64,000 bases of DNA from a virus. The translations under genes were made by a program, and so were the position numbers. Positions 1 through 64,000 of the stretch are shown piece by piece. Positions within the stretch are counted from its first letter, which is position 1. Every line of letters starts with the position of its first letter. Location of the stretch: IMG/VR virus record IMGVR_UViG_3300013130_002194, positions 1 through 64,000 of that record. The stretch is one strand, 5' to 3'. The notes beneath the pieces are model-generated. The model was not told the origin of the DNA. It did no database searches and saw only the letters and a list, made by a program, of their open reading frames with translations.

Positions 1-275
1 TCATCATTATATAGAGGTATGTAATTCGTTACTTGAGAAAGCTGGATAGGGTTTGGTTGTGAAGTCTCAAGAGTAACATCATTACAAAATCTAACCAATT
101 TAGCAGTTCTTGGAAATACCTGTGCAGCAGACAAGGCGTTTCCGTATGCATCATAACCGTATACAACAATTGTACTAAGAGGAGGAAAGGCAGGATCATT
201 AATAACCACATAGTTTGTATCCTGAGACAACAGAACAGGCAATGGTTCATTAAGATTTAGATCTGATAAAATCAT
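1..275 (-). CDS. Unidentified late protein, 3' end outside window
   Basis: An open frame runs on the minus strand from an ATG at 275 to the window edge, giving the first 91 residues of a protein that continues beyond it. The start reads MILSDLNLNEPLPVLL and the visible part is rich in Pro, Val and Asn, with no motif I recognise. A GATAAATA late-type box lies 11 bases upstream of the ATG and the gene is divergent from the late gene starting at 320, so a structural (tail or baseplate) role is likely but only inferred. The frame has no stops and better composition than the overlapping frames. Confidence 0.6.
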   Translation of the reverse strand, partial: MILSDLNLNEPLPVLLSQDTNYVVINDPAFPPLSTIVVYGYDAYGNALSAAQVFPRTAKLVRFCNDVTLETSQPNPIQLSQVTNYIPLYND

Positions 276-286
276 ACTGTTATATA

Positions 287-294
287 TATTTATC
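287..294 (-). promoter_or_regulatory. Late promoter box (GATAAATA)
   Basis: T4-type late box 11 bases upstream of the ATG at 275, back-to-back with the late box at 303-310. Confidence 0.4.
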
Positions 295-302
295 AAAGCG
301 AG

Positions 303-310
303 AATAAATA
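303..310 (+). promoter_or_regulatory. Late promoter box (AATAAATA)
   Basis: Box lies 9 bases before the ATG at 320; transcription would begin at or just before the start codon. No Shine-Dalgarno is present. Confidence 0.55.
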
Positions 311-319
311 ATTAAGTAT

Positions 320-1243
320 ATGAACAGTATTTTCGATGAGTATTACGAACTCCTAATCAAAGAAGCTATTGGTCTTAATGAAATGCCAGTAAGCCGCATT
401 GCGTCAGATCTAACTTCTTTTAAGCCAAGCAAAGATCTTGGTTCTTATTCTATTACAGATGTTACTGGTGAAGATGAAGAAAAGATCAAGCAAGTAATAG
501 TCAAGATAGGAGAGTTTGTTATTGACAACCTAAAAGAACCATCTTCTGTTTCTAGAAAAGAATATCAAGATGTTGTTGCTGGTTTTATTAGAAAGGCTAT
601 TAATGAAATTTTTCCAGATTCCAAAAAGGCTACAGGAGGCAAGCCTTTCACTGCCAGAGATTATTATGCTGCAAGAGCTATTATCAAGGCTTTCGAAGAT
701 CAAAACATTATTAAAACAAAAGATACTGGTGGTAAAATCGAAAAAGGTACAGTAGAAAAAGATGAATTACCACAAACTGTTTCTGATATTACTCAAGACG
801 CTTCTAACGAAGTAGAGGCCAAGGTACAAGATGACTTGGATGACACTAAAGAGAAGCAAGAAGAAACTGAGACTGAAACTGGTGAAATTGGTTTAGTCAA
901 AGGAGACAAGTTTGAACCAACAGCAGTTTACTCTGTTGATGAGACCTCTGATAAAGATAATCTAAGCCCCATTGAGAAGTATGCTCTTGACTATGTAGAA
1001 CCTGAAACTAGAGGCATTGACATTGTTAAGATGTTAAAATATTCTATCAAGCTCAGAAACAAAGAAAGTGAAATCAGAGATGTGCTTGATTCTCTAGTCA
1101 AAAAAGGTATCTTAGCAAAAACTGGTGAGGATGATAGCTCCGGTAGAGGTATTTCAAAGACTGGTGATGATACCGTTGAAGATATCTTAAAGAGCATGGG
1201 TCCAAGAGAGAATCCTGAAACTGGAGTTTTAGGCGACCTATAA
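320..1243 (+). CDS. Probable head-internal or virion protein with capsid-targeting-like N-terminus
   Basis: A 307-residue acidic protein of unknown function. The N-terminus MNSIFDEYYELLIKEAIG resembles the amphipathic start shared by several other late genes here and contains I-K-E followed by A, a plausible gp21 protease site near residue 15. Residues about 155-195 are a Glu/Asp/Thr-rich low-complexity linker. Residues about 230-265 look like a small helical, winged-helix-like segment (RGIDIVKMLKYSIKL onwards). A late box precedes it. Targeting to the prohead is inferred from the N-terminus; no biochemical role is visible. Confidence 0.7.
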   Translation: MNSIFDEYYELLIKEAIGLNEMPVSRIASDLTSFKPSKDLGSYSITDVTGEDEEKIKQVIVKIGEFVIDNLKEPSSVSRKEYQDVVAGFIRKAINEIFPDSKKATGGKPFTARDYYAARAIIKAFEDQNIIKTKDTGGKIEKGTVEKDELPQTVSDITQDASNEVEAKVQDDLDDTKEKQEETETETGEIGLVKGDKFEPTAVYSVDETSDKDNLSPIEKYALDYVEPETRGIDIVKMLKYSIKLRNKESEIRDVLDSLVKKGILAKTGEDDSSGRGISKTGDDTVEDILKSMGPRENPETGVLGDL

Positions 1244-1256
1244 TAACTAATGGGTA

Positions 1257-1469
1257 ATGGGTATCAATAAAAAAATTAATGCTTACCTTCAAGAGGGTAA
1301 GCCTGTTGATGCAGATTTTATATTGGAAGTATATAAACACGCTAAAACAACCTACCCTGAAAAAGAGTTTAAAGATATCCAAAAAGATTTAAAAGTTTTA
1401 GTTAAACTGTTGAAAAAGAGTGGAGCTGACAATACAATTGTTAAAGTTAAAAAGCCTCGCTTGAAATGA
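1257..1469 (+). CDS. Small basic protein, unknown
   Basis: A 70-residue Lys-rich, mostly helical protein (net positive, ends KVKKPRLK). It starts 13 bases after the preceding gene and its stop overlaps the next start by 4 bases (ATGA), so it is co-transcribed with the phosphoribosyltransferase. I recognise no family. Short charged proteins in this position of T4-like genomes are common and uncharacterised. Confidence 0.6.
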   Translation: MGINKKINAYLQEGKPVDADFILEVYKHAKTTYPEKEFKDIQKDLKVLVKLLKKSGADNTIVKVKKPRLK

Positions 1470-1915
1470 AAAAAGAACTAAATCTAACCTGGGCTGATGT
1501 TGAGCAGGGTATAAACATCATTATTAATAGGATTGGTAACAAGAAGTACGACTATGTAATTGGCATTGCTAATGGTGGGCTTATTCCTGCCACTTTAATT
1601 GCCAAAAGGCTTAAGATAAAGACTATGTCAGTTGGGTTAGAGTCTTATGATGGAAAAGACTTTAAGAAAGTTACTCTATGGTCTGAAATTAATAAGAGGT
1701 TATATATTCTACAACAACACGGGTTGTGTTTGCTTGTAGATGATATAAGCGATTCTGGAAAGTCATTCAATTATATTAAAAACGATTATTTGAAAAATGA
1801 AGAGATTCTTTGCGATACCGCTTCGTTAGTTGTAAAACCCAAGACAACTTTCATGCCTGATTATTTTGCAATGACTGTTCATACAGATACTTGGGTAAAG
1901 TTCCCCTGGGAATAA
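1466..1915 (+). CDS. Phosphoribosyltransferase (xanthine/guanine PRTase-like)
   Basis: A 149-residue type I phosphoribosyltransferase. The PRPP-binding loop is LLVDDISDSGKSF at about residues 89-101, with the paired acidic residues and the D-S-G-K-S turn of the family. Residues 28-44 (YDYVIGIANGGLIPATL) form the first strand and the PPi loop, and the ending WVKFPWE resembles Gpt-type purine PRTases. It would transfer phosphoribose from PRPP to a purine base, salvaging nucleotides for phage replication. The exact base is not determinable. It overlaps the upstream small gene by 4 bases and is followed one base later by dCMP deaminase, a second nucleotide-metabolism enzyme. Confidence 0.85.
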   Translation: MKKELNLTWADVEQGINIIINRIGNKKYDYVIGIANGGLIPATLIAKRLKIKTMSVGLESYDGKDFKKVTLWSEINKRLYILQQHGLCLLVDDISDSGKSFNYIKNDYLKNEEILCDTASLVVKPKTTFMPDYFAMTVHTDTWVKFPWE

Positions 1916-1916
1916 T

Positions 1917-2417
1917 ATGGCTTCACAGAGAGATATTGATAAGGCATACTTGCGTATGTGTGTAGAGTGGGCTAGATTATCCACAGCTCGCAGACGCAAG
2001 GTAGGTTGTCTAATAGTTAAAAATGGGCAGATAATCTCTGATGGATACAATGGCACACCAAAAGGATTTGATAACAATTGTGAAGAAGAAGTTAATGGTG
2101 AGTTAGTAACAAAGCCAATTGTTCTTCATGCAGAGAGTAATGCTATCTCTAAACTTGCAAAATCTAATAACTCTTCTGATGGGGCTACATTATATGTTAC
2201 CTGCTCTCCGTGCTTTGAATGTAGCAAGTTAATTATTCAGGCTGGTATAAAGAGAGTAGTTCATTGCCACTTTTACCGAAATACAAGCGGCTTAGAACTA
2301 TTAGATCAGGCTAATATTGAATGGGGCTTTTACGAGCTTAGCTCAAAATTACCTGCTGACCATGTTGAATCGATATTGCATTCTTCTTCTCGTTCACAGG
2401 CGGGTATGCAGCAGTAG
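1917..2417 (+). CDS. cd: dCMP deaminase
   Basis: A zinc-dependent deaminase of 166 residues that would convert dCMP to dUMP for dTTP supply. The zinc/catalytic motif H-A-E is at about residues 63-65 and the C-S-P-C-F-E-C cluster at about 98-104; both match the dCMP deaminase family (T4 Cd is about 190 residues). The gene is in a run with the phosphoribosyltransferase. Its last 80 bases overlap the 3' end of the convergent gp5-like gene, so the tail after about residue 140 is shared coding DNA and may be less constrained. Confidence 0.93.
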   Translation: MASQRDIDKAYLRMCVEWARLSTARRRKVGCLIVKNGQIISDGYNGTPKGFDNNCEEEVNGELVTKPIVLHAESNAISKLAKSNNSSDGATLYVTCSPCFECSKLIIQAGIKRVVHCHFYRNTSGLELLDQANIEWGFYELSSKLPADHVESILHSSSRSQAGMQQ

Positions 2418-4809
2418 CAGCTGTTGGTAATGTATTTTCTCTGCCTAATGTTCTAACATCATCTGCAGTAGCCATTAATGTTAACGGTAAGTTTCTAAAT
2501 TGATGAGAATGTCTACCAACATTTACTGGTACCTTTTGTGTAAAATACAGAGTAAAATTACAATCATCTCCACCACAGTTTAGTACTCCAGTATAACTAA
2601 CATTAGGTAATACATAACCTTCAAGAAATACTTCTTCTGTTTCTTGAAACTCTATAGGGGCAGTAATGTGTTGTACTGTTAACTCTCCTTCTACGTGCGC
2701 GCTACCAGCAATAACCATATTTTGAGTAACACCTAGATTGCTATCAACCAATACTTGTTTACCCTCTGATTGACGCAATACTAAAATATCAGATATAAGC
2801 GACAATCTCTTTTGAGCATTAATGTTTATCTCGTTATTAGATGCAATATTTACTTGTTCACCTGTTAAATTAACAATTGATCCTGCTACATCAACTGGAC
2901 CATAAGACTTAAGAGCTACCCCACCTGAACCTACCAAAACATTCCATCTATTACAAACGTTTAGATTGTATGTACCCCCAGGCAAATCTTCAACATTAAC
3001 ATATTCCATTATTGGAGAGGCTTTTTGACTAACAAATACTCCCTGAGCAGCAACAATGACTTCATTGTTAGTTATTTTACCAGAGCTATCTAATCTTATA
3101 TTTGGCAAATCATTCATAACTAAACCAATAGTTTCTAGCTTGTGTTTAGTTATTTGAATAATTTTAGAGCCGCCTTGACCCATTTGTTTCTCTAAGGCAG
3201 TAATCTCATTTATCTTTGATTCGAACTTTAACTTTAGAGCATCTTTTTTATCTTCTACAGTCCAAATACCATCTTGAGTAGAAGGAGAAATGCCTGTTCC
3301 ATTACAAACTGGACAAGAACCACTTCCTAAAAAGTTACTTGGAATGGCTGGCGGTTGTACAAGCTGTGAAGGTACGTTATAATTGTAAACAATAATATTT
3401 TGACCTAGATAACCAGAAGCCTGTCTGGTACTAAAGCTAGAATCATTAATCATGTCATATGCAGTAGTCCAGTTACCTCGCATAGGATTAGTAAAAGTAA
3501 CAACAGCTGTACTGTTTACTGGTATGTAAAGAGAGAAAGTCTCTCTTCTTCTCCAAACAGCTGGTCTATTAACTGCTGAGCAAACTGGACATTTAGCATA
3601 TGTACCAGATTGGGTTTGCAATGGAGATGTATATGGAAATAAGTTGTTGAATGATCCAGTTTGATTGCATCTCTGAATCTCAAACAATTGTTTTACTGCC
3701 GCAATTTCTTCAGCAATATCCTTCCATTGTTGAATAGCAGACTTATTAAAGTTGCCGATCTTCTCGAAATGATCACCTCTAATAATTTCATCAAGATCTT
3801 TTTCAGTAAATTCATTCTTATACCCTCTAGTTGTTTCAAAAGAATCAGCAAGAGTTAAACTCTGTTTGTTCTGAGTATTAAGTTCAATAGTGGCCTGGTT
3901 GTTCATTTCCCTATAAGACCCATTATAGGCAGTAGTGCGAATAGCTTCTTTATTATCTGTATTAACAACCTCAATAGTACCACCTTTTTGATTAAGTACC
4001 ATTTTACCTCTATAGGTCTCTGTATCTGGAGAATATCCCTGAGTATCAGCTGGGTTCACGTTGTTATAATCACCAGGATAGTCAATAGGGTATGTACCAG
4101 GTGCTCCTTGATAAACCCCAAGCCAATCTTGTGTACCATAGTGAGCTGCAAATACTACAGGGTAGTTAGCATCACCTTCTCTAAAAAATACCCAAACGTG
4201 GGCACCTACATCTGGAATAGAAAACTGACCTTTAGTACAATTAGAATAAGTATGAGGTTTGTATAAATGAGTGTACGGATTAACTCTATTTGGGTTACCT
4301 GTAGATATTATTCCAGAGTTGGTATTGTAGGTTCTATCAAACGCATCAGATGGCTGTAATTCATTCACTTCATAGATTCTACCATATTTTTCTCCAGTAC
4401 CGTCGATATTAAGAGAATATTTAGAGTTAGCTGATAAGGATGGTAAAGATGTTTCAACTCTATTAGAATCTGATATAGAAGCCTTGTTTCCCCAATTAAA
4501 AAACTTACCAGAAGAACCACCACTTACAATTGGTAAAGCTACCTCAGCCCAAGGCAATATCTTCTTTATTTCTTCATTAATAGGAGTTAAAGAAGACTCA
4601 ATATTGTCTCCCATAAATCGGAAGTTCTTATCTGTGTTATCTTGCTTGAAGCTATTATAAACTGTTTGGGAAATATGTGGTACCCAAACTTTTACTCTGC
4701 CTCTTTTCTGTGGGTCGTTGTTCTGAACAACAATGCTGAGATAGTGACCGAAATATTGAGGTAGAGCTTTTCTACTAGGACTACCTTGTAAGGCGTTGGA
4801 ATATCTCAT
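2338..4809 (-). CDS. 5: Baseplate hub protein, gp5/VgrG-like, without an obvious lysozyme domain
   Basis: An 823-residue protein whose N-terminus has the OB-fold signature of the gp5/VgrG hub (GHYLSIVVQNNDPQKRGRVK, about residues 21-40). It should form the trimeric hub and needle base under the tail tube. Residues 185-330 continue the hub fold (PDVGAHVWVFFREGD, and a Gln/Asn-rich stretch before a coiled segment at about 330-375). Two C-x-x-C pairs (KCPVC at about 404 and SCPVC at about 502) suggest a bound zinc. I see no T4-lysozyme-like catalytic motif, although the protein is much longer than T4 gp5 (575 residues). The C-terminal part is beta-rich, as expected of a needle. Confidence 0.8.
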   Translation of the reverse strand: MRYSNALQGSPSRKALPQYFGHYLSIVVQNNDPQKRGRVKVWVPHISQTVYNSFKQDNTDKNFRFMGDNIESSLTPINEEIKKILPWAEVALPIVSGGSSGKFFNWGNKASISDSNRVETSLPSLSANSKYSLNIDGTGEKYGRIYEVNELQPSDAFDRTYNTNSGIISTGNPNRVNPYTHLYKPHTYSNCTKGQFSIPDVGAHVWVFFREGDANYPVVFAAHYGTQDWLGVYQGAPGTYPIDYPGDYNNVNPADTQGYSPDTETYRGKMVLNQKGGTIEVVNTDNKEAIRTTAYNGSYREMNNQATIELNTQNKQSLTLADSFETTRGYKNEFTEKDLDEIIRGDHFEKIGNFNKSAIQQWKDIAEEIAAVKQLFEIQRCNQTGSFNNLFPYTSPLQTQSGTYAKCPVCSAVNRPAVWRRRETFSLYIPVNSTAVVTFTNPMRGNWTTAYDMINDSSFSTRQASGYLGQNIIVYNYNVPSQLVQPPAIPSNFLGSGSCPVCNGTGISPSTQDGIWTVEDKKDALKLKFESKINEITALEKQMGQGGSKIIQITKHKLETIGLVMNDLPNIRLDSSGKITNNEVIVAAQGVFVSQKASPIMEYVNVEDLPGGTYNLNVCNRWNVLVGSGGVALKSYGPVDVAGSIVNLTGEQVNIASNNEININAQKRLSLISDILVLRQSEGKQVLVDSNLGVTQNMVIAGSAHVEGELTVQHITAPIEFQETEEVFLEGYVLPNVSYTGVLNCGGDDCNFTLYFTQKVPVNVGRHSHQFRNLPLTLMATADDVRTLGRENTLPTAATAAYPPVNEKKNAISIQHGQQVILS

Positions 4810-4814
4810 ATTAA

Positions 4815-5939
4815 TTAACTTTGCTTAGGAACATTGCTATTTATAGCATCTTTAATCTTATTATAGGCCTGCGCTGTTCTTGATGTAGTGTTTGTAACAA
4901 CGTTACTAGCTGCATCTTTAGCAGCTGTTGCTATTGTTGAGGCTGTAGAGGTTACTTTATTAGCTGCGGTTTTAGGTAAACCGGTAACTGCATTAAAGAA
5001 TTCGTTTGGAGACTTAGCAGAGAAACCACTTGCAGATTTAATAATTTGGTTTTCAATATTGTTAATAACGTTATCTGTAGCTGCATTTGCAACCATTTCT
5101 ACTATAGGGCCACCTTTAGATAGCTTCTTTTTATTTCTTGGCGATAATGTATTGCAAATATTGTTTATATTTTTATTTACTTCACTTGTTAGTTTAGCTG
5201 TATAAAAGTTAGTATTCTTTACCTCTTTTAAAATATTAAGTCTACCTGTTATTGAACCAGTTATTGAGGCTTTTTTCTTATCTAGAGTGCCTAAAAGTGT
5301 TATCTCGGCACTTAAATGTTTGTTAATTTTTTTATTAATTTCAATATACCCAGCAGTACCAACACTTGAAATAACCCCGTTAATACTAATACCGTTAGTA
5401 ATATTTGGAGTTATACCACCAAATGGTATATTGGGTACTGTTATATTGTTTAATAAAGAACTTGTAGCGCTTCTTAAACAATTTTTAATACCAAGCCTTA
5501 AAGTACCTTTTATTTGACCTAAACCACTTTTTACAGCTGCAGACGCAACCCCAAAGCTAGCTTTTGCAAAACCTCCTAATGTACCGCCAGCATTACTCAC
5601 GCCACCCTGTATAGTACCAACAACTCTATTTCCTAATGTATTTACTGCTATTTCTTTTATCCTGGCATTAGCAGCTCCTGATACAGCAGTTATACCGCCC
5701 TTGACTACCCCGTTAGGGTTCTTTACTAATGTTTTTACTGAACCAACTAACCCTCTCACATTTGCGTTTATTTGAGGCAAAGGTGGCACAGCTATGTTTA
5801 ATCCAGTCTTGGCATTAAGTTCATTGGTTAAAGATTTAGGGACAGCAGCCACCTTTCCTATTTTTGACTCAACATCAGCTATAGTCTTAGTAATATTCTT
5901 ACTAAAATTTACAGGGTTAAACTTTTCAAATGCAGCCAT
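4815..5939 (-). CDS. Baseplate-associated structural protein, unknown
   Basis: A 374-residue protein rich in Ala, Gly, Asn, Lys and Thr, with long small-residue helices and repeated A-A/N-T segments; no cysteine-rich or catalytic motif. It lies 5 bases upstream of the gp5-like hub gene in the same transcription unit and starts 6 bases after a late box, so it is probably a tail/baseplate component expressed with the hub. By position it could play the part of a T4 hub or chaperone gene (26-29, 48, 51 group), but I cannot align it to any of them from memory. Confidence 0.65.
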   Translation of the reverse strand: MAAFEKFNPVNFSKNITKTIADVESKIGKVAAVPKSLTNELNAKTGLNIAVPPLPQINANVRGLVGSVKTLVKNPNGVVKGGITAVSGAANARIKEIAVNTLGNRVVGTIQGGVSNAGGTLGGFAKASFGVASAAVKSGLGQIKGTLRLGIKNCLRSATSSLLNNITVPNIPFGGITPNITNGISINGVISSVGTAGYIEINKKINKHLSAEITLLGTLDKKKASITGSITGRLNILKEVKNTNFYTAKLTSEVNKNINNICNTLSPRNKKKLSKGGPIVEMVANAATDNVINNIENQIIKSASGFSAKSPNEFFNAVTGLPKTAANKVTSTASTIATAAKDAASNVVTNTTSRTAQAYNKIKDAINSNVPKQS

Positions 5940-5945
5940 TTAAAT

Positions 5946-5953
5946 TATTTATT
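5946..5953 (-). promoter_or_regulatory. Late promoter box (AATAAATA)
   Basis: Box ends 6 bases before the ATG at 5939. It abuts and shares a base with the -35 element of the early promoter for the divergent dpdA operon. Confidence 0.6.
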
Positions 5954-5980
5954 TGATTTATTGAGTTTTGACACTATAAT
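5953..5980 (+). promoter_or_regulatory. Sigma70-type promoter of the dpdA-queF operon
   Basis: TTGATT (5953-5958), 16-base spacer, TATAAT (5975-5980). The -10 box ends 7 bases before the ATG at 5988, so transcription should begin at the start codon. It decides the start: the upstream TTG at 5961 lies inside the promoter. Confidence 0.8.
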
Positions 5981-5987
5981 GACAGAG

Positions 5988-6818
5988 ATGAATATTAAAG
6001 TATCTCATGAAGTTCCTATTAAGCTCCTTGATTATTCTCGAAACTTTAACGATTACGACTACTGTCTGGTACACCTTTTGGATCAGAAACCGGAATATAA
6101 GAAGTATTATAAGTCTTGTAAACTCTATGACCGAGAACTGCTCTTGGATAATAGTATTTTCGAGCTTGGTAAGGCTTTCGATTCTGATAAGTTTGCTGAA
6201 AAGGTTGTAGAAATTGAACCTACTTATTACATTATCCCTGACTCTTTGCAGAACTGTGAAGAGACTATCAGTAATTGGAAGAGCTTCGTTGGTAAGTATA
6301 ATGACTTGCCTGGTCTCAAGATTGGTGTTGTTCAAGGCAACACCTGGCGAGAACTTAAGTACTGTTATCAGTTTATGAACGAACATGCTGATTACATTGC
6401 TATCTCTTTCGATTATGGTTATTATCTTATCACTGGTGAGTCTCCAACTAATAATAAGCTCGAGCTCTGGTGCTCTGGCCGTCAACGACTCATTCAGCAA
6501 CTAATGGATAGTGGCATCTGGAATACAAAGAAGCCTCATCACTTGCTCGGTTGTTCGTTGGCTAGGGAGTTTAAGGCCTATTTTGGTCAGACTTCTATTC
6601 GCTCTGTCGATACTTCTAACCCGATTGTTGCTGCTTTGCATGGTCTCAAGTATAATGGAGATCTTGGTTTGAAGACTAAGCCTAGTACCAAGCTGGCTGA
6701 TCTTATTGATTCAAACGTTAATGATGAGCAATGGGATCTAGTTGATTATAACACTAGCGCCTTTAAAGAGATTCTTAGCCACCCTTCTGAGGCCTTTATC
6801 AAAGGATACTATCGATGA
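5988..6818 (+). CDS. dpdA: DpdA-like tRNA-guanine-transglycosylase homologue (DNA 7-deazaguanine insertion)
   Basis: A 276-residue TGT-superfamily protein. LLLDNSIFELG (residues 51-61) matches the first catalytic-Asp region, GVVQG (113-117) is the family G-I-V-Q-G motif, and IRSVDTSNP (204-212) carries the likely nucleophilic Asp208. It lacks the C-terminal zinc site and the length of tRNA TGTs (about 370 residues), as phage DpdA proteins do. DpdA exchanges guanine in DNA for a preQ0/preQ1-type base. It is first in an operon with the formyltransferase, a kinase and queF, and the phage also carries folE, queD, queE and queC, which supports DNA rather than tRNA as target. The DNA target is an inference from context. 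Confidence 0.85.
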   Translation: MNIKVSHEVPIKLLDYSRNFNDYDYCLVHLLDQKPEYKKYYKSCKLYDRELLLDNSIFELGKAFDSDKFAEKVVEIEPTYYIIPDSLQNCEETISNWKSFVGKYNDLPGLKIGVVQGNTWRELKYCYQFMNEHADYIAISFDYGYYLITGESPTNNKLELWCSGRQRLIQQLMDSGIWNTKKPHHLLGCSLAREFKAYFGQTSIRSVDTSNPIVAALHGLKYNGDLGLKTKPSTKLADLIDSNVNDEQWDLVDYNTSAFKEILSHPSEAFIKGYYR

Positions 6819-7789
6819 AATGGATTGCTTTCTTTTCTAAGACTGGTTCAGAGTTGATTGAAATTATGAATCACTTCAATCGCTGGCCTGATCTCATAGT
6901 TTCAAACCGACCTCATCTTGATGGTTGCCATGAACAATTTAAGAGCTTAATTCAATCCTTTCCAGATAAGGTTCGTCACATTAGTTCCAGCCCTACTGTT
7001 GAAGAGTATAAAAGAGCAATTGAATCTACTGGAACAGAAGACGTAATTATTACTCTTCACGGGTATATGCGAATTCTACCCAAAGAGATTTGTGATACTT
7101 ATGACATTTATAACGGGCACCCTGGTTTGATTACTAAGTATCCTGAGCTTAAAGGTAAAGACCCTCAACGCAAGGCCTGGCTTAATGGATATGCAGAATC
7201 TGGATGTGTTATTCACAAAGTAACCTCAGAGCTTGATGGTGGTCCTGTAATGGCTCAAGTTGCAGTTGATATTAAGGACCTTAGCTTTGATAATGTTATT
7301 AGCGAGTTGCATAAGGCTTCCGTTAAACTGTGGATTGAGTTTATGAAAAAACAATGGATTCGGAGAGAATATAGAGAATTGACTACACCTAAAACTGTGC
7401 TTGAAGCAAATATGGCTGCAAATATACCAACAGATTATAGAGAGCTAGTGCCAGATTACTCAGTAGAATATTGTCAAGAACATTATCCAGAGACTCTTAA
7501 AGAGCTTCGACGTCTGCAAGAAGAAGAGTTCTTGCTCTTTTGTAAGAAGCAATTTGATTACGGCCCTGGTAATATTTCTGTTGGTCAAGATACTGCTGCT
7601 GCAGATGGAAAGAGAGTTTCTCTTTGCTCTATCATCTTTAGATGCAACGACAAGGTTCAACGATTGCTAAATCTTGTGGTCAAAAATAGTAAATGTGCTC
7701 AGAACGAACCTGTTATGGATGCCTTCTCAGATCTTTCTCTTTACGGAAAGATTGCGAAAATAGTTGATAAAGGTGTCTGGGGCAAGTAA
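6815..7789 (+). CDS. Formyltransferase fused to a C-terminal nucleotide-modification-associated (DUF1599-like) domain
   Basis: A 324-residue two-domain protein. Residues 1-180 form a PurN/Fmt-type formyltransferase: N-G-H-P-G-L-I at 100-106 contains the catalytic Asn/His pair, and GCVIHKVTSELDGGPVMAQ (130-148) contains the conserved SxLDxGxx region that holds 10-formyltetrahydrofolate. Residues about 235-315 carry DYGPGNIS, then NDKVQRL, then a D-x3-D/Y segment, which I recall as the DUF1599 family, also named nucleotide modification associated domain 1. It overlaps dpdA by 4 bases and is followed by a kinase and queF. The obvious acceptor is the aminomethyl group of preQ1, free or in DNA. 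That reaction is inferred; formylation of a sugar or nucleotide is an alternative. Confidence 0.8.
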   Translation: MKWIAFFSKTGSELIEIMNHFNRWPDLIVSNRPHLDGCHEQFKSLIQSFPDKVRHISSSPTVEEYKRAIESTGTEDVIITLHGYMRILPKEICDTYDIYNGHPGLITKYPELKGKDPQRKAWLNGYAESGCVIHKVTSELDGGPVMAQVAVDIKDLSFDNVISELHKASVKLWIEFMKKQWIRREYRELTTPKTVLEANMAANIPTDYRELVPDYSVEYCQEHYPETLKELRRLQEEEFLLFCKKQFDYGPGNISVGQDTAAADGKRVSLCSIIFRCNDKVQRLLNLVVKNSKCAQNEPVMDAFSDLSLYGKIAKIVDKGVWGK

Positions 7790-7798
7790 AATCAAGGC

Positions 7799-8491
7799 AT
7801 GAGAAAGCTATTTACGTTTACCGGTGCACAAAGTACCGGTAAGACTACATTGCTTAAGAAGGTTAAGACCTTGTACCCTTATCGCTTTGATTATGTTGAC
7901 GAGGTTACTCGCAAGATCAAGCGGTTGGGTGTTTCTATCAACAATGAAGCAACTAACTATGATTTGACTCAGTCTCTTATTATCAACGATCATTTGCTTA
8001 ACTATGCAAAGGTCTTGGATAATTCTAGTGAAGAGGTTAAAGATTTGTTGTTAGATCGTTGCATTGTTGATGGTTACATTTATACGAAGTATTTTTATAA
8101 GGAAGGTAAAGTTAGTTGCAGAGTTCTAGACTTTGCTGAGCAATGGTTTAAAAAACTTACTCCAATGTATGATGTTATATTTTATACTAATCCTGGTGAT
8201 GTGAAGTTGGTCGATGATGGTGAGCGTAGTGTTGATGCTAAGTTTAGAAATGAGATTATCGACTTGTATGAAAGAGAGTTCTTGGATAAATACGATAACA
8301 TTTGTATTCTCAAAGGCTCTGTTGAAGAGCGTTTGGAGATTATGAAGATTGGAATGCTGTATAGTGCATGTAATAACTGTAATATTATGGATGCTCTAGA
8401 TGCTGGCAAGCCTATTCGGAAGCAAAATAATTATTCAGAATCTGCTGGACAATTGCGTGAAGACTGCTATAATAATCAAAATAAATTATGA
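7799..8491 (+). CDS. P-loop nucleotide/nucleoside kinase (AAA_28/NadR-kinase type)
   Basis: A 230-residue P-loop protein with Walker A GAQSTGKTT at residues 9-17 and the DDGERSVDAKFR segment (about 140) typical of the lid of the AAA_28/NadR-like kinase family. The last 40 residues are a Cys/Asn-rich tail (YSACNNCNIMDAL). It sits 9 bases after the formyltransferase and overlaps queF by 4 bases, so it may phosphorylate a modified nucleoside or base precursor in the 7-deazaguanine route, or simply act in nucleotide salvage. A second member of the same family is at 28743-29459. Confidence 0.75.
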   Translation: MRKLFTFTGAQSTGKTTLLKKVKTLYPYRFDYVDEVTRKIKRLGVSINNEATNYDLTQSLIINDHLLNYAKVLDNSSEEVKDLLLDRCIVDGYIYTKYFYKEGKVSCRVLDFAEQWFKKLTPMYDVIFYTNPGDVKLVDDGERSVDAKFRNEIIDLYEREFLDKYDNICILKGSVEERLEIMKIGMLYSACNNCNIMDALDAGKPIRKQNNYSESAGQLREDCYNNQNKL

Positions 8492-9378
8492 GTGATATTA
8501 CAAAACATCTTGGTAAGACTAGTGCCTATAAGGCTACTTACGATCCGCTTTTGCTCGTTCGTGAGCCTCGTCAACGCAATCGTACCTATCTTGGTATTAA
8601 GAATGAAGATCTTCCATTCATCGGATATGATATCTGGAATGCCTTTGAGGTATCTACTTTGCTTTCTAATGGATGTCCTGTTAGTGTAATTGCTAAGGTT
8701 ACGTATAACTGTGACTCTGAATACATTGTTGAGTCTAAGTCTATTAAGCTCTACTTTAACTCCTTTAATATGGAGAAGCGAGCTTATATCAATACTGTTG
8801 AAGACGCTATTGAGTTTATCGAAGAGACTGCTAGTCAAGATCTTTCTGACTTGCTTGAAACGAACGTTATTGTTACTTGTTTTAAGACTGGTAAGTATGT
8901 TGTTAATGACAATCTTGCTGGTTATCCTGTTCTTGAGAATGAAGTGCAGTATGGTATCGATAGTGAGTTCACTAGTTATTCTGAGAATCCTTTGCTCTTG
9001 ACTTCTAGTGAAACTACTAAGAACCCTGTTAAGCAGTACTTTAGTTCTAAGCTATTGAAGTCTAACTGTAAGGTTACTAGCCAGCCTGACTGGGGGGATG
9101 TGTATATTTATTTGAAGTCTGATAAGCTTGTTGATAAGACTTCTCTGCTTAAGTATATTGTTTCATTCCGGGATGAGTGTCACTTCCATGAAGAGATTTG
9201 TGAAGCTATTTACAAGCGACTTCAAGATGCTTATGAGCCTGAAGAGTTGTTAGTGTTTTGCTTCTATGTTCGTCGTGGTGGTATTGATATTAATCCTATT
9301 CGAGCATCGAATATTAATCTAATCGATAATGATATGATTGATCCATATTTACCGTTTATTCGAACTGGCAGACAGTAA
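8488..9378 (+). CDS. queF: 7-cyano-7-deazaguanine (preQ0) reductase, bimodular QueF
   Basis: A 296-residue type II (two tandem T-fold, YqcD-like) QueF, close to the E. coli length of 282. Visible features are the substrate motif VESKSIKLYFNSFN (81-94), the catalytic cysteine in KSNCKVTSQPDWG (Cys194) and the NADPH-site region YVRRGGIDINP (about 261-271). It reduces preQ0 to preQ1 using NADPH. Its place in the dpdA operon indicates that the base inserted into DNA is preQ1 or something made from it, rather than preQ0. Start overlaps the kinase stop (ATGA). Confidence 0.95.
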   Translation: MSDITKHLGKTSAYKATYDPLLLVREPRQRNRTYLGIKNEDLPFIGYDIWNAFEVSTLLSNGCPVSVIAKVTYNCDSEYIVESKSIKLYFNSFNMEKRAYINTVEDAIEFIEETASQDLSDLLETNVIVTCFKTGKYVVNDNLAGYPVLENEVQYGIDSEFTSYSENPLLLTSSETTKNPVKQYFSSKLLKSNCKVTSQPDWGDVYIYLKSDKLVDKTSLLKYIVSFRDECHFHEEICEAIYKRLQDAYEPEELLVFCFYVRRGGIDINPIRASNINLIDNDMIDPYLPFIRTGRQ

Positions 9379-9401
9379 ACAATCAAGCTAACACAAAAGT
9401 A

Positions 9402-9494
9402 TTGAGACATGCTGAGTTTTGTGGTCAATGTGGAAAACCAGTAGCTAAGGGTTCTATATTTTGTAATAACTGCGGTGCAAGAGCCCTAAGATGA
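9402..9494 (+). CDS. Zinc-ribbon micro-protein (TTG start)
   Basis: A 30-residue frame starting at TTG and reading MRHAEFCGQCGKPV, then a second knuckle FCNNCGA, ending ALR. Two C-x-x-C knuckles 13 residues apart make a complete minimal zinc ribbon of the type often found at the end of larger proteins. It follows queF by 23 bases in a different frame. No ATG is available upstream. It could be a real peptide, or a decayed domain formerly attached to a longer protein; a frameshift from queF would require a +1 shift past the queF stop. Confidence 0.45.
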   Translation: MRHAEFCGQCGKPVAKGSIFCNNCGARALR

Positions 9495-9502
9495 AATAAA
9501 TA
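9495..9502 (+). promoter_or_regulatory. Late promoter box (AATAAATA)
   Basis: Box ends 5 bases before the ATG at 9508; no ribosome-binding site between them. Confidence 0.65.
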
Positions 9503-9507
9503 ATCAT

Positions 9508-10074
9508 ATGACGTTTAAAGAATTGTGTAACCTTGTGAAGAATTCACAAGACTTTATTCATAATAAATTATTATTAATTCCTGAACAAGAAAAAGAAATT
9601 CAAAACAACAATTTAAAAATAGAAAATGCTTCAAAGTTTGAAATAAAACAAATTCTTGATACATTTTTTAAATGTTTTCCACAATATAATACTGAAGAAA
9701 TAAAACAGTATGTATTACACACTACAAACTTTAATAAGAGTTTTGTATTAACAGATGACAAAGAGATTTATGGCATTTATCTTTTGGGAGATCGTCAATT
9801 GCATCAAATAATTAAAGATGAAGAATTAACTCCAACAGAAAATCTGGATAATTATAAAAACAAAGTTGGAATTGAATTAGTTGCGATAGGTATTGTTCCT
9901 GAAAAAAGAAAGTTGGGTTATGCGAGTTTATTAAAGAGTAAATCTCGCCAACCTGGATACGATTATACGTGCAATTTAGAATTTAAAGAACTGGGAAATA
10001 TTGAACATTGGTTGAAAAACCAACGTATTGTTGCTCAAAACGATGAAATGTATTTAACGTTGCAAGATTTTTAA
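9508..10074 (+). CDS. GNAT-like N-acetyltransferase domain protein
   Basis: A 188-residue Lys/Asn-rich protein. The segment VELVAIGIVPEKRKLGYASL-type (about residues 122-144; key residues V-A-I-G-I-V-P-E-K-R-K-L-G) resembles motif A of GNAT acetyltransferases, the acetyl-CoA pyrophosphate loop, though the Q/R-x-x-G-x-G/A loop is imperfect. The N-terminus MTFKELCNLVKNSQDF is reminiscent of T4-type capsid-targeting peptides. It has its own late promoter and ends 17 bases before a bidirectional terminator shared with the capsid gene. Function in the virion or in modifying head proteins is possible but unproven. Confidence 0.6.
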   Translation: MTFKELCNLVKNSQDFIHNKLLLIPEQEKEIQNNNLKIENASKFEIKQILDTFFKCFPQYNTEEIKQYVLHTTNFNKSFVLTDDKEIYGIYLLGDRQLHQIIKDEELTPTENLDNYKNKVGIELVAIGIVPEKRKLGYASLLKSKSRQPGYDYTCNLEFKELGNIEHWLKNQRIVAQNDEMYLTLQDF

Positions 10075-10090
10075 TGTATGCAACATTAAA

Positions 10091-10118
10091 AAAAGGCCGA
10101 TCTTTCGATCGGCCTTTT
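10091..10118. terminator. Bidirectional rho-independent terminator
   Basis: Perfect stem AAAAGGCCGATC / GATCGGCCTTTT with a TTTC loop (10092-10118), T-rich on both strands. It separates the GNAT-like gene (+) from the major capsid gene (-) that end on either side. Confidence 0.9.
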
Positions 10119-10142
10119 CTTAAACTACTATTGCTTCTAAGA

Positions 10143-11663
10143 TTAGAAGTATACAACAGATGTTGCTGGGGTGAAGGCAATGCCAAGACCCTTAACAACG
10201 ACCAATGTATAGTACAAGTTAGCACCAAAGATGTTATCGACTACACCGTAACGTGTTAGCAAGCCAACACGAGGAGCGAAATCGTTAGGACCGATTGTGC
10301 GTTGTACCATTACAGGGATGTATGGACAATAGATGATACCAGTGTCATAGAACTCTGGTCCCTTGTAACCCAATAGAGCGTACTCAACTGTGGTACGTTG
10401 ACCTGTTAGGTTCTGAGCATCGGTACGTGTATCGCGGTAAACTTGGAAACGTCCACCAACTGTACCAACCTTAGCAACACCTGTTGGCTGAGTGTTAACG
10501 TTACCGTCAACAGTCATCCAACTGAACTCAGGAAGAGCTTCTAGGATAGCGCAAACTCTTGGGGTTGCGATGATGAAGTTAGCAGCACCACGGCGGTTAC
10601 GTACTGCAATTCTGTTTGCTTCTACGATCAACTTCTGATAGAAGTCGCGATTACGCTCAGCCAACCAGCGACCGTCAGCAGCAGAAGCTGTCCAGCTTGT
10701 TACGGAACCGTAAGAAGCATACTTCAAGCAGACTTGAATCATTCTAATGACCATTTCACGGTCGATTTCAGCCTGGAGCTCATAGCTCATGGCGTTTGTC
10801 AACTCAGCATCGATATCGATACCGTTCATGTTCTTCAAGTCCTGCTCCAACTCAACGGACCAACGAGCAGCTAGTCTACGGGTACCAGCTTCAACGGCTG
10901 TCTTCTCGAAAGAGATAGAAGCTGTTGGGATCTGGGAAGTGAACTCATAGTTGGCTAGCAACTGAGCAACACCTTGGTCAGATTGGATGATCTCGAAGTT
11001 GGCGTTATTCTGATACTGAGCCAAGTCAGCAGAAGAAGCACCAGTGAAACGTGTATCTAGATACTCGTAACCAAGTTCACCAGAATAGGTGTGACCGAAT
11101 GTACCTGGGTTCTCAGTTCCAGCTGCCTGGATCTGCCATGGATATGGAGGAGGGTTGCCGTAAGCAGCATCATTGTACTTACCTGGGATCTGGCTACCTA
11201 GTACGTCATTGTCGTACTTGTAACGTAGAGCGAAAGCAAGACCGACTGGACCGCTCATTGGCTGAACACCAACGATTTCGTTAGTGATCAACTCAGGGAA
11301 GGTACGACGGATCATCGGAATGAGGATCTTTGGCAAACGAGCATCACCGGTTGCATACCAGTCAGCATTTGCATCTCCTGTAGAGTTGTTTACGGCAGCA
11401 CCGAAACCACCCATACCACCGTTGGCTCCGTACGCATTACCGAATACGGATGCAGTAGAACCGGAAACGTTAGCCTGACCAGATTCCTCAATGCACCATC
11501 TTTCTTGGTTCTCAAGAAGGATGGCAGTGTTAAGACGTGTGTGATCGTCTTCGATTGTTCTTACGTTCTTGCTGTTAAAGTCAAGAACAGGTGACCACTT
11601 CTCAAGAAGAGCGCCAGCTCTATCAGGAGAAATATATGACTGTGAAGGTCTGATATTTTTCAT
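10143..11663 (-). CDS. 23: Major capsid protein, gp23 family
   Basis: A 506-residue gp23-type capsid protein (T4: 521). The post-cleavage region is typical (MIRRTFPELITNEIVGVQPM, about residues 118-137, then LAFALRYKY), and the C-terminal half keeps the HK97-fold T4 pattern (FYDTGIIYCPYIPVM). The N-terminal 60 or so residues are the prohead part; CIEE followed by SG at residues 57-62 fits the I-x-E cleavage consensus of the gp21 protease. A Gly-rich stretch follows (FGNAYGANGGMGGFG, 74-88), which is partly duplicated in a small gene at 36636-36884. Base usage is richer in GC than neighbouring genes, as in highly expressed phage genes. Confidence 0.97.
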   Translation of the reverse strand: MKNIRPSQSYISPDRAGALLEKWSPVLDFNSKNVRTIEDDHTRLNTAILLENQERWCIEESGQANVSGSTASVFGNAYGANGGMGGFGAAVNNSTGDANADWYATGDARLPKILIPMIRRTFPELITNEIVGVQPMSGPVGLAFALRYKYDNDVLGSQIPGKYNDAAYGNPPPYPWQIQAAGTENPGTFGHTYSGELGYEYLDTRFTGASSADLAQYQNNANFEIIQSDQGVAQLLANYEFTSQIPTASISFEKTAVEAGTRRLAARWSVELEQDLKNMNGIDIDAELTNAMSYELQAEIDREMVIRMIQVCLKYASYGSVTSWTASAADGRWLAERNRDFYQKLIVEANRIAVRNRRGAANFIIATPRVCAILEALPEFSWMTVDGNVNTQPTGVAKVGTVGGRFQVYRDTRTDAQNLTGQRTTVEYALLGYKGPEFYDTGIIYCPYIPVMVQRTIGPNDFAPRVGLLTRYGVVDNIFGANLYYTLVVVKGLGIAFTPATSVVYF

Positions 11664-11733
11664 ATGTTTATTTTGTTTTAGACATTATATGATGTCAAAT
11701 CATAATCAGGCTTATGCCTCAATGGAAATTTAT

Positions 11734-12639
11734 TTAGTGTCTTGAAAGCTCCTGCATGTACAACTTCAATGGAGGGTGATCAGAATTTTCTAATGTACCT
11801 TCCTCGATTACCTGTTCGTTGCTTTCAACTACAGGGCGATCAAGATTTCTAGAAACAGACTGGGATACAGCTTGCTCAGTTAGAGTTTCGATGTTCTTAG
11901 CTTCTTGCTTTTCAAACATCTTACATGTATAGTCATAGTTTTCTTTGATGAACTCAGCAGACTTACCCTTAAATACCTTGGCTAAATAGGCTTTCTTATT
12001 ATCAGGTAGACCAGCTGTTTTTTGTTCAAAAATTAAATTAGAGACCGCTCTATTGTAAGATTCATTGAGCTGCTTGTTCTCAGCCTTTAGAGCCTCAATG
12101 ATCTTGGAGCTTTCATCAATCTTTTGCTTGCCATCCAATACAGCCTCGCGGATTGTCTCTTTACCAAGTACTAGATCAACAGAAAGCATGCTGCGTAGCT
12201 CGTTGAGAACCTGAGCAGAGCGTCTGTTTTGAACAGCCTCTTCAATGGCTGTCTTTGGAAGATTTTCGTCAAGATAGGCCTCGAGATAGTTGGAAATTGA
12301 TTCAACAAGAGATTGTTTGAATGAGGCAGCGTCTTCGTTGAGGGCCTTTTCGTACTTGCGTACTACAGTCTTTAGCTTACCAGCATGGTTCTCGTTGATT
12401 GCTTCAACAACCTTCAAAAGCTTATCGGAGTGGTTACGGTCAATAGCCTCAACGAGCTTCTCTACCTTGGCAGAGTGGTCTTCGTCGATCTGAACCAATA
12501 ATCCCTCGAGTTGCAATTTTGCGCGATCTTCAGCAGCCTTGTTTACTTGCTGCTCGAATGCCTCGGAAATTTGGTTTAGTGATTCCTCACTAAGAATATC
12601 CTTGGTAACTTCCTTTAATTTTTCAATTAGAGTTGACAT
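11734..12639 (-). CDS. 22: Prohead core scaffold protein, gp22-like
   Basis: A 301-residue, almost wholly helical, acidic protein between the capsid gene and the prohead protease gene, the T4 position of gene 22 (269 residues). Residues about 48-100 hold three imperfect coiled-coil repeats of the form I-x3-H-x2-K-(L/V)-x3-V-E-A-I-x2-N-H. It should assemble the inner scaffold of the prohead and be degraded by gp21; L-S-E-E and similar sites are abundant. Identification rests on position and character rather than on a catalytic motif. Confidence 0.85.
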   Translation of the reverse strand: MSTLIEKLKEVTKDILSEESLNQISEAFEQQVNKAAEDRAKLQLEGLLVQIDEDHSAKVEKLVEAIDRNHSDKLLKVVEAINENHAGKLKTVVRKYEKALNEDAASFKQSLVESISNYLEAYLDENLPKTAIEEAVQNRRSAQVLNELRSMLSVDLVLGKETIREAVLDGKQKIDESSKIIEALKAENKQLNESYNRAVSNLIFEQKTAGLPDNKKAYLAKVFKGKSAEFIKENYDYTCKMFEKQEAKNIETLTEQAVSQSVSRNLDRPVVESNEQVIEEGTLENSDHPPLKLYMQELSRH

Positions 12640-12642
12640 ATG

Positions 12643-12783
12643 TTAAAAAAGTGGTTTGTTCAAAGCAGTTTTAATACGGCTTTTAATCTTATTTTCTAAG
12701 ACTTGTTGTAAATATTTATTAGCCTCTGAGTAATTTTTTACCCCAACCTGCTTAATAAATGACTTAATAAGTTGTGTATCCAT
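12643..12783 (-). CDS. Small prohead core protein candidate (gp67/gp68 position)
   Basis: A 46-residue Lys/Gln-rich helical protein (starts MDTQLIKSFIKQVG, ends NKPLF) filling the gap between the scaffold and protease genes. T4 has small prohead core proteins 67 and 68 in this cluster, so a core role is likely by position. A TTAAATAA late-type box sits 4 bases before the ATG at 12783. No sequence family is recognisable at this length. Confidence 0.6.
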   Translation of the reverse strand: MDTQLIKSFIKQVGVKNYSEANKYLQQVLENKIKSRIKTALNKPLF

Positions 12784-12787
12784 ATAA

Positions 12788-13462
12788 TTATTTAAGCTTA
12801 TTGATAAAAATTAATACCTGCTCAAGTAAAAATTTATCTACCTCTTTGCGAGGCAAATTACCAATAGACTTTTCAAACTTATTATAAGCCTCTTCTAGCT
12901 CACCAGAATCACTTATAACCCATTGCTTGGATTCTAGAATACCGTTAACAAATGCCTTTGGACAAGAAGGGTCAGCTACAACATCAATAGCAACTAACTT
13001 CATGTTCTTTACTCTATTTACATCTTCTTTAATAGAGTCAGGTTCTAATTGACCTAAACATCTAGTAGATACACCAGGTGTAACTCCATCATCAATAAGA
13101 TTCTGTACAATCTTACCCATTGGTGTACTTAAAACAAGAGACTTACCAACAAAATAATTACCTTCTTGTCTTAAATTTTGAACACTGTGACAGGCTCTTG
13201 AAAGATCGATATCAACAGTAGTTGGGTGATTCAATTCACCTAATGCTCTACCTGACTTAATCATTTCATCAGAATATCTCTTTACTTCAGAGACCATTTC
13301 CATTAAATCATAAAGACGTCTATTCTTATTGACTTCATTAGCCATCATGAAAGGCCCTTCAATGTACATTCTAGGACCTTTCCCGTCACGCAGATTCTTT
13401 TCTTCTTTTATATATGTGAAGCTGCCAAAGTCAGGAGTTTCAACTAAAAGTCTATGTGACAT
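12788..13462 (-). CDS. 21: Prohead core protease, gp21 family
   Basis: A 224-residue serine protease of the T4 gp21 type (T4: 212). The catalytic His lies in G-E-L-N-H-P (about 75-80) and the catalytic Ser in P-G-V-S-T-R (about 129-134); VAIDVVADPSCPKAF (about 157-171) is the conserved strand that follows. It matures the prohead by cutting gp23, scaffold and internal proteins after hydrophobic-x-Glu. It has its own late promoter and lies upstream of the core, scaffold and capsid genes, the T4 order. Confidence 0.95.
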   Translation of the reverse strand: MSHRLLVETPDFGSFTYIKEEKNLRDGKGPRMYIEGPFMMANEVNKNRRLYDLMEMVSEVKRYSDEMIKSGRALGELNHPTTVDIDLSRACHSVQNLRQEGNYFVGKSLVLSTPMGKIVQNLIDDGVTPGVSTRCLGQLEPDSIKEDVNRVKNMKLVAIDVVADPSCPKAFVNGILESKQWVISDSGELEEAYNKFEKSIGNLPRKEVDKFLLEQVLIFINKLK

Positions 13463-13475
13463 ATAATTATAAAAT

Positions 13476-13483
13476 TATTTATA
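13476..13483 (-). promoter_or_regulatory. Late promoter box (TATAAATA)
   Basis: Exact T4 late consensus, 13 bases upstream of the gene 21 ATG at 13462. Confidence 0.7.
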
Positions 13484-13511
13484 GTAAATGTTAGAATTTT
13501 TTAGGATTTTT

Positions 13512-14138
13512 TTATTTTCCCGTTAAAATACCAGGTATCATCGGATACTTTAGCAGCTCAAAATCTCTTTTAAAGAAGGTATTAATAAAGTCTATAGTAG
13601 GCGGTTCAATTAGTTTTATATATGATGAAGATGAGCGAGGGGCTTTGGATTTGTTTACATGAGGCAGAAAACTATCAATTTTTAGCTCTTTGGTCATTCT
13701 TTTAAAATCTTCGTTTAAACTTTCAGTACGTAAAACATAATCATAATGAACATCTTCAAAATAAGCATGCTGTGGCAAGTCTACCTTATCAACTAGATAA
13801 TATTTTTCACACCAAAAGTGGAATTGTTTTAAAAAATACTTTTCATTACAATTTTCTCTTTTATTACTATAAAAGAAAGATGATATACACTTTGTGTAAG
13901 GGTTTCTAACAATTGTAAATTTCTTAAAACTTTTGAATCTTTCAGGAAATAATGAATTAAGAATTTTCGGGGTGTAGTGTTGAGGAGCAAAATATACCCC
14001 ACCAATCTTTCTTTGATGGTAACTGTAAGCAGCTTGCTCGTTGTGCCCTCTAATAACTCTAAACTTCGTTTCAATAGATGTACCACCACTATGAGGAATA
14101 TGTACAAATAACAATTCATGTTTATCAATAAATGGCAT
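13512..14138 (-). CDS. Sulfotransferase-family protein
   Basis: A 208-residue protein with both PAPS-binding signatures of the sulfotransferase superfamily: FVHIPHSGGTSIE (about 11-23; the 5'-phosphosulfate loop) and FTIVRNPYTKCISSFFY (about 74-90; the 3'-phosphate Arg and Ser). The family moves sulfate from PAPS to a sugar or protein hydroxyl. It is unusual to find it inside the head gene block, between head completion gene 4 and protease gene 21; it is transcribed with them, so it may act on a virion glycan or on a host surface molecule late in infection. The acceptor is unknown. Confidence 0.8.
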   Translation of the reverse strand: MPFIDKHELLFVHIPHSGGTSIETKFRVIRGHNEQAAYSYHQRKIGGVYFAPQHYTPKILNSLFPERFKSFKKFTIVRNPYTKCISSFFYSNKRENCNEKYFLKQFHFWCEKYYLVDKVDLPQHAYFEDVHYDYVLRTESLNEDFKRMTKELKIDSFLPHVNKSKAPRSSSSYIKLIEPPTIDFINTFFKRDFELLKYPMIPGILTGK

Positions 14139-14139
14139 A

Positions 14140-14595
14140 TTACTTTTTTAGAAAAAGATGTTTTTCTGTTAATATTAAAAATTCAAAATTTTTACCCTCA
14201 CACCACCTTCTGGCTGCTTCCCACTTGGCCATATTTTTAGCATATGTAGTAGCTTCAGTTATATATGTACTCTCCTTTTTATTGCCATGTCTTTTAGGCT
14301 GCTCAGTTTGCTTAGATGGTTTAATCTCTACTAAGAACTTTTTTACAACAGATTCACTTATTTTGTAAACAATGCTATTGTCAACATAGTACTTGTGAAA
14401 TTTATTATCAAGAGGGGATTTGTAAGGTATAACAACAGATTCTGATGCCCATTCTAAAACTCGAGGGTTATTATCACACCAACGAAAGAAATATAATTCG
14501 TAACTGCTCCTGTAAACAGGATCTTGAGTGCCAAGATATTTTGACCTGTTTACAGGTTTGTAAATTCCTTTTTTGTATTGCCCAACTTTGAACAT
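14140..14595 (-). CDS. 4: Head completion protein, gp4-like (TnsA-type nuclease fold)
   Basis: A 151-residue protein matching T4 gp4/50 in length (150). Conserved stretches are PVYRSSYELYFFRWCDNNP (about 26-44), VLEWASESVVIPYKSPLD (about 46-63) and a YYVDNSIVYK then FLVEIKPSKQ segment in which the Asp and the E-x-K form the nuclease-like active site. It acts when the DNA-filled head is finished for tail joining. The stop codon of the neck candidate gene upstream overlaps its start region by one base, and the sulfotransferase gene follows at once. Confidence 0.9.
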   Translation of the reverse strand: MFKVGQYKKGIYKPVNRSKYLGTQDPVYRSSYELYFFRWCDNNPRVLEWASESVVIPYKSPLDNKFHKYYVDNSIVYKISESVVKKFLVEIKPSKQTEQPKRHGNKKESTYITEATTYAKNMAKWEAARRWCEGKNFEFLILTEKHLFLKK

Positions 14596-15467
14596 TATCC
14601 AACAAAGAATAATGGCGGTTCGGCATCTCCGAATCCTGCTGTAGACTTTGTAAACAATTGAGTTTCTAGCTTTTCTTTTTCTGCTAAACCTTGACTCAAC
14701 ATGTCATTATAGTTTACAGTACCACCACCAAATAAACTTTGACCGGCATATTTACCTCTTATTTGTCCAATTGCTATCTTTGTAAGCGCTAATGAGTATT
14801 GCTGTACCCAAGGCTCCATGACAATGTATTTTAATTGACGTTCAACATAACATCCAATTAACCCAAACCATTGGCTAGTTACTGTTTGTATAGATGGGTC
14901 CGGTAAAATCTTTAAATACTGAGTTCTTGGGTCAAAATAGAAGTAATAATACTGAGTAAGAGTCTTGGCTCTTGTGCTCATATACATTTGAGTTATATGC
15001 CAGCTTACAAGATCAAAACCATAGTTGCCAAGAGCATAGTTAAAATATGTTTGCTGTGCCAATGTTTGTTCAATAGTGAACAATGTATTAGTACCAGTTG
15101 TAGTACCTTGTTCAAGAGAGAACACATCAACTACTTTTCTATAATTATCTAAATCATAGTCAAAATTAGCTGAAAGAGCACTCATCAACGGAGTGATTGT
15201 GAACAATGTATCTAGCTTAACACCTGCATTTGTATCATACAAGGCACTATTAAAAATTAAGTACTCTTCTGTATAACCTGCATATTTTGTAAAGAGTTCA
15301 CAAGCTATTGAAATATTCTCATAAACAATGTCTTGAGTTACTTCTAGTTTAAGAACAGGTGCACCTAGCTGAAAACCGATTCTTTGAGCCAATCGATTAT
15401 AAGAATTAATCTTAGTATCAAGATTTGTGTTATAATAATAGGCTACTGGATTACAAGGTATTGACAT
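14595..15467 (-). CDS. Structural protein, neck/head-tail connector candidate
   Basis: A 290-residue protein rich in Tyr, Thr and Gln, ending in P-P-L-F-F-V-G. Residues about 220-265 (WVQQYSLALTKIAIGQIRGK, then a Gly-rich turn, then a helix with E-K-E-K-L) have the look of a family common next to portal genes of T4-like phages and usually annotated as neck or structural. T4 gp13 (309 residues) is a possible counterpart but I cannot verify homology. It sits between the portal and the head-completion gene in the same transcription unit. Confidence 0.6.
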   Translation of the reverse strand: MSIPCNPVAYYYNTNLDTKINSYNRLAQRIGFQLGAPVLKLEVTQDIVYENISIACELFTKYAGYTEEYLIFNSALYDTNAGVKLDTLFTITPLMSALSANFDYDLDNYRKVVDVFSLEQGTTTGTNTLFTIEQTLAQQTYFNYALGNYGFDLVSWHITQMYMSTRAKTLTQYYYFYFDPRTQYLKILPDPSIQTVTSQWFGLIGCYVERQLKYIVMEPWVQQYSLALTKIAIGQIRGKYAGQSLFGGGTVNYNDMLSQGLAEKEKLETQLFTKSTAGFGDAEPPLFFVG

Positions 15468-15473
15468 AATTTA

Positions 15474-17294
15474 TTAGGTTGGTAGCGCAGAAGCCTCAGA
15501 TCCTGGTGCTGGTGTTGGAGCTGGAGCTGCTCCACCCTCTGGAGCTGTACCTGGAGCAGGAGCTGCTCCACCTTCAGCTCCAGGTAATGGAGTAAAGGCT
15601 GGAGGAGCTTCTCCTCCACCACCCATGCCTCCACCACCTCCACCAAAGCCAGCAATTTGACTTTCTGCAGAAGTAGGTTCAGCTTGTTTTTGTTCCCAAT
15701 CGGGGCCAGAATTAACAATCTGAGCAAGCTCCCATTTCAATCCAGCATCCTTCTTGAGCCACTCTCTATTGGCCTTAATATCCACATCAGACCAACCCAA
15801 GTACTTCTTCATGGCAAAAGAAGTTGAGAACATTTCATTAGTAGAAACTTGACCGAAATTAGCAAACTTTAATTCAAGAATTTGGTTTTGTCTTAGCTCG
15901 TAATAATTGGTTGGTGGTACAAACTCTAATTGAATATCACTTTCAACAATTTCATATGTATCCAGCAACCCTTTTAGCTTGAGTTGAGTAACGAAAGCTG
16001 GGCGTAAACCTGCTGCAAAAGTTCTTTGCAACCTAATAATGAAGTTAGCAAACTTGAGCTCTTCTCTTAAGATTGTTGCAGAATCGTTAGTGGTATCTTC
16101 TGGGTTTAGTCTTGTTACTGGCACCTTAAGAGACTTGTAAAGCTTCTTAATAAAGTAGTTTAAGTCGTCTAATTGACCAAGATTCTGACCTGCTGCTAAT
16201 GTAGTTACAGTTGTGCCTTCTCCACCTTGTCTCTTGGCGAACCAGAAGGCATCCATCATTGATTGTGGGTTATAAGTCAATACTGGAGAGCCGTTATAAG
16301 CATCATAGCTCTTTTTACTCCAGAAATTATTCATTAACTTCTTTAGATAAGCCTCTGCTTTTGGCTTAGGCATGTCTCCTACATCTACATTAAACACCAA
16401 TCTCTCTGGAGCTCTTACAAGACGATAAATGATAATAGAGTCTTCAATCAAAGATAATTGACGATAGGCTCTTCTAGCATTTTCAATGTATGGGACACGA
16501 ATAGTCTTTGATTGATTCCAAATACCGGAGTTAATATAAAGAATCTGATTCTTTTCCATTGGAATCAACTCAAACTTACCTGTAGTTGATTGTCTCTTGC
16601 TGGCTTCTGTTTTTGAATTACCAGCAAATGGCTTACGCAACAAATAGCCTTTGATCAAAAGATTCTGTACATTTTCATAAACAGGGTCAATTAATTCGCA
16701 AGGGATGTTAATGAAGCCAAGAATTCCTTTATCTGGCTCTTTTTGACTAACAACATTTTCAAAATACAATTCACCATCCATCAAGAGCATTCTAATATAC
16801 TCCCAACCTTTACCTTCTAAATCTAGCTTCTGTAAAAACTTTTGTAGCTCCTTGTTAATAATTGTTGTAACCTTTTCGTCATGTTGAAAGTTACGTAAAT
16901 TAAGCTTTACAATCTCATTATGTTCATCTTTATTAAGAAATGAATCGCAAATCTCATCAAGCGCATCAGCTACCTCAGCAAACTGTGCCATGATTCTGTA
17001 TTCAAGCAAACGACGAGTCTTATCAAAGTCGACATTCGCATACATGAACTGGCTATAGTTCTTATCAATGGTAATACCACCCATTGGGTGTGTATCCATT
17101 TTTGGAGTAGAAATAGCCTGTCGGTTCAACATTTGGGCTTTATTAGAGCCCATCCCGTAAAATAACTTATATTTTGGATTAATTACATCTAACGGATCGA
17201 CATTATTCAAAGGGGATGTGTAAGGAAGCTTTGAATATATCATATTCATTACTTGACCCATTGTGTCGTTTTTTGATGAACCATCAATTGCCAT
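15474..17294 (-). CDS. 20: Portal vertex protein, gp20 family
   Basis: A 606-residue gp20-type portal (T4: 524). Conserved portions include VDFDKTRRLLEYRIMA, AQFAEVADALDEICD (about 90-120), IIYRLVRAPERLVFNVDVG (about 286-304) and KRQGGEGTTV / LGQLDDLNYF (about 350-375) followed by the PVTRLNPED region. The extra length is a C-terminal low-complexity tail from about residue 545: six Gly, then Gly/Met/Gly and Ala-Pro-Gly repeats. The tail is absent from T4 gp20. The portal nucleates head assembly and is the DNA entry channel for terminase. A late promoter lies 5 bases before the ATG. Confidence 0.96.
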   Translation of the reverse strand: MAIDGSSKNDTMGQVMNMIYSKLPYTSPLNNVDPLDVINPKYKLFYGMGSNKAQMLNRQAISTPKMDTHPMGGITIDKNYSQFMYANVDFDKTRRLLEYRIMAQFAEVADALDEICDSFLNKDEHNEIVKLNLRNFQHDEKVTTIINKELQKFLQKLDLEGKGWEYIRMLLMDGELYFENVVSQKEPDKGILGFINIPCELIDPVYENVQNLLIKGYLLRKPFAGNSKTEASKRQSTTGKFELIPMEKNQILYINSGIWNQSKTIRVPYIENARRAYRQLSLIEDSIIIYRLVRAPERLVFNVDVGDMPKPKAEAYLKKLMNNFWSKKSYDAYNGSPVLTYNPQSMMDAFWFAKRQGGEGTTVTTLAAGQNLGQLDDLNYFIKKLYKSLKVPVTRLNPEDTTNDSATILREELKFANFIIRLQRTFAAGLRPAFVTQLKLKGLLDTYEIVESDIQLEFVPPTNYYELRQNQILELKFANFGQVSTNEMFSTSFAMKKYLGWSDVDIKANREWLKKDAGLKWELAQIVNSGPDWEQKQAEPTSAESQIAGFGGGGGGMGGGGEAPPAFTPLPGAEGGAAPAPGTAPEGGAAPAPTPAPGSEASALPT

Positions 17295-17299
17295 AAAAT

Positions 17300-17307
17300 T
17301 ATTTATT
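17300..17307 (-). promoter_or_regulatory. Late promoter box (AATAAATA)
   Basis: Ends 5 bases before the portal ATG at 17294. Confidence 0.65.
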
Positions 17308-17335
17308 GTTTAGAACAGTTAATTCAATTTTATTA

Positions 17336-18712
17336 TTACAAATGTGTTGGGGTTGGTGTTGGGGTACCGCTAGGTGTGAACGAAGGTGTTGGGGTTGGTG
17401 TTTTAGTAGGTGTTACAGAAGGAGTAAAGCAGAACGGGAAGGTATTAGTGTTTATAAAACCACCACCAGTCATTACAGTAAAGGATGTATTAATATCATA
17501 ACCTAACCCACCTGGTTTATAGGCATAGTTAATAACCCCTTGAGGTGTTAAACTTTGCAAGTACCAACCGTTAAGAGAAGGTAAGTATGTTAATTGAGAT
17601 GTAGGTACGTAATTGCTAGTGTATTGGATTACATCATCTGTAACTCTGTATAATACACCATTAATATATAAGGAGTAAGTTAGTCTTCCAACAAAGGTCA
17701 TTGTGTAACAACCATATGCGCAGAAGTCATTGCCAACACCGGAAATAATAATACCTGGAGCCAGAGTAGGAGTAAGATCTGGAGTTGAAGTAGGTGCTGG
17801 TGTAGGTGTAGGTGTTGGTGTTTGAGTAATTGGTGTTGTTGGTGTAACAGAAGGAGTAGTTGTTTGAGTTGGTGTTGGTGTTTGAGTTGGTGTTGGTGTT
17901 TGAGTAACAGGGGTAGGTGTTACTGTTGGGGTAGGTGTTGGTGTAGCTGGAACTGCATCAAATACAGTTATACCATCTGAAATACAATAACCAGACTTAT
18001 TAAATGTAATGAAATTTATTAATGTTCCATTACTAAAACTACTTAAAGGTGGTAAGGTAAATATTACTTTAGTATCTGAAACCTTAATGAAGCTTGTTAC
18101 TCTTACTGCTGAAATACCAGGATAGGCATTAGTAAGATTATAAATTGTGGTTGGTAAATATTTTAAGCTTGTTAAATTTTCATCAGTAAAAAAATCTACA
18201 TACTCTGTTGTAAGTGTTGTAAATAAGGAGTTATCTGTTGCGCTAAGATAAATGTTATCAAGGAATAAAAAATTACCTGTTATTGTAACATCTCTATATG
18301 TTGACCTTCTTCCGTATTTAGAGTAGTGAACATAAGAGATACAGGGTAAAGCAGAGACTACAACTGTTTCTGTAAGATTAGAGCTAGCCGGAAGAGAAAA
18401 TACATCACCACCTGAAACATATTCAGATGTAATATAAATCGTCTCTGTTAAGTTAGAGCTAGCCGGAAGAGAAAATACATCACCACCTGAAACATATTCA
18501 GATGTAATATAAATCGTCTCTGTTAAGTTAGAGCTAGCTGGAAGAGAAAATACATCACCACCTGAAACATATTCAGATGTAATGTATATTGTTTCTGTAA
18601 GATTAGAGCTTAAAGGTAATGAGTAGACTTCCCCACCTGAAACGTATGCAGCTGTAATGTATATTGTTTCTGTAAGATTCGAACTATATGGTGGGTAGTT
18701 TGTAGAACTCAT
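17336..18712 (-). CDS. Repeat-rich virion surface protein candidate
   Basis: A 458-residue protein built from repeats. Residues 10-109 are four copies of a 25-residue unit (S-S-N-L-T-E-T-I-Y-I-T-x-x-Y-V-S-G-G-x-V-x-S-L-P-x), with a partial fifth. Residues about 125-265 are a beta-rich domain resembling an Ig-like fold. Then a Thr-Pro tract of about 65 residues, a second domain with four cysteines (FCAYGC, FPFCF), and a terminal Thr-Pro tract. Thr/Pro linkers and short repeats suggest an extended, possibly glycosylated, virion appendage. It is co-transcribed with the gp15-like gene. No enzyme motif is visible. Confidence 0.75.
   Translation of the reverse strand: MSSTNYPPYSSNLTETIYITAAYVSGGEVYSLPLSSNLTETIYITSEYVSGGDVFSLPASSNLTETIYITSEYVSGGDVFSLPASSNLTETIYITSEYVSGGDVFSLPASSNLTETVVVSALPCISYVHYSKYGRRSTYRDVTITGNFLFLDNIYLSATDNSLFTTLTTEYVDFFTDENLTSLKYLPTTIYNLTNAYPGISAVRVTSFIKVSDTKVIFTLPPLSSFSNGTLINFITFNKSGYCISDGITVFDAVPATPTPTPTVTPTPVTQTPTPTQTPTPTQTTTPSVTPTTPITQTPTPTPTPAPTSTPDLTPTLAPGIIISGVGNDFCAYGCYTMTFVGRLTYSLYINGVLYRVTDDVIQYTSNYVPTSQLTYLPSLNGWYLQSLTPQGVINYAYKPGGLGYDINTSFTVMTGGGFINTNTFPFCFTPSVTPTKTPTPTPSFTPSGTPTPTPTHL
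18365..18685 (-). repeat. Four tandem 75-bp coding repeats plus a partial fifth
   Basis: In-frame 75-base units coding S-S-N-L-T-E-T-I-Y-I-T... Units 2 to 4 are nearly identical at DNA level, differing at a few third positions, while the first unit (18611-18685) is more diverged. This points to recent unit duplication by recombination or slippage, and copy number probably varies between isolates. Confidence 0.9.
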
Positions 18713-18714
18713 TT

Positions 18715-19380
18715 TTAATATACATCAAAACCAGAAACAGGTATAAAATTAGCTTCAATAACGAAAATATTATTAACAGGTCCTTGATCTTTCGGAAATA
18801 ACCAACCCTTTATTGTAAAAGAAGTATCTGCTGAAACTCTGTAAGGGGTTGGGCTATCAATATCTGTTGGATATGACATATTAAGGCTTTCAGACCATAA
18901 TACCTCTGTTCTTATCTCTTGAGGCACTTGTACGAATGCAGATGGTATTTTCCACGAAATTATTACATAAGGGTTACTATAAGGTACAAAGTTACTGAGT
19001 ATTTGATCCATATCTGTTTGATATTTGGTTAAAATACTCATATTAACATTAATATTAATTGGTACAGGTTGTGGCAAGTAGTCAGTACTACCTACGCCGT
19101 TGTTAGCATAAAAAGAACCTAAAATCTTATTGAATACTCTTGAACTATCCTTTTGAATACCACCAATAGTAACTGCTATTACTGGTAAAGTAAGGTGCAT
19201 AGACTTATTAACTAAGTCTTGAATAACTCTTTGTTTTGGGGAATATACGTACGAAACTCTAAGCTTTTTCTCATCAGGTACTCTGTCTTTATCATATCGA
19301 TTAATAACTACAGAGTTAAACGCAGTAACAAACTGCGTAATCAGATCTTTTATTTCAAAATAGAATGGTTGATCTCTCAC
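18715..19380 (-). CDS. 15: Tail completion/sheath stabiliser, gp15-like
   Basis: A 221-residue protein with a GTG start placed 5 bases after an exact TATAAATA box. The region PKQRVIQDLVNKSMHLTLP through IGGIQKDSSRVFN (about 48-85) and VNMSILTKYQTDMDQILSNF (about 112-131) followed by NPYVIISWK match my recollection of the T4 gp15 tail-terminator family in T4-like phages. It would cap the tail tube and sheath for joining to the neck. T4 gp15 is longer (272). Placement next to the portal block fits. Confidence 0.65.
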   Translation of the reverse strand: MRDQPFYFEIKDLITQFVTAFNSVVINRYDKDRVPDEKKLRVSYVYSPKQRVIQDLVNKSMHLTLPVIAVTIGGIQKDSSRVFNKILGSFYANNGVGSTDYLPQPVPININVNMSILTKYQTDMDQILSNFVPYSNPYVIISWKIPSAFVQVPQEIRTEVLWSESLNMSYPTDIDSPTPYRVSADTSFTIKGWLFPKDQGPVNNIFVIEANFIPVSGFDVY

Positions 19381-19385
19381 ACAAA

Positions 19386-19397
19386 TATTTATAAATT
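19386..19397. promoter_or_regulatory. Overlapping divergent late promoter boxes
   Basis: Minus box TATAAATA at 19386-19393 (5 bases before the GTG at 19380) overlaps plus box TATAAATT at 19390-19397 (12 bases before the ATG at 19410). The shared core is the palindrome ATTTATAAAT. Confidence 0.55.
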
Positions 19398-19409
19398 GTT
19401 CAGGCTTTT

Positions 19410-20297
19410 ATGTTGAAAGTTTTATTTATCAACAATTTCGCTCAACCAGACTATTTATCCAACATGCTCTATATAGGGCTAGCAGGTAGGAAAGATGTTG
19501 AACTTTATACTTATGCAGCGCCTTTCCATTTAATAAAAGACATAGGCTGGGATAATAAATTCGTAGTTAATAGTAAATGGGAGGGAGTTGTAAAAGTTCC
19601 TGGCTTTACAGTTTGCGGTAAAGTCGAAAAAGGGCCAATAATAGACTTCCCACAAGAAATAAAAATTAAAATACAAAACCGCTTCTACGATAAAATCATA
19701 TACTCTTCTATTTGGAGAGATCAAATGTTTTTTGAAGAGGTTATTAAAACTTATAGCAAAAAAGATATTATTTTAATTGATGGAGATGATCATGATTTAG
19801 TTCTAGAACCAGTAGTAGGTAAAGGAGTTTATTTCAAACGAGAAATGTATAGCGATAGAATAGATATAAACCCTATTGCAATGGCTGTACCAGATACAAC
19901 ATTACTTTCTTATTCTCCAATAAACAAATCTCAATTTTTTGGGATAGTATATCCAGGTAAGCCGGAGACTTATATTTTTAAAAAAGAAGACACCTACTAC
20001 TACGATTATTTTAAATCCTATTTTGGTGTTACCTTTAAAAAAGGTGGTTGGGATTGTTTAAGACATTACGAAATATTAGCTAACAGATGTATACCGTATT
20101 TCATTAATTTAGAAAACTGCCCTAAAAACACTCTTTTTAATTGGCCAAAAAAGATGATATTAAAGACTAATGAGTATGCAAAAAGCTGTATAGTACCTCT
20201 GGAGTATGAATATCTCCTTGAAGAACTATACAGCTACGTGAAACAGAATATGACTACTAGTGTGCTTGCCAAATATGTTATTGAAACCGCTGGATAA
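19410..20297 (+). CDS. Glycosyltransferase-like protein
   Basis: A 295-residue protein. The C-terminal half has GGWDCLRHYEILANRCIPYF (about 212-231) then ENCPKNTLFNWPKKM, a pattern seen in exostosin-like/GT1-type phage and viral glycosyltransferases, where the acidic E in R-H-Y-E binds the nucleotide sugar. The N-terminal half begins KVLFINNFAQPDYLSNML, an open Rossmann-like start. It would move a sugar onto a virion or host acceptor; neither donor nor acceptor is clear. It is the only plus-strand gene in this stretch and its last 20 bases overlap the end of the convergent helicase gene. Confidence 0.65.
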   Translation: MLKVLFINNFAQPDYLSNMLYIGLAGRKDVELYTYAAPFHLIKDIGWDNKFVVNSKWEGVVKVPGFTVCGKVEKGPIIDFPQEIKIKIQNRFYDKIIYSSIWRDQMFFEEVIKTYSKKDIILIDGDDHDLVLEPVVGKGVYFKREMYSDRIDINPIAMAVPDTTLLSYSPINKSQFFGIVYPGKPETYIFKKEDTYYYDYFKSYFGVTFKKGGWDCLRHYEILANRCIPYFINLENCPKNTLFNWPKKMILKTNEYAKSCIVPLEYEYLLEELYSYVKQNMTTSVLAKYVIETAG

Positions 20298-21909
20298 AGT
20301 GTTGCGGTAATTTATGCTTACATTTCATAAGTACAAACTTAATTGTACCATCCAAGATGTAAGTATCGCAATGATCCTCTTCAGTTCTAATGCCACGACC
20401 ACAAGCCTGAACAAGACTGCTTAGCATCTTATTTTCATACCAATCTGGGTCAAGCTTAAACAGAGTTTCAACTCGCTTTGATCCCAAAGGTAAGTAAGGT
20501 AGCTTCAATACAATTTGAAAGCGAGCTAACTCATCCTTAAGATCTACTCCATGAGTAAGAGACGGAGATATAAGCACTGTTGGCTTATCTGACTCTACAT
20601 GCTCTTTAACAATATCTTCATTTGTCTTACCTTGCTCTCGATAAAGCATTCGATCATTATACCCATCAAATTTAGCCTTGACATATTCAGTAATCTTAAA
20701 CGAGTGGGTATGAATAATACCTTTATCATTCTTATACTTGTCAACTAGCTCCTTTGTAATATTGCAAACATGAGGTAGGTTCTGTTCAAGGTTAGCATGA
20801 TTGAGCTTATACTTTGTATGAACATAAATTGGAGCCTTCTTTGGATCAAACGAAGAGGGCATCTCAACATATTCATACTCTTCAATGCCAAGACTCTTAG
20901 CGAAATTAACTGGATCAATAATAGTTGCTGACATCAGAATAACTTTTTGACCATGATCAAAGATATGACTAGAAAGCTTATCAACCTTCAACGGTGAAAA
21001 ATTAACAGCAGTAGCAGACTTCTCAATAACATACTTGCAATCATTCCAATGCCCAGCAACAGTCTTAACTGAATGACATACATTATTCAACCCGCGGAGT
21101 TTGTTCTGTTGAGCATCAGTAAGCTCCTTCTTGTTGCGCTTTTCAGTTAAAGCCTTTATCTGTTCTTCAATCACAACCAACAGATTGGTAAGCCATTCAA
21201 TAACTCGATTAGATACATCAGTAGCCAGCTTCTGGGTATGAACACCAAGCTGTGCTAGCCTTTCATAACTAATATCAAGCCCGAAACGCTTAACCAATTC
21301 ATCTTCAAGTTCTGCAGCCTCATCACAAATCAACAGCTCTTTACGTTTCAAAACATCTGGCAGAGCCAAGAACATACTATAGTTAAGAATACCAAAATTG
21401 CTAGTAACAACTCGATTGCGAGCCTCATAATACGGACAAATACACTTTTTCCAGCAATCCTCTTTAATCTTTCCAACGACCACACAAGGAGCAATTTCAA
21501 CATCCTTAGTTTCATCAATAGTACACTGGTAGTTAGACTTGCCTTTAAGGATATCAGAATCAGAAAAGAACTCTTTGTATTGGTTCTGAAGGTTCTTAGA
21601 AATAGTCAACACCATTGAACCAAAGGGTTGTTGCTTGTCAATCTCTTCTTGATTAGAGAATTCACCAGACTGATCCATTTGATAGATTGAATAGGAGTCA
21701 ACCAAATGCTTAAAGTCTTTGCTACACGAGTCTGTCAAGTTAGCAACAGTACGAGAAATATAAGACTTTCCTGAGCCTGTTGGTGCGCATAAGATAAGAA
21801 ACTTTTTATCACCTCGAAGAAACTTTTCAATCTTCTTTAACACAGCAGCCTGCTGTTCACGAGGGGTGTGGTTACTTGGAAATGCTGATAGGATGTCTTT
21901 CTGTTTCAC
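20278..21909 (-). CDS. DinG/XPD-type superfamily 2 helicase with Fe-S cluster cysteines
   Basis: A 543-residue SF2 helicase. Walker A is APTGSGKS (42-49), the DEAH-box variant is ICDEAAELED (about 203), and motif VI is ACGRGIRTEEDHCD (about 510). Between them five cysteines (YQC, APC, EDCWKKCIC) precede the P-Y-Y-E-A-R-N segment, the arrangement of the 4Fe-4S domain of XPD/DinG. It would unwind DNA (or DNA-RNA) 5' to 3'. I start it at GTG 21909, not at the far upstream ATG at 21945, because a TTGCTT-17-TATACT promoter lies between them and ends 7 bases before the GTG. It could replace T4 Dda, which I do not see here. Confidence 0.85.
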   Translation of the reverse strand: MKQKDILSAFPSNHTPREQQAAVLKKIEKFLRGDKKFLILCAPTGSGKSYISRTVANLTDSCSKDFKHLVDSYSIYQMDQSGEFSNQEEIDKQQPFGSMVLTISKNLQNQYKEFFSDSDILKGKSNYQCTIDETKDVEIAPCVVVGKIKEDCWKKCICPYYEARNRVVTSNFGILNYSMFLALPDVLKRKELLICDEAAELEDELVKRFGLDISYERLAQLGVHTQKLATDVSNRVIEWLTNLLVVIEEQIKALTEKRNKKELTDAQQNKLRGLNNVCHSVKTVAGHWNDCKYVIEKSATAVNFSPLKVDKLSSHIFDHGQKVILMSATIIDPVNFAKSLGIEEYEYVEMPSSFDPKKAPIYVHTKYKLNHANLEQNLPHVCNITKELVDKYKNDKGIIHTHSFKITEYVKAKFDGYNDRMLYREQGKTNEDIVKEHVESDKPTVLISPSLTHGVDLKDELARFQIVLKLPYLPLGSKRVETLFKLDPDWYENKMLSSLVQACGRGIRTEEDHCDTYILDGTIKFVLMKCKHKLPQHFIQRFQ

Positions 21910-21916
21910 TACGTTG

Positions 21917-21945
21917 AGTATAGTGTCACGTAAAATGAAAAGCAA
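21917..21945 (-). promoter_or_regulatory. Sigma70-type promoter of the Fe-S helicase gene
   Basis: TTGCTT (21940-21945), 17-base spacer, TATACT (21917-21922), 7 bases to the GTG start at 21909. The promoter sits partly inside the 3' end of the upstream gene. Confidence 0.8.
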
Positions 21946-22261
21946 GCTTATTGTTTATATATTTGGACTTATATAGTTTATAGTATTCGTCTACCTTAAT
22001 TTTCAGAGTAATATCATCAGTCAAAAGCTCAACTTTATAGTCGAACAAAAACCCTGTAGCGGTTTCGATTATTTTAAACGGTAGAGGAATTTCCAAATAC
22101 TTATTCTTGTTATTAGAATTAATACAAAACACTAAGTAATATTCTTTTGGAGCAAATAAAATAAACTTTCCTGTACGCAACACTTTCTCATTAAAAAGTA
22201 TTTGAATATTTTTTTGAAAGTGCTTCTGTAATTTTTGCTCAAGTACAAGACTATCTGTCAC
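21926..22261 (-). CDS. Unknown small protein (GTG start)
   Basis: A 111-residue Lys/Leu/Tyr-rich protein starting at GTG (first residues MTDSLVLEQKLQKHF). It has alternating hydrophobic strands (FILFAPKEYYLVFCI, YLEIPLPFKIIE), suggesting a small beta-barrel, but I recognise no family. It follows the WYL_2-like gene by 14 bases in the same direction and is probably co-expressed late. Its 3' end carries the -35 element of the helicase promoter. Confidence 0.55.
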   Translation of the reverse strand: MTDSLVLEQKLQKHFQKNIQILFNEKVLRTGKFILFAPKEYYLVFCINSNNKNKYLEIPLPFKIIETATGFLFDYKVELLTDDITLKIKVDEYYKLYKSKYINNKLAFHFT

Positions 22262-22275
22262 AAATAATAATTACT

Positions 22276-22653
22276 CTATACCCGCATAAAGTCAATTTTC
22301 TGCTTCTCTGTCATGAAGGCTAACTTCTCATTATAATATTGCCAAAACTCATCATTTGCCTTTATTGTGGCTACAACCTGACAGGCTGCTACATTTATTT
22401 GTCTGTAATCCTGTTCAAATATATCCCAAGTAACAACTAATCCTTTTAATTCTGGACTATAATCTAGTTGCTGGTGAGGTGGTCGGTAGTTAAGAGCCAC
22501 TCTTCCTTTAGTACTGTTTAATAAAGAATAACTGTTGGTGCAAAGCATTCTTCTAAAAAGAGGTTCGCCAGGCTGTGGTCTACGCCTGGCAAATTTAAGT
22601 TCAACTACGTTTTGCTGTAAGAGAAGTTTTAACTGATTTAGGCTTACTTTCAC
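22276..22653 (-). CDS. WYL_2/DUF2693-like Sm-fold protein common in T4-like phages
   Basis: A 125-residue protein with the recurrent pattern VVELKFARRRPQPGEPLFRR, then M-L-C-T-N-S, then L-L-N-S and LVVTWDIFEQDYRQIN (about 73-88). I recall this as a small Sm/SH3-like barrel family (DUF2693, WYL_2) present in many T4-like and cyanophage genomes; its function is unknown, possibly nucleic-acid binding. The start is GTG, fixed by an AATAAATA late box 5 bases upstream. Confidence 0.65.
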   Translation of the reverse strand: MKVSLNQLKLLLQQNVVELKFARRRPQPGEPLFRRMLCTNSYSLLNSTKGRVALNYRPPHQQLDYSPELKGLVVTWDIFEQDYRQINVAACQVVATIKANDEFWQYYNEKLAFMTEKQKIDFMRV

Positions 22654-22658
22654 CTAAT

Positions 22659-22666
22659 TATTTATT
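22659..22666 (-). promoter_or_regulatory. Late promoter box (AATAAATA)
   Basis: Ends 5 bases before the GTG at 22653. Confidence 0.6.
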
Positions 22667-23102
22667 AACTCACAGTAACTGCTGGCTGTTTTGCTCTAGA
22701 GCAAACACCGAAAATACGAGTCTCATCCAAGAAGATAGACTGCTTAATCTTTCCAAGACCTTTAACAACAACGTTTGAGACAGGAATACCTTTATCATTT
22801 GGAAAACAAACGAAATCATCCACCTTAACGTTTTTACAATCAGGACCAGCAAGAATAATTTGACCGATTCTCCAGGCTGCCTTGGTATGATCGATTGGTA
22901 CTAGAATACCATTTCTCATGACTGTTTGATTGCTATCAGGAGTATCGACATAGCGAACTAGAATAATATTATCAAGAACCTTATCGAGCTCAAAATCATC
23001 AATAAGAGTAAAAGTATCACTAGCGTGCTTTTCAAAGTTCAATGCACTAGTCTTTTGCATATGAACTGGAACTGGGACGTTAGTAGGAAGTGTTGGTACC
23101 AT
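22665..23102 (-). CDS. 31: GroES-like co-chaperonin, gp31-type
   Basis: A 145-residue chaperonin-10 homologue. The core spans about residues 43-140: DNIILVRYVDTPDSNQ at the start of the barrel, a mobile-loop region (TVMRNGILVPID), IGQIILAGPD, VDDFVCFPNDKGIPVSNV and an I-F-G-V-C ending. T4 gp31 replaces host GroES to help GroEL fold the large capsid protein gp23, and this gene presumably does the same. It has an N-terminal extension of about 40 residues and is driven by a sigma70-type promoter, so it is available before capsid synthesis. Confidence 0.85.
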   Translation of the reverse strand: MVPTLPTNVPVPVHMQKTSALNFEKHASDTFTLIDDFELDKVLDNIILVRYVDTPDSNQTVMRNGILVPIDHTKAAWRIGQIILAGPDCKNVKVDDFVCFPNDKGIPVSNVVVKGLGKIKQSIFLDETRIFGVCSRAKQPAVTVS

Positions 23103-23107
23103 ATTTG

Positions 23108-23135
23108 TATATACAAGTTTTTACTTATTTTTCAA
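23108..23135 (-). promoter_or_regulatory. Sigma70-type promoter of the GroES-like gene
   Basis: TTGAAA (23130-23135), 16-base spacer, TATATA (23108-23113), 5 bases to the ATG at 23102. Confidence 0.75.
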
Positions 23136-23757
23136 TGGCGTACTTTTCCCTTGGGTATGAATTTTTATAATGATCTAACCCAGAATTGTAAATCTCTTTT
23201 CTTTTTATTGTGTCTTGAATATCAAACAACCAATACTCGCAATACAACCTATCTATCTTTTCCACCTTTAATTCTTTTAACCGGTTTATATGTTTAGAAT
23301 TAGCCCACCAAAAATTACCTGAGTAATGTGGTTTACCAGGCAAGTAATTTACTCCGCACACATCGTGGTTATCTAGAGCCTCTAAACACTTCTCATGTTT
23401 TTCAATTAAAAAATACTCCATAAGATTAACCCAATCCTGGATATTTTTGTTGTTTGGTCTTGTAACTCCTTTGCTGTGAATATAAAGAATCTTACCAGAA
23501 TTGTTCTTACAATAATTCTGTACCATCTTTAAAGTATCAGCCTCTGTTTCTTCATTAGGTTTTAAATAAGTTTCTACTTTGTGATAAAAACTTAAATCTT
23601 GTTTGAGCTTTTCTTTTTCTGGCCCTACTAAGATTACATTAATTTTATCAACCTTTTGAATTAAGGAGCTCGAAGAAATTTTATTGTAGGTGTTAACGAA
23701 TCTATTCAAGCAATCGTTAACACAATACATATGATAGAATATTTGAATACTACTCAT
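23125..23757 (-). CDS. Glycosyltransferase-like protein
   Basis: A 210-residue protein from the ATG at 23757, which overlaps the preceding stop (ATGAGTAG). The key part is ILYIHSKGVTRPNN, then a helix with E-Y-F-L-I-E-K-H, then V-C-G-V-N-Y and HYSGNFWWANSKHINRL (about 137-175), the pattern of a bacterial GT-A family in which the W-W-A-N loop binds the sugar. It is the last gene of an operon running 27560 to 23125 with three other glycosylation-type genes. Donor and acceptor unknown. Confidence 0.7.
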   Translation of the reverse strand: MSSIQIFYHMYCVNDCLNRFVNTYNKISSSSLIQKVDKINVILVGPEKEKLKQDLSFYHKVETYLKPNEETEADTLKMVQNYCKNNSGKILYIHSKGVTRPNNKNIQDWVNLMEYFLIEKHEKCLEALDNHDVCGVNYLPGKPHYSGNFWWANSKHINRLKELKVEKIDRLYCEYWLFDIQDTIKRKEIYNSGLDHYKNSYPREKYAIEK

Positions 23758-24103
23758 GCTCTTTATACATCTTAATCTCTCTTTGCGAAAGTTCAAAATT
23801 GCGAGCCAGCATTTCTATGTTCTCATCTTCTTTAGTCTTTTCTTTCTTTACCTTTTTAAGGTATTCGATCTTCTTATATCGCATACGAGGTATAACATTA
23901 ATAAGAAACTTATTTTGCTCATCCTTAGATAAACACATCCAATACCGATTAGATGTTTCATTGACAATAGTAGCAACTTCACCACTATGCATGCTCAACC
24001 ACCTATTAATAAGAAAAAACTGATACTCCCGCTCTTCTTCAACAGAAATATCAGTCTTCTTTTTTAACGTAGTGATATTAGTGATAATATTAAAAATCGT
24101 CAT
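23750..24103 (-). CDS. 62: Clamp loader small subunit, gp62-like
   Basis: A 117-residue protein resembling the N-terminal domain of T4 gp62: a KKK-rich start, FFLINRWLSMHSGEVATIVN (about 29-48), and FLINVIPRMRYKKIEYLKK (about 66-84). T4 gp62 is 187 residues, so this is short and may represent a reduced version. With gp44 it would load clamp gp45. No gene 44 is visible in the window. It overlaps the neighbouring genes by a few bases on both sides. An unrelated but similarly sized T4-like family cannot be excluded. Confidence 0.55.
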   Translation of the reverse strand: MTIFNIITNITTLKKKTDISVEEEREYQFFLINRWLSMHSGEVATIVNETSNRYWMCLSKDEQNKFLINVIPRMRYKKIEYLKKVKKEKTKEDENIEMLARNFELSQREIKMYKEHE

Positions 24104-24684
24104 TAGATAACCTTGCTAGTAGCAATAAAGATATCATCAGTCATCTTGTAGAAAGTCTCAACAACTCTCTTCATGAAGTCATTAGCCTGTTCATGAGTCA
24201 AGTTAGTAGAGAACGCAAAGGCAGGAGCCTTCTTACCAGCAGTAATATTAACAGCAGTATGACCAAGAGCAGCACCATTAACCAAGTGAGTAATACTAAC
24301 ACTAGCTTTACCTTTGGGTTGAATAATACCATGCTGGTTATGCTCAGCATGCACAATCAAGTCATCCCCATCAACCTCAATAGGTTTATTGATAATAGCG
24401 TTGAGGATATTAGCAATCTGAGTATTAAAGAGACGCTGAAATGAAACAGCACCAAAAGCATCGATGTTAGGGATCTCCCAACAGAAGTTAATTGCGTCAT
24501 CGCTATAAATGTAATCGTTATTAAGAATATCTTCAGTATCAATCATGCCTTCAGCCTCGACATGCATCGGAGCACGAAAAGCAACAATGTTACCAATAGG
24601 CAAGGTTCGGTCACGAAAGAACTTATAAGCAAAGCGCTTATGAATCAGGTTACCATCGTAGATCGGAATATTATTCAGTATCAT
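24103..24684 (-). CDS. DUF366-like protein
   Basis: A 193-residue protein that I match from memory to DUF366: an N-terminal IYDGNLIHKRFAYKFF, then GNIVAFRAPMHVEAEGMIDT (about 32-51), YSDDAINFCWEI (about 60-71), a V-D-G-D-D-L-I-V turn and a C-terminal SVSITHLVNG / TAVNITAGKKAPAFAF (about 125-160). The function of DUF366 is not established; archaeal and bacterial members are sometimes discussed with 7-deazaguanine or folate-like metabolism, which would fit this phage, but that is inference. It overlaps a two-domain glycosyltransferase by 4 bases and the gp62-like gene by 1. Confidence 0.6.
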   Translation of the reverse strand: MILNNIPIYDGNLIHKRFAYKFFRDRTLPIGNIVAFRAPMHVEAEGMIDTEDILNNDYIYSDDAINFCWEIPNIDAFGAVSFQRLFNTQIANILNAIINKPIEVDGDDLIVHAEHNQHGIIQPKGKASVSITHLVNGAALGHTAVNITAGKKAPAFAFSTNLTHEQANDFMKRVVETFYKMTDDIFIATSKVI

Positions 24685-26060
24685 GCGTTGATTCTAATAT
24701 ATTTTTCAGCGAGTTCAACTGATACTTTTTCAAGTTTCAATTCTTCTAGAAGCTCTAAAATGCCAACTTCACCACGCTTTGGGTTTCTGCAGTCATAGAA
24801 GTACAAATAATCGTTAATGTAAACTTCAGTTTCTGCGAAAGAAGGAATAGCCAAAGAATAAAATCTATCTTCTTGATCATTCATTTCTGGAAAAAGAATC
24901 TTCAAGGCAATAGATTTTTTAATTGGAGTCAAATGGTTAGGGCAACGATAGTAGGTTACAGGTTGAGCTGTACCTTCAATAGTACCCATTTTGTGGCTCC
25001 AGTTCTTATGCTTCATTGTAATCTCAACACGTCTAGGAGTCTTACCATTGAAAGTAATAATACTATTAAACCCAATAACATCAGGTTTAGAGTCAGTTGC
25101 TTTGAGAATTTTTTCGACATAGTTTTCAGATACCCAATCATCATCATCAATAAAAGCAATATACTCTCCTGAGGCATTATGAATTAAGTCGTTGCGCTTC
25201 TTTCCAATAGTTAACTCTCTATTGTCTTTAGCAACTAATATCTCTACTTCAGATGTTAGTTGAGATTTAAGTCTCGTTTTAAGACGCTCAAGATAGTTTT
25301 CTCTACCATTAACAGTACAAATAAGCAAGCTGAGTCTCTTGTAAGGCTTTGGAATAAATCTAGTATTCCACTTCTCCTTGAAGATAGCATGCTGGTAATC
25401 CATATCACATAGCTTGCGATCTTCTGCCTTAATTGTACTATGAGACTTACTTAGCAGGTGATGAGCATGAGAGCTAGTACACAAACCATGCTTAATTTTA
25501 TATGCATTGTATAGCTCAACAATATCATTGTCCTGATAATAAAACTCAAAACGCTCATCAAAGTTACCAATGATATTAAAGAGCTTTCTTCTCACAATGA
25601 AGCTCCAACCAGTAAACTCATATGAAGTGCGTGTACCTATATGAAGTTCTTTTAGAGAACTAAACAAGTTCTCTGTGTGTCTATGCCATTTGCGATCTAC
25701 TGGGCTAACAGACATTAACTCAGGATCAATCTCAAACTGTTTAGCAATAGCAGAGAACCAGTTCTTAGAGTAGATTACATCATTATTGGAAATTAAGACC
25801 AAATCATTCTTACATTCTCTTAGTCCAATGTTTAAGTAAAGATTATAATTAAACTTGGGTACTTGAGGGATTACAAAATTAGCTCTAATTTGAGCTAATT
25901 TATCGGTGAAGAAAGATGAGATGTTTTTGTTTGATTCAACAACAATTACATTAAAGGTGTGTTGTATTTCTGAATCATGAATAGAATCAACTGTTTCCTT
26001 GAGCATATCAAACAGTTGATTGTTAACAGTATTGCTAAGAATAATTACATCCGTGACCAT
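24681..26060 (-). CDS. Double GT2-family glycosyltransferase
   Basis: A 459-residue protein with two GT-A domains in tandem. The first (about 1-235) has NDLVLISNNDVIYSKNW with a N-N-D in place of D-x-D, and FDERFEFYYQDNDIV; the second (about 238-455) begins RLSLLICTVNGRENYLERL and has the clear YIAFIDDDDWVSENYV metal site (about 308-323) and MNDQEDRFY. GT2 enzymes transfer sugars from nucleotide-sugar donors. The first domain could be degenerate or bind the acceptor. It is in an operon with another GT2 gene, a 2OG oxygenase, a DUF366-like gene and a gp62-like gene. Confidence 0.85.
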   Translation of the reverse strand: MVTDVIILSNTVNNQLFDMLKETVDSIHDSEIQHTFNVIVVESNKNISSFFTDKLAQIRANFVIPQVPKFNYNLYLNIGLRECKNDLVLISNNDVIYSKNWFSAIAKQFEIDPELMSVSPVDRKWHRHTENLFSSLKELHIGTRTSYEFTGWSFIVRRKLFNIIGNFDERFEFYYQDNDIVELYNAYKIKHGLCTSSHAHHLLSKSHSTIKAEDRKLCDMDYQHAIFKEKWNTRFIPKPYKRLSLLICTVNGRENYLERLKTRLKSQLTSEVEILVAKDNRELTIGKKRNDLIHNASGEYIAFIDDDDWVSENYVEKILKATDSKPDVIGFNSIITFNGKTPRRVEITMKHKNWSHKMGTIEGTAQPVTYYRCPNHLTPIKKSIALKILFPEMNDQEDRFYSLAIPSFAETEVYINDYLYFYDCRNPKRGEVGILELLEELKLEKVSVELAEKYIRINA

Positions 26061-26869
26061 AGGCTTTTAGATTTAATATCCTTCAATCTTTGCAGAACTT
26101 CATCTTGAGAGGTATCAGAAATAGATACAGGGTCATCTTTATATATCAATCGGAAGTATTTTGCTCCATCTGCAATGTTCTTTTTCCAATCTGAACGTGG
26201 TCTAATTGTTGAATCATTTTCAGAGCAAGCAAGCTCTTCAAGAAAGTCGTTAGAATTTACAATGTCAGGCCACCACCAATAGGCTGGCAAATACCCATTA
26301 ATAACTGCTCTGTAACTATGCTCGACGTGCTCCCAAGCATTCAAAAACTTTTCATCAAATAAACCAATTCTCATTAGCAAATCTCTTGTGTAATAACAGA
26401 AACCACCAACACAATTTGGATTAAAAGCAATTCTCGTTGTGTTATACTCAACAACACAACGAGGGTTAGGTTTTTTATCTTTCTTATTGGCAGGTCCATG
26501 ATACCCGTACATAAGATGCTTAATTCCAGATTCTTTACTAGCCTTAATATACTCATCAAAGACGTTAGCGTTTTTAATAAATATATCATCTTCAATTAAA
26601 AATATATCAGTACAGCCTTGATTGAGCAAATGAAGCATAGCTCTATTCTTGCTACGGCCAACACCAATATTATTTTGATTCTTTAAATATGTTAAATTTT
26701 CATATGGGTCTAAGATTACTCCAGCTAGAGGCTTAGTCCCATCATCAATTATAACAGCTGTATCAATTCTCTTAAAAGGTATAGATTTAAGTACCTGATT
26801 AAGGAATACGGGGCGGTCACAGGTAATAATACCTAGTCCGATTTTTTGGTTTGTTTTAGTATCTATCAT
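26045..26869 (-). CDS. GT2-family glycosyltransferase
   Basis: A 274-residue GT-A glycosyltransferase. IGLGIITCDRPVFLNQVLKS (about 10-29) is the first strand of the nucleotide-binding fold, GVGRSKNRAMLHLL lies at about 68-81, and DIFLIEDDIFIKN (about 87-99) is the D-x-D metal site; NPNCVGGFCYY and AWEHVEHSYR (about 150-190) line the acceptor side. It overlaps the genes on both sides, so it is translated within the operon starting at 27560. The acceptor is unknown. Confidence 0.85.
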   Translation of the reverse strand: MIDTKTNQKIGLGIITCDRPVFLNQVLKSIPFKRIDTAVIIDDGTKPLAGVILDPYENLTYLKNQNNIGVGRSKNRAMLHLLNQGCTDIFLIEDDIFIKNANVFDEYIKASKESGIKHLMYGYHGPANKKDKKPNPRCVVEYNTTRIAFNPNCVGGFCYYTRDLLMRIGLFDEKFLNAWEHVEHSYRAVINGYLPAYWWWPDIVNSNDFLEELACSENDSTIRPRSDWKKNIADGAKYFRLIYKDDPVSISDTSQDEVLQRLKDIKSKSLWSRM

Positions 26870-27560
26870 TTTGGCTGGTCCAGATTTGGATGTTAAAGCG
26901 ATTGTTCTCCCATGGCATATTATTATCGCAAATTATCTCAGAGCAGGCATGATGCAATCTAGATGGGAAGATACACAAAAAGTTATTCTTAAGAGGGTAT
27001 TCATAGCATTTACCGTCATGCATAAACAATTGACTACCACCCTTAATGAGCGATTCATCTTGTACAAGAGTATAAGACATGGTGAATAATGGAGTCATAG
27101 CAATTTCTTTACCATGTATTGATAAACCATACACTCCATCGTCTGAGTGCCAGTTGTAATAACCTCCATTACCATAGCTAATAATATGGGTTCGACCAGT
27201 CAAACCAAAGCGCCCACCAAGTTGAAACTCTCTACTTTTGCATTGACTCATATACTTGAGAATGCCTTGATGAAAAAAGAACTTATCAAGATTGTTTAGA
27301 GTATACCCAGCAGGGATATTTGCATCAGGTAACCATACATCACTACCCCAACACAAATGATTTAAATTATTTTTAGTGATGTCATAATCAGTAGAAGTAT
27401 TCTGAAGCTTTGTAGCCCCATCACCAAATTTCCATACAGGTGTTCCAAAATACTGCCTGATATTAACTAGTTCTTGAAAAATAGAGCTAACAACAGCTCT
27501 TGGTAAGAAATTCTCAGCCCAAATGATTGGTGGGTCTGTTTCTTCATGCAGCACGAACAT
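26856..27560 (-). CDS. 2-oxoglutarate/Fe(II)-dependent oxygenase
   Basis: A 234-residue oxygenase with the iron triad visible: YYNWHSDDG (about 134-142; His and Asp), then FPSRLHHACSEI (about 197-208; distal His) and NRFNIQIW with the 2-oxoglutarate Arg. This is the prolyl-4-hydroxylase-like class widespread in T4-like and cyanophage genomes. The hydroxylated substrate could be a virion protein or a sugar; in front of two glycosyltransferases, hydroxylation followed by glycosylation is a reasonable idea but only inferred. First gene of the operon ending at 23125. Confidence 0.85.
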   Translation of the reverse strand: MFVLHEETDPPIIWAENFLPRAVVSSIFQELVNIRQYFGTPVWKFGDGATKLQNTSTDYDITKNNLNHLCWGSDVWLPDANIPAGYTLNNLDKFFFHQGILKYMSQCKSREFQLGGRFGLTGRTHIISYGNGGYYNWHSDDGVYGLSIHGKEIAMTPLFTMSYTLVQDESLIKGGSQLFMHDGKCYEYPLKNNFLCIFPSRLHHACSEIICDNNMPWENNRFNIQIWTSQNDRY

Positions 27561-27583
27561 ACATTTTATTTTAAAGGCATAAT

Positions 27584-27612
27584 TTGGATTTTCAACTAAT
27601 AAAAAATATATA
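27584..27612 (+). promoter_or_regulatory. Sigma70-type promoter of phoH
   Basis: TTGGAT (27584-27589), 17-base spacer, TATATA (27607-27612), 9 bases to the ATG at 27622. Confidence 0.65.
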
Positions 27613-27621
27613 TCTAAGACT

Positions 27622-28308
27622 ATGTCACCTAAAAATCAAAAGGCATTTAATGTAGCAGAAAAGTATGAACTTTCTGGAAATCATAAACGTATTGTTGATG
27701 CTATATTAGACAGAGACAATAAGCTCATTTTTATTGATGGACCAGCTGGTTCAGCCAAGACTTATTGTGCTGTATTAGCTGCCTTGAAGCTTATTCAAAG
27801 AAAGAGTTTCAAGAGTATTCTATATTTAAGAAGCATTGCTGAGTGTTCTAGCCAAAAACTAGGCTCTTTACCTGGTGAATTGCATGAGAAGATAGGTCCT
27901 TTTGGTGCTCCATTCTTGGAAAAGCTTAGTGAGATGATTTCAGAGGCTGCAATTACAAAGTTGGCTTCTGAAAGCGCTTTAGATATTCAACCTCTTAACT
28001 TTTTGAGAGGTACTACTTTTCATGATAAGGTTGTGCTGTTAGACGAAGCACAAAACGCTGAGCTTGATCAGCTTATCATTGTACTTACTAGATTAGGAGA
28101 ACACGGTAAATTGGTTGTTATAGGGGATAGCAACCAAGTAGATATTAGAGATAAGAAGAGCTACGGTAACGTTGTAGCCAAGTTTAATAGTGAGGAATGT
28201 AAGAGTGTTGGTATTCAATCCTTCACTCTCACAGAAGATGATATTAAGAGAAGTAAAATCTTAAAGTTTATTGTTAGCAAACTTAATGAAATTAAGTCTA
28301 ACCGTTGA
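27622..28308 (+). CDS. phoH: PhoH-like P-loop ATPase
   Basis: A 228-residue PhoH-family protein. Walker A is GPAGSAKT (40-47), Walker B is VVLLDEAQNAELDQ (about 135-148), and VVIGDSNQVD (about 170-179) is the family's sensor strand. PhoH ATPases resemble the helicase core and are frequent in marine and freshwater phages; the role is unsettled (RNA metabolism, phosphate stress). It is a single plus-strand gene with its own promoter between minus-strand operons. Confidence 0.92.
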   Translation: MSPKNQKAFNVAEKYELSGNHKRIVDAILDRDNKLIFIDGPAGSAKTYCAVLAALKLIQRKSFKSILYLRSIAECSSQKLGSLPGELHEKIGPFGAPFLEKLSEMISEAAITKLASESALDIQPLNFLRGTTFHDKVVLLDEAQNAELDQLIIVLTRLGEHGKLVVIGDSNQVDIRDKKSYGNVVAKFNSEECKSVGIQSFTLTEDDIKRSKILKFIVSKLNEIKSNR

Positions 28309-28513
28309 TATGAAACTTAAGAGCCTTGGAAATCTTCTCCATAATTTTCTTAGGATGATTTCCTTCTTTTAAAAGTCTATTATACTCACTTTTGAAGCAT
28401 TTAATAAACTCTTCAGACAACTTTAAATTTCTTGGGTAAAATAATCGAGACTGTGTTCTTAATGGAGCATAGTTCTCGAGTAATTTATTGAAGTTGTTAT
28501 TGAATTCTTTCAT
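28298..28513 (-). CDS. Small late protein with capsid-targeting-like N-terminus
   Basis: A 71-residue basic helical protein. I start it at the second ATG (28513, MKEFNNNFNKLLENYA) because this restores the 5-base spacing to the AATAAATA late box seen at other late genes; ATG at 28516 is the alternative. The N-terminus contains L-L-E-N, a plausible gp21 cleavage point at residue 13, so the protein may be packaged in the head. Otherwise unknown. Confidence 0.6.
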   Translation of the reverse strand: MKEFNNNFNKLLENYAPLRTQSRLFYPRNLKLSEEFIKCFKSEYNRLLKEGNHPKKIMEKISKALKFHING

Positions 28514-28518
28514 CATAG

Positions 28519-28526
28519 TATTTATT
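28519..28526 (-). promoter_or_regulatory. Late promoter box (AATAAATA), followed by CTAT
   Basis: Reads AAATAAATACTATG through the start codon, close to the extended T4 late consensus; 5 bases to the ATG at 28513. Confidence 0.65.
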
Positions 28527-28737
28527 TTTTGCAATGAAAATTTAAAAACCAATTAGACTGCGCTTTTGTATGAGCAGTAGCCTTTTTGGTTTTTAGTTTT
28601 CTAGCCTTGCTACAAGTCATCTTGCCTTTACCGAATTTCTTGGTAGCTTTAGCTTTAAGAGTTCCTTTGCCACCCTGCGGAGTTGTGCGGGTGGTTTTTT
28701 CTAAAAGAGTAAAAAATCTCTTTTCGTACTTATTCAC
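28522..28737 (-). CDS. Very basic small head-protein candidate
   Basis: A 71-residue protein with about 20 lysines and few acidic residues after residue 15. The start MNKYEKRFFTLLEKT is a clear member of the capsid-targeting-like set, with L-L-E-K at 11-14; the remainder (TPQGGKGTLKAKATKKFGKG...) would be strongly DNA-binding once released. This matches T4 internal proteins, which enter the head with the scaffold and remain with the DNA. GTG start, set by the late box 6 bases upstream. Confidence 0.65.
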   Translation of the reverse strand: MNKYEKRFFTLLEKTTRTTPQGGKGTLKAKATKKFGKGKMTCSKARKLKTKKATAHTKAQSNWFLNFHCKK

Positions 28738-28742
28738 TAATA

Positions 28743-29459
28743 TTATTTATTCTTTTTAGCCTGTTTTGGCTCAGGTCTCGCTAAAGCTTCTAAAGCCTCA
28801 ATGTCTTCCATGCCGAGATTTGAATCGTTAAAGATGTTGGCATTAGGGTCCATAGAGTCTCCATCAGCATCAAGATACAACTTCATTATCTGAATCCGCT
28901 CATTGCGCTCTCCAAACGTCTCAATAATAGGAGGTCTATCATCAGCATGGAAGTAGTTAGACTTTGGATTGTCCCTATTTTCCATTGCAAACACCTTGAA
29001 GAGGTTGTCAATCTCAACCCGCATAAAAGGATTTACATCTCTCATGCCATCGTCTACAATTTCAGGGGTTTTTGCTGCTCTTGTAATAGGTATATAAAAA
29101 ATAATATCAATATATTTCAAGGCATCACGAACAACTGGAATACATTTCTTAATGAAGTCAAAATCAATATCTCCAACATTATGGTGGTAAGCCCACATAG
29201 AATAAACAAGATTATCTAGAGGGCAACGATCAAACAATATCTTGTCTCCCTTGTGAGTGGTTTCTAACTGCTTGACCATGAAGTCAAGAATAGTCTGTTG
29301 AGATTCTTTTGTAGTACTAGAGCTATGCGGAAGACTTTTTTCAACTAAAACATCTCTATAGCTCTTTTCTGGTGTTTTATAGTTGATCCACTCAGCAAGA
29401 AAGTCTTTAATAAGAGTAGATTTGCCCATGCAATGGGCACCGGAAATAGCAATTCTCAT
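28743..29459 (-). CDS. P-loop kinase (AAA_28/NadR-kinase type)
   Basis: A 238-residue P-loop protein, Walker A GAHCMGKST at residues 7-15, LFDRCPLDNLVYS (about 99-111) as the DR motif and VDDGMRDVNPFMR (about 159-171) as the lid region. It is the same family as the kinase at 7799 in the dpdA operon, which has the matching D-D-G-x-R segment, so the two are probably paralogues with different substrates (nucleoside or nucleotide). The C-terminal 40 residues are an acidic then lysine-rich tail. Confidence 0.75.
   Translation of the reverse strand: MRIAISGAHCMGKSTLIKDFLAEWINYKTPEKSYRDVLVEKSLPHSSSTTKESQQTILDFMVKQLETTHKGDKILFDRCPLDNLVYSMWAYHHNVGDIDFDFIKKCIPVVRDALKYIDIIFYIPITRAAKTPEIVDDGMRDVNPFMRVEIDNLFKVFAMENRDNPKSNYFHADDRPPIIETFGERNERIQIMKLYLDADGDSMDPNANIFNDSNLGMEDIEALEALARPEPKQAKKNK
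28744..28751 (-). promoter_or_regulatory. Late promoter box (AATAAATA)
   Basis: Ends 6 bases before the GTG at 28737, and overlaps the 3' end of the upstream kinase gene. Confidence 0.6.
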
Positions 29460-29655
29460 GATTTTAAATATATATTAGTTAGCATTAAAAATCTACTACA
29501 ATGAACAACCTGATAACTTTTGAGACTAAATGCTGGGAGCAAGATTGGAAATAGTTTTGAAAGAAGATCTTATTCATATCTTTATAACAATTTAGATACT
29601 CAATTAATTGCGACAGATTTTAATCATTATTATTGCCACCACATTACTTTTCCTC
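29460..29655. other. 196-base interval without a confident gene
   Basis: Between convergently/serially arranged minus genes. A plus-strand ATG at 29502 opens only 17 codons; another plus frame from a TTG gives about 47 codons (S-F-E-R-R-S-Y-S-Y-L-Y..., ending P-P-R-N). Neither has a convincing promoter spacing. It may hold the remains of a decayed plus-strand gene. Confidence 0.4.
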
Positions 29656-29940
29656 CTAGAAACTAAACATAGGAGCCTCGTTGTAAAAAAACTTAACTGA
29701 CTCAACATTGAGCAAAGTTTTAATTTTCTGTTTATCTTCTTGAGAAAGCAAAGTAAACATATTTCTATATGTCTCTTCTGCTAAACTAAAATTTTTTCTT
29801 TTACACATGCTACACTTTGTAGTTCTAAAAGAATTAACTACACCTAAAAAGCTTAAAATTTTAGTGCTTTGAAAATGAGTCTTGTTTGTTTCTAAGAAAT
29901 CGAAAAACTCGTTAAAATTTTTAAAAGTTTGTTCACTCAT
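29656..29940 (-). CDS. Small protein with a C-x-x-C knuckle, unknown
   Basis: A 94-residue Phe/Lys-rich protein with one C-S-M-C pair at about residues 43-46 (too few cysteines for a complete zinc ribbon unless dimeric). Its start overlaps the membrane protein gene upstream by 4 bases, so both are made from one message. No family recognised. Confidence 0.55.
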   Translation of the reverse strand: MSEQTFKNFNEFFDFLETNKTHFQSTKILSFLGVVNSFRTTKCSMCKRKNFSLAEETYRNMFTLLSQEDKQKIKTLLNVESVKFFYNEAPMFSF

Positions 29941-30287
29941 ATTGCCTCTAGTTTCTTAATAATTAAATACAAACAATAAATTCCATACCAATAAAGAGGT
30001 ATATAAAGAAAATTAGACACTATACCGACACTAAACAAAAGTATAGATGACCAAAAAGATAAACAAAACGGACAAGCAAGTAAGCTAGTAATTATATTTT
30101 GATTTTCAGTTTCAAGAAACAACGGAAAATCTATACTGTTTAAGTTGCGTCTCCATCTTCTAACAACATCCAACCGATTAAAAGTAACAAAAGAGAGAAT
30201 GTCTGGAATAAGACTTGTATCCTTCCAGACATATATTAACAACGAAAAAAAGATAACTAGACACGCACTTAAATCGAACAAGCTCAT
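29937..30287 (-). CDS. Small membrane protein, DUF1360-like
   Basis: A 116-residue protein with three hydrophobic segments: residues about 6-20, 64-88 and 92-110. The second begins L-L-A-C-P-F-C-L-S-F-W, the C-x-x-C-x-x-F-W signature of small membrane proteins that I recall as DUF1360. These occur in Bacillus and in many T4-like phages with unknown function. A TAAATAAC late-type box precedes the ATG at 30287. Confidence 0.65.
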   Translation of the reverse strand: MSLFDLSACLVIFFSLLIYVWKDTSLIPDILSFVTFNRLDVVRRWRRNLNSIDFPLFLETENQNIITSLLACPFCLSFWSSILLFSVGIVSNFLYIPLYWYGIYCLYLIIKKLEAI

Positions 30288-30308
30288 ATGACTAGTTATT
30301 TAGATTAT

Positions 30309-31040
30309 TTAAACTTTCAAGGCCTTGTTCCAAAGCACCAACTGCAATCGAGGACTAAAGTTGAAGCCGTGCTTCTTACAAACCTCTGCTACCCAAGGAG
30401 CAACTGCATTATGCTCATCACGAGAACCGCAACAAGGCATCAACCAAACACGATCTTCAGTAAGATTGAACGGTTTAATATACTTCTCAATAATCTCTTC
30501 AACATCACTATCCTTCTGCACAACAAACTTAAAGAAAGAATAGATATCTGCATGAAACTTAATAACTTCTGGAATGTATCTCTTCTCAACTGGATCACCA
30601 TTAGTTGATAACTTAGGAGAAACAGTAAAGGTAGCACCAATATGCTCCCAAAATGCATCAGGTTTAATTGTACAGTTAGTCTCAAAATCAATGCCAGGAT
30701 AGATATCATACTTATTAAGAAAGGTTTCAATAAACTCAATTAAAGCCTTTTGCTGAATAAGAGGTTCACCACCAGTAATCTTAAGAACATGATTACTTTT
30801 CAATTTATTAATGTAATCATTATCTTCGAAGATCTTAAAAATCTCTTCAAAGGTTAGTTTATTCTTTTTAGACCAGCTAACATAGCTATCACAACCAAAC
30901 GGAGAATCAGGAGACTTAAACCCGATACAAGTCAAGTTACACATTGCCAGCCGCATGAAGATGCTAGGCCTACCAACCAAATGACCTTCACCTTCAATCG
31001 TTTCAAAGACGAAGTCATCAGAGAGAAATAATGAACTCAT
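30309..31040 (-). CDS. queE: 7-carboxy-7-deazaguanine synthase, QueE
   Basis: A 243-residue radical SAM enzyme that contracts carboxytetrahydropterin to CDG. TIEGEGHLVGRPSIFMRLA (14-32) is the family start and LKITGGEPLIQ (about 83-93) is the S-adenosylmethionine G-G-E-P motif. The cluster-binding cysteines are Cys34, Cys38 and Cys50: C-x3-C-x11-C instead of the usual C-x3-C-x2-C, an expanded loop seen in some QueE lineages. It has its own sigma70-type promoter located over the 3' end of queD. Together with folE and queD next door it supplies the first three steps of preQ0 synthesis. Confidence 0.93.
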   Translation of the reverse strand: MSSLFLSDDFVFETIEGEGHLVGRPSIFMRLAMCNLTCIGFKSPDSPFGCDSYVSWSKKNKLTFEEIFKIFEDNDYINKLKSNHVLKITGGEPLIQQKALIEFIETFLNKYDIYPGIDFETNCTIKPDAFWEHIGATFTVSPKLSTNGDPVEKRYIPEVIKFHADIYSFFKFVVQKDSDVEEIIEKYIKPFNLTEDRVWLMPCCGSRDEHNAVAPWVAEVCKKHGFNFSPRLQLVLWNKALKV

Positions 31041-31046
31041 AATTCA

Positions 31047-31074
31047 ATGATATAGGAATCACTCTTATGTTCAA
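31047..31074 (-). promoter_or_regulatory. Sigma70-type promoter of queE
   Basis: TTGAAC (31069-31074) overlapping the queD stop, 16-base spacer, TATCAT (31047-31052), 6 bases to the ATG at 31040. Confidence 0.7.
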
Positions 31075-31766
31075 GCCCATTTGGTACCAAAGTCCCAGGT
31101 ACTAGGACGATTCTTACCTCCGACTGGAACACCTTGCGGAGGAGCAACAGTCTGCTTAGGGGTAACCCTCACTGGCTTATTTGTTTCATAAGGCTTAGCT
31201 TCAGTCTGCTTTTCAGACTTGGCAGGTGGTGCCCAGACAGGTTCAGCAGTCTTACCTTTCTTACCTTTGTCTTTAGCAGGAGCAACTACAGTTTCTTCAG
31301 CAATTTCTGCCACAGACACTTGAGTATTTTCAGCAGAATAAATAGCAGAGTTCTTCTCATGCTCAAACACCTCAACAGAGTGAGCGCGAACACGACCGCT
31401 AGTCTTATGCTTCACGTAGCTATCTGCAGCATTAAAACAATACTTGGCAAACATCTCAATGCCGACCCCTTCATCCATAACAACAATTGAAGCAGCTCCA
31501 GCCTTTTCAAGAGCCTCAAACTCCTTCATAGCAGGATCATTCTTAGCAAGAACGAGAGTATGATCAAACTTCTCCTGCAAGAATCCCTTAAATTCGTCAA
31601 AGTCTCCGAAGTCAACAACCCAATTGTTACCGTCAAGAGATTCAGCTGTAAACGTAAACTTGCCAACCAAACGGTAACCGTGAATGAATCTGCAGTGGGA
31701 CTTAGCATTAGGTTGACGGAATGCAGCGCTCCCGAGTTCAATAACCTTCGTGGAATAATATCTCAT
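31071..31766 (-). CDS. queD: QueD/PTPS-like 6-carboxytetrahydropterin synthase with C-terminal extension
   Basis: A 231-residue protein whose first 145 residues follow the QueD/PTPS fold: GSAAFRQPNAKSHCRFIHGY (12-31) with catalytic Cys25, WVVDFGDFDEFKGF (49-62), F-D-H-T-L (67-71) and EVFEHEKNSAIY near 132-143. Two of the usual zinc histidines differ (S-A-A-F for A-A-H, and H-G-Y for H-G-H), as in a phage-type subfamily I recall from T4-like genomes. Residues 146-231 are a Pro/Lys/Val-rich tail of unknown use. The start is ATG 31766; a longer open frame upstream overlaps folE and is rejected. Divergent from folE. Confidence 0.82.
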   Translation of the reverse strand: MRYYSTKVIELGSAAFRQPNAKSHCRFIHGYRLVGKFTFTAESLDGNNWVVDFGDFDEFKGFLQEKFDHTLVLAKNDPAMKEFEALEKAGAASIVVMDEGVGIEMFAKYCFNAADSYVKHKTSGRVRAHSVEVFEHEKNSAIYSAENTQVSVAEIAEETVVAPAKDKGKKGKTAEPVWAPPAKSEKQTEAKPYETNKPVRVTPKQTVAPPQGVPVGGKNRPSTWDFGTKWA

Positions 31767-31773
31767 ACTTAAT

Positions 31774-31801
31774 ATGTTATGAACTTTTTTCCTAGAATCA
31801 A
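31774..31801 (-). promoter_or_regulatory. Weak sigma70-type promoter of queD
   Basis: TTGATT (31796-31801), 16-base spacer, TAACAT (31774-31779, four of six consensus bases), 7 bases to the ATG at 31766. Its -35 lies 3 bases from the -35 of the folE promoter. Confidence 0.45.
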
Positions 31802-31804
31802 GCC

Positions 31805-31832
31805 TTGACTTGAACGAATTTGTCTCTATAAT
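31805..31832 (+). promoter_or_regulatory. Sigma70-type promoter of folE
   Basis: TTGACT (31805-31810), 16-base spacer, TATAAT (31827-31832), 6 bases to the ATG at 31839. Confidence 0.85.
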
Positions 31833-31838
31833 AGGCGT

Positions 31839-32495
31839 ATGAATGATGAGATTAGAGAGAAAAATTACCTCCTCCCGACTGCTAACAGTTCTATGACTCT
31901 GACAGAAGAGCAAAAGCTTGCTATTATCGACAAAGGCGCTAAGGCATATGAGGCGTTTTTGGATGCTCTTCGCATTGACTGGCGTAATGATCCGAATAGC
32001 TCTGGTACTCCTCGACGTGTTGCAAAGTCGTTTGTGTTTGATTTGATCTCGGGATGTTATGAGGCTCCTCCGAAGGTTACTTCTTTCCCTGCTGATGGGT
32101 ATGATGGAATTATTTCTCAGACGAACATTCCATTGACTAGTATGTGTAGCCATCACCATTTGGCGTTTACTGGGTTGGTGCATGTTGCTTATATTCCTAG
32201 TCTTGAAGGTCGTGTTATTGGCTTGAGTAAGCTAAATCGTATTGTTGAGTTTTATGGTCGTCGACCTCAGATTCAAGAAGGGTTGACAATGCAGATTCAT
32301 AAGGCTATTAACGAAGTCTGTGAGCATAATAAGGGTGTTGCAGTTGTTGTTAAGGCTCAGCATACTTGTGCTTGTAATCGAGGTGTGAGACATCAAGGTT
32401 GTTATATGGTTACTTCTAAGCTATCTGGAGACTTCTATGACGATGAGAAGACTCGCAAAGAGTTTTACGACTTCATTAAGATGGCTGAAGAGTAG
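31839..32495 (+). CDS. folE: GTP cyclohydrolase I, FolE
   Basis: A 218-residue FolE that opens GTP to 7,8-dihydroneopterin triphosphate, the entry to 7-deazaguanine (and folate) synthesis. Zinc and active-site residues are visible in TSMCSHHHLAFTG (Cys103, His106) and QHTCACNRGV (Cys177); GLSKLNRIVEFYGRRPQIQE (128-147) is the family signature. Length matches the bacterial enzyme (about 220). In a phage with queD, queE, queC, queF and dpdA, feeding the modified-base pathway is its most likely role. Monocistronic with a strong leaderless promoter. Confidence 0.97.
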   Translation: MNDEIREKNYLLPTANSSMTLTEEQKLAIIDKGAKAYEAFLDALRIDWRNDPNSSGTPRRVAKSFVFDLISGCYEAPPKVTSFPADGYDGIISQTNIPLTSMCSHHHLAFTGLVHVAYIPSLEGRVIGLSKLNRIVEFYGRRPQIQEGLTMQIHKAINEVCEHNKGVAVVVKAQHTCACNRGVRHQGCYMVTSKLSGDFYDDEKTRKEFYDFIKMAEE

Positions 32496-32513
32496 TCTTT
32501 ATCTCTGACTGCA

Positions 32514-32521
32514 GTAAATAA
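32514..32521 (+). promoter_or_regulatory. Late promoter box (GTAAATAA)
   Basis: Ends 6 bases before the ATG at 32528. Confidence 0.5.
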
Positions 32522-32527
32522 TATTGT

Positions 32528-33064
32528 ATGTCAGGAGCATTCGAAAATAAAATTTTAACTGTTAGTCAGTCAAAGCAAGCCGGTCTTATTGCCCCAGCAA
32601 AAATCGCTGCTAGTAAACCCGATACAGGTGTTACTATTGTCAAGAAGTCGGCTTATTTTGTTATTAGAGACTGTGCAAAGATAACTGAAAAATATCTTGT
32701 GCACCACATTTGGGGTGAGATTAAAAATCCAATTGATAGGCTAGAAGGGATTTTTACAAGAGCTGAGATAGAAGACTTTTTGTCAAGAGCCAAAAGAGAT
32801 ACAGAAACACAGCAATTGTGTTCTATTATTCTAGAAGATATTCACAAGAAAAATAAGCTAGAGACTACTGGTATTGTTTCACCTGTAGTTGATGCTCCAG
32901 TTGTTAAATTCGATTTTACTGAATTTGAAAGTGACAAAATTTATGGAGATTATGATACAAGTACACCACAAGCAGATGTAGTAGATATTCCAACTGGTGT
33001 TCTACCTGAAAAAGAAAAGTCTACTTTTGAATTGTTTCTGGAAGCCTTCAAACCCAAATCATAA
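32528..33064 (+). CDS. Unknown late protein
   Basis: A 178-residue protein with a folded-looking middle (KKSAYFVIRDCAKITEKYLV at about 39-58, and RLEGIFTRAEIEDFLSRAK at about 71-89) and an acidic, Pro/Asp-rich C-terminal third. It is preceded by a late box and followed 8 bases later by the tubulin-like gene, which has a late box of its own inside this gene's stop region. No family recognised; the pairing suggests it may be a partner of the tubulin-like protein, as an inference only. Confidence 0.6.
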   Translation: MSGAFENKILTVSQSKQAGLIAPAKIAASKPDTGVTIVKKSAYFVIRDCAKITEKYLVHHIWGEIKNPIDRLEGIFTRAEIEDFLSRAKRDTETQQLCSIILEDIHKKNKLETTGIVSPVVDAPVVKFDFTEFESDKIYGDYDTSTPQADVVDIPTGVLPEKEKSTFELFLEAFKPKS

Positions 33065-33067
33065 ATA
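33060..33067 (+). promoter_or_regulatory. Late promoter box (CATAAATA)
   Basis: Ends 5 bases before the ATG of the tubulin-like gene at 33073; overlaps the stop codon of the preceding gene. Confidence 0.65.
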
Positions 33068-33072
33068 AAGTT

Positions 33073-34179
33073 ATGAGTGATGATACATCTTTCGATATGG
33101 AGTTGCCAGATATTCCTATGCCTGGTCAAGAAATTAATACCGACATTGAAGACAAGATTCAAGTTGGTTTTAAGTTTAGCTTTGTAGGAGCTGGTCAAGG
33201 TGGTTCAAGAATTGCTGAGACCTTTCACAAGCTTGGTTACAAGAGAACTTGTGTAATTAATACTGCCCAGCAAGACTTGGCCACAATTGAAGTCCCAAAC
33301 AAGCTCAAGATTGGTAGTGACTCTGGAGCAGGCAAGAATAGAGAAGTTGCTAAGCAGGCTTTAATTGAACAGAGAGAAGATGTTCTTGATTTATTCAGAA
33401 AGTCTTTCGCTAGTAACTTTGATCGTATTTTTGTTTGCGCTGGTGCTGGTGGTGGTACTGGTTCTGGTACAACAACCGAGCTAATTAAGATTGCCAAGGA
33501 CTATCAAGATTCAATTAAATCTACTTCTGACAAGGTAGGAGTATTTTTAGCCTTGCCAAAGAACACAGAAGGTAAGAAGTGTGCTGAGAATGCTCTTAAG
33601 ACTTTAACTGAGATTCTTGAGCTTGTAGACCAAGGAATTGTTTCTCCATTGGTAATTATTGATAATGAGAAGATTAATACAATCTATCCAAGATTGAGTA
33701 TTAACCAGTTTTGGAATACTTCTAACAACAGCATCTGCTCTCTATTCAATTTATTTAATAATATTATTACAAAGAATAGTAGCTATACTTCTTTTGATAA
33801 TAAGGATTACAAGACAGTGCTTGATAGTGGCATTATTGTATTTGGAGCAACCCAGGTTACTCAATGGTCTGATGGAACTGAGATTTCTAAGGCTATGAGA
33901 GATAATCTCAAGAAGAATATCTTGTCTGGTGGCATTGATCTTGGTACTGGTAACATCGCTGCTGCGGTAGTTGTTGGGGATTCAAACGCTCTCGACAATA
34001 TCCCGCAAGAATATCTTGACCAGGCTTTTGAGCAACTAACTAGAACCTTGAAGAATAACTCAACAGTTCATCAAGGCATTTACAAAGGTAACAAGGCTGG
34101 CTTGAGTATCTTTACTGCAATTGGTGGTTTGGGTAAGCCAACTGCTAAGCTAGAAGAACTTAAGAAGCTTTCTACTTAG
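33073..34179 (+). CDS. Tubulin/FtsZ-superfamily GTPase
   Basis: A 368-residue member of the tubulin/FtsZ superfamily. GAGQGGSRIAE (39-49) is the first nucleotide loop, GAGGGTGSGTT (124-134) is the tubulin signature, and SFDNKDYKTVLDSG (240-253) matches the T7 catalytic loop with the Asp residues D-x-x-D retained but the preceding Asn replaced by Ser. It therefore probably binds and hydrolyses GTP and polymerises. It resembles FtsZ/CetZ more than the PhuZ of phiKZ-like phages as far as I can judge. A late box precedes it, so it is made with structural proteins rather than early. Role (positioning heads or DNA, or interfering with host division) is unknown. Confidence 0.88.
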   Translation: MSDDTSFDMELPDIPMPGQEINTDIEDKIQVGFKFSFVGAGQGGSRIAETFHKLGYKRTCVINTAQQDLATIEVPNKLKIGSDSGAGKNREVAKQALIEQREDVLDLFRKSFASNFDRIFVCAGAGGGTGSGTTTELIKIAKDYQDSIKSTSDKVGVFLALPKNTEGKKCAENALKTLTEILELVDQGIVSPLVIIDNEKINTIYPRLSINQFWNTSNNSICSLFNLFNNIITKNSSYTSFDNKDYKTVLDSGIIVFGATQVTQWSDGTEISKAMRDNLKKNILSGGIDLGTGNIAAAVVVGDSNALDNIPQEYLDQAFEQLTRTLKNNSTVHQGIYKGNKAGLSIFTAIGGLGKPTAKLEELKKLST

Positions 34180-34798
34180 CCTTGTTGAGGATGTCAAACA
34201 AGGCTTTAGCATCCTCTTCACTTGTATTTGGTGGTAAAGAAGATTTAAAAGCCTTATAATCTCCAGCTTTAGCAAGGGCTCTTACTTTAGAGCCCTTTAC
34301 TGTTGATACATCAGTAGGGTCAATATCCCCTTTCATTGCTCTTTCTCCACCTAAAGCAACTACATGTACCTTAGTACCATCTCTCATTGGAGTCTTAAAT
34401 GTTTCTTCGTTATCAGCCTTACGATCACTACCACTAATAATTCCAACAATTGGATATTTTAAGACGTTATGCAAGTAGCCTGCAGCATGCTGAGGTGTAG
34501 TTATTTTATCATTTTCAACTACGTTAATATCTGCATAAGTTGGATTATTTTTAAAGGCTGATAATCTCGCTTTGTATGGAACTGGGTTCTTATCTCCCTT
34601 TTCACTTGGTGATAAGAATACGTAAAAGTCAGCATTATTTTTATCTGCAAATTCTTTAGCTAGCTTAATTAAGTAATCATGCCCAGCAGTAGGGGGATGC
34701 ATTCTTCCAAAAATAAAATATACAGCATCTTTCTTTTGTTTATTAGCCAAATCAGCATGAGTTATTACTGCTTCTACTATCTCGCTAAATTTTTTCAT
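34172..34798 (-). CDS. Nucleotidyltransferase (cytidylyltransferase/NMNAT-like)
   Basis: A 208-residue H-x-G-H nucleotidyltransferase: IFGRMHPPTAGHDYLI (about 29-44) is the family motif and STVKGSKVRALAKAGDYKAF (about 165-184) carries the S-x-S/K-x-x-R signature of the C-terminal half. It would transfer AMP or CMP to a small substrate such as NMN; related proteins are common in T4-like phages. Unusually, the N-terminus MKKFSEIVEAVI resembles the capsid-targeting-like starts (I-V-E then A), and the gene is in a unit with small head-type genes, so the enzyme may be packaged. Its 3' end overlaps the tubulin-like gene by 8 bases. Confidence 0.8.
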   Translation of the reverse strand: MKKFSEIVEAVITHADLANKQKKDAVYFIFGRMHPPTAGHDYLIKLAKEFADKNNADFYVFLSPSEKGDKNPVPYKARLSAFKNNPTYADINVVENDKITTPQHAAGYLHNVLKYPIVGIISGSDRKADNEETFKTPMRDGTKVHVVALGGERAMKGDIDPTDVSTVKGSKVRALAKAGDYKAFKSSLPPNTSEEDAKALFDILNKAK

Positions 34799-35250
34799 TA
34801 TTCGTCTCTTGTTTCATCTGTATCAGTTTCGCTAGGTATTTCTAACAACCCAGCATCATCGATAATCTTTTTGAGTACACCTAGTATCTCTTCTGCATTT
34901 TTAGCAGTTACTTTCTTTGTAAGCAAATTAGTTTGGAAGCCACTCATATCAACTGTATTAGGATCAAGCCAAAAGGCCTTCTTAATGAGATTGATTAGAT
35001 AAATAACACCTTCTGGGGTTGGTGTCTTATCTTCTTCATCTTCAACTTCATCGTCTATTGGTGTAGTAGCATCTCGTGGCATTGGCATTTCCCCAGTAGT
35101 TAAGGATTGTGGTCCTTCTGGAGCATCTCCGATTTGTGGAGAAGATGGAATAGGTGTACCACCACCACTTCCCATGCCTCCTTGCTCGTTAATTTGTAAG
35201 AGGAATTTTACTACTGTGGCATCAAAAGATGAAATATTAGGCTTGGGCAT
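34798..35250 (-). CDS. Late protein with capsid-targeting-like N-terminus, unknown
   Basis: A 150-residue acidic protein. Residues 7-27 (S-S-F-D-A-T-V-V-K-F-L-L-Q-I-N-E-Q-G-G-M-G) combine an amphipathic helix, a hydrophobic-x-Glu site (I-N-E) and a Gly-rich stretch like that after the capsid protein cleavage site. Then come a Pro/Asp-rich linker (35-80) and a C-terminal helical domain (about 85-140). It overlaps the gene before it by 14 bases and the next by 1. Probably head-internal; no catalytic motif. Confidence 0.6.
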   Translation of the reverse strand: MPKPNISSFDATVVKFLLQINEQGGMGSGGGTPIPSSPQIGDAPEGPQSLTTGEMPMPRDATTPIDDEVEDEEDKTPTPEGVIYLINLIKKAFWLDPNTVDMSGFQTNLLTKKVTAKNAEEILGVLKKIIDDAGLLEIPSETDTDETRDE

Positions 35251-35698
35251 AGCTTACTCTTGGTCTATTTGGGTTGTTTAAAGTTTCAACATTGTCACTA
35301 ACTACAGTCTTTGCTAAATTAGTTTCTTCGTCTTCCTCTGGTTTTAATGGACTTAAATTACCAGTCTTCTTTATTTGATTTAAATCTTTAATTTTAGCAA
35401 CAATTTCTTGCTCTGATTGTGTTAGAGGCTTGCCAACAGCTAGCTTGTTAATTGTTGTTCTGATATCACCTTCATTGTCTTGTAATTGCAATTTAGCAAT
35501 GGCTCTAGGTGTACCAGCTCTAATTTTAGTCTTATCAATATCTTGCTCCATGTCACCAGTATCCATTGTACCAGGCATTGGTCTGATGGGGCTTGTGTTA
35601 GGATTTATAGCGGTATTTCCAGACTGGCCAAATGTGCCAGTAGAAGCATACTCAAGAAGACCGTAGTATTTGTTGAGAGTTTGCTCAAATTTACTCAT
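35237..35698 (-). CDS. Late protein with capsid-targeting-like N-terminus, unknown
   Basis: A 153-residue protein from the ATG at 35698, which is 5 bases after an exact TATAAATA box; an upstream ATG at 35719 lies before that box and is rejected. Start MSKFEQTLNKYYGLLEYAST has L-L-E at 14-16, followed by G-T-F-G-Q-S-G-N. The rest is polar and Pro/Asp/Asn-rich, with no fold that I recognise. Likely a prohead or internal protein. Confidence 0.62.
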   Translation of the reverse strand: MSKFEQTLNKYYGLLEYASTGTFGQSGNTAINPNTSPIRPMPGTMDTGDMEQDIDKTKIRAGTPRAIAKLQLQDNEGDIRTTINKLAVGKPLTQSEQEIVAKIKDLNQIKKTGNLSPLKPEEDEETNLAKTVVSDNVETLNNPNRPRVSYAQA

Positions 35699-35702
35699 AC
35701 TA

Positions 35703-36236
35703 TTATTTATACAAACCATGCTTTACTTTCAGATCGTTAAAGTATTCTTCTGATAAAAACGTTAATCTATAATTTTTAGCAAAGGTTTTTATACCTCTAA
35801 ATGAAAAGTCTTTTTTATTCTTTTTTTCTATCTGAATCTTTAGCTTTTCTTTTAATTCCTGCATTTCTCCTGAAGTAAACTTATCATCAATGCACTGAAA
35901 TGGTATTTTGTCATTATAAAACACTAATGGCAAAGTTTTATTGAGCTTGTTTGTAAGCTGTACAATTTCATCATCTTCTACATGTTCTTGTGGGTTATAA
36001 TAAAACACAAACGAAAAAAATGTTTTTTCTTTATTGTATATTTCACAAACTGTCTTAATAAAGTTATGGTAAAAAAACTGTTTATGATGCTCGTAGTTTA
36101 TCGAAAATAGTTGACCGTAAAACGTAACAACATCACTTACTGTTGCTGGAATAATTTTATCTTCCAATAAGAACCTTAAATCAATCAACGAAATTGTATT
36201 AAGATTAAGCTTCTTTATATATTTTTTCTTATCCAC
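35703..36236 (-). CDS. Unknown protein
   Basis: A 177-residue Lys/Phe/Asn-rich protein, basic at both ends (MDKKKYIKKLN... and KHGLYK), with a hydrophobic strand FFSFVFYYNP at about 75-84. No motif recognised. A TTACAAT element 10 bases before the ATG is a possible -10 box but lacks a clear -35. Its 3' end contains the late box of the next gene. Confidence 0.55.
   Translation of the reverse strand: MDKKKYIKKLNLNTISLIDLRFLLEDKIIPATVSDVVTFYGQLFSINYEHHKQFFYHNFIKTVCEIYNKEKTFFSFVFYYNPQEHVEDDEIVQLTNKLNKTLPLVFYNDKIPFQCIDDKFTSGEMQELKEKLKIQIEKKNKKDFSFRGIKTFAKNYRLTFLSEEYFNDLKVKHGLYK
35704..35711 (-). promoter_or_regulatory. Late promoter box (TATAAATA)
   Basis: Exact consensus, 5 bases before the ATG at 35698. 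Confidence 0.75.
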
Positions 36237-36262
36237 AAGGAGATTGTAACAGGGATTTATCC

Positions 36263-36664
36263 TTATTCAACTGTTTTCTTAAGAAACTTTTTCAGTCTAA
36301 TATTTATAATTCCATTGTAACAATTTGGATCAAATAAAACTCTGCTTTCCATTTGAAGTCTTGCTTCTTCATACGCACAGTCCCATTTAGACTTAGCCAT
36401 AAAAAGTATTTCTCTCTTAAAGTTTTTTTTGCCGAATTTTTGAACGTCTTTTAAAAGCTCTTCTGAAGAACCCCAATACTCTTTCCAATCTGAAGATTGC
36501 TTTTCATGCCGCTTATTCTTCTTGCCTTTGAGTGGTGGTCGCTTTAAAATCTTCCAGAAGAATTTTTTACCTATGTAATACTTTCCAGATGGTACATGAG
36601 TAATTTTGTATACAAAACCAACATAGTCATCTAAATTAACGTTTTCTGGTAGAACCCATTCCAT
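36263..36664 (-). CDS. GIY-YIG-like nuclease domain protein
   Basis: A 133-residue protein with GFVYKITHVPSGKYYIGKK (16-34), a GIY-YIG motif in the form V-Y-K ... Y-I-G, followed by SSDWKEYWGSSEELL (about 57-71) and KKNFKREILFMAKS (about 78-91) with the conserved catalytic Arg region, then a Glu in YEEARLQ. This is a single catalytic domain without an obvious DNA-recognition module, as in Seg-type phage homing enzymes or small repair nucleases. Its start overlaps the end of the capsid-fragment-like gene by 29 bases, which may mark an old homing or recombination event. Confidence 0.7.
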   Translation of the reverse strand: MEWVLPENVNLDDYVGFVYKITHVPSGKYYIGKKFFWKILKRPPLKGKKNKRHEKQSSDWKEYWGSSEELLKDVQKFGKKNFKREILFMAKSKWDCAYEEARLQMESRVLFDPNCYNGIINIRLKKFLKKTVE

Positions 36665-36884
36665 ATTTTTTCTTTCGCTTATTTAATGGTTTGGGTTTCT
36701 TATTCAATCTAGTAGAGCCTTTTGGAAATGGTTGACGAGCGTCATTACTTGCATACCAATCTGTTGTCTGGATAGCATTCCCGTAACTTCCCATGCCACC
36801 CGGAGCATATGCATTACCGAACGAGGAATTAACACCTCCAGCAAGGTTCATCTCTGAAAAGAATCTATTGGCGTATGAAAGCAT
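36636..36884 (-). CDS. Small protein carrying a copy of the capsid protein N-terminal Gly-rich region
   Basis: An 82-residue late protein (ATG 36884, 5 bases after AATAAATA). The first 15 residues, MLSYANRFFSEMNLA, are of the capsid-targeting-like type. Residues about 19-48 (SFGNAYAPGGMGSYGNA ... DWYASNDARQPF) align closely to the major capsid protein at about residues 73-108 (VFGNAYGANGGMGGFG ... DWYATGDARLPK). The C-terminal 35 residues are a Lys/Arg-rich, probably DNA-binding tail. It is neither a full capsid protein nor a simple remnant, since it has its own promoter and an intact frame. Function unknown. Confidence 0.7.
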   Translation of the reverse strand: MLSYANRFFSEMNLAGGVNSSFGNAYAPGGMGSYGNAIQTTDWYASNDARQPFPKGSTRLNKKPKPLNKRKKKYGMGSTRKR

Positions 36885-36889
36885 ATAAC

Positions 36890-36897
36890 TATTTATT
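36890..36897 (-). promoter_or_regulatory. Late promoter box (AATAAATA)
   Basis: Ends 5 bases before the ATG at 36884 and touches the -35 of the divergent uvsY promoter. Confidence 0.65.
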
Positions 36898-36924
36898 TGC
36901 TTTTTGTTTTTTATCATATATAAT
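36897..36924 (+). promoter_or_regulatory. Sigma70-type promoter of the uvsY-uvsW-55-47-46 operon
   Basis: TTGCTT (36897-36902), 16-base spacer, TATAAT (36919-36924), 6 bases to the ATG at 36931. Confidence 0.8.
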
Positions 36925-36930
36925 TCCTTT

Positions 36931-37344
36931 ATGAGTATGGTGGCAGACGAAAAGGTACTTGAACAATATAGCAAAGAGCTTACAGACTTCTGTGTTATAA
37001 ACGAGTTTACCGTTAAAGAAAAACAGTTACAGCTACCAGCATTTAAGCATTTGTTTGTAGGTAGACTTATCAGACATAAAATCTATGCTAACAAGTTAAA
37101 GACTCAAAAAGAGAAACTGCGTGCTGAATTAGCACATGCTGCTGCAAAAGCCTCACCAGTTAGTTTAGACTTTTCAAAAGTAGAAAAAGCAATGGATAGC
37201 AATGAAAAGATTGTGGACTTAAACAATCAAATATATTATAATACGCTTATAATTGAATATCTCGAAAAAGTAGAGAAAGTTCTATTGTCAATAACTTATG
37301 ATATAAAGAACATCGTCGAGATAATGAAACTAGAAACTACATGA
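36931..37344 (+). CDS. uvsY: Recombination mediator UvsY
   Basis: A 137-residue helical protein, exactly the length of T4 UvsY, directly upstream of uvsW. Features are KHLFVGRLIRHKIYANKLKTQ (about 37-57), a central acidic/basic helix, and IYYNTLIIEYLEKVEKVLL (about 96-114) that parallels the C-terminal helix of UvsY. UvsY loads UvsX on gp32-covered single strands. The ATG at 36931 is chosen because a TATAAT box ends 6 bases before it. Overlaps uvsW by 4 bases. Identified by position and length more than by strong identity. Confidence 0.8.
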   Translation: MSMVADEKVLEQYSKELTDFCVINEFTVKEKQLQLPAFKHLFVGRLIRHKIYANKLKTQKEKLRAELAHAAAKASPVSLDFSKVEKAMDSNEKIVDLNNQIYYNTLIIEYLEKVEKVLLSITYDIKNIVEIMKLETT

Positions 37345-38783
37345 CGACCTTAACAATTGATGTTGATAACAGACGCAATACTGCCTCTTTAAGCGGAGAC
37401 TTTAAAGCAGTAAGAGAACACTTCTCTGTAAAGAATAAGTCTGCTGTTTTTGCTCGCAAAAGAGGTTTCTTTGCGCCAGAGAGAACATATGTTATTACAC
37501 CTACAGGGAGAATAGAACCTCATTTTTATACTGTTCTGCAAAAGTACGCCCAAACTAGTGAAGATACGACTGAAATAGTTTTAACAGAGAGCTTTAAAAA
37601 GCTATTCTCACCCAAGCTAAAGTTAGAATGTCTTGATAAGAAATTGCGTCTTGATTTGCGTGATTATCAAATTGAGGTTGTTCATGCAGCTTTAAAATTT
37701 GGTTTTGGTATTATTGAGCTCGCTACTGCTGGTGGCAAGACTCTTATTATGTCTTCTATCTTAGAAAACATCTATCACCAAAATAAAAACTTTAAATGCC
37801 TGCTCATTGTTCCAGATTTAGGTCTAGTCAATCAATCATTTAACGATTTTAAAGACTATAATGTTAGCTTTACCTACAGCACCTGGACAGGTAATTCAGA
37901 GCTTGATTTAAGTACCAATGTAATTATAGCTAACATGGGTATATTACAATCTGAGAATTCTGATACTGAGTGGACAGAAAATGTTGATCTTCTCATTGTT
38001 GATGAGGTTCACAAAGTTAGACGCGGTAACAAGATCAATGATATAATTAAAAAGATCTATACTATTCATAAGTTTGGCTTTACTGGAACTTTGCCTGAAG
38101 AAGTATTAGATCAATGGAACATTTTTGCCAAGTTTGGTGATAGAATCTACTCTAAGATGTCTCACGAACTTAAGGCTGAAAGCTATGTTACTCCAGCCAA
38201 GGTAACCGCTCTCGTTCTTAATTATAAAACTGACCCTCAATTTGAAAGAACTAAAGACAGTACACCAGCTGATGAGTATATTGCCGAGCTGAAGTTCTTG
38301 CTAACAAACGACTTTCGCAATGGTATTATTAATCACCTAGTTAACAAGTTTGATAATAACTCTCTTGTTCTTGTAGACTTAATTGATCATGGTCAAGCTA
38401 TATATGATAAAATTACAACAAGCTCTACAACCAAAGAGGTCTATTTCATTAGAGGCGAAGTAGAAGTAGAAGAACGTAAGAGGGTTCAGACATTAATAGA
38501 GCAGCAAACTAATATTTGTGTTATTGCTATCTCTAAAATATTTTCTACGGGTATTAATATCAAAAATCTTCACTATTTAATCTTTGCTGGTGGTGGAAAA
38601 GCAAAAGTAAAGATAGTACAATCAATAGGTCGTGGGTTACGATTACACGAAGATAAGAAAGAGCTTATCATTATTGATATTGCTGACAACCTAAAGTATG
38701 GTATGCAGCATTATCAAAAAAGAAAGCAGCTTTACAATCAAGAAAAAATACCACACTCCTTTACTAACTGCCATGAAAAATAA
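37341..38783 (+). CDS. uvsW: RNA-DNA/branch-migration helicase UvsW
   Basis: A 480-residue SF2 helicase (T4 about 500). A small N-terminal domain is followed by LRDYQIEVVHAALKFGFGII (Q-motif region, about 105-124), Walker A ELATAGGKTL (about 125-134), Walker B LLIVDEVHKVRRGN (about 215-228), FGFTGTLPEE (motif III), and QSIGRGLRLHED (motif VI, about 430-441). UvsW processes stalled forks and R-loops and shuts off origin use. Its end overlaps the late sigma gene by 11 bases. Confidence 0.95.
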   Translation: MTTLTIDVDNRRNTASLSGDFKAVREHFSVKNKSAVFARKRGFFAPERTYVITPTGRIEPHFYTVLQKYAQTSEDTTEIVLTESFKKLFSPKLKLECLDKKLRLDLRDYQIEVVHAALKFGFGIIELATAGGKTLIMSSILENIYHQNKNFKCLLIVPDLGLVNQSFNDFKDYNVSFTYSTWTGNSELDLSTNVIIANMGILQSENSDTEWTENVDLLIVDEVHKVRRGNKINDIIKKIYTIHKFGFTGTLPEEVLDQWNIFAKFGDRIYSKMSHELKAESYVTPAKVTALVLNYKTDPQFERTKDSTPADEYIAELKFLLTNDFRNGIINHLVNKFDNNSLVLVDLIDHGQAIYDKITTSSTTKEVYFIRGEVEVEERKRVQTLIEQQTNICVIAISKIFSTGINIKNLHYLIFAGGGKAKVKIVQSIGRGLRLHEDKKELIIIDIADNLKYGMQHYQKRKQLYNQEKIPHSFTNCHEK

Positions 38784-39279
38784 TTTACCTAAACTCAAGA
38801 AACAAGAAACCTTTGTAATGGATCCATCCTCAAAGCCACCCAAAGAACAATTTTATGTAGATCCTAAAGAGTTCTATAGGCAAATTAAAGATTATTACAA
38901 GAAAGGAGAAGTAAACGACTATTTGGCTGAATCAATTTATAAAATCGCAAAAGGTCTTTCTTATGCTCCTAATTTTATTAATTATTCTTACCGAGATGAT
39001 ATGGTTGGAGATGCTGTCGTAAAGATGTATACAGCCTTAAAGAATAAGAAGTTTAACGTAAAGACCAAGGATAAGAACGGGTACAATTATAACCCATTTA
39101 GTTACTTTACAACCATTGCATTTCATGCATTTATCACTAGAATTAAAAAAGAAAAGAAAGAGAAAGACACTATAGCCCTTTACCAAGAAGCACAGTTTAG
39201 AGAGGTTATGCAATCGCTACCTAATGGTGATTGTGTCTATATCGATCCTGATAGGGAAGATAATTATAACCAAGCTTAG
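38773..39279 (+). CDS. 55: Late-transcription sigma factor gp55
   Basis: A 168-residue sigma-like protein (T4: 185). The conserved core is NFINYSYRDDMVGDAVVKMY (about 72-91) followed by NPFSYFTTIAFHAFITRIKK (about 113-132), equivalent to sigma region 2 that recognises the TATAAATA box. Start ATG 38773 lies inside the uvsW 3' end. The many TATAAATA-like boxes found here are the expected targets. gp33, the co-activator, is not identified; gp45 clamp is present at 54520. Confidence 0.92.
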   Translation: MKNNLPKLKKQETFVMDPSSKPPKEQFYVDPKEFYRQIKDYYKKGEVNDYLAESIYKIAKGLSYAPNFINYSYRDDMVGDAVVKMYTALKNKKFNVKTKDKNGYNYNPFSYFTTIAFHAFITRIKKEKKEKDTIALYQEAQFREVMQSLPNGDCVYIDPDREDNYNQA

Positions 39280-39280
39280 T

Positions 39281-40312
39281 ATGACTTTGAAAAATTCTAA
39301 AGTATGTTGTTTTAGTGATTTACACCTTGGTGTCCATCAGAATTCTTCGCAATGGCACAATATTGCTATCGAGTTTGGTAAATGGTTGAAGAAGAGTCTA
39401 AAAGAACGAGACATTAAAGACATTATTTTTTGTGGGGATCTCTTGCATTATAGAGATGAGATCGCAGTAAACACCATACAGGCTACTTCGGATTTTTTAA
39501 ACCTTCTCAAAGAGTTCAACATAATTATGATTCCAGGCAATCATGATTGTTACTTTAAAAATAACTCTTCAGTGCATTCTTTGTCTATTTTAAAAGGACA
39601 TAAAAATATTACAGTGCTTGATAAGCCTACTACTGAAATTTTCTTTGGTAAAAAGCTTACATTTGCTCCTTGGGGTACAGATATGACCGAAATGATCGCT
39701 AGCGATATTATTTTTGGTCATTTTGAAATAGCTACCTTTAAACTCAACGAAATTAAAATTTGTGAGCACGGTATGACTAGCGAGAACTTGCTATCAAAAG
39801 CTCCTTTGGTTATCTCTGGCCACTTCCATACCCGTCAAGAAAGAGAGTATAGCACTGGAAAGATTGTTTATCTTGGCTCTCCATATCATATGGATTTTGG
39901 AGATTCTGGCTCAAGAGGCTTTACTATTCTCAACATCGAGAACAATCAAATGGATTTTGTTCAAAACGATGTATCTCCTGTTCATATTAAAGTTAGCCTT
40001 TCCGAAGTAAAAAATAATAGTGTTGTTCTCAACAAAAAGTTAGTCAAGAACAACTTTATTAAGATCATAGTTGATACCAATTATGAACCAGAAGAGGTTG
40101 AAGAATTAATTAAAACCGTTAATACAGCTAGCCCTAACAATTTAACAATTGATTACAAGTACAATACAGCTGTTCAAAAAATAGTGAGTGATGTTGACTT
40201 CGCAAGTGTCGATGTTGCAGACGCAATAAAAGAGTTCATTAATAAGCTGGATATTGAGAATAAAAAGAATATAATTGATTACACTTTGGAACTTTACCAG
40301 AAAAGTAAATGA
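39281..40312 (+). CDS. 47: Recombination nuclease subunit gp47 (Mre11/SbcD-like)
   Basis: A 343-residue calcineurin-like phosphoesterase (T4: 339). Metal-binding motifs in order: FSDLHLGVH (about 11-19), FCGDLLHYRDE (about 48-58), IPGNHDCYF (about 83-91), FGHFE (about 148) and SGHFHTRQE (about 184-192). With gp46 it resects DNA ends for recombination-dependent replication. It begins one base after the gp55 stop and overlaps gene 46 by 4 bases. Confidence 0.95.
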   Translation: MTLKNSKVCCFSDLHLGVHQNSSQWHNIAIEFGKWLKKSLKERDIKDIIFCGDLLHYRDEIAVNTIQATSDFLNLLKEFNIIMIPGNHDCYFKNNSSVHSLSILKGHKNITVLDKPTTEIFFGKKLTFAPWGTDMTEMIASDIIFGHFEIATFKLNEIKICEHGMTSENLLSKAPLVISGHFHTRQEREYSTGKIVYLGSPYHMDFGDSGSRGFTILNIENNQMDFVQNDVSPVHIKVSLSEVKNNSVVLNKKLVKNNFIKIIVDTNYEPEEVEELIKTVNTASPNNLTIDYKYNTAVQKIVSDVDFASVDVADAIKEFINKLDIENKKNIIDYTLELYQKSK

Positions 40313-42114
40313 AGCACGTCAATTTTAAAAATCTCACCATTAAGAACTTTTTGTCTGTAGGTGAGAAACCTGTTGAGCTTACTTTTAAGCCAGGTCTCAA
40401 CATTATTACTGGCACTAATAAAGATAAAGAAGATCGTCGCAACGGAGTCGGTAAATCGACTGTTGCTGATGCTCTTCACTTTGCTATCTTTGGAAACACT
40501 CTTCGCGAGATCAATACAAAGTATATTAAGAATAATATCACGGATGGTAAGGTCAAAGTGGCTCTCGAATTTGAGATTGTCTCTAATAACGTTACAACTG
40601 AGATATATGTTGAGCGTACTCTGAATCCGGCTAAGGTTTATCTCAAGATTAACGGTGAAGATAAGACTCGCGATAGTATTGCCAACACCAATACCTATAT
40701 TGAGTCTCTTCTTTCTACTAATGCTGATATTTTTCAGAACTGTGTTACATTGACTATCAATAACACTATACCTTTCATGGGTAAAAAGAAAGGAGAAAAG
40801 CGTAAGTTTATCGAAAGTATCTTTAATCTAGAAGTATTCTCTAGAATGTCTGATAGACTCAAGGCTGACATTAACGAAGTTAAGAACTCTTACAATACAG
40901 AGTTTACCCGGTTAAGTACTTTGCAGTCTAATTATAATAGTCTTAACTCTCAAAGTGATTCCTTTGAAGAAGATCGCCGCAATCGACTTCAGAAATATCT
41001 TAATAGAAAGAAGAACAACAATGCTGAATTGGCTGTTATTGAAGACTATTTGAGAGAGTTTAAAGACGTCTCAATTGATCCTATTAAGGATAAGATTGTT
41101 ATTGCTAATGAGAACTTAAAGAAAACAGATACTAAAATTAATGAGTTCTTTACTAAAAGATCTCAAGTTGAGACTGAAATTACTCATTTGAACCATCGTT
41201 ATAAGACTATTGGTACAAAAGAGGATAAGTGTCCTGTTTGCGCAAGATCTATTCTTGATCATGATAGAGAGCATATCGATTTAGAAAAGAAAAAAACTCT
41301 TGATGAGATTAATCAAAAGAAACAGGACAAACAAAAAATCGAAGCAGATAACCAAAAGTTTGATGCTGTAAAGGCTTTTATATGCAGTCAAATTAAAGAC
41401 CTTAACCAGAAGCTTAAAGACGCAGAACTAGAGCTAGTCAAATACAAGAATAACTTAGAGCGTAAAGAACAGCTCAAAGGCTGGCTCACTACTTTGGATG
41501 ATGACATTGATGTAGTATCTAAGCAAGAGAATACTTACAAGAAAATCTTGACTGAATCTAAGAGCAGCATAACTGAAAGCGAGACTAAGATTGAGACTAT
41601 TAAGAATCTTTCCAAGGTTCTCGATAACGTCAAGTTTGTTGTCTCTGAAGAAGGTGTTAAGTCTTATATTATCAAGAAGATCTTGCAATTGTTTAACAAC
41701 AAGATTGCTTATTACTTGAGCAAGCTAGACTCTAACTGTGTTCTTACCTTTGACGAATACTTCGAAGAGAAGATTATCAATGATAAGGGCATTGAGTGTA
41801 GCTATAACAATTTCTCTGGAGCTGAAAAGAAGACTATTGACTTGGCTTGTTTGTTTGCGTTTATGGATATTAGACGCCTGCAAGGGGATGTAGCATATAA
41901 TGTTTGCTTGTTCGATGAACTGCTAGACTCCTCGTTTGATGAGAAAGGTGTAGAGTTGGTGCTAGACGTACTAAAAGACCGCTCTGACCTGTATAGCGAG
42001 TGTTGCTATATTATTTCACATCGTAAGGAATCTATCAAGGCTGCTACTGGAGAGATTATTTATCTTGAGAAGTATAATGGTATTACTCAACGTATGGAAT
42101 TTACTGGTCTGTAA
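40309..42114 (+). CDS. 46: Recombination nuclease ATPase gp46 (Rad50/SbcC-like)
   Basis: A 601-residue SMC-type ATPase (T4: 560). Walker A is split by an insert typical of phage Rad50 proteins (G-T-N-K-D-K-E-D-R-R-N-G-V-G-K-S-T, 35-51). A long coiled coil occupies about 180-440, with the zinc hook KCPVCARS near residue 306. The signature FSGAEKKTIDLACLFAFMD (about 503-521) and Walker B VCLFDELLDSSFDEKG (about 532-547) complete the head. It overlaps gene 47 and works with it. Confidence 0.96.
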   Translation: MKHVNFKNLTIKNFLSVGEKPVELTFKPGLNIITGTNKDKEDRRNGVGKSTVADALHFAIFGNTLREINTKYIKNNITDGKVKVALEFEIVSNNVTTEIYVERTLNPAKVYLKINGEDKTRDSIANTNTYIESLLSTNADIFQNCVTLTINNTIPFMGKKKGEKRKFIESIFNLEVFSRMSDRLKADINEVKNSYNTEFTRLSTLQSNYNSLNSQSDSFEEDRRNRLQKYLNRKKNNNAELAVIEDYLREFKDVSIDPIKDKIVIANENLKKTDTKINEFFTKRSQVETEITHLNHRYKTIGTKEDKCPVCARSILDHDREHIDLEKKKTLDEINQKKQDKQKIEADNQKFDAVKAFICSQIKDLNQKLKDAELELVKYKNNLERKEQLKGWLTTLDDDIDVVSKQENTYKKILTESKSSITESETKIETIKNLSKVLDNVKFVVSEEGVKSYIIKKILQLFNNKIAYYLSKLDSNCVLTFDEYFEEKIINDKGIECSYNNFSGAEKKTIDLACLFAFMDIRRLQGDVAYNVCLFDELLDSSFDEKGVELVLDVLKDRSDLYSECCYIISHRKESIKAATGEIIYLEKYNGITQRMEFTGL

Positions 42115-42117
42115 CTG

Positions 42118-42125
42118 TAAATAAA
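42118..42125 (+). promoter_or_regulatory. Late promoter box (TAAATAAA)
   Basis: Ends 4 bases before the ATG at 42130; separates a late glycosyltransferase from the early operon upstream. Confidence 0.5.
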
Positions 42126-42129
42126 GCAA

Positions 42130-43392
42130 ATGATACGCCCTGGTTTTAATGTTCTTGGTCGCCCTAATATTGGTATGCCACCAATGATTGCAAACAACGC
42201 TCTTATTGAATATGAAACAAAGCAACCAAGAAAAGACCTAGTTCAGGCTGAAACTCAATTGCCTAAGAGTGTAAACTTTTTGGCAGATCATTCTGGTTGT
42301 GGTTTTTGGAGATTATTTTGGCCAGCAGATCAACTTAATTCAAGAGTTGAATCTGTAATTATGAATTCATGCCAAATGATTCATGACGAGCTTTTCTTTA
42401 GCACCTTGAAGACAGTTCGTATCCAAAGACAGGCTACTGAGAATCAATACAAATATGTTACTTATCTTGAGAAAATGAGAGATAAGTTTGGATTTAATCT
42501 CGCATATGAGATTGATGACATTATGTTCTATTCTGATATTCCAGAGTATAATAAATTTAAGCCAGGCTTTAGCGACCCTAAGATCGCAGAATTCTGTACT
42601 AAGATCATGCAGACCTGTAATGAGATCACAACTACTAATAAGTTCATTGGAGACTATTATGCTGATAAGACTGGTAATAAGAATGTAACTGTTATTCCAA
42701 ATTACCCACCTCGCTGGTGGATTGGTAATCACTATGATGAAAAGAAAATTAGTCAAAACTTCGACAAGAACCGCAAAAAGCCTCGTATCCTTTATGCAGG
42801 TTCTGGTGCTCACATTGATGTTGAAGGTCGTTGCAAATACAAAGACGACTTCTATCATGTCAATGAGATTGTTAGAAAAACAATAAACGAATTTCAATGG
42901 GTCTTTTTTGGAGCCTTGCCAATACCTCTTGTTGATCTCTACAAGTCTGGCAAGATTGAATTTCACAATTGGACTAAGCTGTATGACTTCCCTGATAAAA
43001 TTGCTAGTCTTAATGCGCAATTAATGATTGCTCCTTTGCAGGATAATGTCTTTAATCAAGGCAAGAGCGATATTAAGCTCATTGAAGCTGGAGCCTTTGG
43101 CGCCCCAGTTATTTGCCAAGATTTGGTTACCTACAAAGATGCAGACTTTAAATTTAAGACTGGTGATGATTTAGTTGATCAAATTAGAAAAGTTTTGAAG
43201 CATAAAGATGATTATATGAAGTCTTCTAGAAAGCATAGGGCTCGTTCTGAAAGACGCTTTCTTGAGAACCCTGAAAATTTAGGCAAGTGGAAAGAAATGT
43301 ATCATTACAAGTACGGAGCTGCTGAAAGAAAGCTTCTAAATGAATTCAACGGAATAGCTTGCGTTCCTGCGAGGGCTAGCGTATCATCATGA
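42130..43392 (+). CDS. GT4-type glycosyltransferase, late
   Basis: A 420-residue GT-B-fold protein. The C-terminal donor domain shows RILYAGSGAHIDVEG (about 217-231), FQWVFFGALPIPL (about 256-268) and the nucleotide-sugar motif KSDIKLIEAGAFGAPVIC (about 314-331) with the E-x7-E type acid. The N-terminal half carries YEIDDIMFYSDIP (about 125-137). It has a late promoter although surrounded by early replication genes, which suggests it glycosylates a virion protein. The acceptor is unknown. It ends 4 bases before the DNA polymerase gene. Confidence 0.82.
   Translation: MIRPGFNVLGRPNIGMPPMIANNALIEYETKQPRKDLVQAETQLPKSVNFLADHSGCGFWRLFWPADQLNSRVESVIMNSCQMIHDELFFSTLKTVRIQRQATENQYKYVTYLEKMRDKFGFNLAYEIDDIMFYSDIPEYNKFKPGFSDPKIAEFCTKIMQTCNEITTTNKFIGDYYADKTGNKNVTVIPNYPPRWWIGNHYDEKKISQNFDKNRKKPRILYAGSGAHIDVEGRCKYKDDFYHVNEIVRKTINEFQWVFFGALPIPLVDLYKSGKIEFHNWTKLYDFPDKIASLNAQLMIAPLQDNVFNQGKSDIKLIEAGAFGAPVICQDLVTYKDADFKFKTGDDLVDQIRKVLKHKDDYMKSSRKHRARSERRFLENPENLGKWKEMYHYKYGAAERKLLNEFNGIACVPARASVSS
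43359..43387 (+). promoter_or_regulatory. Sigma70-type promoter of DNA polymerase gene 43
   Basis: TTGCGT (43359-43364), 17-base spacer, TATCAT (43382-43387), 9 bases to the ATG at 43397. It lies inside the end of the upstream coding region; TGTATCAT/ATGATACA also forms a small inverted repeat (43381-43396). Confidence 0.6.
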
Positions 43393-43396
43393 TACA

Positions 43397-46003
43397 ATGT
43401 ATAGAAACGTAGCATATCGACAGCAAAATGGAGAAGGTGTTGTCTATCATTTCACGTGGGACGAAAACGGTAAACGGATTGTCACAGAACATACCGTTCG
43501 TCCCTATTATTATCGTGAAACAACTAGTGGGCGATCGACTCACACGAGCATCTATAATACTAAGCTTGAAAAGGTTAGCTTTGATACTGAGTATGATCGT
43601 AATACTTCTATTCGCTCAAAGGGTGGAGAAGATCGAGGAGTTATACGAGTTTATGAAAATCTTCGTGTTGAGCACCAATTCTTAGTCGACTACTATTGGA
43701 AGAACTGGAATAATATTAATCCAGTTGAAATGCCTCTCAAGACCTGGTTTCTTGATATCGAGGTGTACTCCCCAGACGAATTCCCTGAGGCTTCTAAGGC
43801 AGCTCATCCTGTTAATGTAATTACGATTTATGATACTCTTAAAGAGAAATACTTCTCTTGGGGTTATAAAGAGTATACCTCTAAGTCTGCTGACCATGAA
43901 TACTTTTTGTGTACTGATGAACGAGACATGTTCAAGAAGTTTCTTGACTTTGAGGCTCTAGATTATCCTGATATTATCTCTGGTTGGAACTCAGAGTTTT
44001 TTGACTTGCCTTACTTGATCAATCGTTTGGCTTTGCTCTTCGATGAAGAAGAACCTAAGCGCTTGTCTCCTGTTGGACGTCTTCGCGCTCGTGAGATTAG
44101 AACTGCATTTGGAAAGCTTCAGACTAAGTGGGGTATTGAAGGTATTTCTTGCGTAGACTATATTGAGTTGTATAAGACATTTACTCAGCAACCTCGTGAG
44201 AGTTATAAGTTGAATGCTATTGCTCAGCTTGAATTAGGCGAGGCTAAGATTGACTATGGTGAGTCTAATCTTGCATCTTTGGCTGAGAAGAACTGGGAGC
44301 TATTTATTGATTATAACGTTCAAGACGTTAAGCTGCTTGTTAAGCTCGATCAGGCTAAGATGTATGTTAAGCTACTTCGTACTTTAGCATTCGTTGGACT
44401 TACTCCTCTTGAGAATGCCCTTGGTACTATTTCGACTGTAACTGGTGCAGCTATCATTGAGGCTCGTAAGAACAACGTTGTTATTCCGACATTTGTAAGA
44501 ACTGATGATGAACGAGCTGAGAAGTACGAAGGGGCATATGTAAGTGACCCTCAAAAGGGTTTTCAAGATTATGTTGTATCTTTCGATGCTAACTCGCTGT
44601 ACCCTTCAGTCATGATTTCACTTAATCTCTCGCCAGAGACTAAGTTCGGTAGTATTGTATCTAAGAACAAAGATTACGTTGTTGTAAGGGATGTTAACAA
44701 TAGTGAATATAAGTTGACTCCAACTAAGTTCTTGGCTTTCTGTCAGAAAGAAGGTATTGCTATTACTAAGGCTGATAAACTATTCTTGCAGAATAAGAAA
44801 GGTATCTTTCCAACTATTACTGAGAGGTTTTGGCGAGTTCGTCAAGACTATAAGAAGCAATGGGACAAGACTCGGGCTCAACAATCTAAGTTTGATAAGA
44901 ATTCTGAAGATTATAAGAAGCTTAGTATTGAGGTTGAACGTCTTTGGATTCAGCAACTTACTTATAAGATTTTGATTAATCGTATTTACGGTTACTTTGG
45001 TAACAAGAGTTCACCAATGGGTGATCCTGATATTGCTCGTTCAATTACTCTTACTGGTCAAGGGGTTATTAAGAAGAGTAATGAGATTCTTAGAAAGTAT
45101 ATTAAGGATAAAACCGGTATGACTGATCAAGAGATTGAGAAGTTTGATCCAGTTATCTATAACGATACTGACTCGGTGTATATTACAATTAAAGAAATCG
45201 TTAAACGTAATAAGATTAATTTTTTTAACGGTAAAGAAATCTCAGCTGAGATATACAATATTGTAAATGATATTGAATCTGTCTTGAATAAAGAGATTGT
45301 TGATTGGGCTAAGAACTGCCTAAACTCTAAAGACCCTTGGTTTAAGTTCAAGCGAGAGTCTATTTGTGATACTGGCTTATTCTTGCAGAAGAAGCGCTAT
45401 GTATTGCATAAGCTTGATGACGAAGGTCTTAAGTGTAACAAGTTTAAGTATACTGGAGTTGAGGTTGTGAGATCTACAATGCCGAATCCGATCAAGCCAT
45501 TGGTCAAGAAGTTAATTGAGACCTTGATATTAACTAAGAGTTATCCGGAGACTAACAAGCTGTTTAATGAGACTTATGCTGTGTTTAAGGAGCTACCTAT
45601 TGAGAGCTATGCACAGGTAATGGGTGTATCTAATTACGATCACTATGCATTTAAGTGTCAAGGCTTTAAGACTGTTAAGGGTATGCCTTATCATGTTAAG
45701 TCGGCTTATTTTTATAACTTGTTGTTAGATAAGCTTAACTTGAAGCACAAGTATGAGCCAATTGTATCAGGTGATAAGATTCGATTTATTCGAGTTGAAC
45801 AACCTAATAAGTTTGGTGTTAAAACAATTGCTTATAAGTACAACTTCCCAGAAGAGTTTAAAGAGTTTCTCAAGCCTGATGTTGATATGATGTTTGAGAA
45901 GATTGTAAGCAATGTTATTGAGAGATTTTATGAAGCTGTCGACTTTAAGTTCGCACCCCCTGGACAGCAACTCAAGGCTAATTTGTTTGAGTTGTTCTCT
46001 TGA
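43397..46003 (+). CDS. 43: DNA polymerase, family B, gp43
   Basis: An 868-residue replicative polymerase (T4: 898). Exonuclease motif I is WFLDIEVYSP (about 114-123), exo II region DIISGWNSEFFDLPYL (about 192-207), exo III YNVQDVKLL (about 308-316). Polymerase motif A is SFDANSLYPSVM (about 394-405), motif B KILINRIYGYFGNKSSP (about 521-537), motif C YNDTDSVYI (about 587-595). The extreme C-terminus (KANLFELFS) resembles the clamp-binding tail. All catalytic Asp/Glu residues are present, so both polymerase and proofreading should work. Confidence 0.98.
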   Translation: MYRNVAYRQQNGEGVVYHFTWDENGKRIVTEHTVRPYYYRETTSGRSTHTSIYNTKLEKVSFDTEYDRNTSIRSKGGEDRGVIRVYENLRVEHQFLVDYYWKNWNNINPVEMPLKTWFLDIEVYSPDEFPEASKAAHPVNVITIYDTLKEKYFSWGYKEYTSKSADHEYFLCTDERDMFKKFLDFEALDYPDIISGWNSEFFDLPYLINRLALLFDEEEPKRLSPVGRLRAREIRTAFGKLQTKWGIEGISCVDYIELYKTFTQQPRESYKLNAIAQLELGEAKIDYGESNLASLAEKNWELFIDYNVQDVKLLVKLDQAKMYVKLLRTLAFVGLTPLENALGTISTVTGAAIIEARKNNVVIPTFVRTDDERAEKYEGAYVSDPQKGFQDYVVSFDANSLYPSVMISLNLSPETKFGSIVSKNKDYVVVRDVNNSEYKLTPTKFLAFCQKEGIAITKADKLFLQNKKGIFPTITERFWRVRQDYKKQWDKTRAQQSKFDKNSEDYKKLSIEVERLWIQQLTYKILINRIYGYFGNKSSPMGDPDIARSITLTGQGVIKKSNEILRKYIKDKTGMTDQEIEKFDPVIYNDTDSVYITIKEIVKRNKINFFNGKEISAEIYNIVNDIESVLNKEIVDWAKNCLNSKDPWFKFKRESICDTGLFLQKKRYVLHKLDDEGLKCNKFKYTGVEVVRSTMPNPIKPLVKKLIETLILTKSYPETNKLFNETYAVFKELPIESYAQVMGVSNYDHYAFKCQGFKTVKGMPYHVKSAYFYNLLLDKLNLKHKYEPIVSGDKIRFIRVEQPNKFGVKTIAYKYNFPEEFKEFLKPDVDMMFEKIVSNVIERFYEAVDFKFAPPGQQLKANLFELFS

Positions 46004-46019
46004 ATTCATAAAAAAAGCC

Positions 46020-46027
46020 TTTAAATA
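46020..46027 (+). promoter_or_regulatory. Late promoter box (TTTAAATA)
   Basis: Ends 2 bases before ATG 46030 and 8 before ATG 46036; the usual spacing favours the second. Confidence 0.4.
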
Positions 46028-46029
46028 TT

Positions 46030-46416
46030 ATGAGTATGGAAAAGAAAAACCTAATTGTATTCGTTGACAACGTTGGCCGTAACATCTATGGTGAGCTCGT
46101 TTTACGTGAAGAAAAGTATTTCTTCGTTAAAAATCCAGCCATCATAAATATTGTGCCGAACCCTAGCTCTGGCCAGCTTCAGGTCCAGGTGTTGCCTTAC
46201 TTCTTTGGAGAGTTTCTAAAGAACAAGGAAGAGCCTAAGACTGTTTGGAAGTTTAGCTTTAAGAGCGTGGTGGAGGCAACAGAACTCGACTTGGATGAAA
46301 AGTTGGTCAGCCAGTACGAGAGAATGTTTAGCAACTCCAAGATCATTACCCCTGACAAGCAGGTAACTCCTGCTGCTGCAGGTACTGCCGCTAAAGTTGT
46401 TAAACTATTTGAATAA
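46030..46416 (+). CDS. Conserved T4-like phage protein of unknown function
   Basis: A 128-residue protein (126 if started at the second ATG, 46036). Residues about 6-70 look like a small beta-barrel: NLIVFVDNVGRNIYGELV, then VKNPAIINIVPNPSS, then VLPYFFGEFL. I recall proteins with the same N-P-A-I-I and P-Y-F-F-x-E-F-L pattern in many T4-like phages of marine bacteria, uncharacterised. The C-terminus is Ala-rich. It lies between gene 43 and uvsX. Confidence 0.7.
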   Translation: MSMEKKNLIVFVDNVGRNIYGELVLREEKYFFVKNPAIINIVPNPSSGQLQVQVLPYFFGEFLKNKEEPKTVWKFSFKSVVEATELDLDEKLVSQYERMFSNSKIITPDKQVTPAAAGTAAKVVKLFE

Positions 46417-46436
46417 CAAATAGAAAACAATATAAT
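46409..46436 (+). promoter_or_regulatory. Sigma70-type promoter of uvsX
   Basis: TTGAAT (46409-46414), 16-base spacer, TATAAT (46431-46436), 6 bases to the ATG at 46443. Confidence 0.8.
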
Positions 46437-46442
46437 AGAAAT

Positions 46443-47540
46443 ATGAGTAAAGAAACGCAAAAAGCAATTGATAACGTATTTGAAGCATTAAACAAAATTA
46501 ATCCTGAAGCAAACTATCTTTCAGAACAAACGCTTTCTGAAGTTAGTGAATTTATCGATACAGGCTGTTATGTACTTAACGCCATTATGTCAGGTTCTCT
46601 CCTAACTGGAGGTATTCCAAAGGGCCGAATCACAGGGTTCATTGGACCATCCCAGACAGGTAAGACCTATATTATCAACAAGATTCTAGGCAATGCCCAG
46701 AAGAAGGGAATGATTCCAGTCATTTTCGATACTGAAATTGCTGTTGAGAGTCGTGGCGCAGAAAATGTTGGTCTTGATCCTAAAAAGACTAAGCATGTAC
46801 CTGTTGATACTGTTGAAAATTGCCGCAATCAGATCTTTGCTCTACTCGATGGTATTGAGAAGAATCCTAGTTTAAAGGGCAAGTTTATTATTAGCATTGA
46901 TTCGCTAGGTAACTTGTCTGCACAGAAAGAACTCAATGACGCTGAGGCTGGTAAGTCAGCTGGTGACATGGGTTTAAGAGCCAAGCAATTGAAGTCAATG
47001 CTAAGAACTTTGACTTACAAGGCTGCTCGTTCTGGTACTACTATTCTATTCAGTAACCATACTTACGATGACCCTGCCGCTATGTATCCAACTCTTGTAA
47101 AGAAGCAGTCTGGTGGCTCTGGTCCGATTTACATGGCTAGTTTGCTTGTGCAATTAGCCAGCCGTTCTGAAAAGCAGGACGATAAAAACGAAAACGATAA
47201 GATGCTTCCTGAGGCTAAAAACTATAGTGGTGTTACTCTCAGAGCTCTTACTGTTAAAAACAGATTTGTGCCTCCTTATCTTGAAGCAGAAATGTATCTG
47301 AACTTCCTGACTGGCCTTGATAAGTATGCTGGTATTCTTAATATGGCTGTTAACCATGGTGTTATTATCCAAACTGGGAGTACGTATACTTTGCCAGATG
47401 GAACCAAGTTAGGTTACTATAGCAAATTTAAGGAGGACAAAAATTTCTGGGACAATAAAATCATACCAGAAGTAGAAAAGATAATTCAGAAAAAATACAA
47501 ATACGGTAACTCCAGCTCAGATGCTAGCATCGAATTATAA
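46443..47540 (+). CDS. uvsX: RecA-like recombinase UvsX
   Basis: A 365-residue recombinase (T4: 391). Walker A is GPSQTGKT (68-75), the catalytic Glu lies in VIFDTEIAVE (about 93-102), Walker B in FIISIDSLGNLSA (about 148-160), and the L2/signature region in FSNHTYDDPAAMYPTLVKKQ-SGGSG (about 204-228). It forms filaments on single-stranded DNA for strand exchange with UvsY and gp32. Its own leaderless promoter and the terminator 120 bases downstream make it nearly monocistronic. Confidence 0.97.
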   Translation: MSKETQKAIDNVFEALNKINPEANYLSEQTLSEVSEFIDTGCYVLNAIMSGSLLTGGIPKGRITGFIGPSQTGKTYIINKILGNAQKKGMIPVIFDTEIAVESRGAENVGLDPKKTKHVPVDTVENCRNQIFALLDGIEKNPSLKGKFIISIDSLGNLSAQKELNDAEAGKSAGDMGLRAKQLKSMLRTLTYKAARSGTTILFSNHTYDDPAAMYPTLVKKQSGGSGPIYMASLLVQLASRSEKQDDKNENDKMLPEAKNYSGVTLRALTVKNRFVPPYLEAEMYLNFLTGLDKYAGILNMAVNHGVIIQTGSTYTLPDGTKLGYYSKFKEDKNFWDNKIIPEVEKIIQKKYKYGNSSSDASIEL

Positions 47541-47575
47541 TGATGAGTTGCCTGATGAAGAAGGAGGTGAAGAAA

Positions 47576-47647
47576 ATGGCCAAGACTAAGGAAACCCCCA
47601 AGACTAAGGAACCCCCCAAGAAGGAAACCCCCAAGAAGGGTAAGTAA
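47576..47647 (+). CDS. Lys/Pro-repeat micro-peptide with a Shine-Dalgarno site
   Basis: A 23-residue peptide reading MAKTKETPKTKEPPKKETPK then KGK, a repeat of K-E-T/P-P-K. The ATG follows GGAGGTG by 7 bases, a textbook ribosome-binding site in a genome where such sites are otherwise lacking. A longer in-frame start at 47543 (MSCLMKKEV...) would add 11 residues. It lies between uvsX and its terminator. Strongly basic and probably disordered; a nucleic-acid-binding role is possible. Could also be only a fortuitous frame. Confidence 0.4.
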   Translation: MAKTKETPKTKEPPKKETPKKGK

Positions 47648-47660
47648 GTTTAACGAAAAG

Positions 47661-47687
47661 GGGCAACAAAGTAAAATCTTGTTGCCC
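47661..47687 (+). terminator. Rho-independent terminator after uvsX
   Basis: Stem GGGCAACAA / TTGTTGCCC (47661-47669 and 47679-47687), loop of 9, followed by TTAATTTTGTTTT. The 3' arm contains the -35 of the queC promoter. Confidence 0.8.
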
Positions 47688-47710
47688 TTAATTTTGTTTT
47701 CATATATACT
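47682..47710 (+). promoter_or_regulatory. Sigma70-type promoter of the queC-GAT-GT-41 operon
   Basis: TTGCCC (47682-47687, inside the terminator stem), 17-base spacer, TATACT (47705-47710), 6 bases to the ATG at 47717. Confidence 0.75.
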
Positions 47711-47716
47711 CTGTGT

Positions 47717-48427
47717 ATGAGTAAATGTGTAATTCCTGTTAGTGGTGGCATTGATTCAACTGTCATGCTTTATGATGCTGCTGCATCTAAGACTTATTCA
47801 GATATCTTCGCAATTAGTTTTTATTACGGTCAGCGTCATGCTACGAAGGAGCTGGCTTGTGCGACTAAATCTGTTAACACTTTAAAGGAAAAATATCCAG
47901 AAATTAATATCTATCACCGAACCATTGATCTAAGCTTCTTCGGTGAGATTGCTATTAGCTCTTCAATTACAAATTATAGTATTGCTGTTGCTCAGACTAA
48001 AGATGTTCTCGGTGATCCACAACCAGTTAATTATGTACCGTTTCGTAATCTAATGATGCTATCGATTCTTTGCTCTTTTGCAGAGGCTCATGGTGCTCGA
48101 GATGTTTACTATGGTAGCGCTCTTGTTGATTCTCAGGCTGGTTATTGGGATTCTAGTAATGAGTTTTATTTGAATCTTGCTTCTGTTATTGGTCTCAATC
48201 GCAAGACTAAACTTTCTATTATTACCCCATTGATTAAGCTTGATAAGAAAGATATTATCAAGTTGGGTGATGAGCGTGGGGTTGACTTTAAGAGTACCTG
48301 GACTTGTTATGAAGGTAAAGAACAAGCCTGTGGGTATTGCCCGGCCTGCTCTAGTCGTATCAAAGGCTTTATGGATTATATGATGGTTGACCCTATTGAA
48401 TACAGCCGAGTGATTAAATTTATCTAA
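47717..48427 (+). CDS. queC: 7-cyano-7-deazaguanine (preQ0) synthase, QueC
   Basis: A 236-residue ATP-dependent enzyme converting CDG to preQ0. The PP-loop S-G-G-I-D-S-T (9-15) binds ATP, YYGQRHATKE (about 37-46) and VPFRNLMMLS (about 106-115) are family motifs, and the zinc site is Cys197, Cys205, Cys208 and Cys211 (TCYEGKEQACGYCPACSSR region). It is complete and of normal length. It starts an operon with a class II glutamine amidotransferase one base downstream, a glycosyltransferase and helicase 41, so preQ0 synthesis is timed with DNA replication. Confidence 0.96.
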   Translation: MSKCVIPVSGGIDSTVMLYDAAASKTYSDIFAISFYYGQRHATKELACATKSVNTLKEKYPEINIYHRTIDLSFFGEIAISSSITNYSIAVAQTKDVLGDPQPVNYVPFRNLMMLSILCSFAEAHGARDVYYGSALVDSQAGYWDSSNEFYLNLASVIGLNRKTKLSIITPLIKLDKKDIIKLGDERGVDFKSTWTCYEGKEQACGYCPACSSRIKGFMDYMMVDPIEYSRVIKFI

Positions 48428-48428
48428 T

Positions 48429-49079
48429 ATGTGTGCAATATTTGGTTCTTCTTGTAAAGAAAAATTTGTTAAACTATACGAGTTAAATAAACCTAGAGGG
48501 GTATCAGCTTCTAGCTATTTAACTATTACTGAAGGTGGCTGGATTGATTGTTACAAGAGCGCTGGTGCATTCGATGTAAATAGGTTGAAACCTAGTAAGT
48601 ATTATCTTGGCCATTGCCAGGCTCCGACTACAGTTAATCAAGAATTTAACTCTGAACTAGCTCACCCGTTTTATTGGAATCGCTTTTATGTAGCTCACAA
48701 TGGTATTATTACCAATGTGGAAGAGCTATGTAAAGAGTTTTTTATTAAGTTCGAAGACATTAAAGTTGACTCTAGTATCATTCCTGCTTTAATTGGTTAT
48801 TTTTATTATAAAAAGAACTCTGATCAACCTCAAGACATTATTAACCGTGTTGCTGAGTTGCTCAAAGGTACTTTTGCTTGTTATATTATAGATGATAGAT
48901 CTAATCGAGTATTTCTCATTCGATCAGGTTCTACATTGTTCTATGATCAAGACGGCAACATATCTTCTACTAAATTCGAAAAAGCTTTACCTTTTCAAGA
49001 AGGTAGAGTAGGAGAGATTGTTAATAACAAGATTATCCTTCACAATAACTTTATTTGTAATTCTCCATTTTTTATATGA
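48429..49079 (+). CDS. Class II glutamine amidotransferase domain, next to queC
   Basis: A 216-residue Ntn-type glutaminase with the nucleophile Cys2 directly after the initiator Met (M-C-A-I-F-G), GHCQAPTTVNQE (about 61-72) and YVAHNGIITNVEEL (about 89-102), the residues that bind glutamine in the GATase II family. It releases ammonia from glutamine. It has no synthase domain of its own and begins one base after queC. Fused GAT-QueC proteins are known in archaeosine-type (G+) synthesis, so an unfused pair amidating preQ0 is the natural reading; amidation of another product is possible. Confidence 0.85.
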   Translation: MCAIFGSSCKEKFVKLYELNKPRGVSASSYLTITEGGWIDCYKSAGAFDVNRLKPSKYYLGHCQAPTTVNQEFNSELAHPFYWNRFYVAHNGIITNVEELCKEFFIKFEDIKVDSSIIPALIGYFYYKKNSDQPQDIINRVAELLKGTFACYIIDDRSNRVFLIRSGSTLFYDQDGNISSTKFEKALPFQEGRVGEIVNNKIILHNNFICNSPFFI

Positions 49080-49810
49080 AAATTCTATTTTATACTTGTA
49101 CTAAACAGAACGTAGATGCATTTCTTAAGTTCTCTCCATTGATTAAATGTCTTGGTATGGGCAATAAGTTACCTTATAAGCAAAAGAAAGCCTCTCTTAA
49201 CGAACCTCTTGAACTTAATTATAAGTTTAAGAATCTTCGTTACGGGGCTGATTTAATTGTCTGGACTGAAAATACTGATAGTCTCAGTATTCAATATAAT
49301 AAGGCTAAGAAGTATTATGATCAATACGATGCTATTATCTTCTTGCATGATGATGTGTTTATTACTGATGCATTCTTGATTGAGAAGCTTCAGGTTGCCT
49401 TTGCTCAATTCGATGTTGTTGGGTTGGCTGGTGGAGCTGATATTAGTCTTAAGAGCTATGGCTTGTGGCATATGATGTGCGACCCAAAGACCTTTAGTGG
49501 TGCAGTTTCACACTTTGATAATTTTGGAAAAGAGTTTGTAACTTCATTTGGCCCTTTTAGTAAGCGTTGTCTGCTATTGGATGGTCTTTTCTTGGCTGTT
49601 AATACTAAGACTACAAAAAATATTAATTGGGACGAAAATGTAAAGTTTCACCATTACGACTTGCTATTCTGCTTAGAAGCTAATAAACTCAAGCTGAAGC
49701 TAGGTACTGCTCCAATTTACGTGACCCACGAATCGCCTGGTCTAAATGGATTTAGTGAGGAGTTTAAGAAGAGCGACGCTTACTTTAAAGAATACTTTAA
49801 CAAATACTAA
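49076..49810 (+). CDS. Glycosyltransferase-like protein (GT2/StrF type) in the queC operon
   Basis: A 244-residue protein with a GT-A-like core: DAIIFLHDDVFITDAFL (about 85-101; metal site H-D-D), VVGLAGGADISLKSYGLWH (about 119-137) and HHYDLLFCLEANKLKLKLG (about 195-213) ending T-H-E-S-P-G. This is the layout of the StrF/Glyco_tranf_2_5 group. It overlaps the amidotransferase and helicase 41 genes by 4 and 1 bases, so it is made early together with base-modification and replication enzymes. A sugar added to the modified base is therefore conceivable; a surface or protein acceptor is equally possible. Confidence 0.7.
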   Translation: MKILFYTCTKQNVDAFLKFSPLIKCLGMGNKLPYKQKKASLNEPLELNYKFKNLRYGADLIVWTENTDSLSIQYNKAKKYYDQYDAIIFLHDDVFITDAFLIEKLQVAFAQFDVVGLAGGADISLKSYGLWHMMCDPKTFSGAVSHFDNFGKEFVTSFGPFSKRCLLLDGLFLAVNTKTTKNINWDENVKFHHYDLLFCLEANKLKLKLGTAPIYVTHESPGLNGFSEEFKKSDAYFKEYFNKY

Positions 49811-51162
49811 TGGAAAAGAAATCAAAAACGAGCAAGATAGATAGCGACTTCTTTGAGTACGTTATTCTATTTAACTGTCTTACTGATGAGACTTATATGG
49901 GTACTGTAGTTGAGTACCTGAAACCAGATCTCTTTAATAGTAAAGATGTTCAGAACATTGTAGAGATTATTAAGGAGTACTTTAACAAGCGCTCTAATGT
50001 ACCAACTCTTACTGAAGTTAAGACTTATCTTGTAACCGATGAGCTCAAGAACTCTTTCAAGAGACTTGTTGAGCAATTCAAGACTCTTGAAAAATCGAAT
50101 AACAAACAAGAGCTTCTTGAGAATACTGAAAGGTTTATCAAAGAGAAGACTGTGTTTAATACAATGCTCGAGGTTACAGACATGTGTACCAAGGCAGAAG
50201 TTATTGATACAAATATTGTATTAGATAAGTTTGAGCATGCTTGTTCTATCTCGCTTAACAACGAGAAAGGTCATGATTATTTTGTTGATATTGATAAGCA
50301 TTGTAAAGATCTAGTCAAGGTAGACAATCATATTAAGACTGGTTGGGAGTGGCTTGATAAGAAGCTCGGTGGTGGTTTCTTGCAAGATGGTAGAGCGATC
50401 TATGTCTTCGCAGGTGAAACTAACGTTGGTAAGAGTATCTTCTTGCAGAATTTGGCTGTTAATATTGCGAATCAAAATAAGAGTGTTATTATTTTATCTC
50501 TTGAAATGTCTGAGATGGCTTACTGTAAACGTATTTCCTCTAACATTACTCAGATTCCATTTAATGACTTGCGAAATAATGTTGACAGTCTAAAGCAGAC
50601 TGTTACTAACAAAAAGCTCAATCTGCCGAGTTCTCGATTGCTTGTTAAGGAGTTCCCTCCTAATACTGTTACTCCAGCTCAAATGACTGCATTCATTAAG
50701 AAGCTGCAACAGTCTGGGTATAAGTTCGATGCTATTGTTATTGACTATTTGAATCTACTTAATGCTCCGAAGGGTGATAACTCTTATGAGCGAGTCAAGT
50801 ATACTTCAGAGCAAGTACGTGCAATGAGCTATGTTTTTAATTGTCCAATCATTACAGCGACTCAGTTGAATCGTAGTGGTTACAATCAAGAGAACCCTGG
50901 ACTAGAGTCTATTAGTGAAAGTATTGGTACTGCTGCTACTGCTGATTGTGTGATTGGTTTGTGGCAGCTCGATGAAGATAAAGAGCTTGGTGTTATTAAA
51001 ATGAGTTTGTTGAAGAACCGTTATGGTCCTAACTATGGTACAATCAACATGAAAATTAACTACCCAACTCTTACTCTTGAAGAGGATAATACATTGAATG
51101 CAGATGAAGAGATTGTAAATACCTCGGAAGCGCTCAAAGCGCTATCTGAAGAAATGACATGA
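49810..51162 (+). CDS. 41: Replicative DNA helicase gp41 (DnaB-like)
   Basis: A 450-residue hexameric helicase (T4: 475). The N-terminal helical domain (1-150) is followed by a RecA-like core with Walker A AGETNVGKS (201-209), the L-E-M-S arginine strand (SVIILSLEMSEMAY, about 221-234), Walker B AIVIDYLNLLNAP (about 313-325) and ITATQLNRSG (about 352-361). It unwinds the fork with primase gp61. It overlaps the glycosyltransferase and DHH genes, continuing the queC operon. Confidence 0.96.
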   Translation: MEKKSKTSKIDSDFFEYVILFNCLTDETYMGTVVEYLKPDLFNSKDVQNIVEIIKEYFNKRSNVPTLTEVKTYLVTDELKNSFKRLVEQFKTLEKSNNKQELLENTERFIKEKTVFNTMLEVTDMCTKAEVIDTNIVLDKFEHACSISLNNEKGHDYFVDIDKHCKDLVKVDNHIKTGWEWLDKKLGGGFLQDGRAIYVFAGETNVGKSIFLQNLAVNIANQNKSVIILSLEMSEMAYCKRISSNITQIPFNDLRNNVDSLKQTVTNKKLNLPSSRLLVKEFPPNTVTPAQMTAFIKKLQQSGYKFDAIVIDYLNLLNAPKGDNSYERVKYTSEQVRAMSYVFNCPIITATQLNRSGYNQENPGLESISESIGTAATADCVIGLWQLDEDKELGVIKMSLLKNRYGPNYGTINMKINYPTLTLEEDNTLNADEEIVNTSEALKALSEEMT

Positions 51163-52064
51163 AAAACGAACTGCTAATTATTAATCAAGATTTAGACGGA
51201 GCTGGCTGTTATACTGCTTACAGCTGGTTTCATAAAGATGCGCCTGAAGTATTTTTTGTAACACAAAAGAAAGCTGAAAGTATGATCAAAGGGTTCTTTG
51301 ATCGCCACTCTTTGCCTGACTTTAAACGAATAACTATAATTGGTTTAGATGTTTCTGGATTTGAAACATACATTGACTGTAAGAATGTAGTCATTATTAC
51401 AGCTCATAAGAAAATGGTTGAGCTCAACTACAAGTTTAAGCTCGCAACAGCCTTGACTAAGATTGATGGGTCTTCTACTAGACTAGCCTTTAATATTTTC
51501 AAGAAGCTGTATCCTGATATTAAGCCAACAGAGCATCAAAAGCTTTTAATTGTATTAATTGATGATGCAGTTAGTAAAACCTATGCTTTGAAGCAATCTA
51601 AACAACTAGAAACGTTGTATTGGAACTCAAAGTCCTTTGAAAGAGTTTTTAACTTTTATCAAAATTTTAATAAAGGATTCTTTCAATTCAATGACTACCA
51701 ATTGAGACAAATTCAATACTTCCAGAAAAAGTGTGAAACTATTATTGATTCTCTTGCCTTGTACAACACTATGTTACCATTCAAGAACAAAAAGTATGTT
51801 TTTTATGCTACTTTTGCTGAAGATTGTTTCCAAGAGGTTTCAGATCATATTTTTAACGAATATAATGCAGATGTTGTAGCTGTAGTTAGCATGGGGTCTG
51901 GTAAGGTATATTTTAGACGTAGCAAAGTTTGTGATGTGAAGCTAAATAACCTAGCTAAAACTCTCTGTGATGGTGATGGGTATGAGTATGCCGCTAGTGG
52001 TAGCCTAACAGAAAAGTTTGTAGAATTTACAAAACTGTTAAAGCGCCACAAAAGCCAAATATGA
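51159..52064 (+). CDS. DHH/DHHA1-family phosphoesterase-like protein
   Basis: A 301-residue protein resembling the DHH superfamily (RecJ, NrnA). LLIINQDLDGAGCYTAY (5-21) corresponds to the first metal motif D-x-D-G, with Asn in place of the usual His; IITAHKKM (about 79-86) stands at the D-H-H position but lacks one acidic residue; the C-terminal SGKVYFRRSKVCDV ... GYEYAASGSL (about 248-288) resembles DHHA1. Either it is a diverged nuclease/phosphatase or it has lost activity. It follows helicase 41 with a 4-base overlap. Confidence 0.6.
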   Translation: MKNELLIINQDLDGAGCYTAYSWFHKDAPEVFFVTQKKAESMIKGFFDRHSLPDFKRITIIGLDVSGFETYIDCKNVVIITAHKKMVELNYKFKLATALTKIDGSSTRLAFNIFKKLYPDIKPTEHQKLLIVLIDDAVSKTYALKQSKQLETLYWNSKSFERVFNFYQNFNKGFFQFNDYQLRQIQYFQKKCETIIDSLALYNTMLPFKNKKYVFYATFAEDCFQEVSDHIFNEYNADVVAVVSMGSGKVYFRRSKVCDVKLNNLAKTLCDGDGYEYAASGSLTEKFVEFTKLLKRHKSQI

Positions 52065-52354
52065 TTCAACCATACGATAGCATATGTTCAATCGAGACTA
52101 GAAACAATTTCTACAAAGCATGTTCTTTTGTGTGCATGCTTAAAAATAAACGATTGAACTATGCTAACATTCTCATTATACTACTTCAAGAAAAAAAGTT
52201 AATCAGACTATTCAAGAATCTATGCAGTTTTGAAAATGATTATGAGTGCATTAGATTCTTTTTAGAGTGTGATCCTAACATTTATAAATCTAAATACATA
52301 AAACGATTCTTAAAAATGCACTATGATAACGTCTACAGAAAAGAGAATTTATAA
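52061..52354 (+). CDS. Small protein between helicase and loader genes, unknown
   Basis: A 97-residue Lys/Tyr/Asn-rich helical protein with five cysteines spread along it (S-I-C-S, K-A-C-S-F-V-C, L-C-S-F, F-L-E-C-D) but no C-x-x-C. It overlaps the DHH-like gene by 4 bases and the next gene by 32. In T4 the small late-transcription co-activator gene 33 neighbours genes 59 and 32, so gp33 is a positional guess only. Confidence 0.5.
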   Translation: MIQPYDSICSIETRNNFYKACSFVCMLKNKRLNYANILIILLQEKKLIRLFKNLCSFENDYECIRFFLECDPNIYKSKYIKRFLKMHYDNVYRKENL

Positions 52355-52976
52355 TACTTTTCTAGCCATATTGCGAAAAAAGCAGAACAAACCATTTAAA
52401 CTTCGCCAAGATTTCGAGAACTTTGAGCAGGATGAAAAGTATTCTGCTATTAAAAAACTTGCATATTTCTTTGATCGCTTTCCAAATATCGATATTAACG
52501 ATTATTTCTTGGCTCCATATTCCATCTATGTAAACGATGAGAATACCTACTACGATCTTCAATTTTATCTGAGCCAAAAAGCTCGTTCTGTGTATACTAT
52601 GCACATGAAAAAGAAAGAAAACGTCGATGCAGATTCAGAAGAAAATCTGAAAAAGTGTAAAGAATCTCTGCTGTTTATCTATAAATATTGTAAGGACAAA
52701 GGCTGCTCTGTAGAAGAGTATTTGAACCTTAAAGAGGAGAATTCGCTCTTGCCTGCCTTTGCTGTTCATTTAAAAAATAGAGACATTAACGTCTACGCGT
52801 TATTTGCCTTTGAAGACTTCGAGAATAAATTCTTTCAGATTCCTGCGGATTTGCTTGAATTCATCTTTGGGAGTCTGTATAATGATTTCGCACAACTTAG
52901 ACGGAAATTTGTGATGTCTGAGAAGTGCAAACAGGTCTGTAGATCAGGCTTGAAAATAATAGAAACAAAAAGCTAG
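52323..52976 (+). CDS. 59: Helicase loader candidate, gp59-like
   Basis: A 217-residue, helical, basic protein, exactly the length of T4 gp59 and directly upstream of gene 32, a T4-like arrangement. The centre (YFLAPYSIYVNDENTYYDLQ then FYLSQKARSVYTMHMKKK, about 59-98) parallels the gp59 stretch around its F-Y-x-x-Y-I segment. gp59 loads gp41 onto gp32-covered forks. The assignment is from size, order and weak similarity. Confidence 0.55.
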   Translation: MITSTEKRIYNTFLAILRKKQNKPFKLRQDFENFEQDEKYSAIKKLAYFFDRFPNIDINDYFLAPYSIYVNDENTYYDLQFYLSQKARSVYTMHMKKKENVDADSEENLKKCKESLLFIYKYCKDKGCSVEEYLNLKEENSLLPAFAVHLKNRDINVYALFAFEDFENKFFQIPADLLEFIFGSLYNDFAQLRRKFVMSEKCKQVCRSGLKIIETKS

Positions 52977-53012
52977 AAAAAACTAAAAATAGAAATATAA
53001 TAAAAACAAAAT

Positions 53013-53900
53013 ATGAGTACATTTAATAAATCAATGTTTGAGTCGATTAAGGAAGAGTTGAACAAGTCCAAGGCTAAGTCCGGTCTCCGTGATATTCTCC
53101 GTACACCTCCTGGTCATACTTACACCGTGAGGCTTATTCCTAACATTCAAGAACCGAAGAAGACCTTCTTCCACTATTACAACTTTGGTTGGGAGTCTTA
53201 TGCTACTGGTGAGTATGTTCAGTTTATCTCTCCTTCTACTTGGGGTGAGCGCGACCCGATTGCTGAAGGTCGTTTGAAGTGCTTAAAGCATGGTACTGCT
53301 GAAGAGAAGGCCAAGGCTGAGAAGCTCTTGCGTCGTGAGAATTGGTTAGTTAACGTTTATGTTATTAACGATACCAATGAACCTGAGAATAATGGTAAAG
53401 TGAAGATGCTTCGATATGGTCGTCAGATTCAAAAGATTATTGATGAGGCTATGAACGGTGAAGATGCTGATCAGTACGGTGCTCGTATCTTTGACTTGAG
53501 TGGGTCTGGTTGTTCGTTCAAGATCAAGGCTGAGAAGCAAGGCGACTTCCCGACTTTTGTCTCTTCTCGCTTCTCTGTGCCTGGTGAAGTGCCAGCGCTT
53601 GGTAGTGATAACAAGAAGATCGAGGCTGTTTATAACTCTATTCACGATCTTGATACTGTGTTCCGTGTTCAGTCTTATGATGAGCTCAAGAGCGCTTTCG
53701 AAAAGCATTTCTTGTGTGAGTCTTCTGCAGCTCCGGCTTCTAAAGCTGAGTCTGATAGTGATGAAAGTCCGTTTGTTGAGTCTAAGAAGTCTGCTGGTCG
53801 TACGTTGCCTAAGCCAGTTGAGCCTGAGGCTGCTGACGAAGATGATGCAGATGGATTGGATGATGCTAAGGTTGCTGAGTTGCTCAAGGGTTTGAGTTAA
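53013..53900 (+). CDS. 32: Single-stranded DNA-binding protein gp32
   Basis: A 295-residue gp32 (T4: 301). The basic N-terminal B domain precedes an OB-fold core with RLIPNIQEPKKTFFHYYNFG (about 40-59) and W-L-V-N-V-Y-V (about 111-117); residues about 235-295 are the acidic, Ser/Ala-rich tail ending in a short helix (VAELLKGLS), the segment that in T4 recruits replication partners. The zinc-binding cluster of T4 gp32 is not obvious; only scattered cysteines (Cys91, Cys~166) remain. A TATAAT box lies 11 bases upstream of the ATG, leaving a short leader, and a strong terminator follows. Confidence 0.93.
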   Translation: MSTFNKSMFESIKEELNKSKAKSGLRDILRTPPGHTYTVRLIPNIQEPKKTFFHYYNFGWESYATGEYVQFISPSTWGERDPIAEGRLKCLKHGTAEEKAKAEKLLRRENWLVNVYVINDTNEPENNGKVKMLRYGRQIQKIIDEAMNGEDADQYGARIFDLSGSGCSFKIKAEKQGDFPTFVSSRFSVPGEVPALGSDNKKIEAVYNSIHDLDTVFRVQSYDELKSAFEKHFLCESSAAPASKAESDSDESPFVESKKSAGRTLPKPVEPEAADEDDADGLDDAKVAELLKGLS

Positions 53901-53917
53901 CATAGTTAGTTGTCGCA

Positions 53918-53950
53918 ACGGCAGAGCTCAAAAGGCTCTGCCGTTTTTTT
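53918..53950 (+). terminator. Rho-independent terminator after gene 32
   Basis: Stem ACGGCAGAGC / GCTCTGCCGT with loop TCAAAAG (53918-53944), followed by seven T. Confidence 0.93.
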
Positions 53951-53984
53951 GTGGCTATCTGTAAACTATCTCATAAAATATCGT

Positions 53985-54539
53985 ATGAATCAAGGACATG
54001 ACGAACCAATGGATCAAGAAGCAATTTATGCAATAGCCCATTTGGCTGGACAAGCAGCTAGTGAGCTAAAGGCTCTTGATAAGTTGGCTTTAGGCTCAAG
54101 TCCAAACATGAAAGGATTGCAATTTGAACCTCAAGAACTTATTCGCCAAAATTTTTTACCAAGGATGCAGGTTAATGGAGTGCCCCCTGCATCCGCAAAC
54201 TATCGCATGCGAGCACCACAACCACCTCAACAGCAACCACCTCAACAGCAACCACCTCAACAGCAACCACCTCAACAGCAACCACCTCCACTACAAATGA
54301 TGCAGCCGCAACCAGCACAACAGGCGCCTCAAGTCTTTGCTGGTGTAGCTTCTAATATTTCAGAGACTCAAATTTCATTGTTGATAGAGAAGTTGCTTAG
54401 AGTTGAGCGTTTGCTTGATTCTTGTGTTAGTGGTCAAGAACGTCTGCAAACAACTCTCGATAAGAGCTTGGAAAAGTTGTTGCAAAAGAAAATGAAAGAC
54501 ATTAAAATTACGTTCAAAGATGACTATTCCGATTCATAA
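53985..54539 (+). CDS. Pro/Gln-repeat protein between genes 32 and 45
   Basis: A 184-residue protein from ATG 53985 (an upstream start lies within the gene 32 terminator and is rejected). The N-terminal 60 residues are helical and acidic (MNQGHDEPMDQEAIYAIAHL). Residues about 75-115 are a Pro-Gln tract with four exact P-P-Q-Q-Q repeats. The C-terminal third is a predicted coiled coil (LLIEKLLRVERLLDSCVSGQ, about 136-155) followed by a Lys-rich end. It overlaps the clamp gene by 20 bases. Possibly a linker protein at the replication complex; unrecognised. Confidence 0.65.
   Translation: MNQGHDEPMDQEAIYAIAHLAGQAASELKALDKLALGSSPNMKGLQFEPQELIRQNFLPRMQVNGVPPASANYRMRAPQPPQQQPPQQQPPQQQPPQQQPPPLQMMQPQPAQQAPQVFAGVASNISETQISLLIEKLLRVERLLDSCVSGQERLQTTLDKSLEKLLQKKMKDIKITFKDDYSDS
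54222..54281 (+). repeat. Four exact 15-bp coding repeats
   Basis: CCACCTCAACAGCAA repeated four times without mismatch, with a partial fifth copy (CCACCTCCA). A slippage-prone tract coding P-P-Q-Q-Q. Confidence 0.95.
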
Positions 54540-55257
54540 CAAGAATGATTTTGTAGACAAGTTTCTTACTCCCTTGTCTCGAATTAACAACTCCTGCTCA
54601 TTACATCTCAAGGGTGATAAGCTAACTGCTCTTGTAGCTACTCCAGATGCATCAGTTATTCTAAATGCTATCTGGAAGTTTAGTGATGATATCTTTGAAG
54701 AGAATAAGCTAAACATCCCTGATATTAATAAGCTCATTAAGGTTCTTGATTGTATTAGAGAAGAGTATGTATCATTAAAGATTAACTCTAACAACATTAG
54801 TTACAATGAAAAGGGTATTAAGTTTAAGTATCATCTTCTTGAAGATGGTATTTTATCTACCCCTGCTATTAACATTGAAAAGGTAAAGGCATTGAAGTAT
54901 GATACTGAGTTTAATATTGCTGGGCAAGATCTTCAAGCCTTGATTAAGAGCTCAACCTTTGCTTCAGAGACTGATAAGTTATACATTAGAACGGGTGATG
55001 GAATTGTTTATAGCGAGTTGACTGATAAGAACAAGTCTAATGTAGACTCTATTGAGCTTGTACTGTCTTCTGAGTTCTCTGGTTCTGAGATTGATAATCC
55101 GTTGGCTCTTAGCTTTGAAATTATTCGTATCGTGTCATGCAATCGTTTTAGTAATGTAGCAACAAAGATTAATACTAACCTTGGAGTTTTGCTTTTTGAG
55201 CTAAATAATGATAACGTTGAACTTATCTATGTCGCATCAGGATTGGCAGAAACCTAA
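54520..55257 (+). CDS. 45: Sliding clamp gp45
   Basis: A 245-residue PCNA-like clamp (T4: 228). It has the two-domain all-beta pattern with RINNSCSLHLKGDKLTALVA (about 21-40), ATPDASVILNAIW, and SNVATKINTNLGVLLFELNN (about 212-231). It tethers polymerase gp43 to DNA and activates gp55-dependent late transcription in T4. It overlaps the genes on both sides. Confidence 0.88.
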   Translation: MTIPIHNKNDFVDKFLTPLSRINNSCSLHLKGDKLTALVATPDASVILNAIWKFSDDIFEENKLNIPDINKLIKVLDCIREEYVSLKINSNNISYNEKGIKFKYHLLEDGILSTPAINIEKVKALKYDTEFNIAGQDLQALIKSSTFASETDKLYIRTGDGIVYSELTDKNKSNVDSIELVLSSEFSGSEIDNPLALSFEIIRIVSCNRFSNVATKINTNLGVLLFELNNDNVELIYVASGLAET

Positions 55258-55588
55258 GAACAAAATAACAACTCAAGGCTACTTTATTAAGAGGCTGAGA
55301 GACTCTGGTTATACTGCTTGTAGAATTTTTAATGGGTACAAGATATACGATCCTCGTAAATGGACTATTCTTGTTAATCCAGAAAACGAGGCTATCTGGG
55401 TCACCTTAGTTCAAAACAAACAGAATTATGGTGACTTTTACTTTGAGCTAAATGATGGTGGTTTAAGATTCCCTAAAAACTTTGGCATAAATACTGATAG
55501 CTTTGAAGTTATTCTTAACTTCTTAAACGAGAAAGGTATTACAGGTATATGGACGAAAAATCGAGAAAAGAATTACAACAACGTATAG
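55229..55588 (+). CDS. Small conserved phage protein downstream of the clamp, unknown
   Basis: A 119-residue protein starting at ATG 55229 (MSHQDWQKPKNKITTQGYFI), within the 3' end of the clamp gene. It has alternating strands (YKIYDPRKWTILVNPENEAIW, DFYFELNDGGLRFP) typical of a small alpha/beta fold. Comparable proteins accompany the clamp gene in some T4-like genomes, without known function. Confidence 0.6.
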   Translation: MSHQDWQKPKNKITTQGYFIKRLRDSGYTACRIFNGYKIYDPRKWTILVNPENEAIWVTLVQNKQNYGDFYFELNDGGLRFPKNFGINTDSFEVILNFLNEKGITGIWTKNREKNYNNV

Positions 55589-55812
55589 CATCAGCTTTCT
55601 TGGAAGAGCCAGATAGCCCTTTTGAAAAAAACTGCAAAATGACTGTAAATTTTTTAGATCAAGTGCTATCAAATTACATGGTTATAGGTTACGATTTAGA
55701 TAATGTACCATTTGTAATTTGTAATAATAAGACACAAAAAGATGCTGATGCTCTCAAGACTCTTTTAACGAAAGTTATGATGGGTCAAGACTTGAACATT
55801 AAAAAAATCTAG
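55549..55812 (+). CDS. Small protein, unknown
   Basis: An 87-residue helical protein (MDEKSRKELQQRIASAFLEE...) that overlaps the previous gene by 40 bases in another frame. Middle section NYMVIGYDLDNVPFVICN is a strand-rich segment. The 3' end contains the -35 element of the next promoter. No family recognised. Confidence 0.55.
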   Translation: MDEKSRKELQQRIASAFLEEPDSPFEKNCKMTVNFLDQVLSNYMVIGYDLDNVPFVICNNKTQKDADALKTLLTKVMMGQDLNIKKI

Positions 55813-55820
55813 TATATAAT
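55792..55820 (+). promoter_or_regulatory. Sigma70-type promoter of the SDR-rnh-61 operon
   Basis: TTGAAC (55792-55797), 17-base spacer, TATAAT (55815-55820), 5 bases to the ATG at 55826. Confidence 0.82.
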
Positions 55821-55825
55821 TTTAT

Positions 55826-56698
55826 ATGCATACACCTGGTGTGGCCATCTTCGGTGGGGGCTATGTTGGTTCCAACCTCTTTAAAGAACTCCAAAAATCC
55901 TACAAGCTTGAATCTTTTTTAATTGATAGAAAGAAGCTAGACTATACAAATGAAACAGCTCTGCGTGAGTTTTTTGAAGCATGTGAACCAGACTTTGTTG
56001 TTAACTGTGTGGGATTTACAGGACGACCAAATGTAGATGCCTGCGAACTCAATAAAGAAGAAACCTACAAGCTCAATGTTCAATTGCCTATTTTAATGGC
56101 AAAGCTTTGTGAAGAGTATAGGGCTAGTTTGTATCATATTTCTTCAGGTTGCATTTACTCTGGTTATGATTTTACATATAACGAGACTCATGTACCAGAT
56201 TTCGGTGTGTTTAATGAAAAGAGTTCTTTTTATTCTAAGACTAAGCATGCTGCTGAATTGGCATTAGCTCAGTTCAGCAATGTTAAGATTCTACGTATTA
56301 GAATGCCGTTTTGTGGTGAACACACAGATCGTAACTATCTATTGAAGATTCGTAAGTATAGCAACCTTCTAAACGAGGTTAATTCAAAGACTCATATACC
56401 AGGGTTTGTAGAAATTGTTAAAAAGCTTCTTGAGACTAATAATGAGAGAGTTCCAAAGTACACTCTTAATGTTTGTAACCCTTACCCTCTTAGGACTGAC
56501 CAGGTTGTAGAGATTTACCGCAAACATAATTATGATAACCCTAGTTGGAAGTTTATCAGCTATGATGAATTGCCTATTAAGGCTAATCGTTCAAATTGTA
56601 TCATGGATTGTTCTAAGCTAAAAGAGTTTGGCTTTGAATTCGATTCAGAAGAGGAAGCAATTACCAAAAGTATCATTTCATTGAGAGACAATGCTTAA
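55826..56698 (+). CDS. NAD(P)-dependent sugar-nucleotide epimerase/reductase (extended SDR, RmlD-like)
   Basis: A 290-residue extended short-chain dehydrogenase. AIFGGGYVGSNL (7-18) is the dinucleotide-binding glycine motif, NCVGFTGRPNVDACE (about 59-73) and SSGCIYSGYD (about 110-119) place the catalytic Ser region, and YSKTKHAAE (about 139-147) is the Y-x3-K active site. It resembles dTDP-4-dehydrorhamnose reductase and related enzymes acting on nucleotide sugars, which would provide donors for the phage glycosyltransferases. Leaderless promoter; overlaps the next gene by 8 bases. Confidence 0.85.
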   Translation: MHTPGVAIFGGGYVGSNLFKELQKSYKLESFLIDRKKLDYTNETALREFFEACEPDFVVNCVGFTGRPNVDACELNKEETYKLNVQLPILMAKLCEEYRASLYHISSGCIYSGYDFTYNETHVPDFGVFNEKSSFYSKTKHAAELALAQFSNVKILRIRMPFCGEHTDRNYLLKIRKYSNLLNEVNSKTHIPGFVEIVKKLLETNNERVPKYTLNVCNPYPLRTDQVVEIYRKHNYDNPSWKFISYDELPIKANRSNCIMDCSKLKEFGFEFDSEEEAITKSIISLRDNA

Positions 56699-57059
56699 TA
56701 AACTTAAGAATTTATATAGAAGCAAGTCATACAATAATGACTATGAGGGTAATCTTTACTTCATAAATGGAGGAAAGTATAAAGGAGATTATTATGTAAT
56801 TGTAGGTGAAAACCAAGGCAATTATACTATGTTTAATCTCACCCCTGATTCTGACGGAGTTAAAGTTTTTTATGTACCTAGAGAGAAGTTGCTTTCTGGA
56901 GTAAATGAGAAAATAGTTGACTTTGTTGAAAGACTTCCATATAATATCTATATAGACTGCAAAAACGTCTACCTAAAAAATGAAAACTCTAATTCTAGAT
57001 TGCAACAATCTACTGTACCGGACGTTTTGGCTGTCGAAGAACAAGACCCTGACGAATAG
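56691..57059 (+). CDS. Unknown protein overlapping RNase H gene
   Basis: A 122-residue protein with a likely SH3-like beta core (LYFINGGKYKGDYYVIVGEN at about 22-41, TMFNLTPDSDGVKVFYVP at about 46-63). The last 26 codons (80 bases) overlap the start of the RNase H gene in a different frame, an unusually long same-strand overlap. No family recognised. Confidence 0.6.
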   Translation: MLNKLKNLYRSKSYNNDYEGNLYFINGGKYKGDYYVIVGENQGNYTMFNLTPDSDGVKVFYVPREKLLSGVNEKIVDFVERLPYNIYIDCKNVYLKNENSNSRLQQSTVPDVLAVEEQDPDE

Positions 57060-57885
57060 TAGAGGAGAAAATGTAGGAGGGGTCTACTTTTTTTTAAACT
57101 GTATTAAGTCTTACACTAAGCAATACGAACCTGATCGTATCTTTGCTGCTTGGGATAAAAAGCTAACCTGGCCATCTTCTAACTTTCGCAAGGAGATGCT
57201 TTCTGTTCATTACAAAGGCAACCGTAATTATACCCCTTTTGAAGGAGTTCATAATTATGATGACTTAATTCAGCAAATGCTTTCTAATCTTAACATTAAG
57301 AATATTTATCCTAATGTTATGGAAGCAGATGATGTAATTGCCTGGCTATGTCACAAGCTCGATGGGGAAAAGGTTGTTGTCTCTACTGATAAAGATCTTT
57401 GGCAGTTAGTTGATAAGGATACAAAGGTTTTCTTCCCTACTGGCAAGAAAGAAATTAATCTTAACAACTTCGCAAAAGAAGCAGGGATCGCTAAAGAACA
57501 TTATTTGCTTTATAAGTGTGTTCTTGGGGATATCTCTGATAATGTTAAGGGAGTTGAGGGGTATGGTAAAGTAAAGGCAAAGAAAGTTGCTGAAAATGGT
57601 ATTTCAATGCTTACCGAGGATCAGCAACAAGTAGTTCATACTAATCTTAAGCTGTCTGACTTGCTCTACGGTTATCAATATTACCCTGAAGAGGAGATTT
57701 GCTACAAAGAACAGATGGCTCAGCTACAGGATAACACATTGGATATGGAGTCTTTTAAAGATATTGTTTCTTACTTAGAGCTTGATTCTATCACGAAAGA
57801 CATTAACATATGGGTCAATACCTTTGAAAAGAAGAAAAACATCACTAAGTGTATAGAAGATTTGAAGAAGCGACTAAATATTTGA
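56980..57885 (+). CDS. rnh: RNase H / 5'-3' flap exonuclease, T4 Rnh type
   Basis: A 301-residue FEN-family nuclease (T4: 305). LILDCNNLLYRTFW (4-17) has the first metal-binding Asp, FAAWDKKLTWPSSNFRKEML (about 55-74) and HYKGNRN follow, VMEADDVIAWL (about 112-122) and VVSTDKDLWQL (about 131-141) carry the acidic cluster, and CVLGDISDNVKGVEGYGKVKA (about 177-197) is the helix-hairpin-helix. It removes RNA primers from lagging strands. Confidence 0.94.
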   Translation: MKTLILDCNNLLYRTFWLSKNKTLTNSRGENVGGVYFFLNCIKSYTKQYEPDRIFAAWDKKLTWPSSNFRKEMLSVHYKGNRNYTPFEGVHNYDDLIQQMLSNLNIKNIYPNVMEADDVIAWLCHKLDGEKVVVSTDKDLWQLVDKDTKVFFPTGKKEINLNNFAKEAGIAKEHYLLYKCVLGDISDNVKGVEGYGKVKAKKVAENGISMLTEDQQQVVHTNLKLSDLLYGYQYYPEEEICYKEQMAQLQDNTLDMESFKDIVSYLELDSITKDINIWVNTFEKKKNITKCIEDLKKRLNI

Positions 57886-57886
57886 T

Positions 57887-58090
57887 ATGAATAACGAACC
57901 GTTTGTTAGACCTGTCAAAGTCCCTTCTCCATACACAGGAGATTATTGTCAACCTCGTATCAGAGAAACTTCCGATAAGAACTATCGTATCAAGGAAGCT
58001 ATCTGGGTCTGCCCTACTACTGGTGAATTCTTCAAGAGAGGTATCGTTTCACGCGAACCAATCAATCCACCAAATGAGAGTGCTTCCTAA
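57887..58090 (+). CDS. Small conserved protein before the primase gene
   Basis: A 67-residue protein (MNNEPFVRPVKVPSPYTGDY...) with two C residues in YCQPRIRE and VCPTTGEFFKRGI, suggesting a small treble-clef-like or beta fold. It begins one base after rnh and overlaps the primase start by 17 bases. I recall similar short proteins in T4-like phages but no function. Confidence 0.6.
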   Translation: MNNEPFVRPVKVPSPYTGDYCQPRIRETSDKNYRIKEAIWVCPTTGEFFKRGIVSREPINPPNESAS

Positions 58091-59141
58091 CGACTACGCT
58101 GTACAAAAGTTTTTACAGTTTGCTGGTTACCCAAAGTTCAAGCGCCACACTCAAGTTTATGAGGGTGGCTGCCCTACTTGTAGAGAGGGTAACTCTTGGG
58201 GCAAGAAAAGACGTCTTTATTTCATTACTAAAAAGAGTCTTATTTGTTGCCATAATTGTGGTTTAAGTCTTTCAACCTATAGCTGGGTTAAAGAGGTATG
58301 TAAGTTGTCTGATAAAGATATTCTCAAAGAACTATCAGAGAGAGATTTTTTACTCAAAGATAGTGTTTCTGCTCAGGAGCAGAAACCTGAGAAAGAGCAA
58401 ACAATAAAAAAGCAAAGTGCTCTGCCTGATGATAGTATTAATCTTAGCGATCTAAACCAAGTAGAATACTTTAAAAACGAACCAGGTATTAAGGCTGCTT
58501 TAGAATACATTAAAGAACGTAAGCTTGATATAGCCTGTAACAAGCCAAAAGACTTCTGGATCTCTCTTAAAGACCCTATTCATAAAAATCGTTTAGTTAT
58601 CCCGTTTTATGATAAAGGTAAGATTGTATATTATCAAACACGTACAATCATTGAGAATAAAACTAAGCACTTCCCAAAGTATCTTAGTAAAATGGGTGCA
58701 CAGAAGTCTTTATTTAACATTGATAATGTAGATGCATCTAAGGAGAATTACTTTGTATTTGAAGGGCCAATTAATGCCTGCTTTAGTAAGAACAGCATAG
58801 CTGTTGCTGGTATTCAAGAGAGTAGCAAAAAGAACTTTACTGAGTTTCAAGGTCAGCAATTGAAGAGATTGTTTCTTATGAAGCGAATCTGGGTACTTGA
58901 TAGTCAATGGCTAGATAATGCTAGCAGAAAGAAGAGCAAGATCTTGCTTGATCAAGGAGAGACTGTTTTTGTGTGGCCAAAAGAGTATGGTACTATTTTC
59001 AAAGACTTTAATGATATTGCAAAAAAATTGAACCTTTCCGAAATTCCAGAAAAGTTCATTCTCGATAATAGTTATGACAGGCTTAAAGGTAATATTAAGC
59101 TCGGTATTATTAATTACTCTTCATCGCTTGAGAGCATGTAG
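58074..59141 (+). CDS. 61: DNA primase gp61
   Basis: A 355-residue primase (T4: 342). The N-terminal zinc ribbon is CPTC (33-36) with CCHNC (58-62). The catalytic TOPRIM-like part has YFVFEGPINACFS (about 222-234), IWVLDSQWLDN (about 268-278) and DFNDIAKKL. It makes RNA primers with helicase gp41. ATG 58074 is chosen: an upstream in-frame extension overlaps the preceding small gene completely and has no similarity to primases. Its 3' end overlaps the convergent late gene by 28 bases. Confidence 0.9.
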   Translation: MRVLPNDYAVQKFLQFAGYPKFKRHTQVYEGGCPTCREGNSWGKKRRLYFITKKSLICCHNCGLSLSTYSWVKEVCKLSDKDILKELSERDFLLKDSVSAQEQKPEKEQTIKKQSALPDDSINLSDLNQVEYFKNEPGIKAALEYIKERKLDIACNKPKDFWISLKDPIHKNRLVIPFYDKGKIVYYQTRTIIENKTKHFPKYLSKMGAQKSLFNIDNVDASKENYFVFEGPINACFSKNSIAVAGIQESSKKNFTEFQGQQLKRLFLMKRIWVLDSQWLDNASRKKSKILLDQGETVFVWPKEYGTIFKDFNDIAKKLNLSEIPEKFILDNSYDRLKGNIKLGIINYSSSLESM

Positions 59142-59545
59142 CCCTTGAAAGACTCAGTCAAAGCAGACATTTCTTGAGCGAGTCTAGCAATTCTCTTTCT
59201 CTCACCTCTTGCGATTTCAGCAAATAATGTACCCTCACCAGCATCATTCAATAATTTTTGAATAGAGTTATTATCAACACCGTTTAGATATGATGTAAAA
59301 TTGGTAAGCTTTTCAATCCATTGCCCCAATTGCTTCACTTGCTTTTCTCTAACTTGATCTTCCGGAGATACAGCAGGTGCACCTGTTGGAGTGTTTGTAT
59401 CAAAATCTTCAGGATTTGTACCATCGTCCAATGAAGCAGCAAAGGCTTCTTCGTCCCCAATTTCATTTAGGTTTACTTCTAACTCTGGATTTTCAGGTTC
59501 GTCTTGCTCTAACAGATGAAAAACTCTGTGATTAAATGCTTTCAT
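59114..59545 (-). CDS. Late head-internal protein candidate
   Basis: A 143-residue acidic protein. MKAFNHRVFHLLEQDEPENP is the clearest capsid-targeting-like start of the set (L-L-E at 11-13), followed by a Pro/Asp/Glu-rich stretch and a C-terminal helical domain (about 65-140, KQLGQWIEKLTNFTSYLNGV...). Expressed from one half of a palindromic late promoter. No enzyme motif. Confidence 0.62.
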   Translation of the reverse strand: MKAFNHRVFHLLEQDEPENPELEVNLNEIGDEEAFAASLDDGTNPEDFDTNTPTGAPAVSPEDQVREKQVKQLGQWIEKLTNFTSYLNGVDNNSIQKLLNDAGEGTLFAEIARGERKRIARLAQEMSALTESFKGYMLSSDEE

Positions 59546-59548
59546 AGC

Positions 59549-59562
59549 TATAAATATTTATG
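59549..59562. promoter_or_regulatory. Palindromic bidirectional late promoter (TATAAATATTTATG)
   Basis: Plus box TATAAATA (59549-59556) lies 8 bases before ATG 59565; minus box CATAAATA (59555-59562) lies 9 bases before ATG 59545. The two start codons are only 19 bases apart. Confidence 0.75.
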
Positions 59563-59564
59563 TT

Positions 59565-59936
59565 ATGAAACGACTTTTATTCGAGGATATGGATATGTAT
59601 TATAACAAATACAATGCCAATATCGCTGCTCGAGATCTCAAGCCACCCACACACACCTTACAAGACTTATTAAACTATTTCACAAATCAATATCCAAATA
59701 TTATTAGAGCACCTAAGCAATCACCTGCTCCTCTAATTAACTCTGATACTAAGTCATTAGAGATGTATAATATGGTTATGGATTTAAAATCTAATATTCA
59801 GGCATCTATGGGTAACCCAGTTATTCGTAAAAACCCTAAATTATTATCCAGAGCCAGTCATGCAGTTAAGTTATTAAATGGTGTATTGAAGAGTATTAAA
59901 ACAGTTGATAAACTGCTGCTTCAATATAAAATCTAG
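59565..59936 (+). CDS. Late protein, unknown
   Basis: A 123-residue protein starting MKRLLFEDMDMYYNKYNA; L-F-E at 5-7 is a possible protease site near the N-terminus, fitting the capsid-targeting-like group less well than others. Residues about 65-120 are helical and basic. It is followed one base later by a membrane protein gene. No family recognised. Confidence 0.58.
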   Translation: MKRLLFEDMDMYYNKYNANIAARDLKPPTHTLQDLLNYFTNQYPNIIRAPKQSPAPLINSDTKSLEMYNMVMDLKSNIQASMGNPVIRKNPKLLSRASHAVKLLNGVLKSIKTVDKLLLQYKI

Positions 59937-59937
59937 T

Positions 59938-60309
59938 ATGGTTAAGAAGCTTCTTTTATCACTTGCAATAACCCTTGGCATTAGCTCGGGGATTTCTTAT
60001 TTTTTAACTAGCTTTGAAATACCGTTTTTCAAATCGTTTATTTTTGCTACGATTATTCAATTTATATTCTTCTATTTCTACAACTCCTATAACCAATCAA
60101 AGTTCAACAAATTTGCCGTGGAACAGTTGTCAGAAACAGAAATGCAATTCGAACAATCTGGAACAGAAGTTACCTGTGCCAATTGTAAGAAAGAAGTTTT
60201 TGCTCCTATTGAGTTGCCTGAGCCTAGCAACTTTACTTGCCCGCATTGTGGTTCTGAAAACTCCATTTATCTAAATATTGAGACTGCAGTTACTACTCGC
60301 CCTGTATGA
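59938..60309 (+). CDS. Membrane protein with cytoplasmic zinc ribbon
   Basis: A 123-residue protein from ATG 59938. Two hydrophobic segments (about 4-22, LLLSLAITLGISSGISYFL, and about 27-47, FFKSFIFATIIQFIFFYF) form a hairpin anchor, followed by a soluble domain with C-A-N-C and C-P-H-C knuckles (about 78-105), a complete zinc ribbon. Such membrane-anchored zinc ribbons occur in marine T4-like phages; role unknown. Overlaps the next gene by 4 bases. Confidence 0.68.
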   Translation: MVKKLLLSLAITLGISSGISYFLTSFEIPFFKSFIFATIIQFIFFYFYNSYNQSKFNKFAVEQLSETEMQFEQSGTEVTCANCKKEVFAPIELPEPSNFTCPHCGSENSIYLNIETAVTTRPV

Positions 60310-60710
60310 TTAAAATGGATGAAAAAGAACCAGGTCTTAAACCTGTAAAAATAGAAGAAAAGAAAGTTGTGTATTCAGACATTGTTGAACAGCTAAAGCA
60401 ATATTTTTTAAGTCGCAAAGGTTTAGACAAACGAGAATTTATTAACGCGATTGAGCTTTCCAAATTTCATAATGCTGATTTTTTCAAGGTTGAGCCTCAG
60501 ACTTACGCTACCTGTTTGCTCAGACTAGTCTTTGATGAAATTTTAGAAGAAGAAAAAAATGTTGAAAAAAGAGAGTATAAAAAAGCAGTTTTAGCTACTA
60601 TGATGAATTCTCTCAACGAAATGTTTCCGGAAAAGTGTAAAGACAAGAGCAAAATTTTTTGTCTGTTTGCTGCTTACGTTATTGGAATTTTTGAACTCTT
60701 TGATGAATAA
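60306..60710 (+). CDS. Unknown protein
   Basis: A 134-residue acidic/basic helical protein (MIKMDEKEPGLKPVKIEEKK...). Residues about 45-130 look like a compact helical domain with C-L-L-R-L-V-F and IFCLFAAYVIGIFELFDE at the C-terminus. A second ATG at 60315 (MDEKEP) is possible. No family recognised. It ends just before a leaderless promoter. Confidence 0.58.
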   Translation: MIKMDEKEPGLKPVKIEEKKVVYSDIVEQLKQYFLSRKGLDKREFINAIELSKFHNADFFKVEPQTYATCLLRLVFDEILEEEKNVEKREYKKAVLATMMNSLNEMFPEKCKDKSKIFCLFAAYVIGIFELFDE

Positions 60711-60715
60711 AAAGC

Positions 60716-60744
60716 TTGACGAGCCTACATTTTTCCTTTATACT
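60716..60744 (+). promoter_or_regulatory. Sigma70-type promoter with textbook spacing
   Basis: TTGACG (60716-60721), 17-base spacer, TATACT (60739-60744), 6 bases to the GTG at 60751. It fixes an otherwise ambiguous start. Confidence 0.85.
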
Positions 60745-60750
60745 AAGAGT

Positions 60751-60984
60751 GTGAAGAAAATTAAGTCTAAGAATATTCCTACCGAAATTATCGATAGTAA
60801 TGAGAAGCTTTCTCGGTGGTTGGCTCTGATAGAAGGCATTGAAATTATTGAGCAGAAGGCTACTGAACTCAAGGTCGATAAGACTGAATTCGATAGCCTT
60901 TTGAAGCCACTAGCCTTGCAGAAGTATATCAACGAGCGTTATAATTCAATTAAGCTCGAACTCGATTATCAGAGTGGCAATTAA
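60751..60984 (+). CDS. Small early protein, GTG start, unknown
   Basis: A 77-residue helical protein, MKKIKSKNIPTEIIDSNEKL onward, ending YQSGN. GTG 60751 is selected because the -10 box ends 6 bases upstream; an apparent longer frame from 60667 lies within the preceding gene and the promoter. The gene stands alone among late genes. Small early monocistronic genes of this kind in phages often target host functions, which is inference only. Its last 4 bases overlap the convergent neck gene. Confidence 0.65.
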   Translation: MKKIKSKNIPTEIIDSNEKLSRWLALIEGIEIIEQKATELKVDKTEFDSLLKPLALQKYINERYNSIKLELDYQSGN

Positions 60985-61766
60985 TTATAACCACCGTATA
61001 CATCGTCAGTATTACCATAGGCTTCGTAATCGAAGATATCGTTAGATACTTCGTTAGTAGTCTGTTCGAATGGATTCATATTTCCATCGATTAGAACATC
61101 ATTACCAGTAAACGTACCTGTAAATGTATCATCAATAACTTGATTGGATGCACCCTCTCTAGGTGAATTAGTCTCATAAGTAAAGTCAAAGCGCTTGGCT
61201 TTAATCATCCACAAGTAGTGACCCATTAATGGGTTTATTCGAGCAACATCTTCATCAAGACGTTGAGTGAGCTGGAATATTCTCCCTGTTCTACCGTTGA
61301 TACGATCTCTGCCATACTCATTTAACTCAATTAAATCTCCAGCTTTTGGTTCTGGAATACCTGTAGGATAATACTCAGATATAGCAGATAGAGCGCTACC
61401 AAACGAGCTTATTGTTACAATAGCAGTTAAATCATCATCTGATATCAAACCAAACTTACTTAACAATGGTGAAGCATCATTTACCTCAATATACATAATG
61501 AAGGTGTATGGTACTGAATATCCATCTAATGGAGCCTCTCCATATAAATTATCAGCATCTTCAAGGTTTGTACCATTTATATAATAGTTAACGCTTTGAC
61601 CATACATATTAATCATCTCAAAATAATAGTTTTGAGTGATTTCTCTTTCTCCCTGATTGGTATCTTTATCAAGCACACGGTAATTTTCCCCACAACTCAA
61701 GAACATATTATCTAATAAGTTGCAGTCTGCTATTACTGTAAACATTGATGCTGTATCAATAGCCAT
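60981..61766 (-). CDS. 14: Neck protein, gp14-like
   Basis: A 261-residue acidic structural protein (T4 gp14: 256). The pattern KFGLISDDDLTAIVTISSF, then P-E-P-K-A-G-D-L-I-E-L (about 137-147), GRIFQLTQRLDEDV and HYLWMIKAKRFDFTYET (about 178-194) matches my recollection of the gp14 neck family, where a G-D-L-I strand is followed by a W-x-I/L-x-x-K-x-F-x-Y-x-x-E strand. It would close the head with gp13 and join to the tail. It lies 1 base after the preceding small late gene and near the terminase. Confidence 0.6.
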   Translation of the reverse strand: MAIDTASMFTVIADCNLLDNMFLSCGENYRVLDKDTNQGEREITQNYYFEMINMYGQSVNYYINGTNLEDADNLYGEAPLDGYSVPYTFIMYIEVNDASPLLSKFGLISDDDLTAIVTISSFGSALSAISEYYPTGIPEPKAGDLIELNEYGRDRINGRTGRIFQLTQRLDEDVARINPLMGHYLWMIKAKRFDFTYETNSPREGASNQVIDDTFTGTFTGNDVLIDGNMNPFEQTTNEVSNDIFDYEAYGNTDDVYGGYN

Positions 61767-61767
61767 A

Positions 61768-62103
61768 TTACTTCTTTAGGTAAAAAGATTTTTGTTGAGG
61801 GTTAAAACCAATAAAAATACCGCTTGTGCTTAATTGTTTTTCATTCTGCCCAGGCTTAAAGTCTCTTAAATTGTATTTCTTAATAATATCTTGAGCAGTT
61901 AAGTTAGATATATTTAAAGTACCATTTCTTTGCTTCTTAAGCTTGTCTACTTCTGGAGCATCGTTTGGATTTTTCTTTTTATAATTTGGTACTAAATTAG
62001 CATGTAATCTAGAATCAGAATCTGTACCTGTTTGGGTTCTAGTTTTAAGCTTATCCTGAACTTTTACAATTTGCTCGAAAAATATTTTTTCGTATAGATT
62101 CAC
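61768..62103 (-). CDS. Late protein with capsid-targeting-like N-terminus (GTG start)
   Basis: A 111-residue basic, Asn/Gln/Lys-rich protein. MNLYEKIFFEQIVKVQDK resembles the amphipathic starts of the set, with F-F-E at 8-10. The remainder is polar, with a C-terminal strand GIFIGFNPQQKSFYL. GTG start, 5 bases after an AATAAATA box at 62109-62116. Function unknown. Confidence 0.6.
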   Translation of the reverse strand: MNLYEKIFFEQIVKVQDKLKTRTQTGTDSDSRLHANLVPNYKKKNPNDAPEVDKLKKQRNGTLNISNLTAQDIIKKYNLRDFKPGQNEKQLSTSGIFIGFNPQQKSFYLKK

Positions 62104-62108
62104 GTAAT

Positions 62109-62116
62109 TATTTATT
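62109..62116 (-). promoter_or_regulatory. Late promoter box (AATAAATA)
   Basis: Ends 5 bases before the GTG at 62103; lies just downstream of the terminator of the preceding unit. Confidence 0.65.
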
Positions 62117-62140
62117 AGTTACGTAGCTGTAAACAAAAAA

Positions 62141-62166
62141 AAGCTGGGTACTTTCGTACCCAGCTT
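62141..62166 (-). terminator. Rho-independent terminator
   Basis: Stem AAGCTGGGTAC / GTACCCAGCTT with a 4-base loop; on the minus strand it is followed by eight T. It ends the unit of the gene at 62191-63078. Confidence 0.9.
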
Positions 62167-62190
62167 AATTTAGCGTAATTTAGCGACTTA

Positions 62191-62796
62191 TTATACTTGG
62201 AAAAGCTCTTGACCTGGCTTTGTGAGCTTGCTATGAGGCTTGTTGTTCTTACCTGTCATAGCATTAATGGCTGGCTGTGGGTTGTGAGCCTTTGGATCAG
62301 CCTGAATATTTGGAATCTTACCTGAATCAGCCTTGCCACCTGTAGCAGCATATCCACTTGCAGTTGGCTTGTTACCCTTGCCGGTCAAGGTGTTAATAGC
62401 TGGTTGTGGGTTATGTGGCTTTGGCTCTGGCTCGCTAACAATGGCTTCTTCTGGCATATCATTGCCACCTTCATACATTGAACCCTCGTCAGCATCTTCG
62501 AGATCTTCTTCACCTTCATCTTCATCTCCTTCTATACTATCGTCCATATCATCAGCTCCTTCAGAGCCTAGAGATGCCTTCAAGTCATTGAGAGCTGAGA
62601 TAATATTTTCGATCTTCTCGGCCAAATCTCCGTGAGCTGTGTCACCGGATCCAAGACCGCCACCAAGACCGCCACCTTCGAGATCGGCGTCCATTTCCAT
62701 ATCACCGGCACCATCAGTACCTAGAGTCATATCTAGATCTTCTTCGCCCATGACATTTTCGAACAATTCATCAAATTTGTTTTTTTGAGATTTCAT
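62191..62796 (-). CDS. Nested shorter product of the preceding gene (internal start)
   Basis: In-frame ATG at 62796 gives a 201-residue protein beginning MKSQKNKFDELFENVMGEED, itself a capsid-targeting-like start, and containing the acidic region and the two H-N-P-Q-P-A-I-N repeats. A CATAAATA box at 62814-62821 lies 17 bases upstream inside the longer gene. Nested in-frame scaffold products are known in other phages (lambda C/Nu3). Whether both forms are made is not shown by sequence alone. Confidence 0.45.
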   Translation of the reverse strand: MKSQKNKFDELFENVMGEEDLDMTLGTDGAGDMEMDADLEGGGLGGGLGSGDTAHGDLAEKIENIISALNDLKASLGSEGADDMDDSIEGDEDEGEEDLEDADEGSMYEGGNDMPEEAIVSEPEPKPHNPQPAINTLTGKGNKPTASGYAATGGKADSGKIPNIQADPKAHNPQPAINAMTGKNNKPHSKLTKPGQELFQV

Positions 62797-63078
62797 AGTG
62801 TTGCTTCTGAAATTATTTATGCTCTCCTTTAGCTTTTTTCTAGCCTTTTTATTCTTTTTCTGTTTGCCCTTAGTACCCTTTGAAGGTTCATAGGCCTTAG
62901 CCATTACTGGCTCTTTGCTATCAACATCTGAGGCCTTTGAGTTGGCTGAATAATGTGGAGCATCTTTTGGGGTAACCAAGTCTTTCTTAACTTTTGCATC
63001 ACCCGTAATTTTGAATGGTTCAAGGAGTTTTTCAAATCCAGGAAATGAGTGAACTACATCTTCTGATAGATCTTTCAT
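62191..63078 (-). CDS. Late prohead/virion protein with an internal in-frame start
   Basis: A 295-residue protein starting MKDLSEDVVHSFPGFEKLLE at ATG 63078 (L-L-E at 18-20). Residues about 70-95 are Lys-rich. Then a second capsid-targeting-like segment begins at Met95 (MKSQKNKFDELFENVMGEED), followed by a Gly-rich stretch (GGGLGGGLGSG), a strongly acidic region (about 175-215), and two copies of H-N-P-Q-P-A-I-N-x-x-T-G-K-x-N-K-P near the C-terminus. An internal late promoter suggests a second, shorter product from 62796. Scaffold-like in composition; located next to the terminase gene. Confidence 0.68.
   Translation of the reverse strand: MKDLSEDVVHSFPGFEKLLEPFKITGDAKVKKDLVTPKDAPHYSANSKASDVDSKEPVMAKAYEPSKGTKGKQKKNKKARKKLKESINNFRSNTMKSQKNKFDELFENVMGEEDLDMTLGTDGAGDMEMDADLEGGGLGGGLGSGDTAHGDLAEKIENIISALNDLKASLGSEGADDMDDSIEGDEDEGEEDLEDADEGSMYEGGNDMPEEAIVSEPEPKPHNPQPAINTLTGKGNKPTASGYAATGGKADSGKIPNIQADPKAHNPQPAINAMTGKNNKPHSKLTKPGQELFQV
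62814..62821 (-). promoter_or_regulatory. Internal late promoter box (CATAAATA)
   Basis: Located within the 62191-63078 gene, 17 bases upstream of an in-frame ATG at 62796; spacing is longer than typical here. Confidence 0.45.
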
Positions 63079-63085
63079 AAATAGT

Positions 63086-63099
63086 TTTAAATATTTATA
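63086..63099. promoter_or_regulatory. Overlapping divergent late promoter boxes at the terminase gene
   Basis: Plus box TTTAAATA (63086-63093), 5 bases before ATG 63099; minus box TATAAATA (63092-63099), 13 bases before ATG 63078. A CATAAATA at 63076-63083 is an alternative plus box. The two start codons are separated by 20 bases. Confidence 0.6.
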
Positions 63100-64000
63100 T
63101 GCCAGCCGAAGAAAATTACTACTTAGGTAATAAAAATCTCCCCAAACCAGACACACAATTTGATTGGACTCCTGAAATGCTCAAGCATTTGGAGAATAGT
63201 CGTGATGATATCTTATACTTTGCTCAAACCTTTTTCTATATTATTAATCTAGATAAAGGCAAACAGTTAATTAAACTGCATCCTTGTCAATTAAGAGTCC
63301 TTAAAGCCTTGGATGAGGAAAGATTTGTTTCATTGCTAGCGAGTCGCCAATCAGGAAAAACGACTCTAATGACAATCTATGCCCTTTGGATTGCATGCTT
63401 CAACAAGGATAAGAGAGTACTTGTTGTAGCTAACAAAGAGAAGACAGCGATAAACATCTTTCGTCGTATACGCACGGCTTATGAGATGTTACCGAACTAC
63501 TTGAAACCAGGGGTAAAAGAATACGGTAAAACATCTATAACACTAGAAAATGACTCTTCAATTGGTATTTCTACTACAAGTTCTGATGCTGGTCGCGGTG
63601 ATTCCGTAAACGTTCTAATCTTGGATGAGTTGGCTTTCATTCCAAATAACATTGTTGACAAGTTCTGGAAATCTGTTTTTCCAATTATTTCTTCATCCAA
63701 ACAATCCAAGATATTTGTTGCTTCTACTCCTAACGGTACAAAGAATTTGTTTTATGATTTGTATTCTGGAGCCATTGAAGGAAAAAATGGTTGGGCTGCA
63801 GAACGCATTGATTGGTGGGAAATACCTGGTAGAGATGAAGTTTGGAAGCAGAATACAATTAGAGAAATTGGCAGTGAAGAGACATTCAATCAAGAGTTCG
63901 GCAACGAATTTATTGAAGTTGGGGAGAGCACTCTATCAGACAAATTATATGAGCATTTAAAATCAAATATTGCTCCACCTTTGCATATTTTTGAAGATGG
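63099..64000 (+). CDS. 17: Terminase large subunit gp17, 3' end outside window
   Basis: The first 300 residues of the packaging ATPase-nuclease; the frame is open to the window edge. Walker A is ASRQSGKTT (81-89), VLVVANKEKTA (about 107-117) is the adenine-side strand, Walker B VLILDELAFI (about 170-179) has the catalytic Glu, and FVASTPNGTKNLFYDL (about 206-221) is the coupling motif. The nuclease domain begins near the end of the visible part. T4 gp17 is 610 residues, so about half is missing. It pumps DNA through portal gp20. Confidence 0.96.
   Translation, partial: MPAEENYYLGNKNLPKPDTQFDWTPEMLKHLENSRDDILYFAQTFFYIINLDKGKQLIKLHPCQLRVLKALDEERFVSLLASRQSGKTTLMTIYALWIACFNKDKRVLVVANKEKTAINIFRRIRTAYEMLPNYLKPGVKEYGKTSITLENDSSIGISTTSSDAGRGDSVNVLILDELAFIPNNIVDKFWKSVFPIISSSKQSKIFVASTPNGTKNLFYDLYSGAIEGKNGWAAERIDWWEIPGRDEVWKQNTIREIGSEETFNQEFGNEFIEVGESTLSDKLYEHLKSNIAPPLHIFED

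Follow-up and report, generated by a model that had tools for sequence, protein, structure and literature searches.

Canonical QueC proteins (PF06508/TIGR00364) carry an SGGxDS PP-loop, a VPxRN motif, and a four-cysteine zinc site, all of which are shared by the phage QueC analyzed here. However, they have YPDC where the phage protein has YWD, lack its LGDPxP segment, and are not followed by a separate glutamine amidotransferase (GAT) gene. Archaeosine synthase, the Gat-QueC fusion found in phage 9g and in archaea, likewise brings a class II GAT and QueC together for 7-deazaguanine modification. In the fusions, both parts form one GAT-first protein and belong to other QueC and GAT sequence classes (YPDN, no LGDP segment), whereas here QueC and GAT are two genes, in that order, and co-occur with QueF. 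The class II glutaminase domains of GlmS and PurF have the fold, the N-terminal cysteine, the Asn-Gly oxyanion pair, and an aspartate in common with the phage GAT; in contrast, they are fused to an acceptor domain, and the position of GlmS Arg73 is a glutamine in most GATs. A glutaminase working together with an ATP pyrophosphatase is also the principle of AsnB and GMP synthetase, although these act on a different substrate and the glutaminase of GMP synthetase belongs to class I. In some GMP synthetases, the glutaminase is encoded by a gene of its own (PMC13329287). The clusters of the KVP40 group (nt-1, KVP40, and 6E351A) have the order folE-dpdA2-(queF)-queC-GAT and the same GAT family as the locus described here. 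They differ from it in using DpdA2 and in having no formyltransferase in the cluster, and even in well-known phages such as KVP40 the GAT of this two-gene unit is carried beside queC as a "hypothetical protein." A literature search, whose scope did not extend to Cui et al. 2023 (NAR) and a 2024 MMBR review, found no report of a QueC glutaminase.

The DNA analyzed here (the window; 64,000 nucleotides) is part of a 68,471-bp IMG/VR record with a close relative on a 230-kb contig. Its genes for a UvsX/RecA-like protein, a family B polymerase, and a DnaB-like helicase point to a large phage of the T4-like type. A nucleotide-level search with the pair against isolate phages gave no match. The initial annotation had placed a stand-alone class II amidotransferase one base after queC, and we found both open reading frames exactly in this arrangement:

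47661 to 47687, no strand assigned: terminator-like hairpin between uvsX and queC, with a stem of 10 base pairs (reported by the scan for the minus strand only)
47717 to 48427, plus strand: QueC (7-cyano-7-deazaguanine synthase) of the GAT-paired class (PF06508, TIGR00364, motifs)
48429 to 49079, plus strand: stand-alone class II GAT, proposed glutaminase subunit of QueC (GATase_6/7, active site, fold)
49076 to 49810, plus strand: glycosyltransferase-like gene (GT; PF13712), which overlaps the GAT stop and was judged to lie outside the pair

We read the hairpin as a transcription stop ahead of queC. An Rfam scan of the window found neither a preQ1 riboswitch nor any other Rfam RNA. Inspection by eye showed that the acidic UvsX C-terminal tail of a relative (L002) is out of frame in the window (47520 to 47650) and is followed by a 23-aa Lys/Thr/Pro-rich open reading frame with a strong ribosome-binding-like sequence.

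The 236-aa QueC matches PF06508 with 180.8 bits against a cutoff of 22 (E 3e-53) and, at 152.4 bits, lies above the 150.3-bit cutoff of the TIGR00364 QueC equivalog. It contains SGGIDS at position 9, LGDPQP at 98, VPFRN at 107, and a complete four-cysteine zinc site (C197, C205, C208, and C211). The YPDC motif is replaced by YWDS at position 143, which retains the tyrosine but neither the proline nor the cysteine. Because the scores exceed the curated family cutoffs, we consider the protein a variant QueC despite the missing YPDC. Y131 of YPDC is essential in E. coli QueC (PMC13329287), and this tyrosine is retained in most GAT-paired QueCs.

The paired QueCs are marked by WD preceded by Y, F, H, or N at the E. 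coli YPDC position, together with an LGDPxP-type segment before VPxRN. In contrast, unpaired QueCs of both phages and cells have YPDC and no LGDPxP segment, while the 9g and BA3 Gat-QueC fusions have YPDN in place of YPDC. Judged by these sequence marks, the GAT-paired QueCs are a separate phage QueC class. In a tree built without the trait columns, a single clade for the paired class was not rejected (AU p 0.58); the free tree, with long branches in play, split the class. In a model of E. coli QueC, the positions of the WD loop and the LGDPxP segment fall in or beside motifs at the substrate pocket and ATP (PMC13329287), and therefore our guess is that they could influence how GAT docks or how ammonia enters. 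Among the GAT-paired QueCs, a marine branch (L018, L023, L031, L037, L040, L041, L058, and L075) is without three of the four zinc cysteines, which could mean an altered chemistry. Long contigs of this branch still encode QueF (L040 and L035), and L040 also encodes DpdA. In L018, a gene between QueC and GAT (5508 to 6482) resembles, by eye, GMP reductase/IMP dehydrogenase.

The start codon of GAT (216 aa) follows the queC stop after a single base (TAA-t-ATG). The protein exceeds the cutoffs of GATase_6 and GATase_7, scores far below those of the GlmS and PurF families, and belongs to phrog_12378 ("unknown function"). Cys2, described as intact in the initial annotation, indeed follows the initiator methionine and is present in 101 of the 101 non-identical homologs with letters at this position. 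His62, Pro66, Thr67, His90, Asn91, Gly92, Asp114, Gly147, and Arg165 are invariant in all 103 homologs. The protein thus has the Cys2 nucleophile, the Asn91-Gly92 oxyanion pair, and Asp114 for the glutamine amino group expected of class II enzymes. The position of GlmS Arg73, which contacts the glutamine carboxylate, is taken by Gln64 in 96 of the 103 homologs, including the window protein, and by arginine in 7. An AlphaFold model of GAT (pLDDT 93.7; three phage-record rows were left out of the alignment given) matches the GlmS glutaminase domain (1xff; E 9e-13, TM 0.78/0.72), followed by PurF and EgtC, and so has the Ntn glutaminase fold. By sequence and predicted fold, GAT looks like a competent glutaminase. 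Relatives of GAT also occur in phage amidoligase/ATP-grasp clusters (L009, 5001 to 6188; L010, 4776 to 6188).

Next, we consider the pair across phages. queC and GAT are adjacent or overlap by one base in the isolates KVP40, nt-1, 6E35.1a, K566, pf16 (Pseudomonas), and 2.275.O (Vibrio). The GAT family was found in 51 records, where it abuts or overlaps queC wherever features carry names. A query of IMG/VR with QueC only, in which GAT was not a condition, returned 80 loci, and GAT lay near QueC in 78 of the 78 evaluable ones (of the other two, one ends within queC and the gene caller overlooked the second, which is KVP40 itself); the search patterns were derived from four paired QueCs and hence sampled the GAT-paired class. 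Counted over unique but related sequences, which are not independent events, GAT was present within seven genes of 108 of 110 WD-type QueCs and beside none of 38 YPDCR-type QueCs, five of which have short flanks. The two WD exceptions are L241, where GAT lies at a greater distance, and L227, whose protein has YPDC and was picked up because the pattern is loose. GAT is thus tied exclusively to one QueC class, and because the pair recurs in unrelated phages, the adjacency is far beyond chance. The companion genes vary (FolE-DpdA-QueC-GAT, QueF-QueC-GAT, and FolE-DpdA2-QueF-QueC-GAT), and the pair is found both with QueF (window phage, KVP40, pf16, and 2.275.O) and without it.

QueC and GAT also match in their divergence. 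Their distance matrices, drawn from 14 to 47 related loci, correlated at 0.71, 0.88, and 0.81 in three sets, while the correlations of QueC with other genes of the same loci were lower (FolE, 0.49; DpdA, 0.69; QueF, 0.60). Within the branch that carries GT, every pair correlated about equally (0.87 to 0.90), and QueC-GT came close to QueC-GAT (0.87 versus 0.90).

The rest of the 7-deazaguanine pathway is spread over the window:

5961 to 6818, plus strand: DpdA-type transglycosylase, predicted to insert a 7-deazaguanine base into DNA (AlphaFold fold match)
6815 to 7789, plus strand: formyltransferase, candidate preQ1 formyltransferase (DpdN-like; PF00551, E 9e-17), overlapping the dpdA stop
8488 to 9378, plus strand: QueF nitrile reductase, two-domain type (PF14819, E 3e-32; PF14489, E 3e-21)
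30309 to 31040, minus strand: QueE (7-carboxy-7-deazaguanine synthase), radical SAM (TIGR03963, E 2e-15, below cutoff)
31071 to 31781, minus strand: QueD (6-carboxytetrahydropterin synthase), start approximate (PF01242, E 7e-16; TIGR03367, E 1e-7, below cutoff)
31839 to 32495, plus strand: FolE (GTP cyclohydrolase I; PF01227, E 3e-47; TIGR00063, E 9e-48, below cutoff)

The presence of QueF, as claimed in the initial annotation, was thereby confirmed; the protein keeps the catalytic cysteine and the ESKSIK motif and matches TIGR03138 with E 4e-74, below cutoff. FolE, QueD, QueE, and QueF all fall under the strict NCBIfam cutoffs. Since the "QueE" seed set included an ArcS-like open reading frame of nt-1, the QueE labels across loci are loose. 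The protein encoded at 5961 to 6818 had no match in a Pfam search. Its start codon is uncertain, and 5979 was taken for the structure model (pLDDT 88.5), which matches tRNA-guanine transglycosylases (2ash; E 3e-9, TM 0.61/0.49, rmsd 8.3) and shows the TGT fold; on the strength of this match, the product is likely DpdA. Its homologs reside in FolE-DpdA-QueC-GAT clusters.

All 12 homologs of the formyltransferase in the QueC-found loci occur with QueF, and none was present in the 55 loci, some of them short, that have no QueF nearby. Cui et al. reportedly described, in 2023, a phage formyltransferase named DpdN that makes formyl-dPreQ1. Given its location beside DpdA and QueF, the formyltransferase suggests an end base derived from preQ1. 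Because the window encodes FolE, QueD, QueE, DpdA, and the formyltransferase, the end product is likely a preQ1-derived base, possibly formylated. An AAA_28 kinase-like gene lies 3′ of the formyltransferase gene and is followed by queF.

We propose, with a probability of roughly 0.65, that QueC and GAT together form a preQ0 synthase that depends on glutamine, with GAT as its glutaminase subunit. The N-terminal cysteine of GAT would split glutamine, and the freed ammonia would pass to the adjacent QueC, which with ATP would convert 7-carboxy-7-deazaguanine (CDG) to the amide and then to the nitrile preQ0. In the window phage, QueF would reduce preQ0 to preQ1, which DpdA would put into DNA and which would probably be formylated; the last steps may occur in either order. 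Such an enzyme would follow the logic of AsnB and GMP synthetase, divided over two genes. An ammonia-supplying subunit was among the readings offered in the initial annotation, and it is the best supported of them, given the link to one QueC class, the active site, the fold, and the dPreQ1 of 6E351A. The QueC described here thus looks like an enzyme with an obligate external glutaminase. However, bacterial QueC can use free ammonium and therefore does not strictly require a glutaminase, which counts against the subunit model. We also weighed against it the loss of zinc cysteines in the marine QueCs, Gln64 at the GlmS Arg73 position, and the QueC-GT correlation in the GT-bearing branch. If the model is true, phages own a preQ0 synthase that depends on glutamine, partnership with GAT has a clear sequence mark within the QueC family, and a GAT beside queC is by itself no sign of archaeosine. 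Because pair-bearing isolates exist (nt-1, KVP40, and 6E351A), the idea is directly testable.

Bases have been measured in two pair-bearing phages. The DNA of nt-1 contains, per million nucleotides, 232 dPreQ0, 72 dADG, and 44 dG+; the base is thus mostly dPreQ0, with dG+ at 0.02% of G (PMC6884629). The genome of nt-1 encodes the pair and an ArcS-like gene and has no QueF match, while QueF precedes queC in KVP40 and VH7D. The ArcS-like gene (NC_021529, 236415 to 237095) lies next to QueD and matches DUF5591 with E 2.5e-12. In 6E351A, which we took as record 6E35.1a (MW824377; queD-folE-dpdA2-queF-queC-GAT), 15% of dG carries a modification identified as dPreQ1 (mass, 295 Da); no G+ is reported in the text, and minor dG+ could still be present (PMC12028318). 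Since this phage with its queF-queC-GAT order holds dPreQ1, the pair appears to supply preQ0 to QueF in at least one measured phage.

These measurements also bear on a split archaeosine synthase, in which GAT and QueC would make the amidine G+, free or in DNA, so that dG+ and a preQ1 derivative would both be end bases. We regard it as unlikely. The fused Gat-QueC of 9g, expressed with DpdA in E. coli, yields dG+ at 18% and 9% of G (PMC6884629), nt-1 holds trace dG+ and dADG with a split pair, some pair-bearing clusters are without QueF, and the Gat domain of BA3 is a clearer match to GAT (24% over 221 aa). However, the Gat domain of 9g is barely similar to GAT (21% over 84 aa, E 0.01), the paired QueC is unlike the fused one in its WD loop and extra segment, and the pair repeatedly co-occurs with QueF. 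An efficient split G+ synthase should leave dG+ in relatives; yet, nt-1 has only a trace, for which its ArcS-like gene could account, and 6E351A has 15% dPreQ1 with no G+ reported in the text. The published data on pair-bearing relatives therefore argue against G+ as the main product. Thus, the suggestion in the initial annotation of G+ beside preQ1 is weakened by the motifs, QueF, and the bases of both phages, and retains the trace dG+ of nt-1 in its favor. The pair probably does not represent the phage 9g fusion divided into two genes. Common descent with the fused Gat-QueC was considered and is disfavored by the motifs; the tree stripped of trait columns did not settle the relation (AU p 0.40).

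A redesigned enzyme, in which GAT and the WD-type QueC would add a second ammonia onto the activated amide and directly release G+, at least in phages without QueF, appears quite improbable to us. If true, archaeosine synthesis would have arisen independently here, and the QueF-bearing relatives would have been diverted to preQ1.

There is little chance that GAT works by itself as a glutaminase or amidase, in nitrogen or amino acid pools or in the amidation of another substrate, and stays near queC by operon inheritance. The related GATs in the amidoligase/ATP-grasp clusters of 1.293.O and QDWS535 indicate that this type can serve other synthetases; however, the exclusive tie to one QueC class and the joint absence of GAT with QueC speak against such a separate role. 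It is very improbable that the pair halts at the amide and yields 7-amido-7-deazaguanine (ADG). The trace dADG in nt-1 (PMC6884629) and the remodeled YPDC loop at the substrate pocket would fit such a product, but QueF, which needs the nitrile preQ0, is encoded with the pair in the window phage and many others, and dPreQ1 is present in 6E351A (PMC12028318).

GT adjoins GAT, often overlapping it, in most loci of the branch of the window phage, in the orders QueC-GT-GAT, QueC-GAT-GT, or GAT-x-x-GT. GAT occurs without GT in KVP40, pf16, 2.275.O, and loci L118 to L171. Conversely, at least 10 loci (L250, L253, L256, L266, L276, L284, L290, L293, L296, L302, and L305) have GT in a similar slot but neither GAT nor QueC, several of them on long contigs without any QueC. 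Because QueC and GAT are jointly absent while GT remains, a GAT-GT partnership is argued against, and GT is an independent neighbor of the QueC-GAT pair. The initial annotation had named a pairing with GT in sugar amidation as the alternative. The idea that GAT serves GT, to amidate sugars or modify a surface, and lies near queC incidentally is not supported, largely because of the GT loci on long contigs, and is very improbable.

Elsewhere in the window, positions 33073 to 34179 encode a tubulin/FtsZ-family GTPase with a TubZ-like C-terminal domain, possibly a phage cytoskeleton protein.

Follow-up and report, generated by a model that had tools for sequence, protein, structure and literature searches.

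A late-type promoter box and start codon conserved within a gene beside the terminase suggest two products from one gene in uncultured T4-like phages

The window analyzed here is a stretch of 64,000 nucleotides, part of a 68,471-base virus record (IMG/VR record IMGVR_UViG_3300013130_002194). The genome is T4-like, encoding a portal, a gp21-type protease, a gp22-type scaffold, a gp23-type major head protein, gp55 and a gp45 clamp. The gene considered in this study (63078..62191, minus strand) is divergent from the large terminase gene at 63099, and the same layout is found in many relatives. The features of the locus are as follows.

62191..63078 (stop codon included), minus strand: long form, 295 aa, 31.5 kDa, pI 4.75, an open reading frame from ATG; the frame is open in relatives.
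62191..62796 (stop codon included), minus strand: predicted short form from Met95, 201 aa, 21.0 kDa, pI 4.1; the internal Met is kept in relatives.
62797..63078, minus strand: N-terminal extension of the long form only, 94 aa, basic (computed pI 9.8), with FEKLLE in its N-terminus.
63092..63099, minus strand: outer late-type box TATAAATA, 13 nt 5' of the long-form ATG (box scan).
62814..62821, minus strand: internal late-type box CATAAATA, coding for ..S-Ile87-Asn88-Asn89 (box scan and conservation).
62797..62808, minus strand: putative 12-nt leader of the short mRNA, assuming a T4-like start site with the box at -13 to -6 (PMC2988020).
62758..62796, minus strand: N-terminus of the short form, MKSQKNKFDELFE, resembling a capsid targeting sequence; its last residues, LFE (105–107), form an L-x-E site of the protease type (motif and AlphaFold helix 101–110).
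62566..62634, minus strand: helix predicted with confidence at residues 149–171, HGDLAEKIENIISALNDLKASLG (AlphaFold, pLDDT 86–88).
62365..62415, minus strand: first copy of a C-terminal repeat, HNPQPAINTLTGKGNKP, residues 222–238 (sequence).
62236..62286, minus strand: second copy of the C-terminal repeat, HNPQPAINAMTGKNNKP, residues 265–281 (sequence).
62141..62166, minus strand: terminator-like hairpin with a T-run, 3' of the gene (hairpin scan).

The first-pass annotation had placed a late promoter box and Met95 in frame inside the gene beside the terminase. This was confirmed: CATAAATA occupies positions 62821–62814, and the Met95 codon (62796–62794) follows 17 nt downstream in the same frame. 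The short form was also said to keep the acidic region and the repeats, and it does; the 201-residue product with its pI of 4.1 would retain both C-terminal copies of the pattern HNPQPAIN..TGK.NKP. The hairpin at 62166–62141 would terminate long and short transcripts alike.

T4 late promoters have an 8-bp TATAAATA box, and T4 sites with single deviations from it have been listed (PMC2988020). The outer box of the gene is TATAAATA itself, and the internal box CATAAATA deviates from the consensus at one position. Moreover, genes for T4-type late transcription are present in the same genome.

38698..39279, plus strand: gp55-type late sigma factor (phrog_234, E 4.8e-27).
54520..55257, plus strand: sliding clamp of the gp45 type (phrog_223, E 9.3e-08).

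In T4, the gp45 clamp activates late transcription. The number of boxes alone was rejected as evidence, as there is no surplus over shuffled sequences: in the window, CATAAATA was seen 6 times against 5.45 expected and TATAAATA 8 times against 8.04 expected. What exceeds chance is the position and conservation of the internal box, not its mere presence. As for position, ATAAATA lies 3–20 nt 5' of an ORF start at 13 of its 35 sites in the window (6 of them at exactly 5 nt) and at 90 of 264 sites in 38 related contigs (41 at 5 nt). Other orderings of the same seven bases mostly have far fewer start-proximal sites. The nearest of them, TAAATAA, equals it in the window with 13 (2 at 5 nt) and has 56 such sites in the relatives (16 at 5 nt); TAAATAA can overlap ATAAATA sites. 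The placement of ATAAATA before ORF starts points to a role for the box as a start signal in these phages. As a control, internal Met codons in other genes of the same contigs were inspected. Only 5 of 2369 had a box 5–20 nt upstream, and 4 of these 5 turned out to be family members missed by the filter, which leaves 1 in ~2365 (~0.04%).

Conservation was assessed at two evolutionary distances. Close relatives were collected by protein similarity and aligned over the whole gene, with synonymous changes counted in a set of four (the window, L002, L005 and L006). Across these sequences, synonymous variation is seen in 88 of 183 conserved degenerate codons overall and in none of the 15 within codons 85–100. 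A row of 19 unchanged codons (85–104), as observed, was reached in just 2 of 20000 shuffles. Addition of the more distant L030 abolishes the unchanged run; the sequence near the box differs there, but the box and the Met are still present. In the close relatives the unchanged codons reach somewhat beyond the box and the start, which is what might be expected of an overlapping RNA structure or of a DNA site used, for example, in packaging or recombination instead of a promoter. We consider such a site exceedingly improbable, given that the region folds no better as RNA than shuffles do (z -0.43) and that distant relatives share only the late box and the following start. An RNA structure sequestering the inner start was rejected on the same folding result.

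Distant contigs were gathered by terminase similarity, blind to the box. Whether it lies beside the terminase or elsewhere, the gene of these relatives consists of a variable extension, Ile-Asn-x, Met and then a SIFDKLYE-like motif, all in one frame; two matches of the first family pattern in L060 were false members and were excluded. Among 50 non-redundant members, for which no box was required, ATAAATA is found in frame before the internal Met in 49 and ATAAGTA in the remaining one. The spacing between box and Met is 5 nt in 26 members, 20 nt in 15 and 17 nt in 5, with 8, 11 and 14 nt represented by one member each. A second sample was obtained with a degenerate pattern for the protein motif 3' of the start, again blind to the box, and was pooled with the earlier loci. 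It comprised at least 104 distinct motif matches, of which one was cut off and 103 were readable. Among the matches listed, ATAAATA is present in 96 of the 103 readable ones (65 at 5 nt, 30 at 20 nt and 1 at 8 nt), and the other 7 have CTAAATA, all at 5 nt (L109, L114, L122, L154, L170, L182 and L206). We also considered a genome-wide shift of the late-box consensus in the CTAAATA relatives, and rejected it because their other genes mostly use ATAAATA.

Because the relatives share ancestry, the box counts cannot be taken as independent. Identity to the window protein is only ~20–30% for the majority of the 51 aligned proteins, a divergence that makes inheritance without selection an unlikely reason for the box having been kept. 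The internal start thus has an initiation signal of its own that is conserved beyond coding needs, and about 100 uncultured phages retain the predicted nested arrangement despite high divergence. Two products from one gene by way of its own internal late promoter, as initially proposed, is a reading that the comparison strongly supports: the box and the Met are maintained at the nucleotide level while the surrounding protein changes and the spacing takes values of 5, 8, 11, 14, 17 and 20 nt.

Could the conserved element instead be a peptide, with Ile-Asn-x and the following Met forming a protein motif (such as part of a helix or a processing signal) in a gene that has no internal promoter and makes the long form only? 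The box is always in one reading frame and, in the protein alignment, Asn88 is invariant and Ile87 nearly so, just as such a motif would predict. However, the choice of codons is not what a peptide would call for. It was examined in 81 representatives at 80% identity, a descriptive set that was not used for box frequency because its members had to carry a box-like string. In this set, the box Ile is encoded by ATA in 76 of 76 cases, and the other five representatives have Leu encoded by CTA, one base off ATAAATA. The box Asn is AAT in 80 of 81. The third box codon specifies N, T, I, S or K, yet its first base is always A, completing ATAAATA. The background for the family is 29% ATA among Ile codons and 64% AAT among Asn codons, and the Ile of the nearby IFDKL motif, which serves as an internal control, is ATT in 40 cases, ATA in 17 and ATC in 4. 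In addition, synonymous sites around the box are frozen, and the distance to the Met is not constant; its range of 5–20 nt indicates that a box and a start have been preserved and not a rigid peptide. Even the constant frame needs no peptide, as one of the other two frames would place TAA in frame. The peptide-only explanation is, in our view, quite unlikely, and a nucleotide signal followed by a start codon is the preferred reading.

The start of the long form shows a similar organization. A late-type box precedes it in 77 of the 81 representatives, with a spacing of 5 nt in 40 and 6 nt in 15. The extensions vary from 67 to 335 aa in relatives and resemble one another less than the short forms do, the median identity being 28% for extensions versus 47% over the first 30 residues of the short form. 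The best conserved part of the protein is thus the N-terminus of the short form, and this would agree with the possibility that the short form is the only one of consequence, with the true gene start at the internal promoter and Met and with the extension as an untranslated or decaying remnant. We find this possibility very improbable. Every distinct relative read has an uninterrupted, in-frame extension, and the box 5' of the extension's start is nearly always retained. In close relatives, many codons of the extension show synonymous variation while the encoded protein sequence is conserved. The long and the short form alike seem to have been maintained.

In the window as well as in the related contigs, a distance of exactly 5 nt between box and start is far commoner than other distances. 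It is the commonest spacing at both starts of the family and at the starts of other genes in the window, where boxes at 9496, 17306, 19392, 22665, 33061, 35710 and 62115 sit exactly 5 nt before ATG or GTG. The T4 late box starts at -13, and transcription starts about one turn downstream (PMC2988020). With the start site taken from T4, a 5-nt gap would put the start codon at about +1. This analogy suggests that leaderless late mRNAs may be a frequent layout in this group of environmental phages. Where the spacing is 20 nt, most leaders have AAAGGT, a sequence of the ribosome-binding type, before the ATG, as would be expected if the corresponding mRNAs carried a short leader with such a sequence. 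Two properties of the window itself run against the nested reading. Its internal box is CATAAATA and not a perfect TATAAATA, and its 12-nt leader (AGAAGCAACACT) is without a good ribosome-binding sequence.

Several other genes in the window have late-type boxes at their starts. Four boxed genes, at 320–1243 (plus strand), 59114–59545 (minus), 59565–59936 (plus) and 35237–35719 (minus, from an internal Met), encode similar aromatic-hydrophobic N-termini (MNSIFDEYYELL, MKAFNHRVFHLLE, MKRLLFEDM and MSKFEQTLNKYYGLLE) and may represent a set of capsid-targeted proteins. In 35237–35719, ATAAATA is located 5 nt upstream of the internal Met8, which is probably the true start of that ORF. At 59545–59565, the late-type boxes of a divergent gene pair overlap head to head (59549–59562), with ~20 bp between the start codons. 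The gene at 33073–34179 (plus strand) starts 5 nt after a late-type box and has a weak match to the phage tubulin PhuZ (phrog_4733, E 2e-4). The window also encodes QueE-, QueD- and QueC-like genes of the 7-deazaguanine pathway (30309–31040, 31071–32183 and 47717–48427).

The N-termini of the two forms offer a clue to function. L/I-x-E is the motif after which the T4 protease gp21 cuts, and the short N-terminal propeptides of T4 internal proteins are capsid targeting sequences (PMC9026906). In the window protein, the N-terminal helices contain FEKLLE in the long form and FDELFE in the short form, where LFE ends at residue 13; this matches the T4 pattern of an N-terminal propeptide of ~10–20 residues ending in L/I-x-E. 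Among the representatives, 75 of 81 short forms have an L/I-x-E that ends no later than residue 16 (usually at residue 9–13), against a shuffled mean of 15.8, so that the capsid-targeting-like start noted earlier at Met95 holds up across the family. The corresponding count for long forms is 37 of 81 against a shuffled mean of 10.7; even by residue 22 only 51 of 81 have the motif, which is itself short. AlphaFold predicts helices at residues 15–18, 101–110 and 149–171; outside the confident 149–171 block, the protein mostly has pLDDT <60.

Homology searches gave the window protein no significant PHROG or Pfam family match and no PDB relative. It has no sequence match to the gp22-type head scaffold (phrog_237), nor a known-family match in PHROG or Pfam to the T4 prohead core proteins gp67/gp68 or to the internal proteins. 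Genes for a scaffold and for a predicted processing enzyme are located elsewhere in the window.

11734–12639: separate gp22-type scaffold gene (family match).
12788..13462, minus strand: prohead protease of the gp21 type (phrog_207, E 1.1e-57).

The separate gp22-type gene makes the nested protein likelier to be a second prohead-core or internal protein. Accordingly, the resemblance to nested scaffold arrangements, which was part of the initial description, stands as a probable head-type nested design but not as a scaffold in the strict sense, since the gp22-type gene is separate and there is no family match. From the targeting-like N-termini, the L/I-x-E sites and the T4-like genome we infer a prohead-core or internal protein in two lengths. 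If two products are indeed made, a role in the head core is the favored assignment, held with some reserve. Alternatively, the two proteins might function outside the prohead core, for instance in late regulation or as an accessory to packaging, given the position of their gene beside the large terminase. Such a function would accord with the divergent orientation that the gene and the large terminase have in the window and in many relatives, with the lack of a head-protein family match and with the scaffold being a separate gene. It accounts less well for targeting-like N-termini with L/I-x-E placed as in T4 internal proteins, for an acidic, mostly disordered body with short helices, and for those relatives that keep the nested design away from the terminase. 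We therefore see a non-head function as unlikely, while still a serious competitor.

Based on these considerations, we propose the following model for the nested gene. Two T4-type late promoters would drive the gene late. The outer promoter (63099–63092) would give the mRNA for the 295-aa form, and the inner promoter (62821–62814), written as Ile-Asn-Asn codons, would give a shorter mRNA whose first start is Met95, and hence the 201-aa form. Both mRNAs would end at the hairpin. Each form would begin with its own capsid-targeting-like helix, FEKLLE or FDELFE, and both would enter the prohead core and be cut there by the gp21-type protease. The long form would be cut after LFE-107 and the short one after the same Glu, there residue 13, and either cut would leave an identical acidic C-terminal fragment. 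As this fragment would be shared after cutting, the basic extension would be a removable domain carried by some subunits only. We estimate the probability of this two-product mechanism at about 75%, with the head role as its leading but less certain part. That a long and a short product come from one gene is in itself very likely on comparative grounds. In a broader formulation the odds appear evenly balanced: a large uncultured T4-like group would have late promoters so near the starts (mode 5 nt) that mRNAs begin at or near the start codon, and a full second start with its promoter could then fit into ~15 coding bases. The conserved case would be a head-core-type protein with two lengths, two targeting signals and one mature fragment after cutting.

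In searches with tblastn, seven different family members had no match in 50,697 phage records, and no cultured relative was found. Named T4-like phages that are near by terminase or protease similarity have no such gene in the stretches read. Likewise, the literature searched, which excluded subscription titles, yielded no head-type gene with an internal late promoter and start conserved this widely. In-frame nested starts are already known, and the conserved internal late promoter plus start in a head-type gene would represent a new variation on them.

Nested head genes have been known singly, from lambda and from T4 gp21. In lambda C/Nu3, a capsid-assembly protein is made from an in-frame start in a longer head gene; this nested scaffold arises by translation within one late transcript, and its parent is a protease. 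Here, in contrast, the entire acidic body would be common to both forms, and the inner one appears to have a promoter of its own. T4 gene 49 and similar T4 genes have nested products: an outer promoter yields the long one, and an internal late promoter or start the short one. Those genes encode a nuclease or a terminase, whereas the present gene has late-type promoters at both positions and a product that looks head-core-like. To our knowledge, the T4 internal proteins are made as a single form. The window protein resembles IPI, IPII and IPIII in its short N-terminal targeting propeptide ending in L/I-x-E, which in T4 is cut by gp21 (PMC9026906), but it has no family match to them. T4 gp21s is a short form from a second start, Met45, of the protease gene, and it is essential for T4 head assembly (PMC9026906). 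In both cases a T4-type head gene contains an internal start, in frame, that gives, or here would give, a second product. They differ in the gene concerned: here the start has its own putative late promoter within the coding sequence, and the protein is acidic and has no protease family match. A promoter and a start kept together while the surrounding protein changes are strong evidence for a second product, as far as sequence can provide it. With T4 gp21s as a parallel, the nested gene offers a test of why T4-type phages may need two lengths of a core protein.
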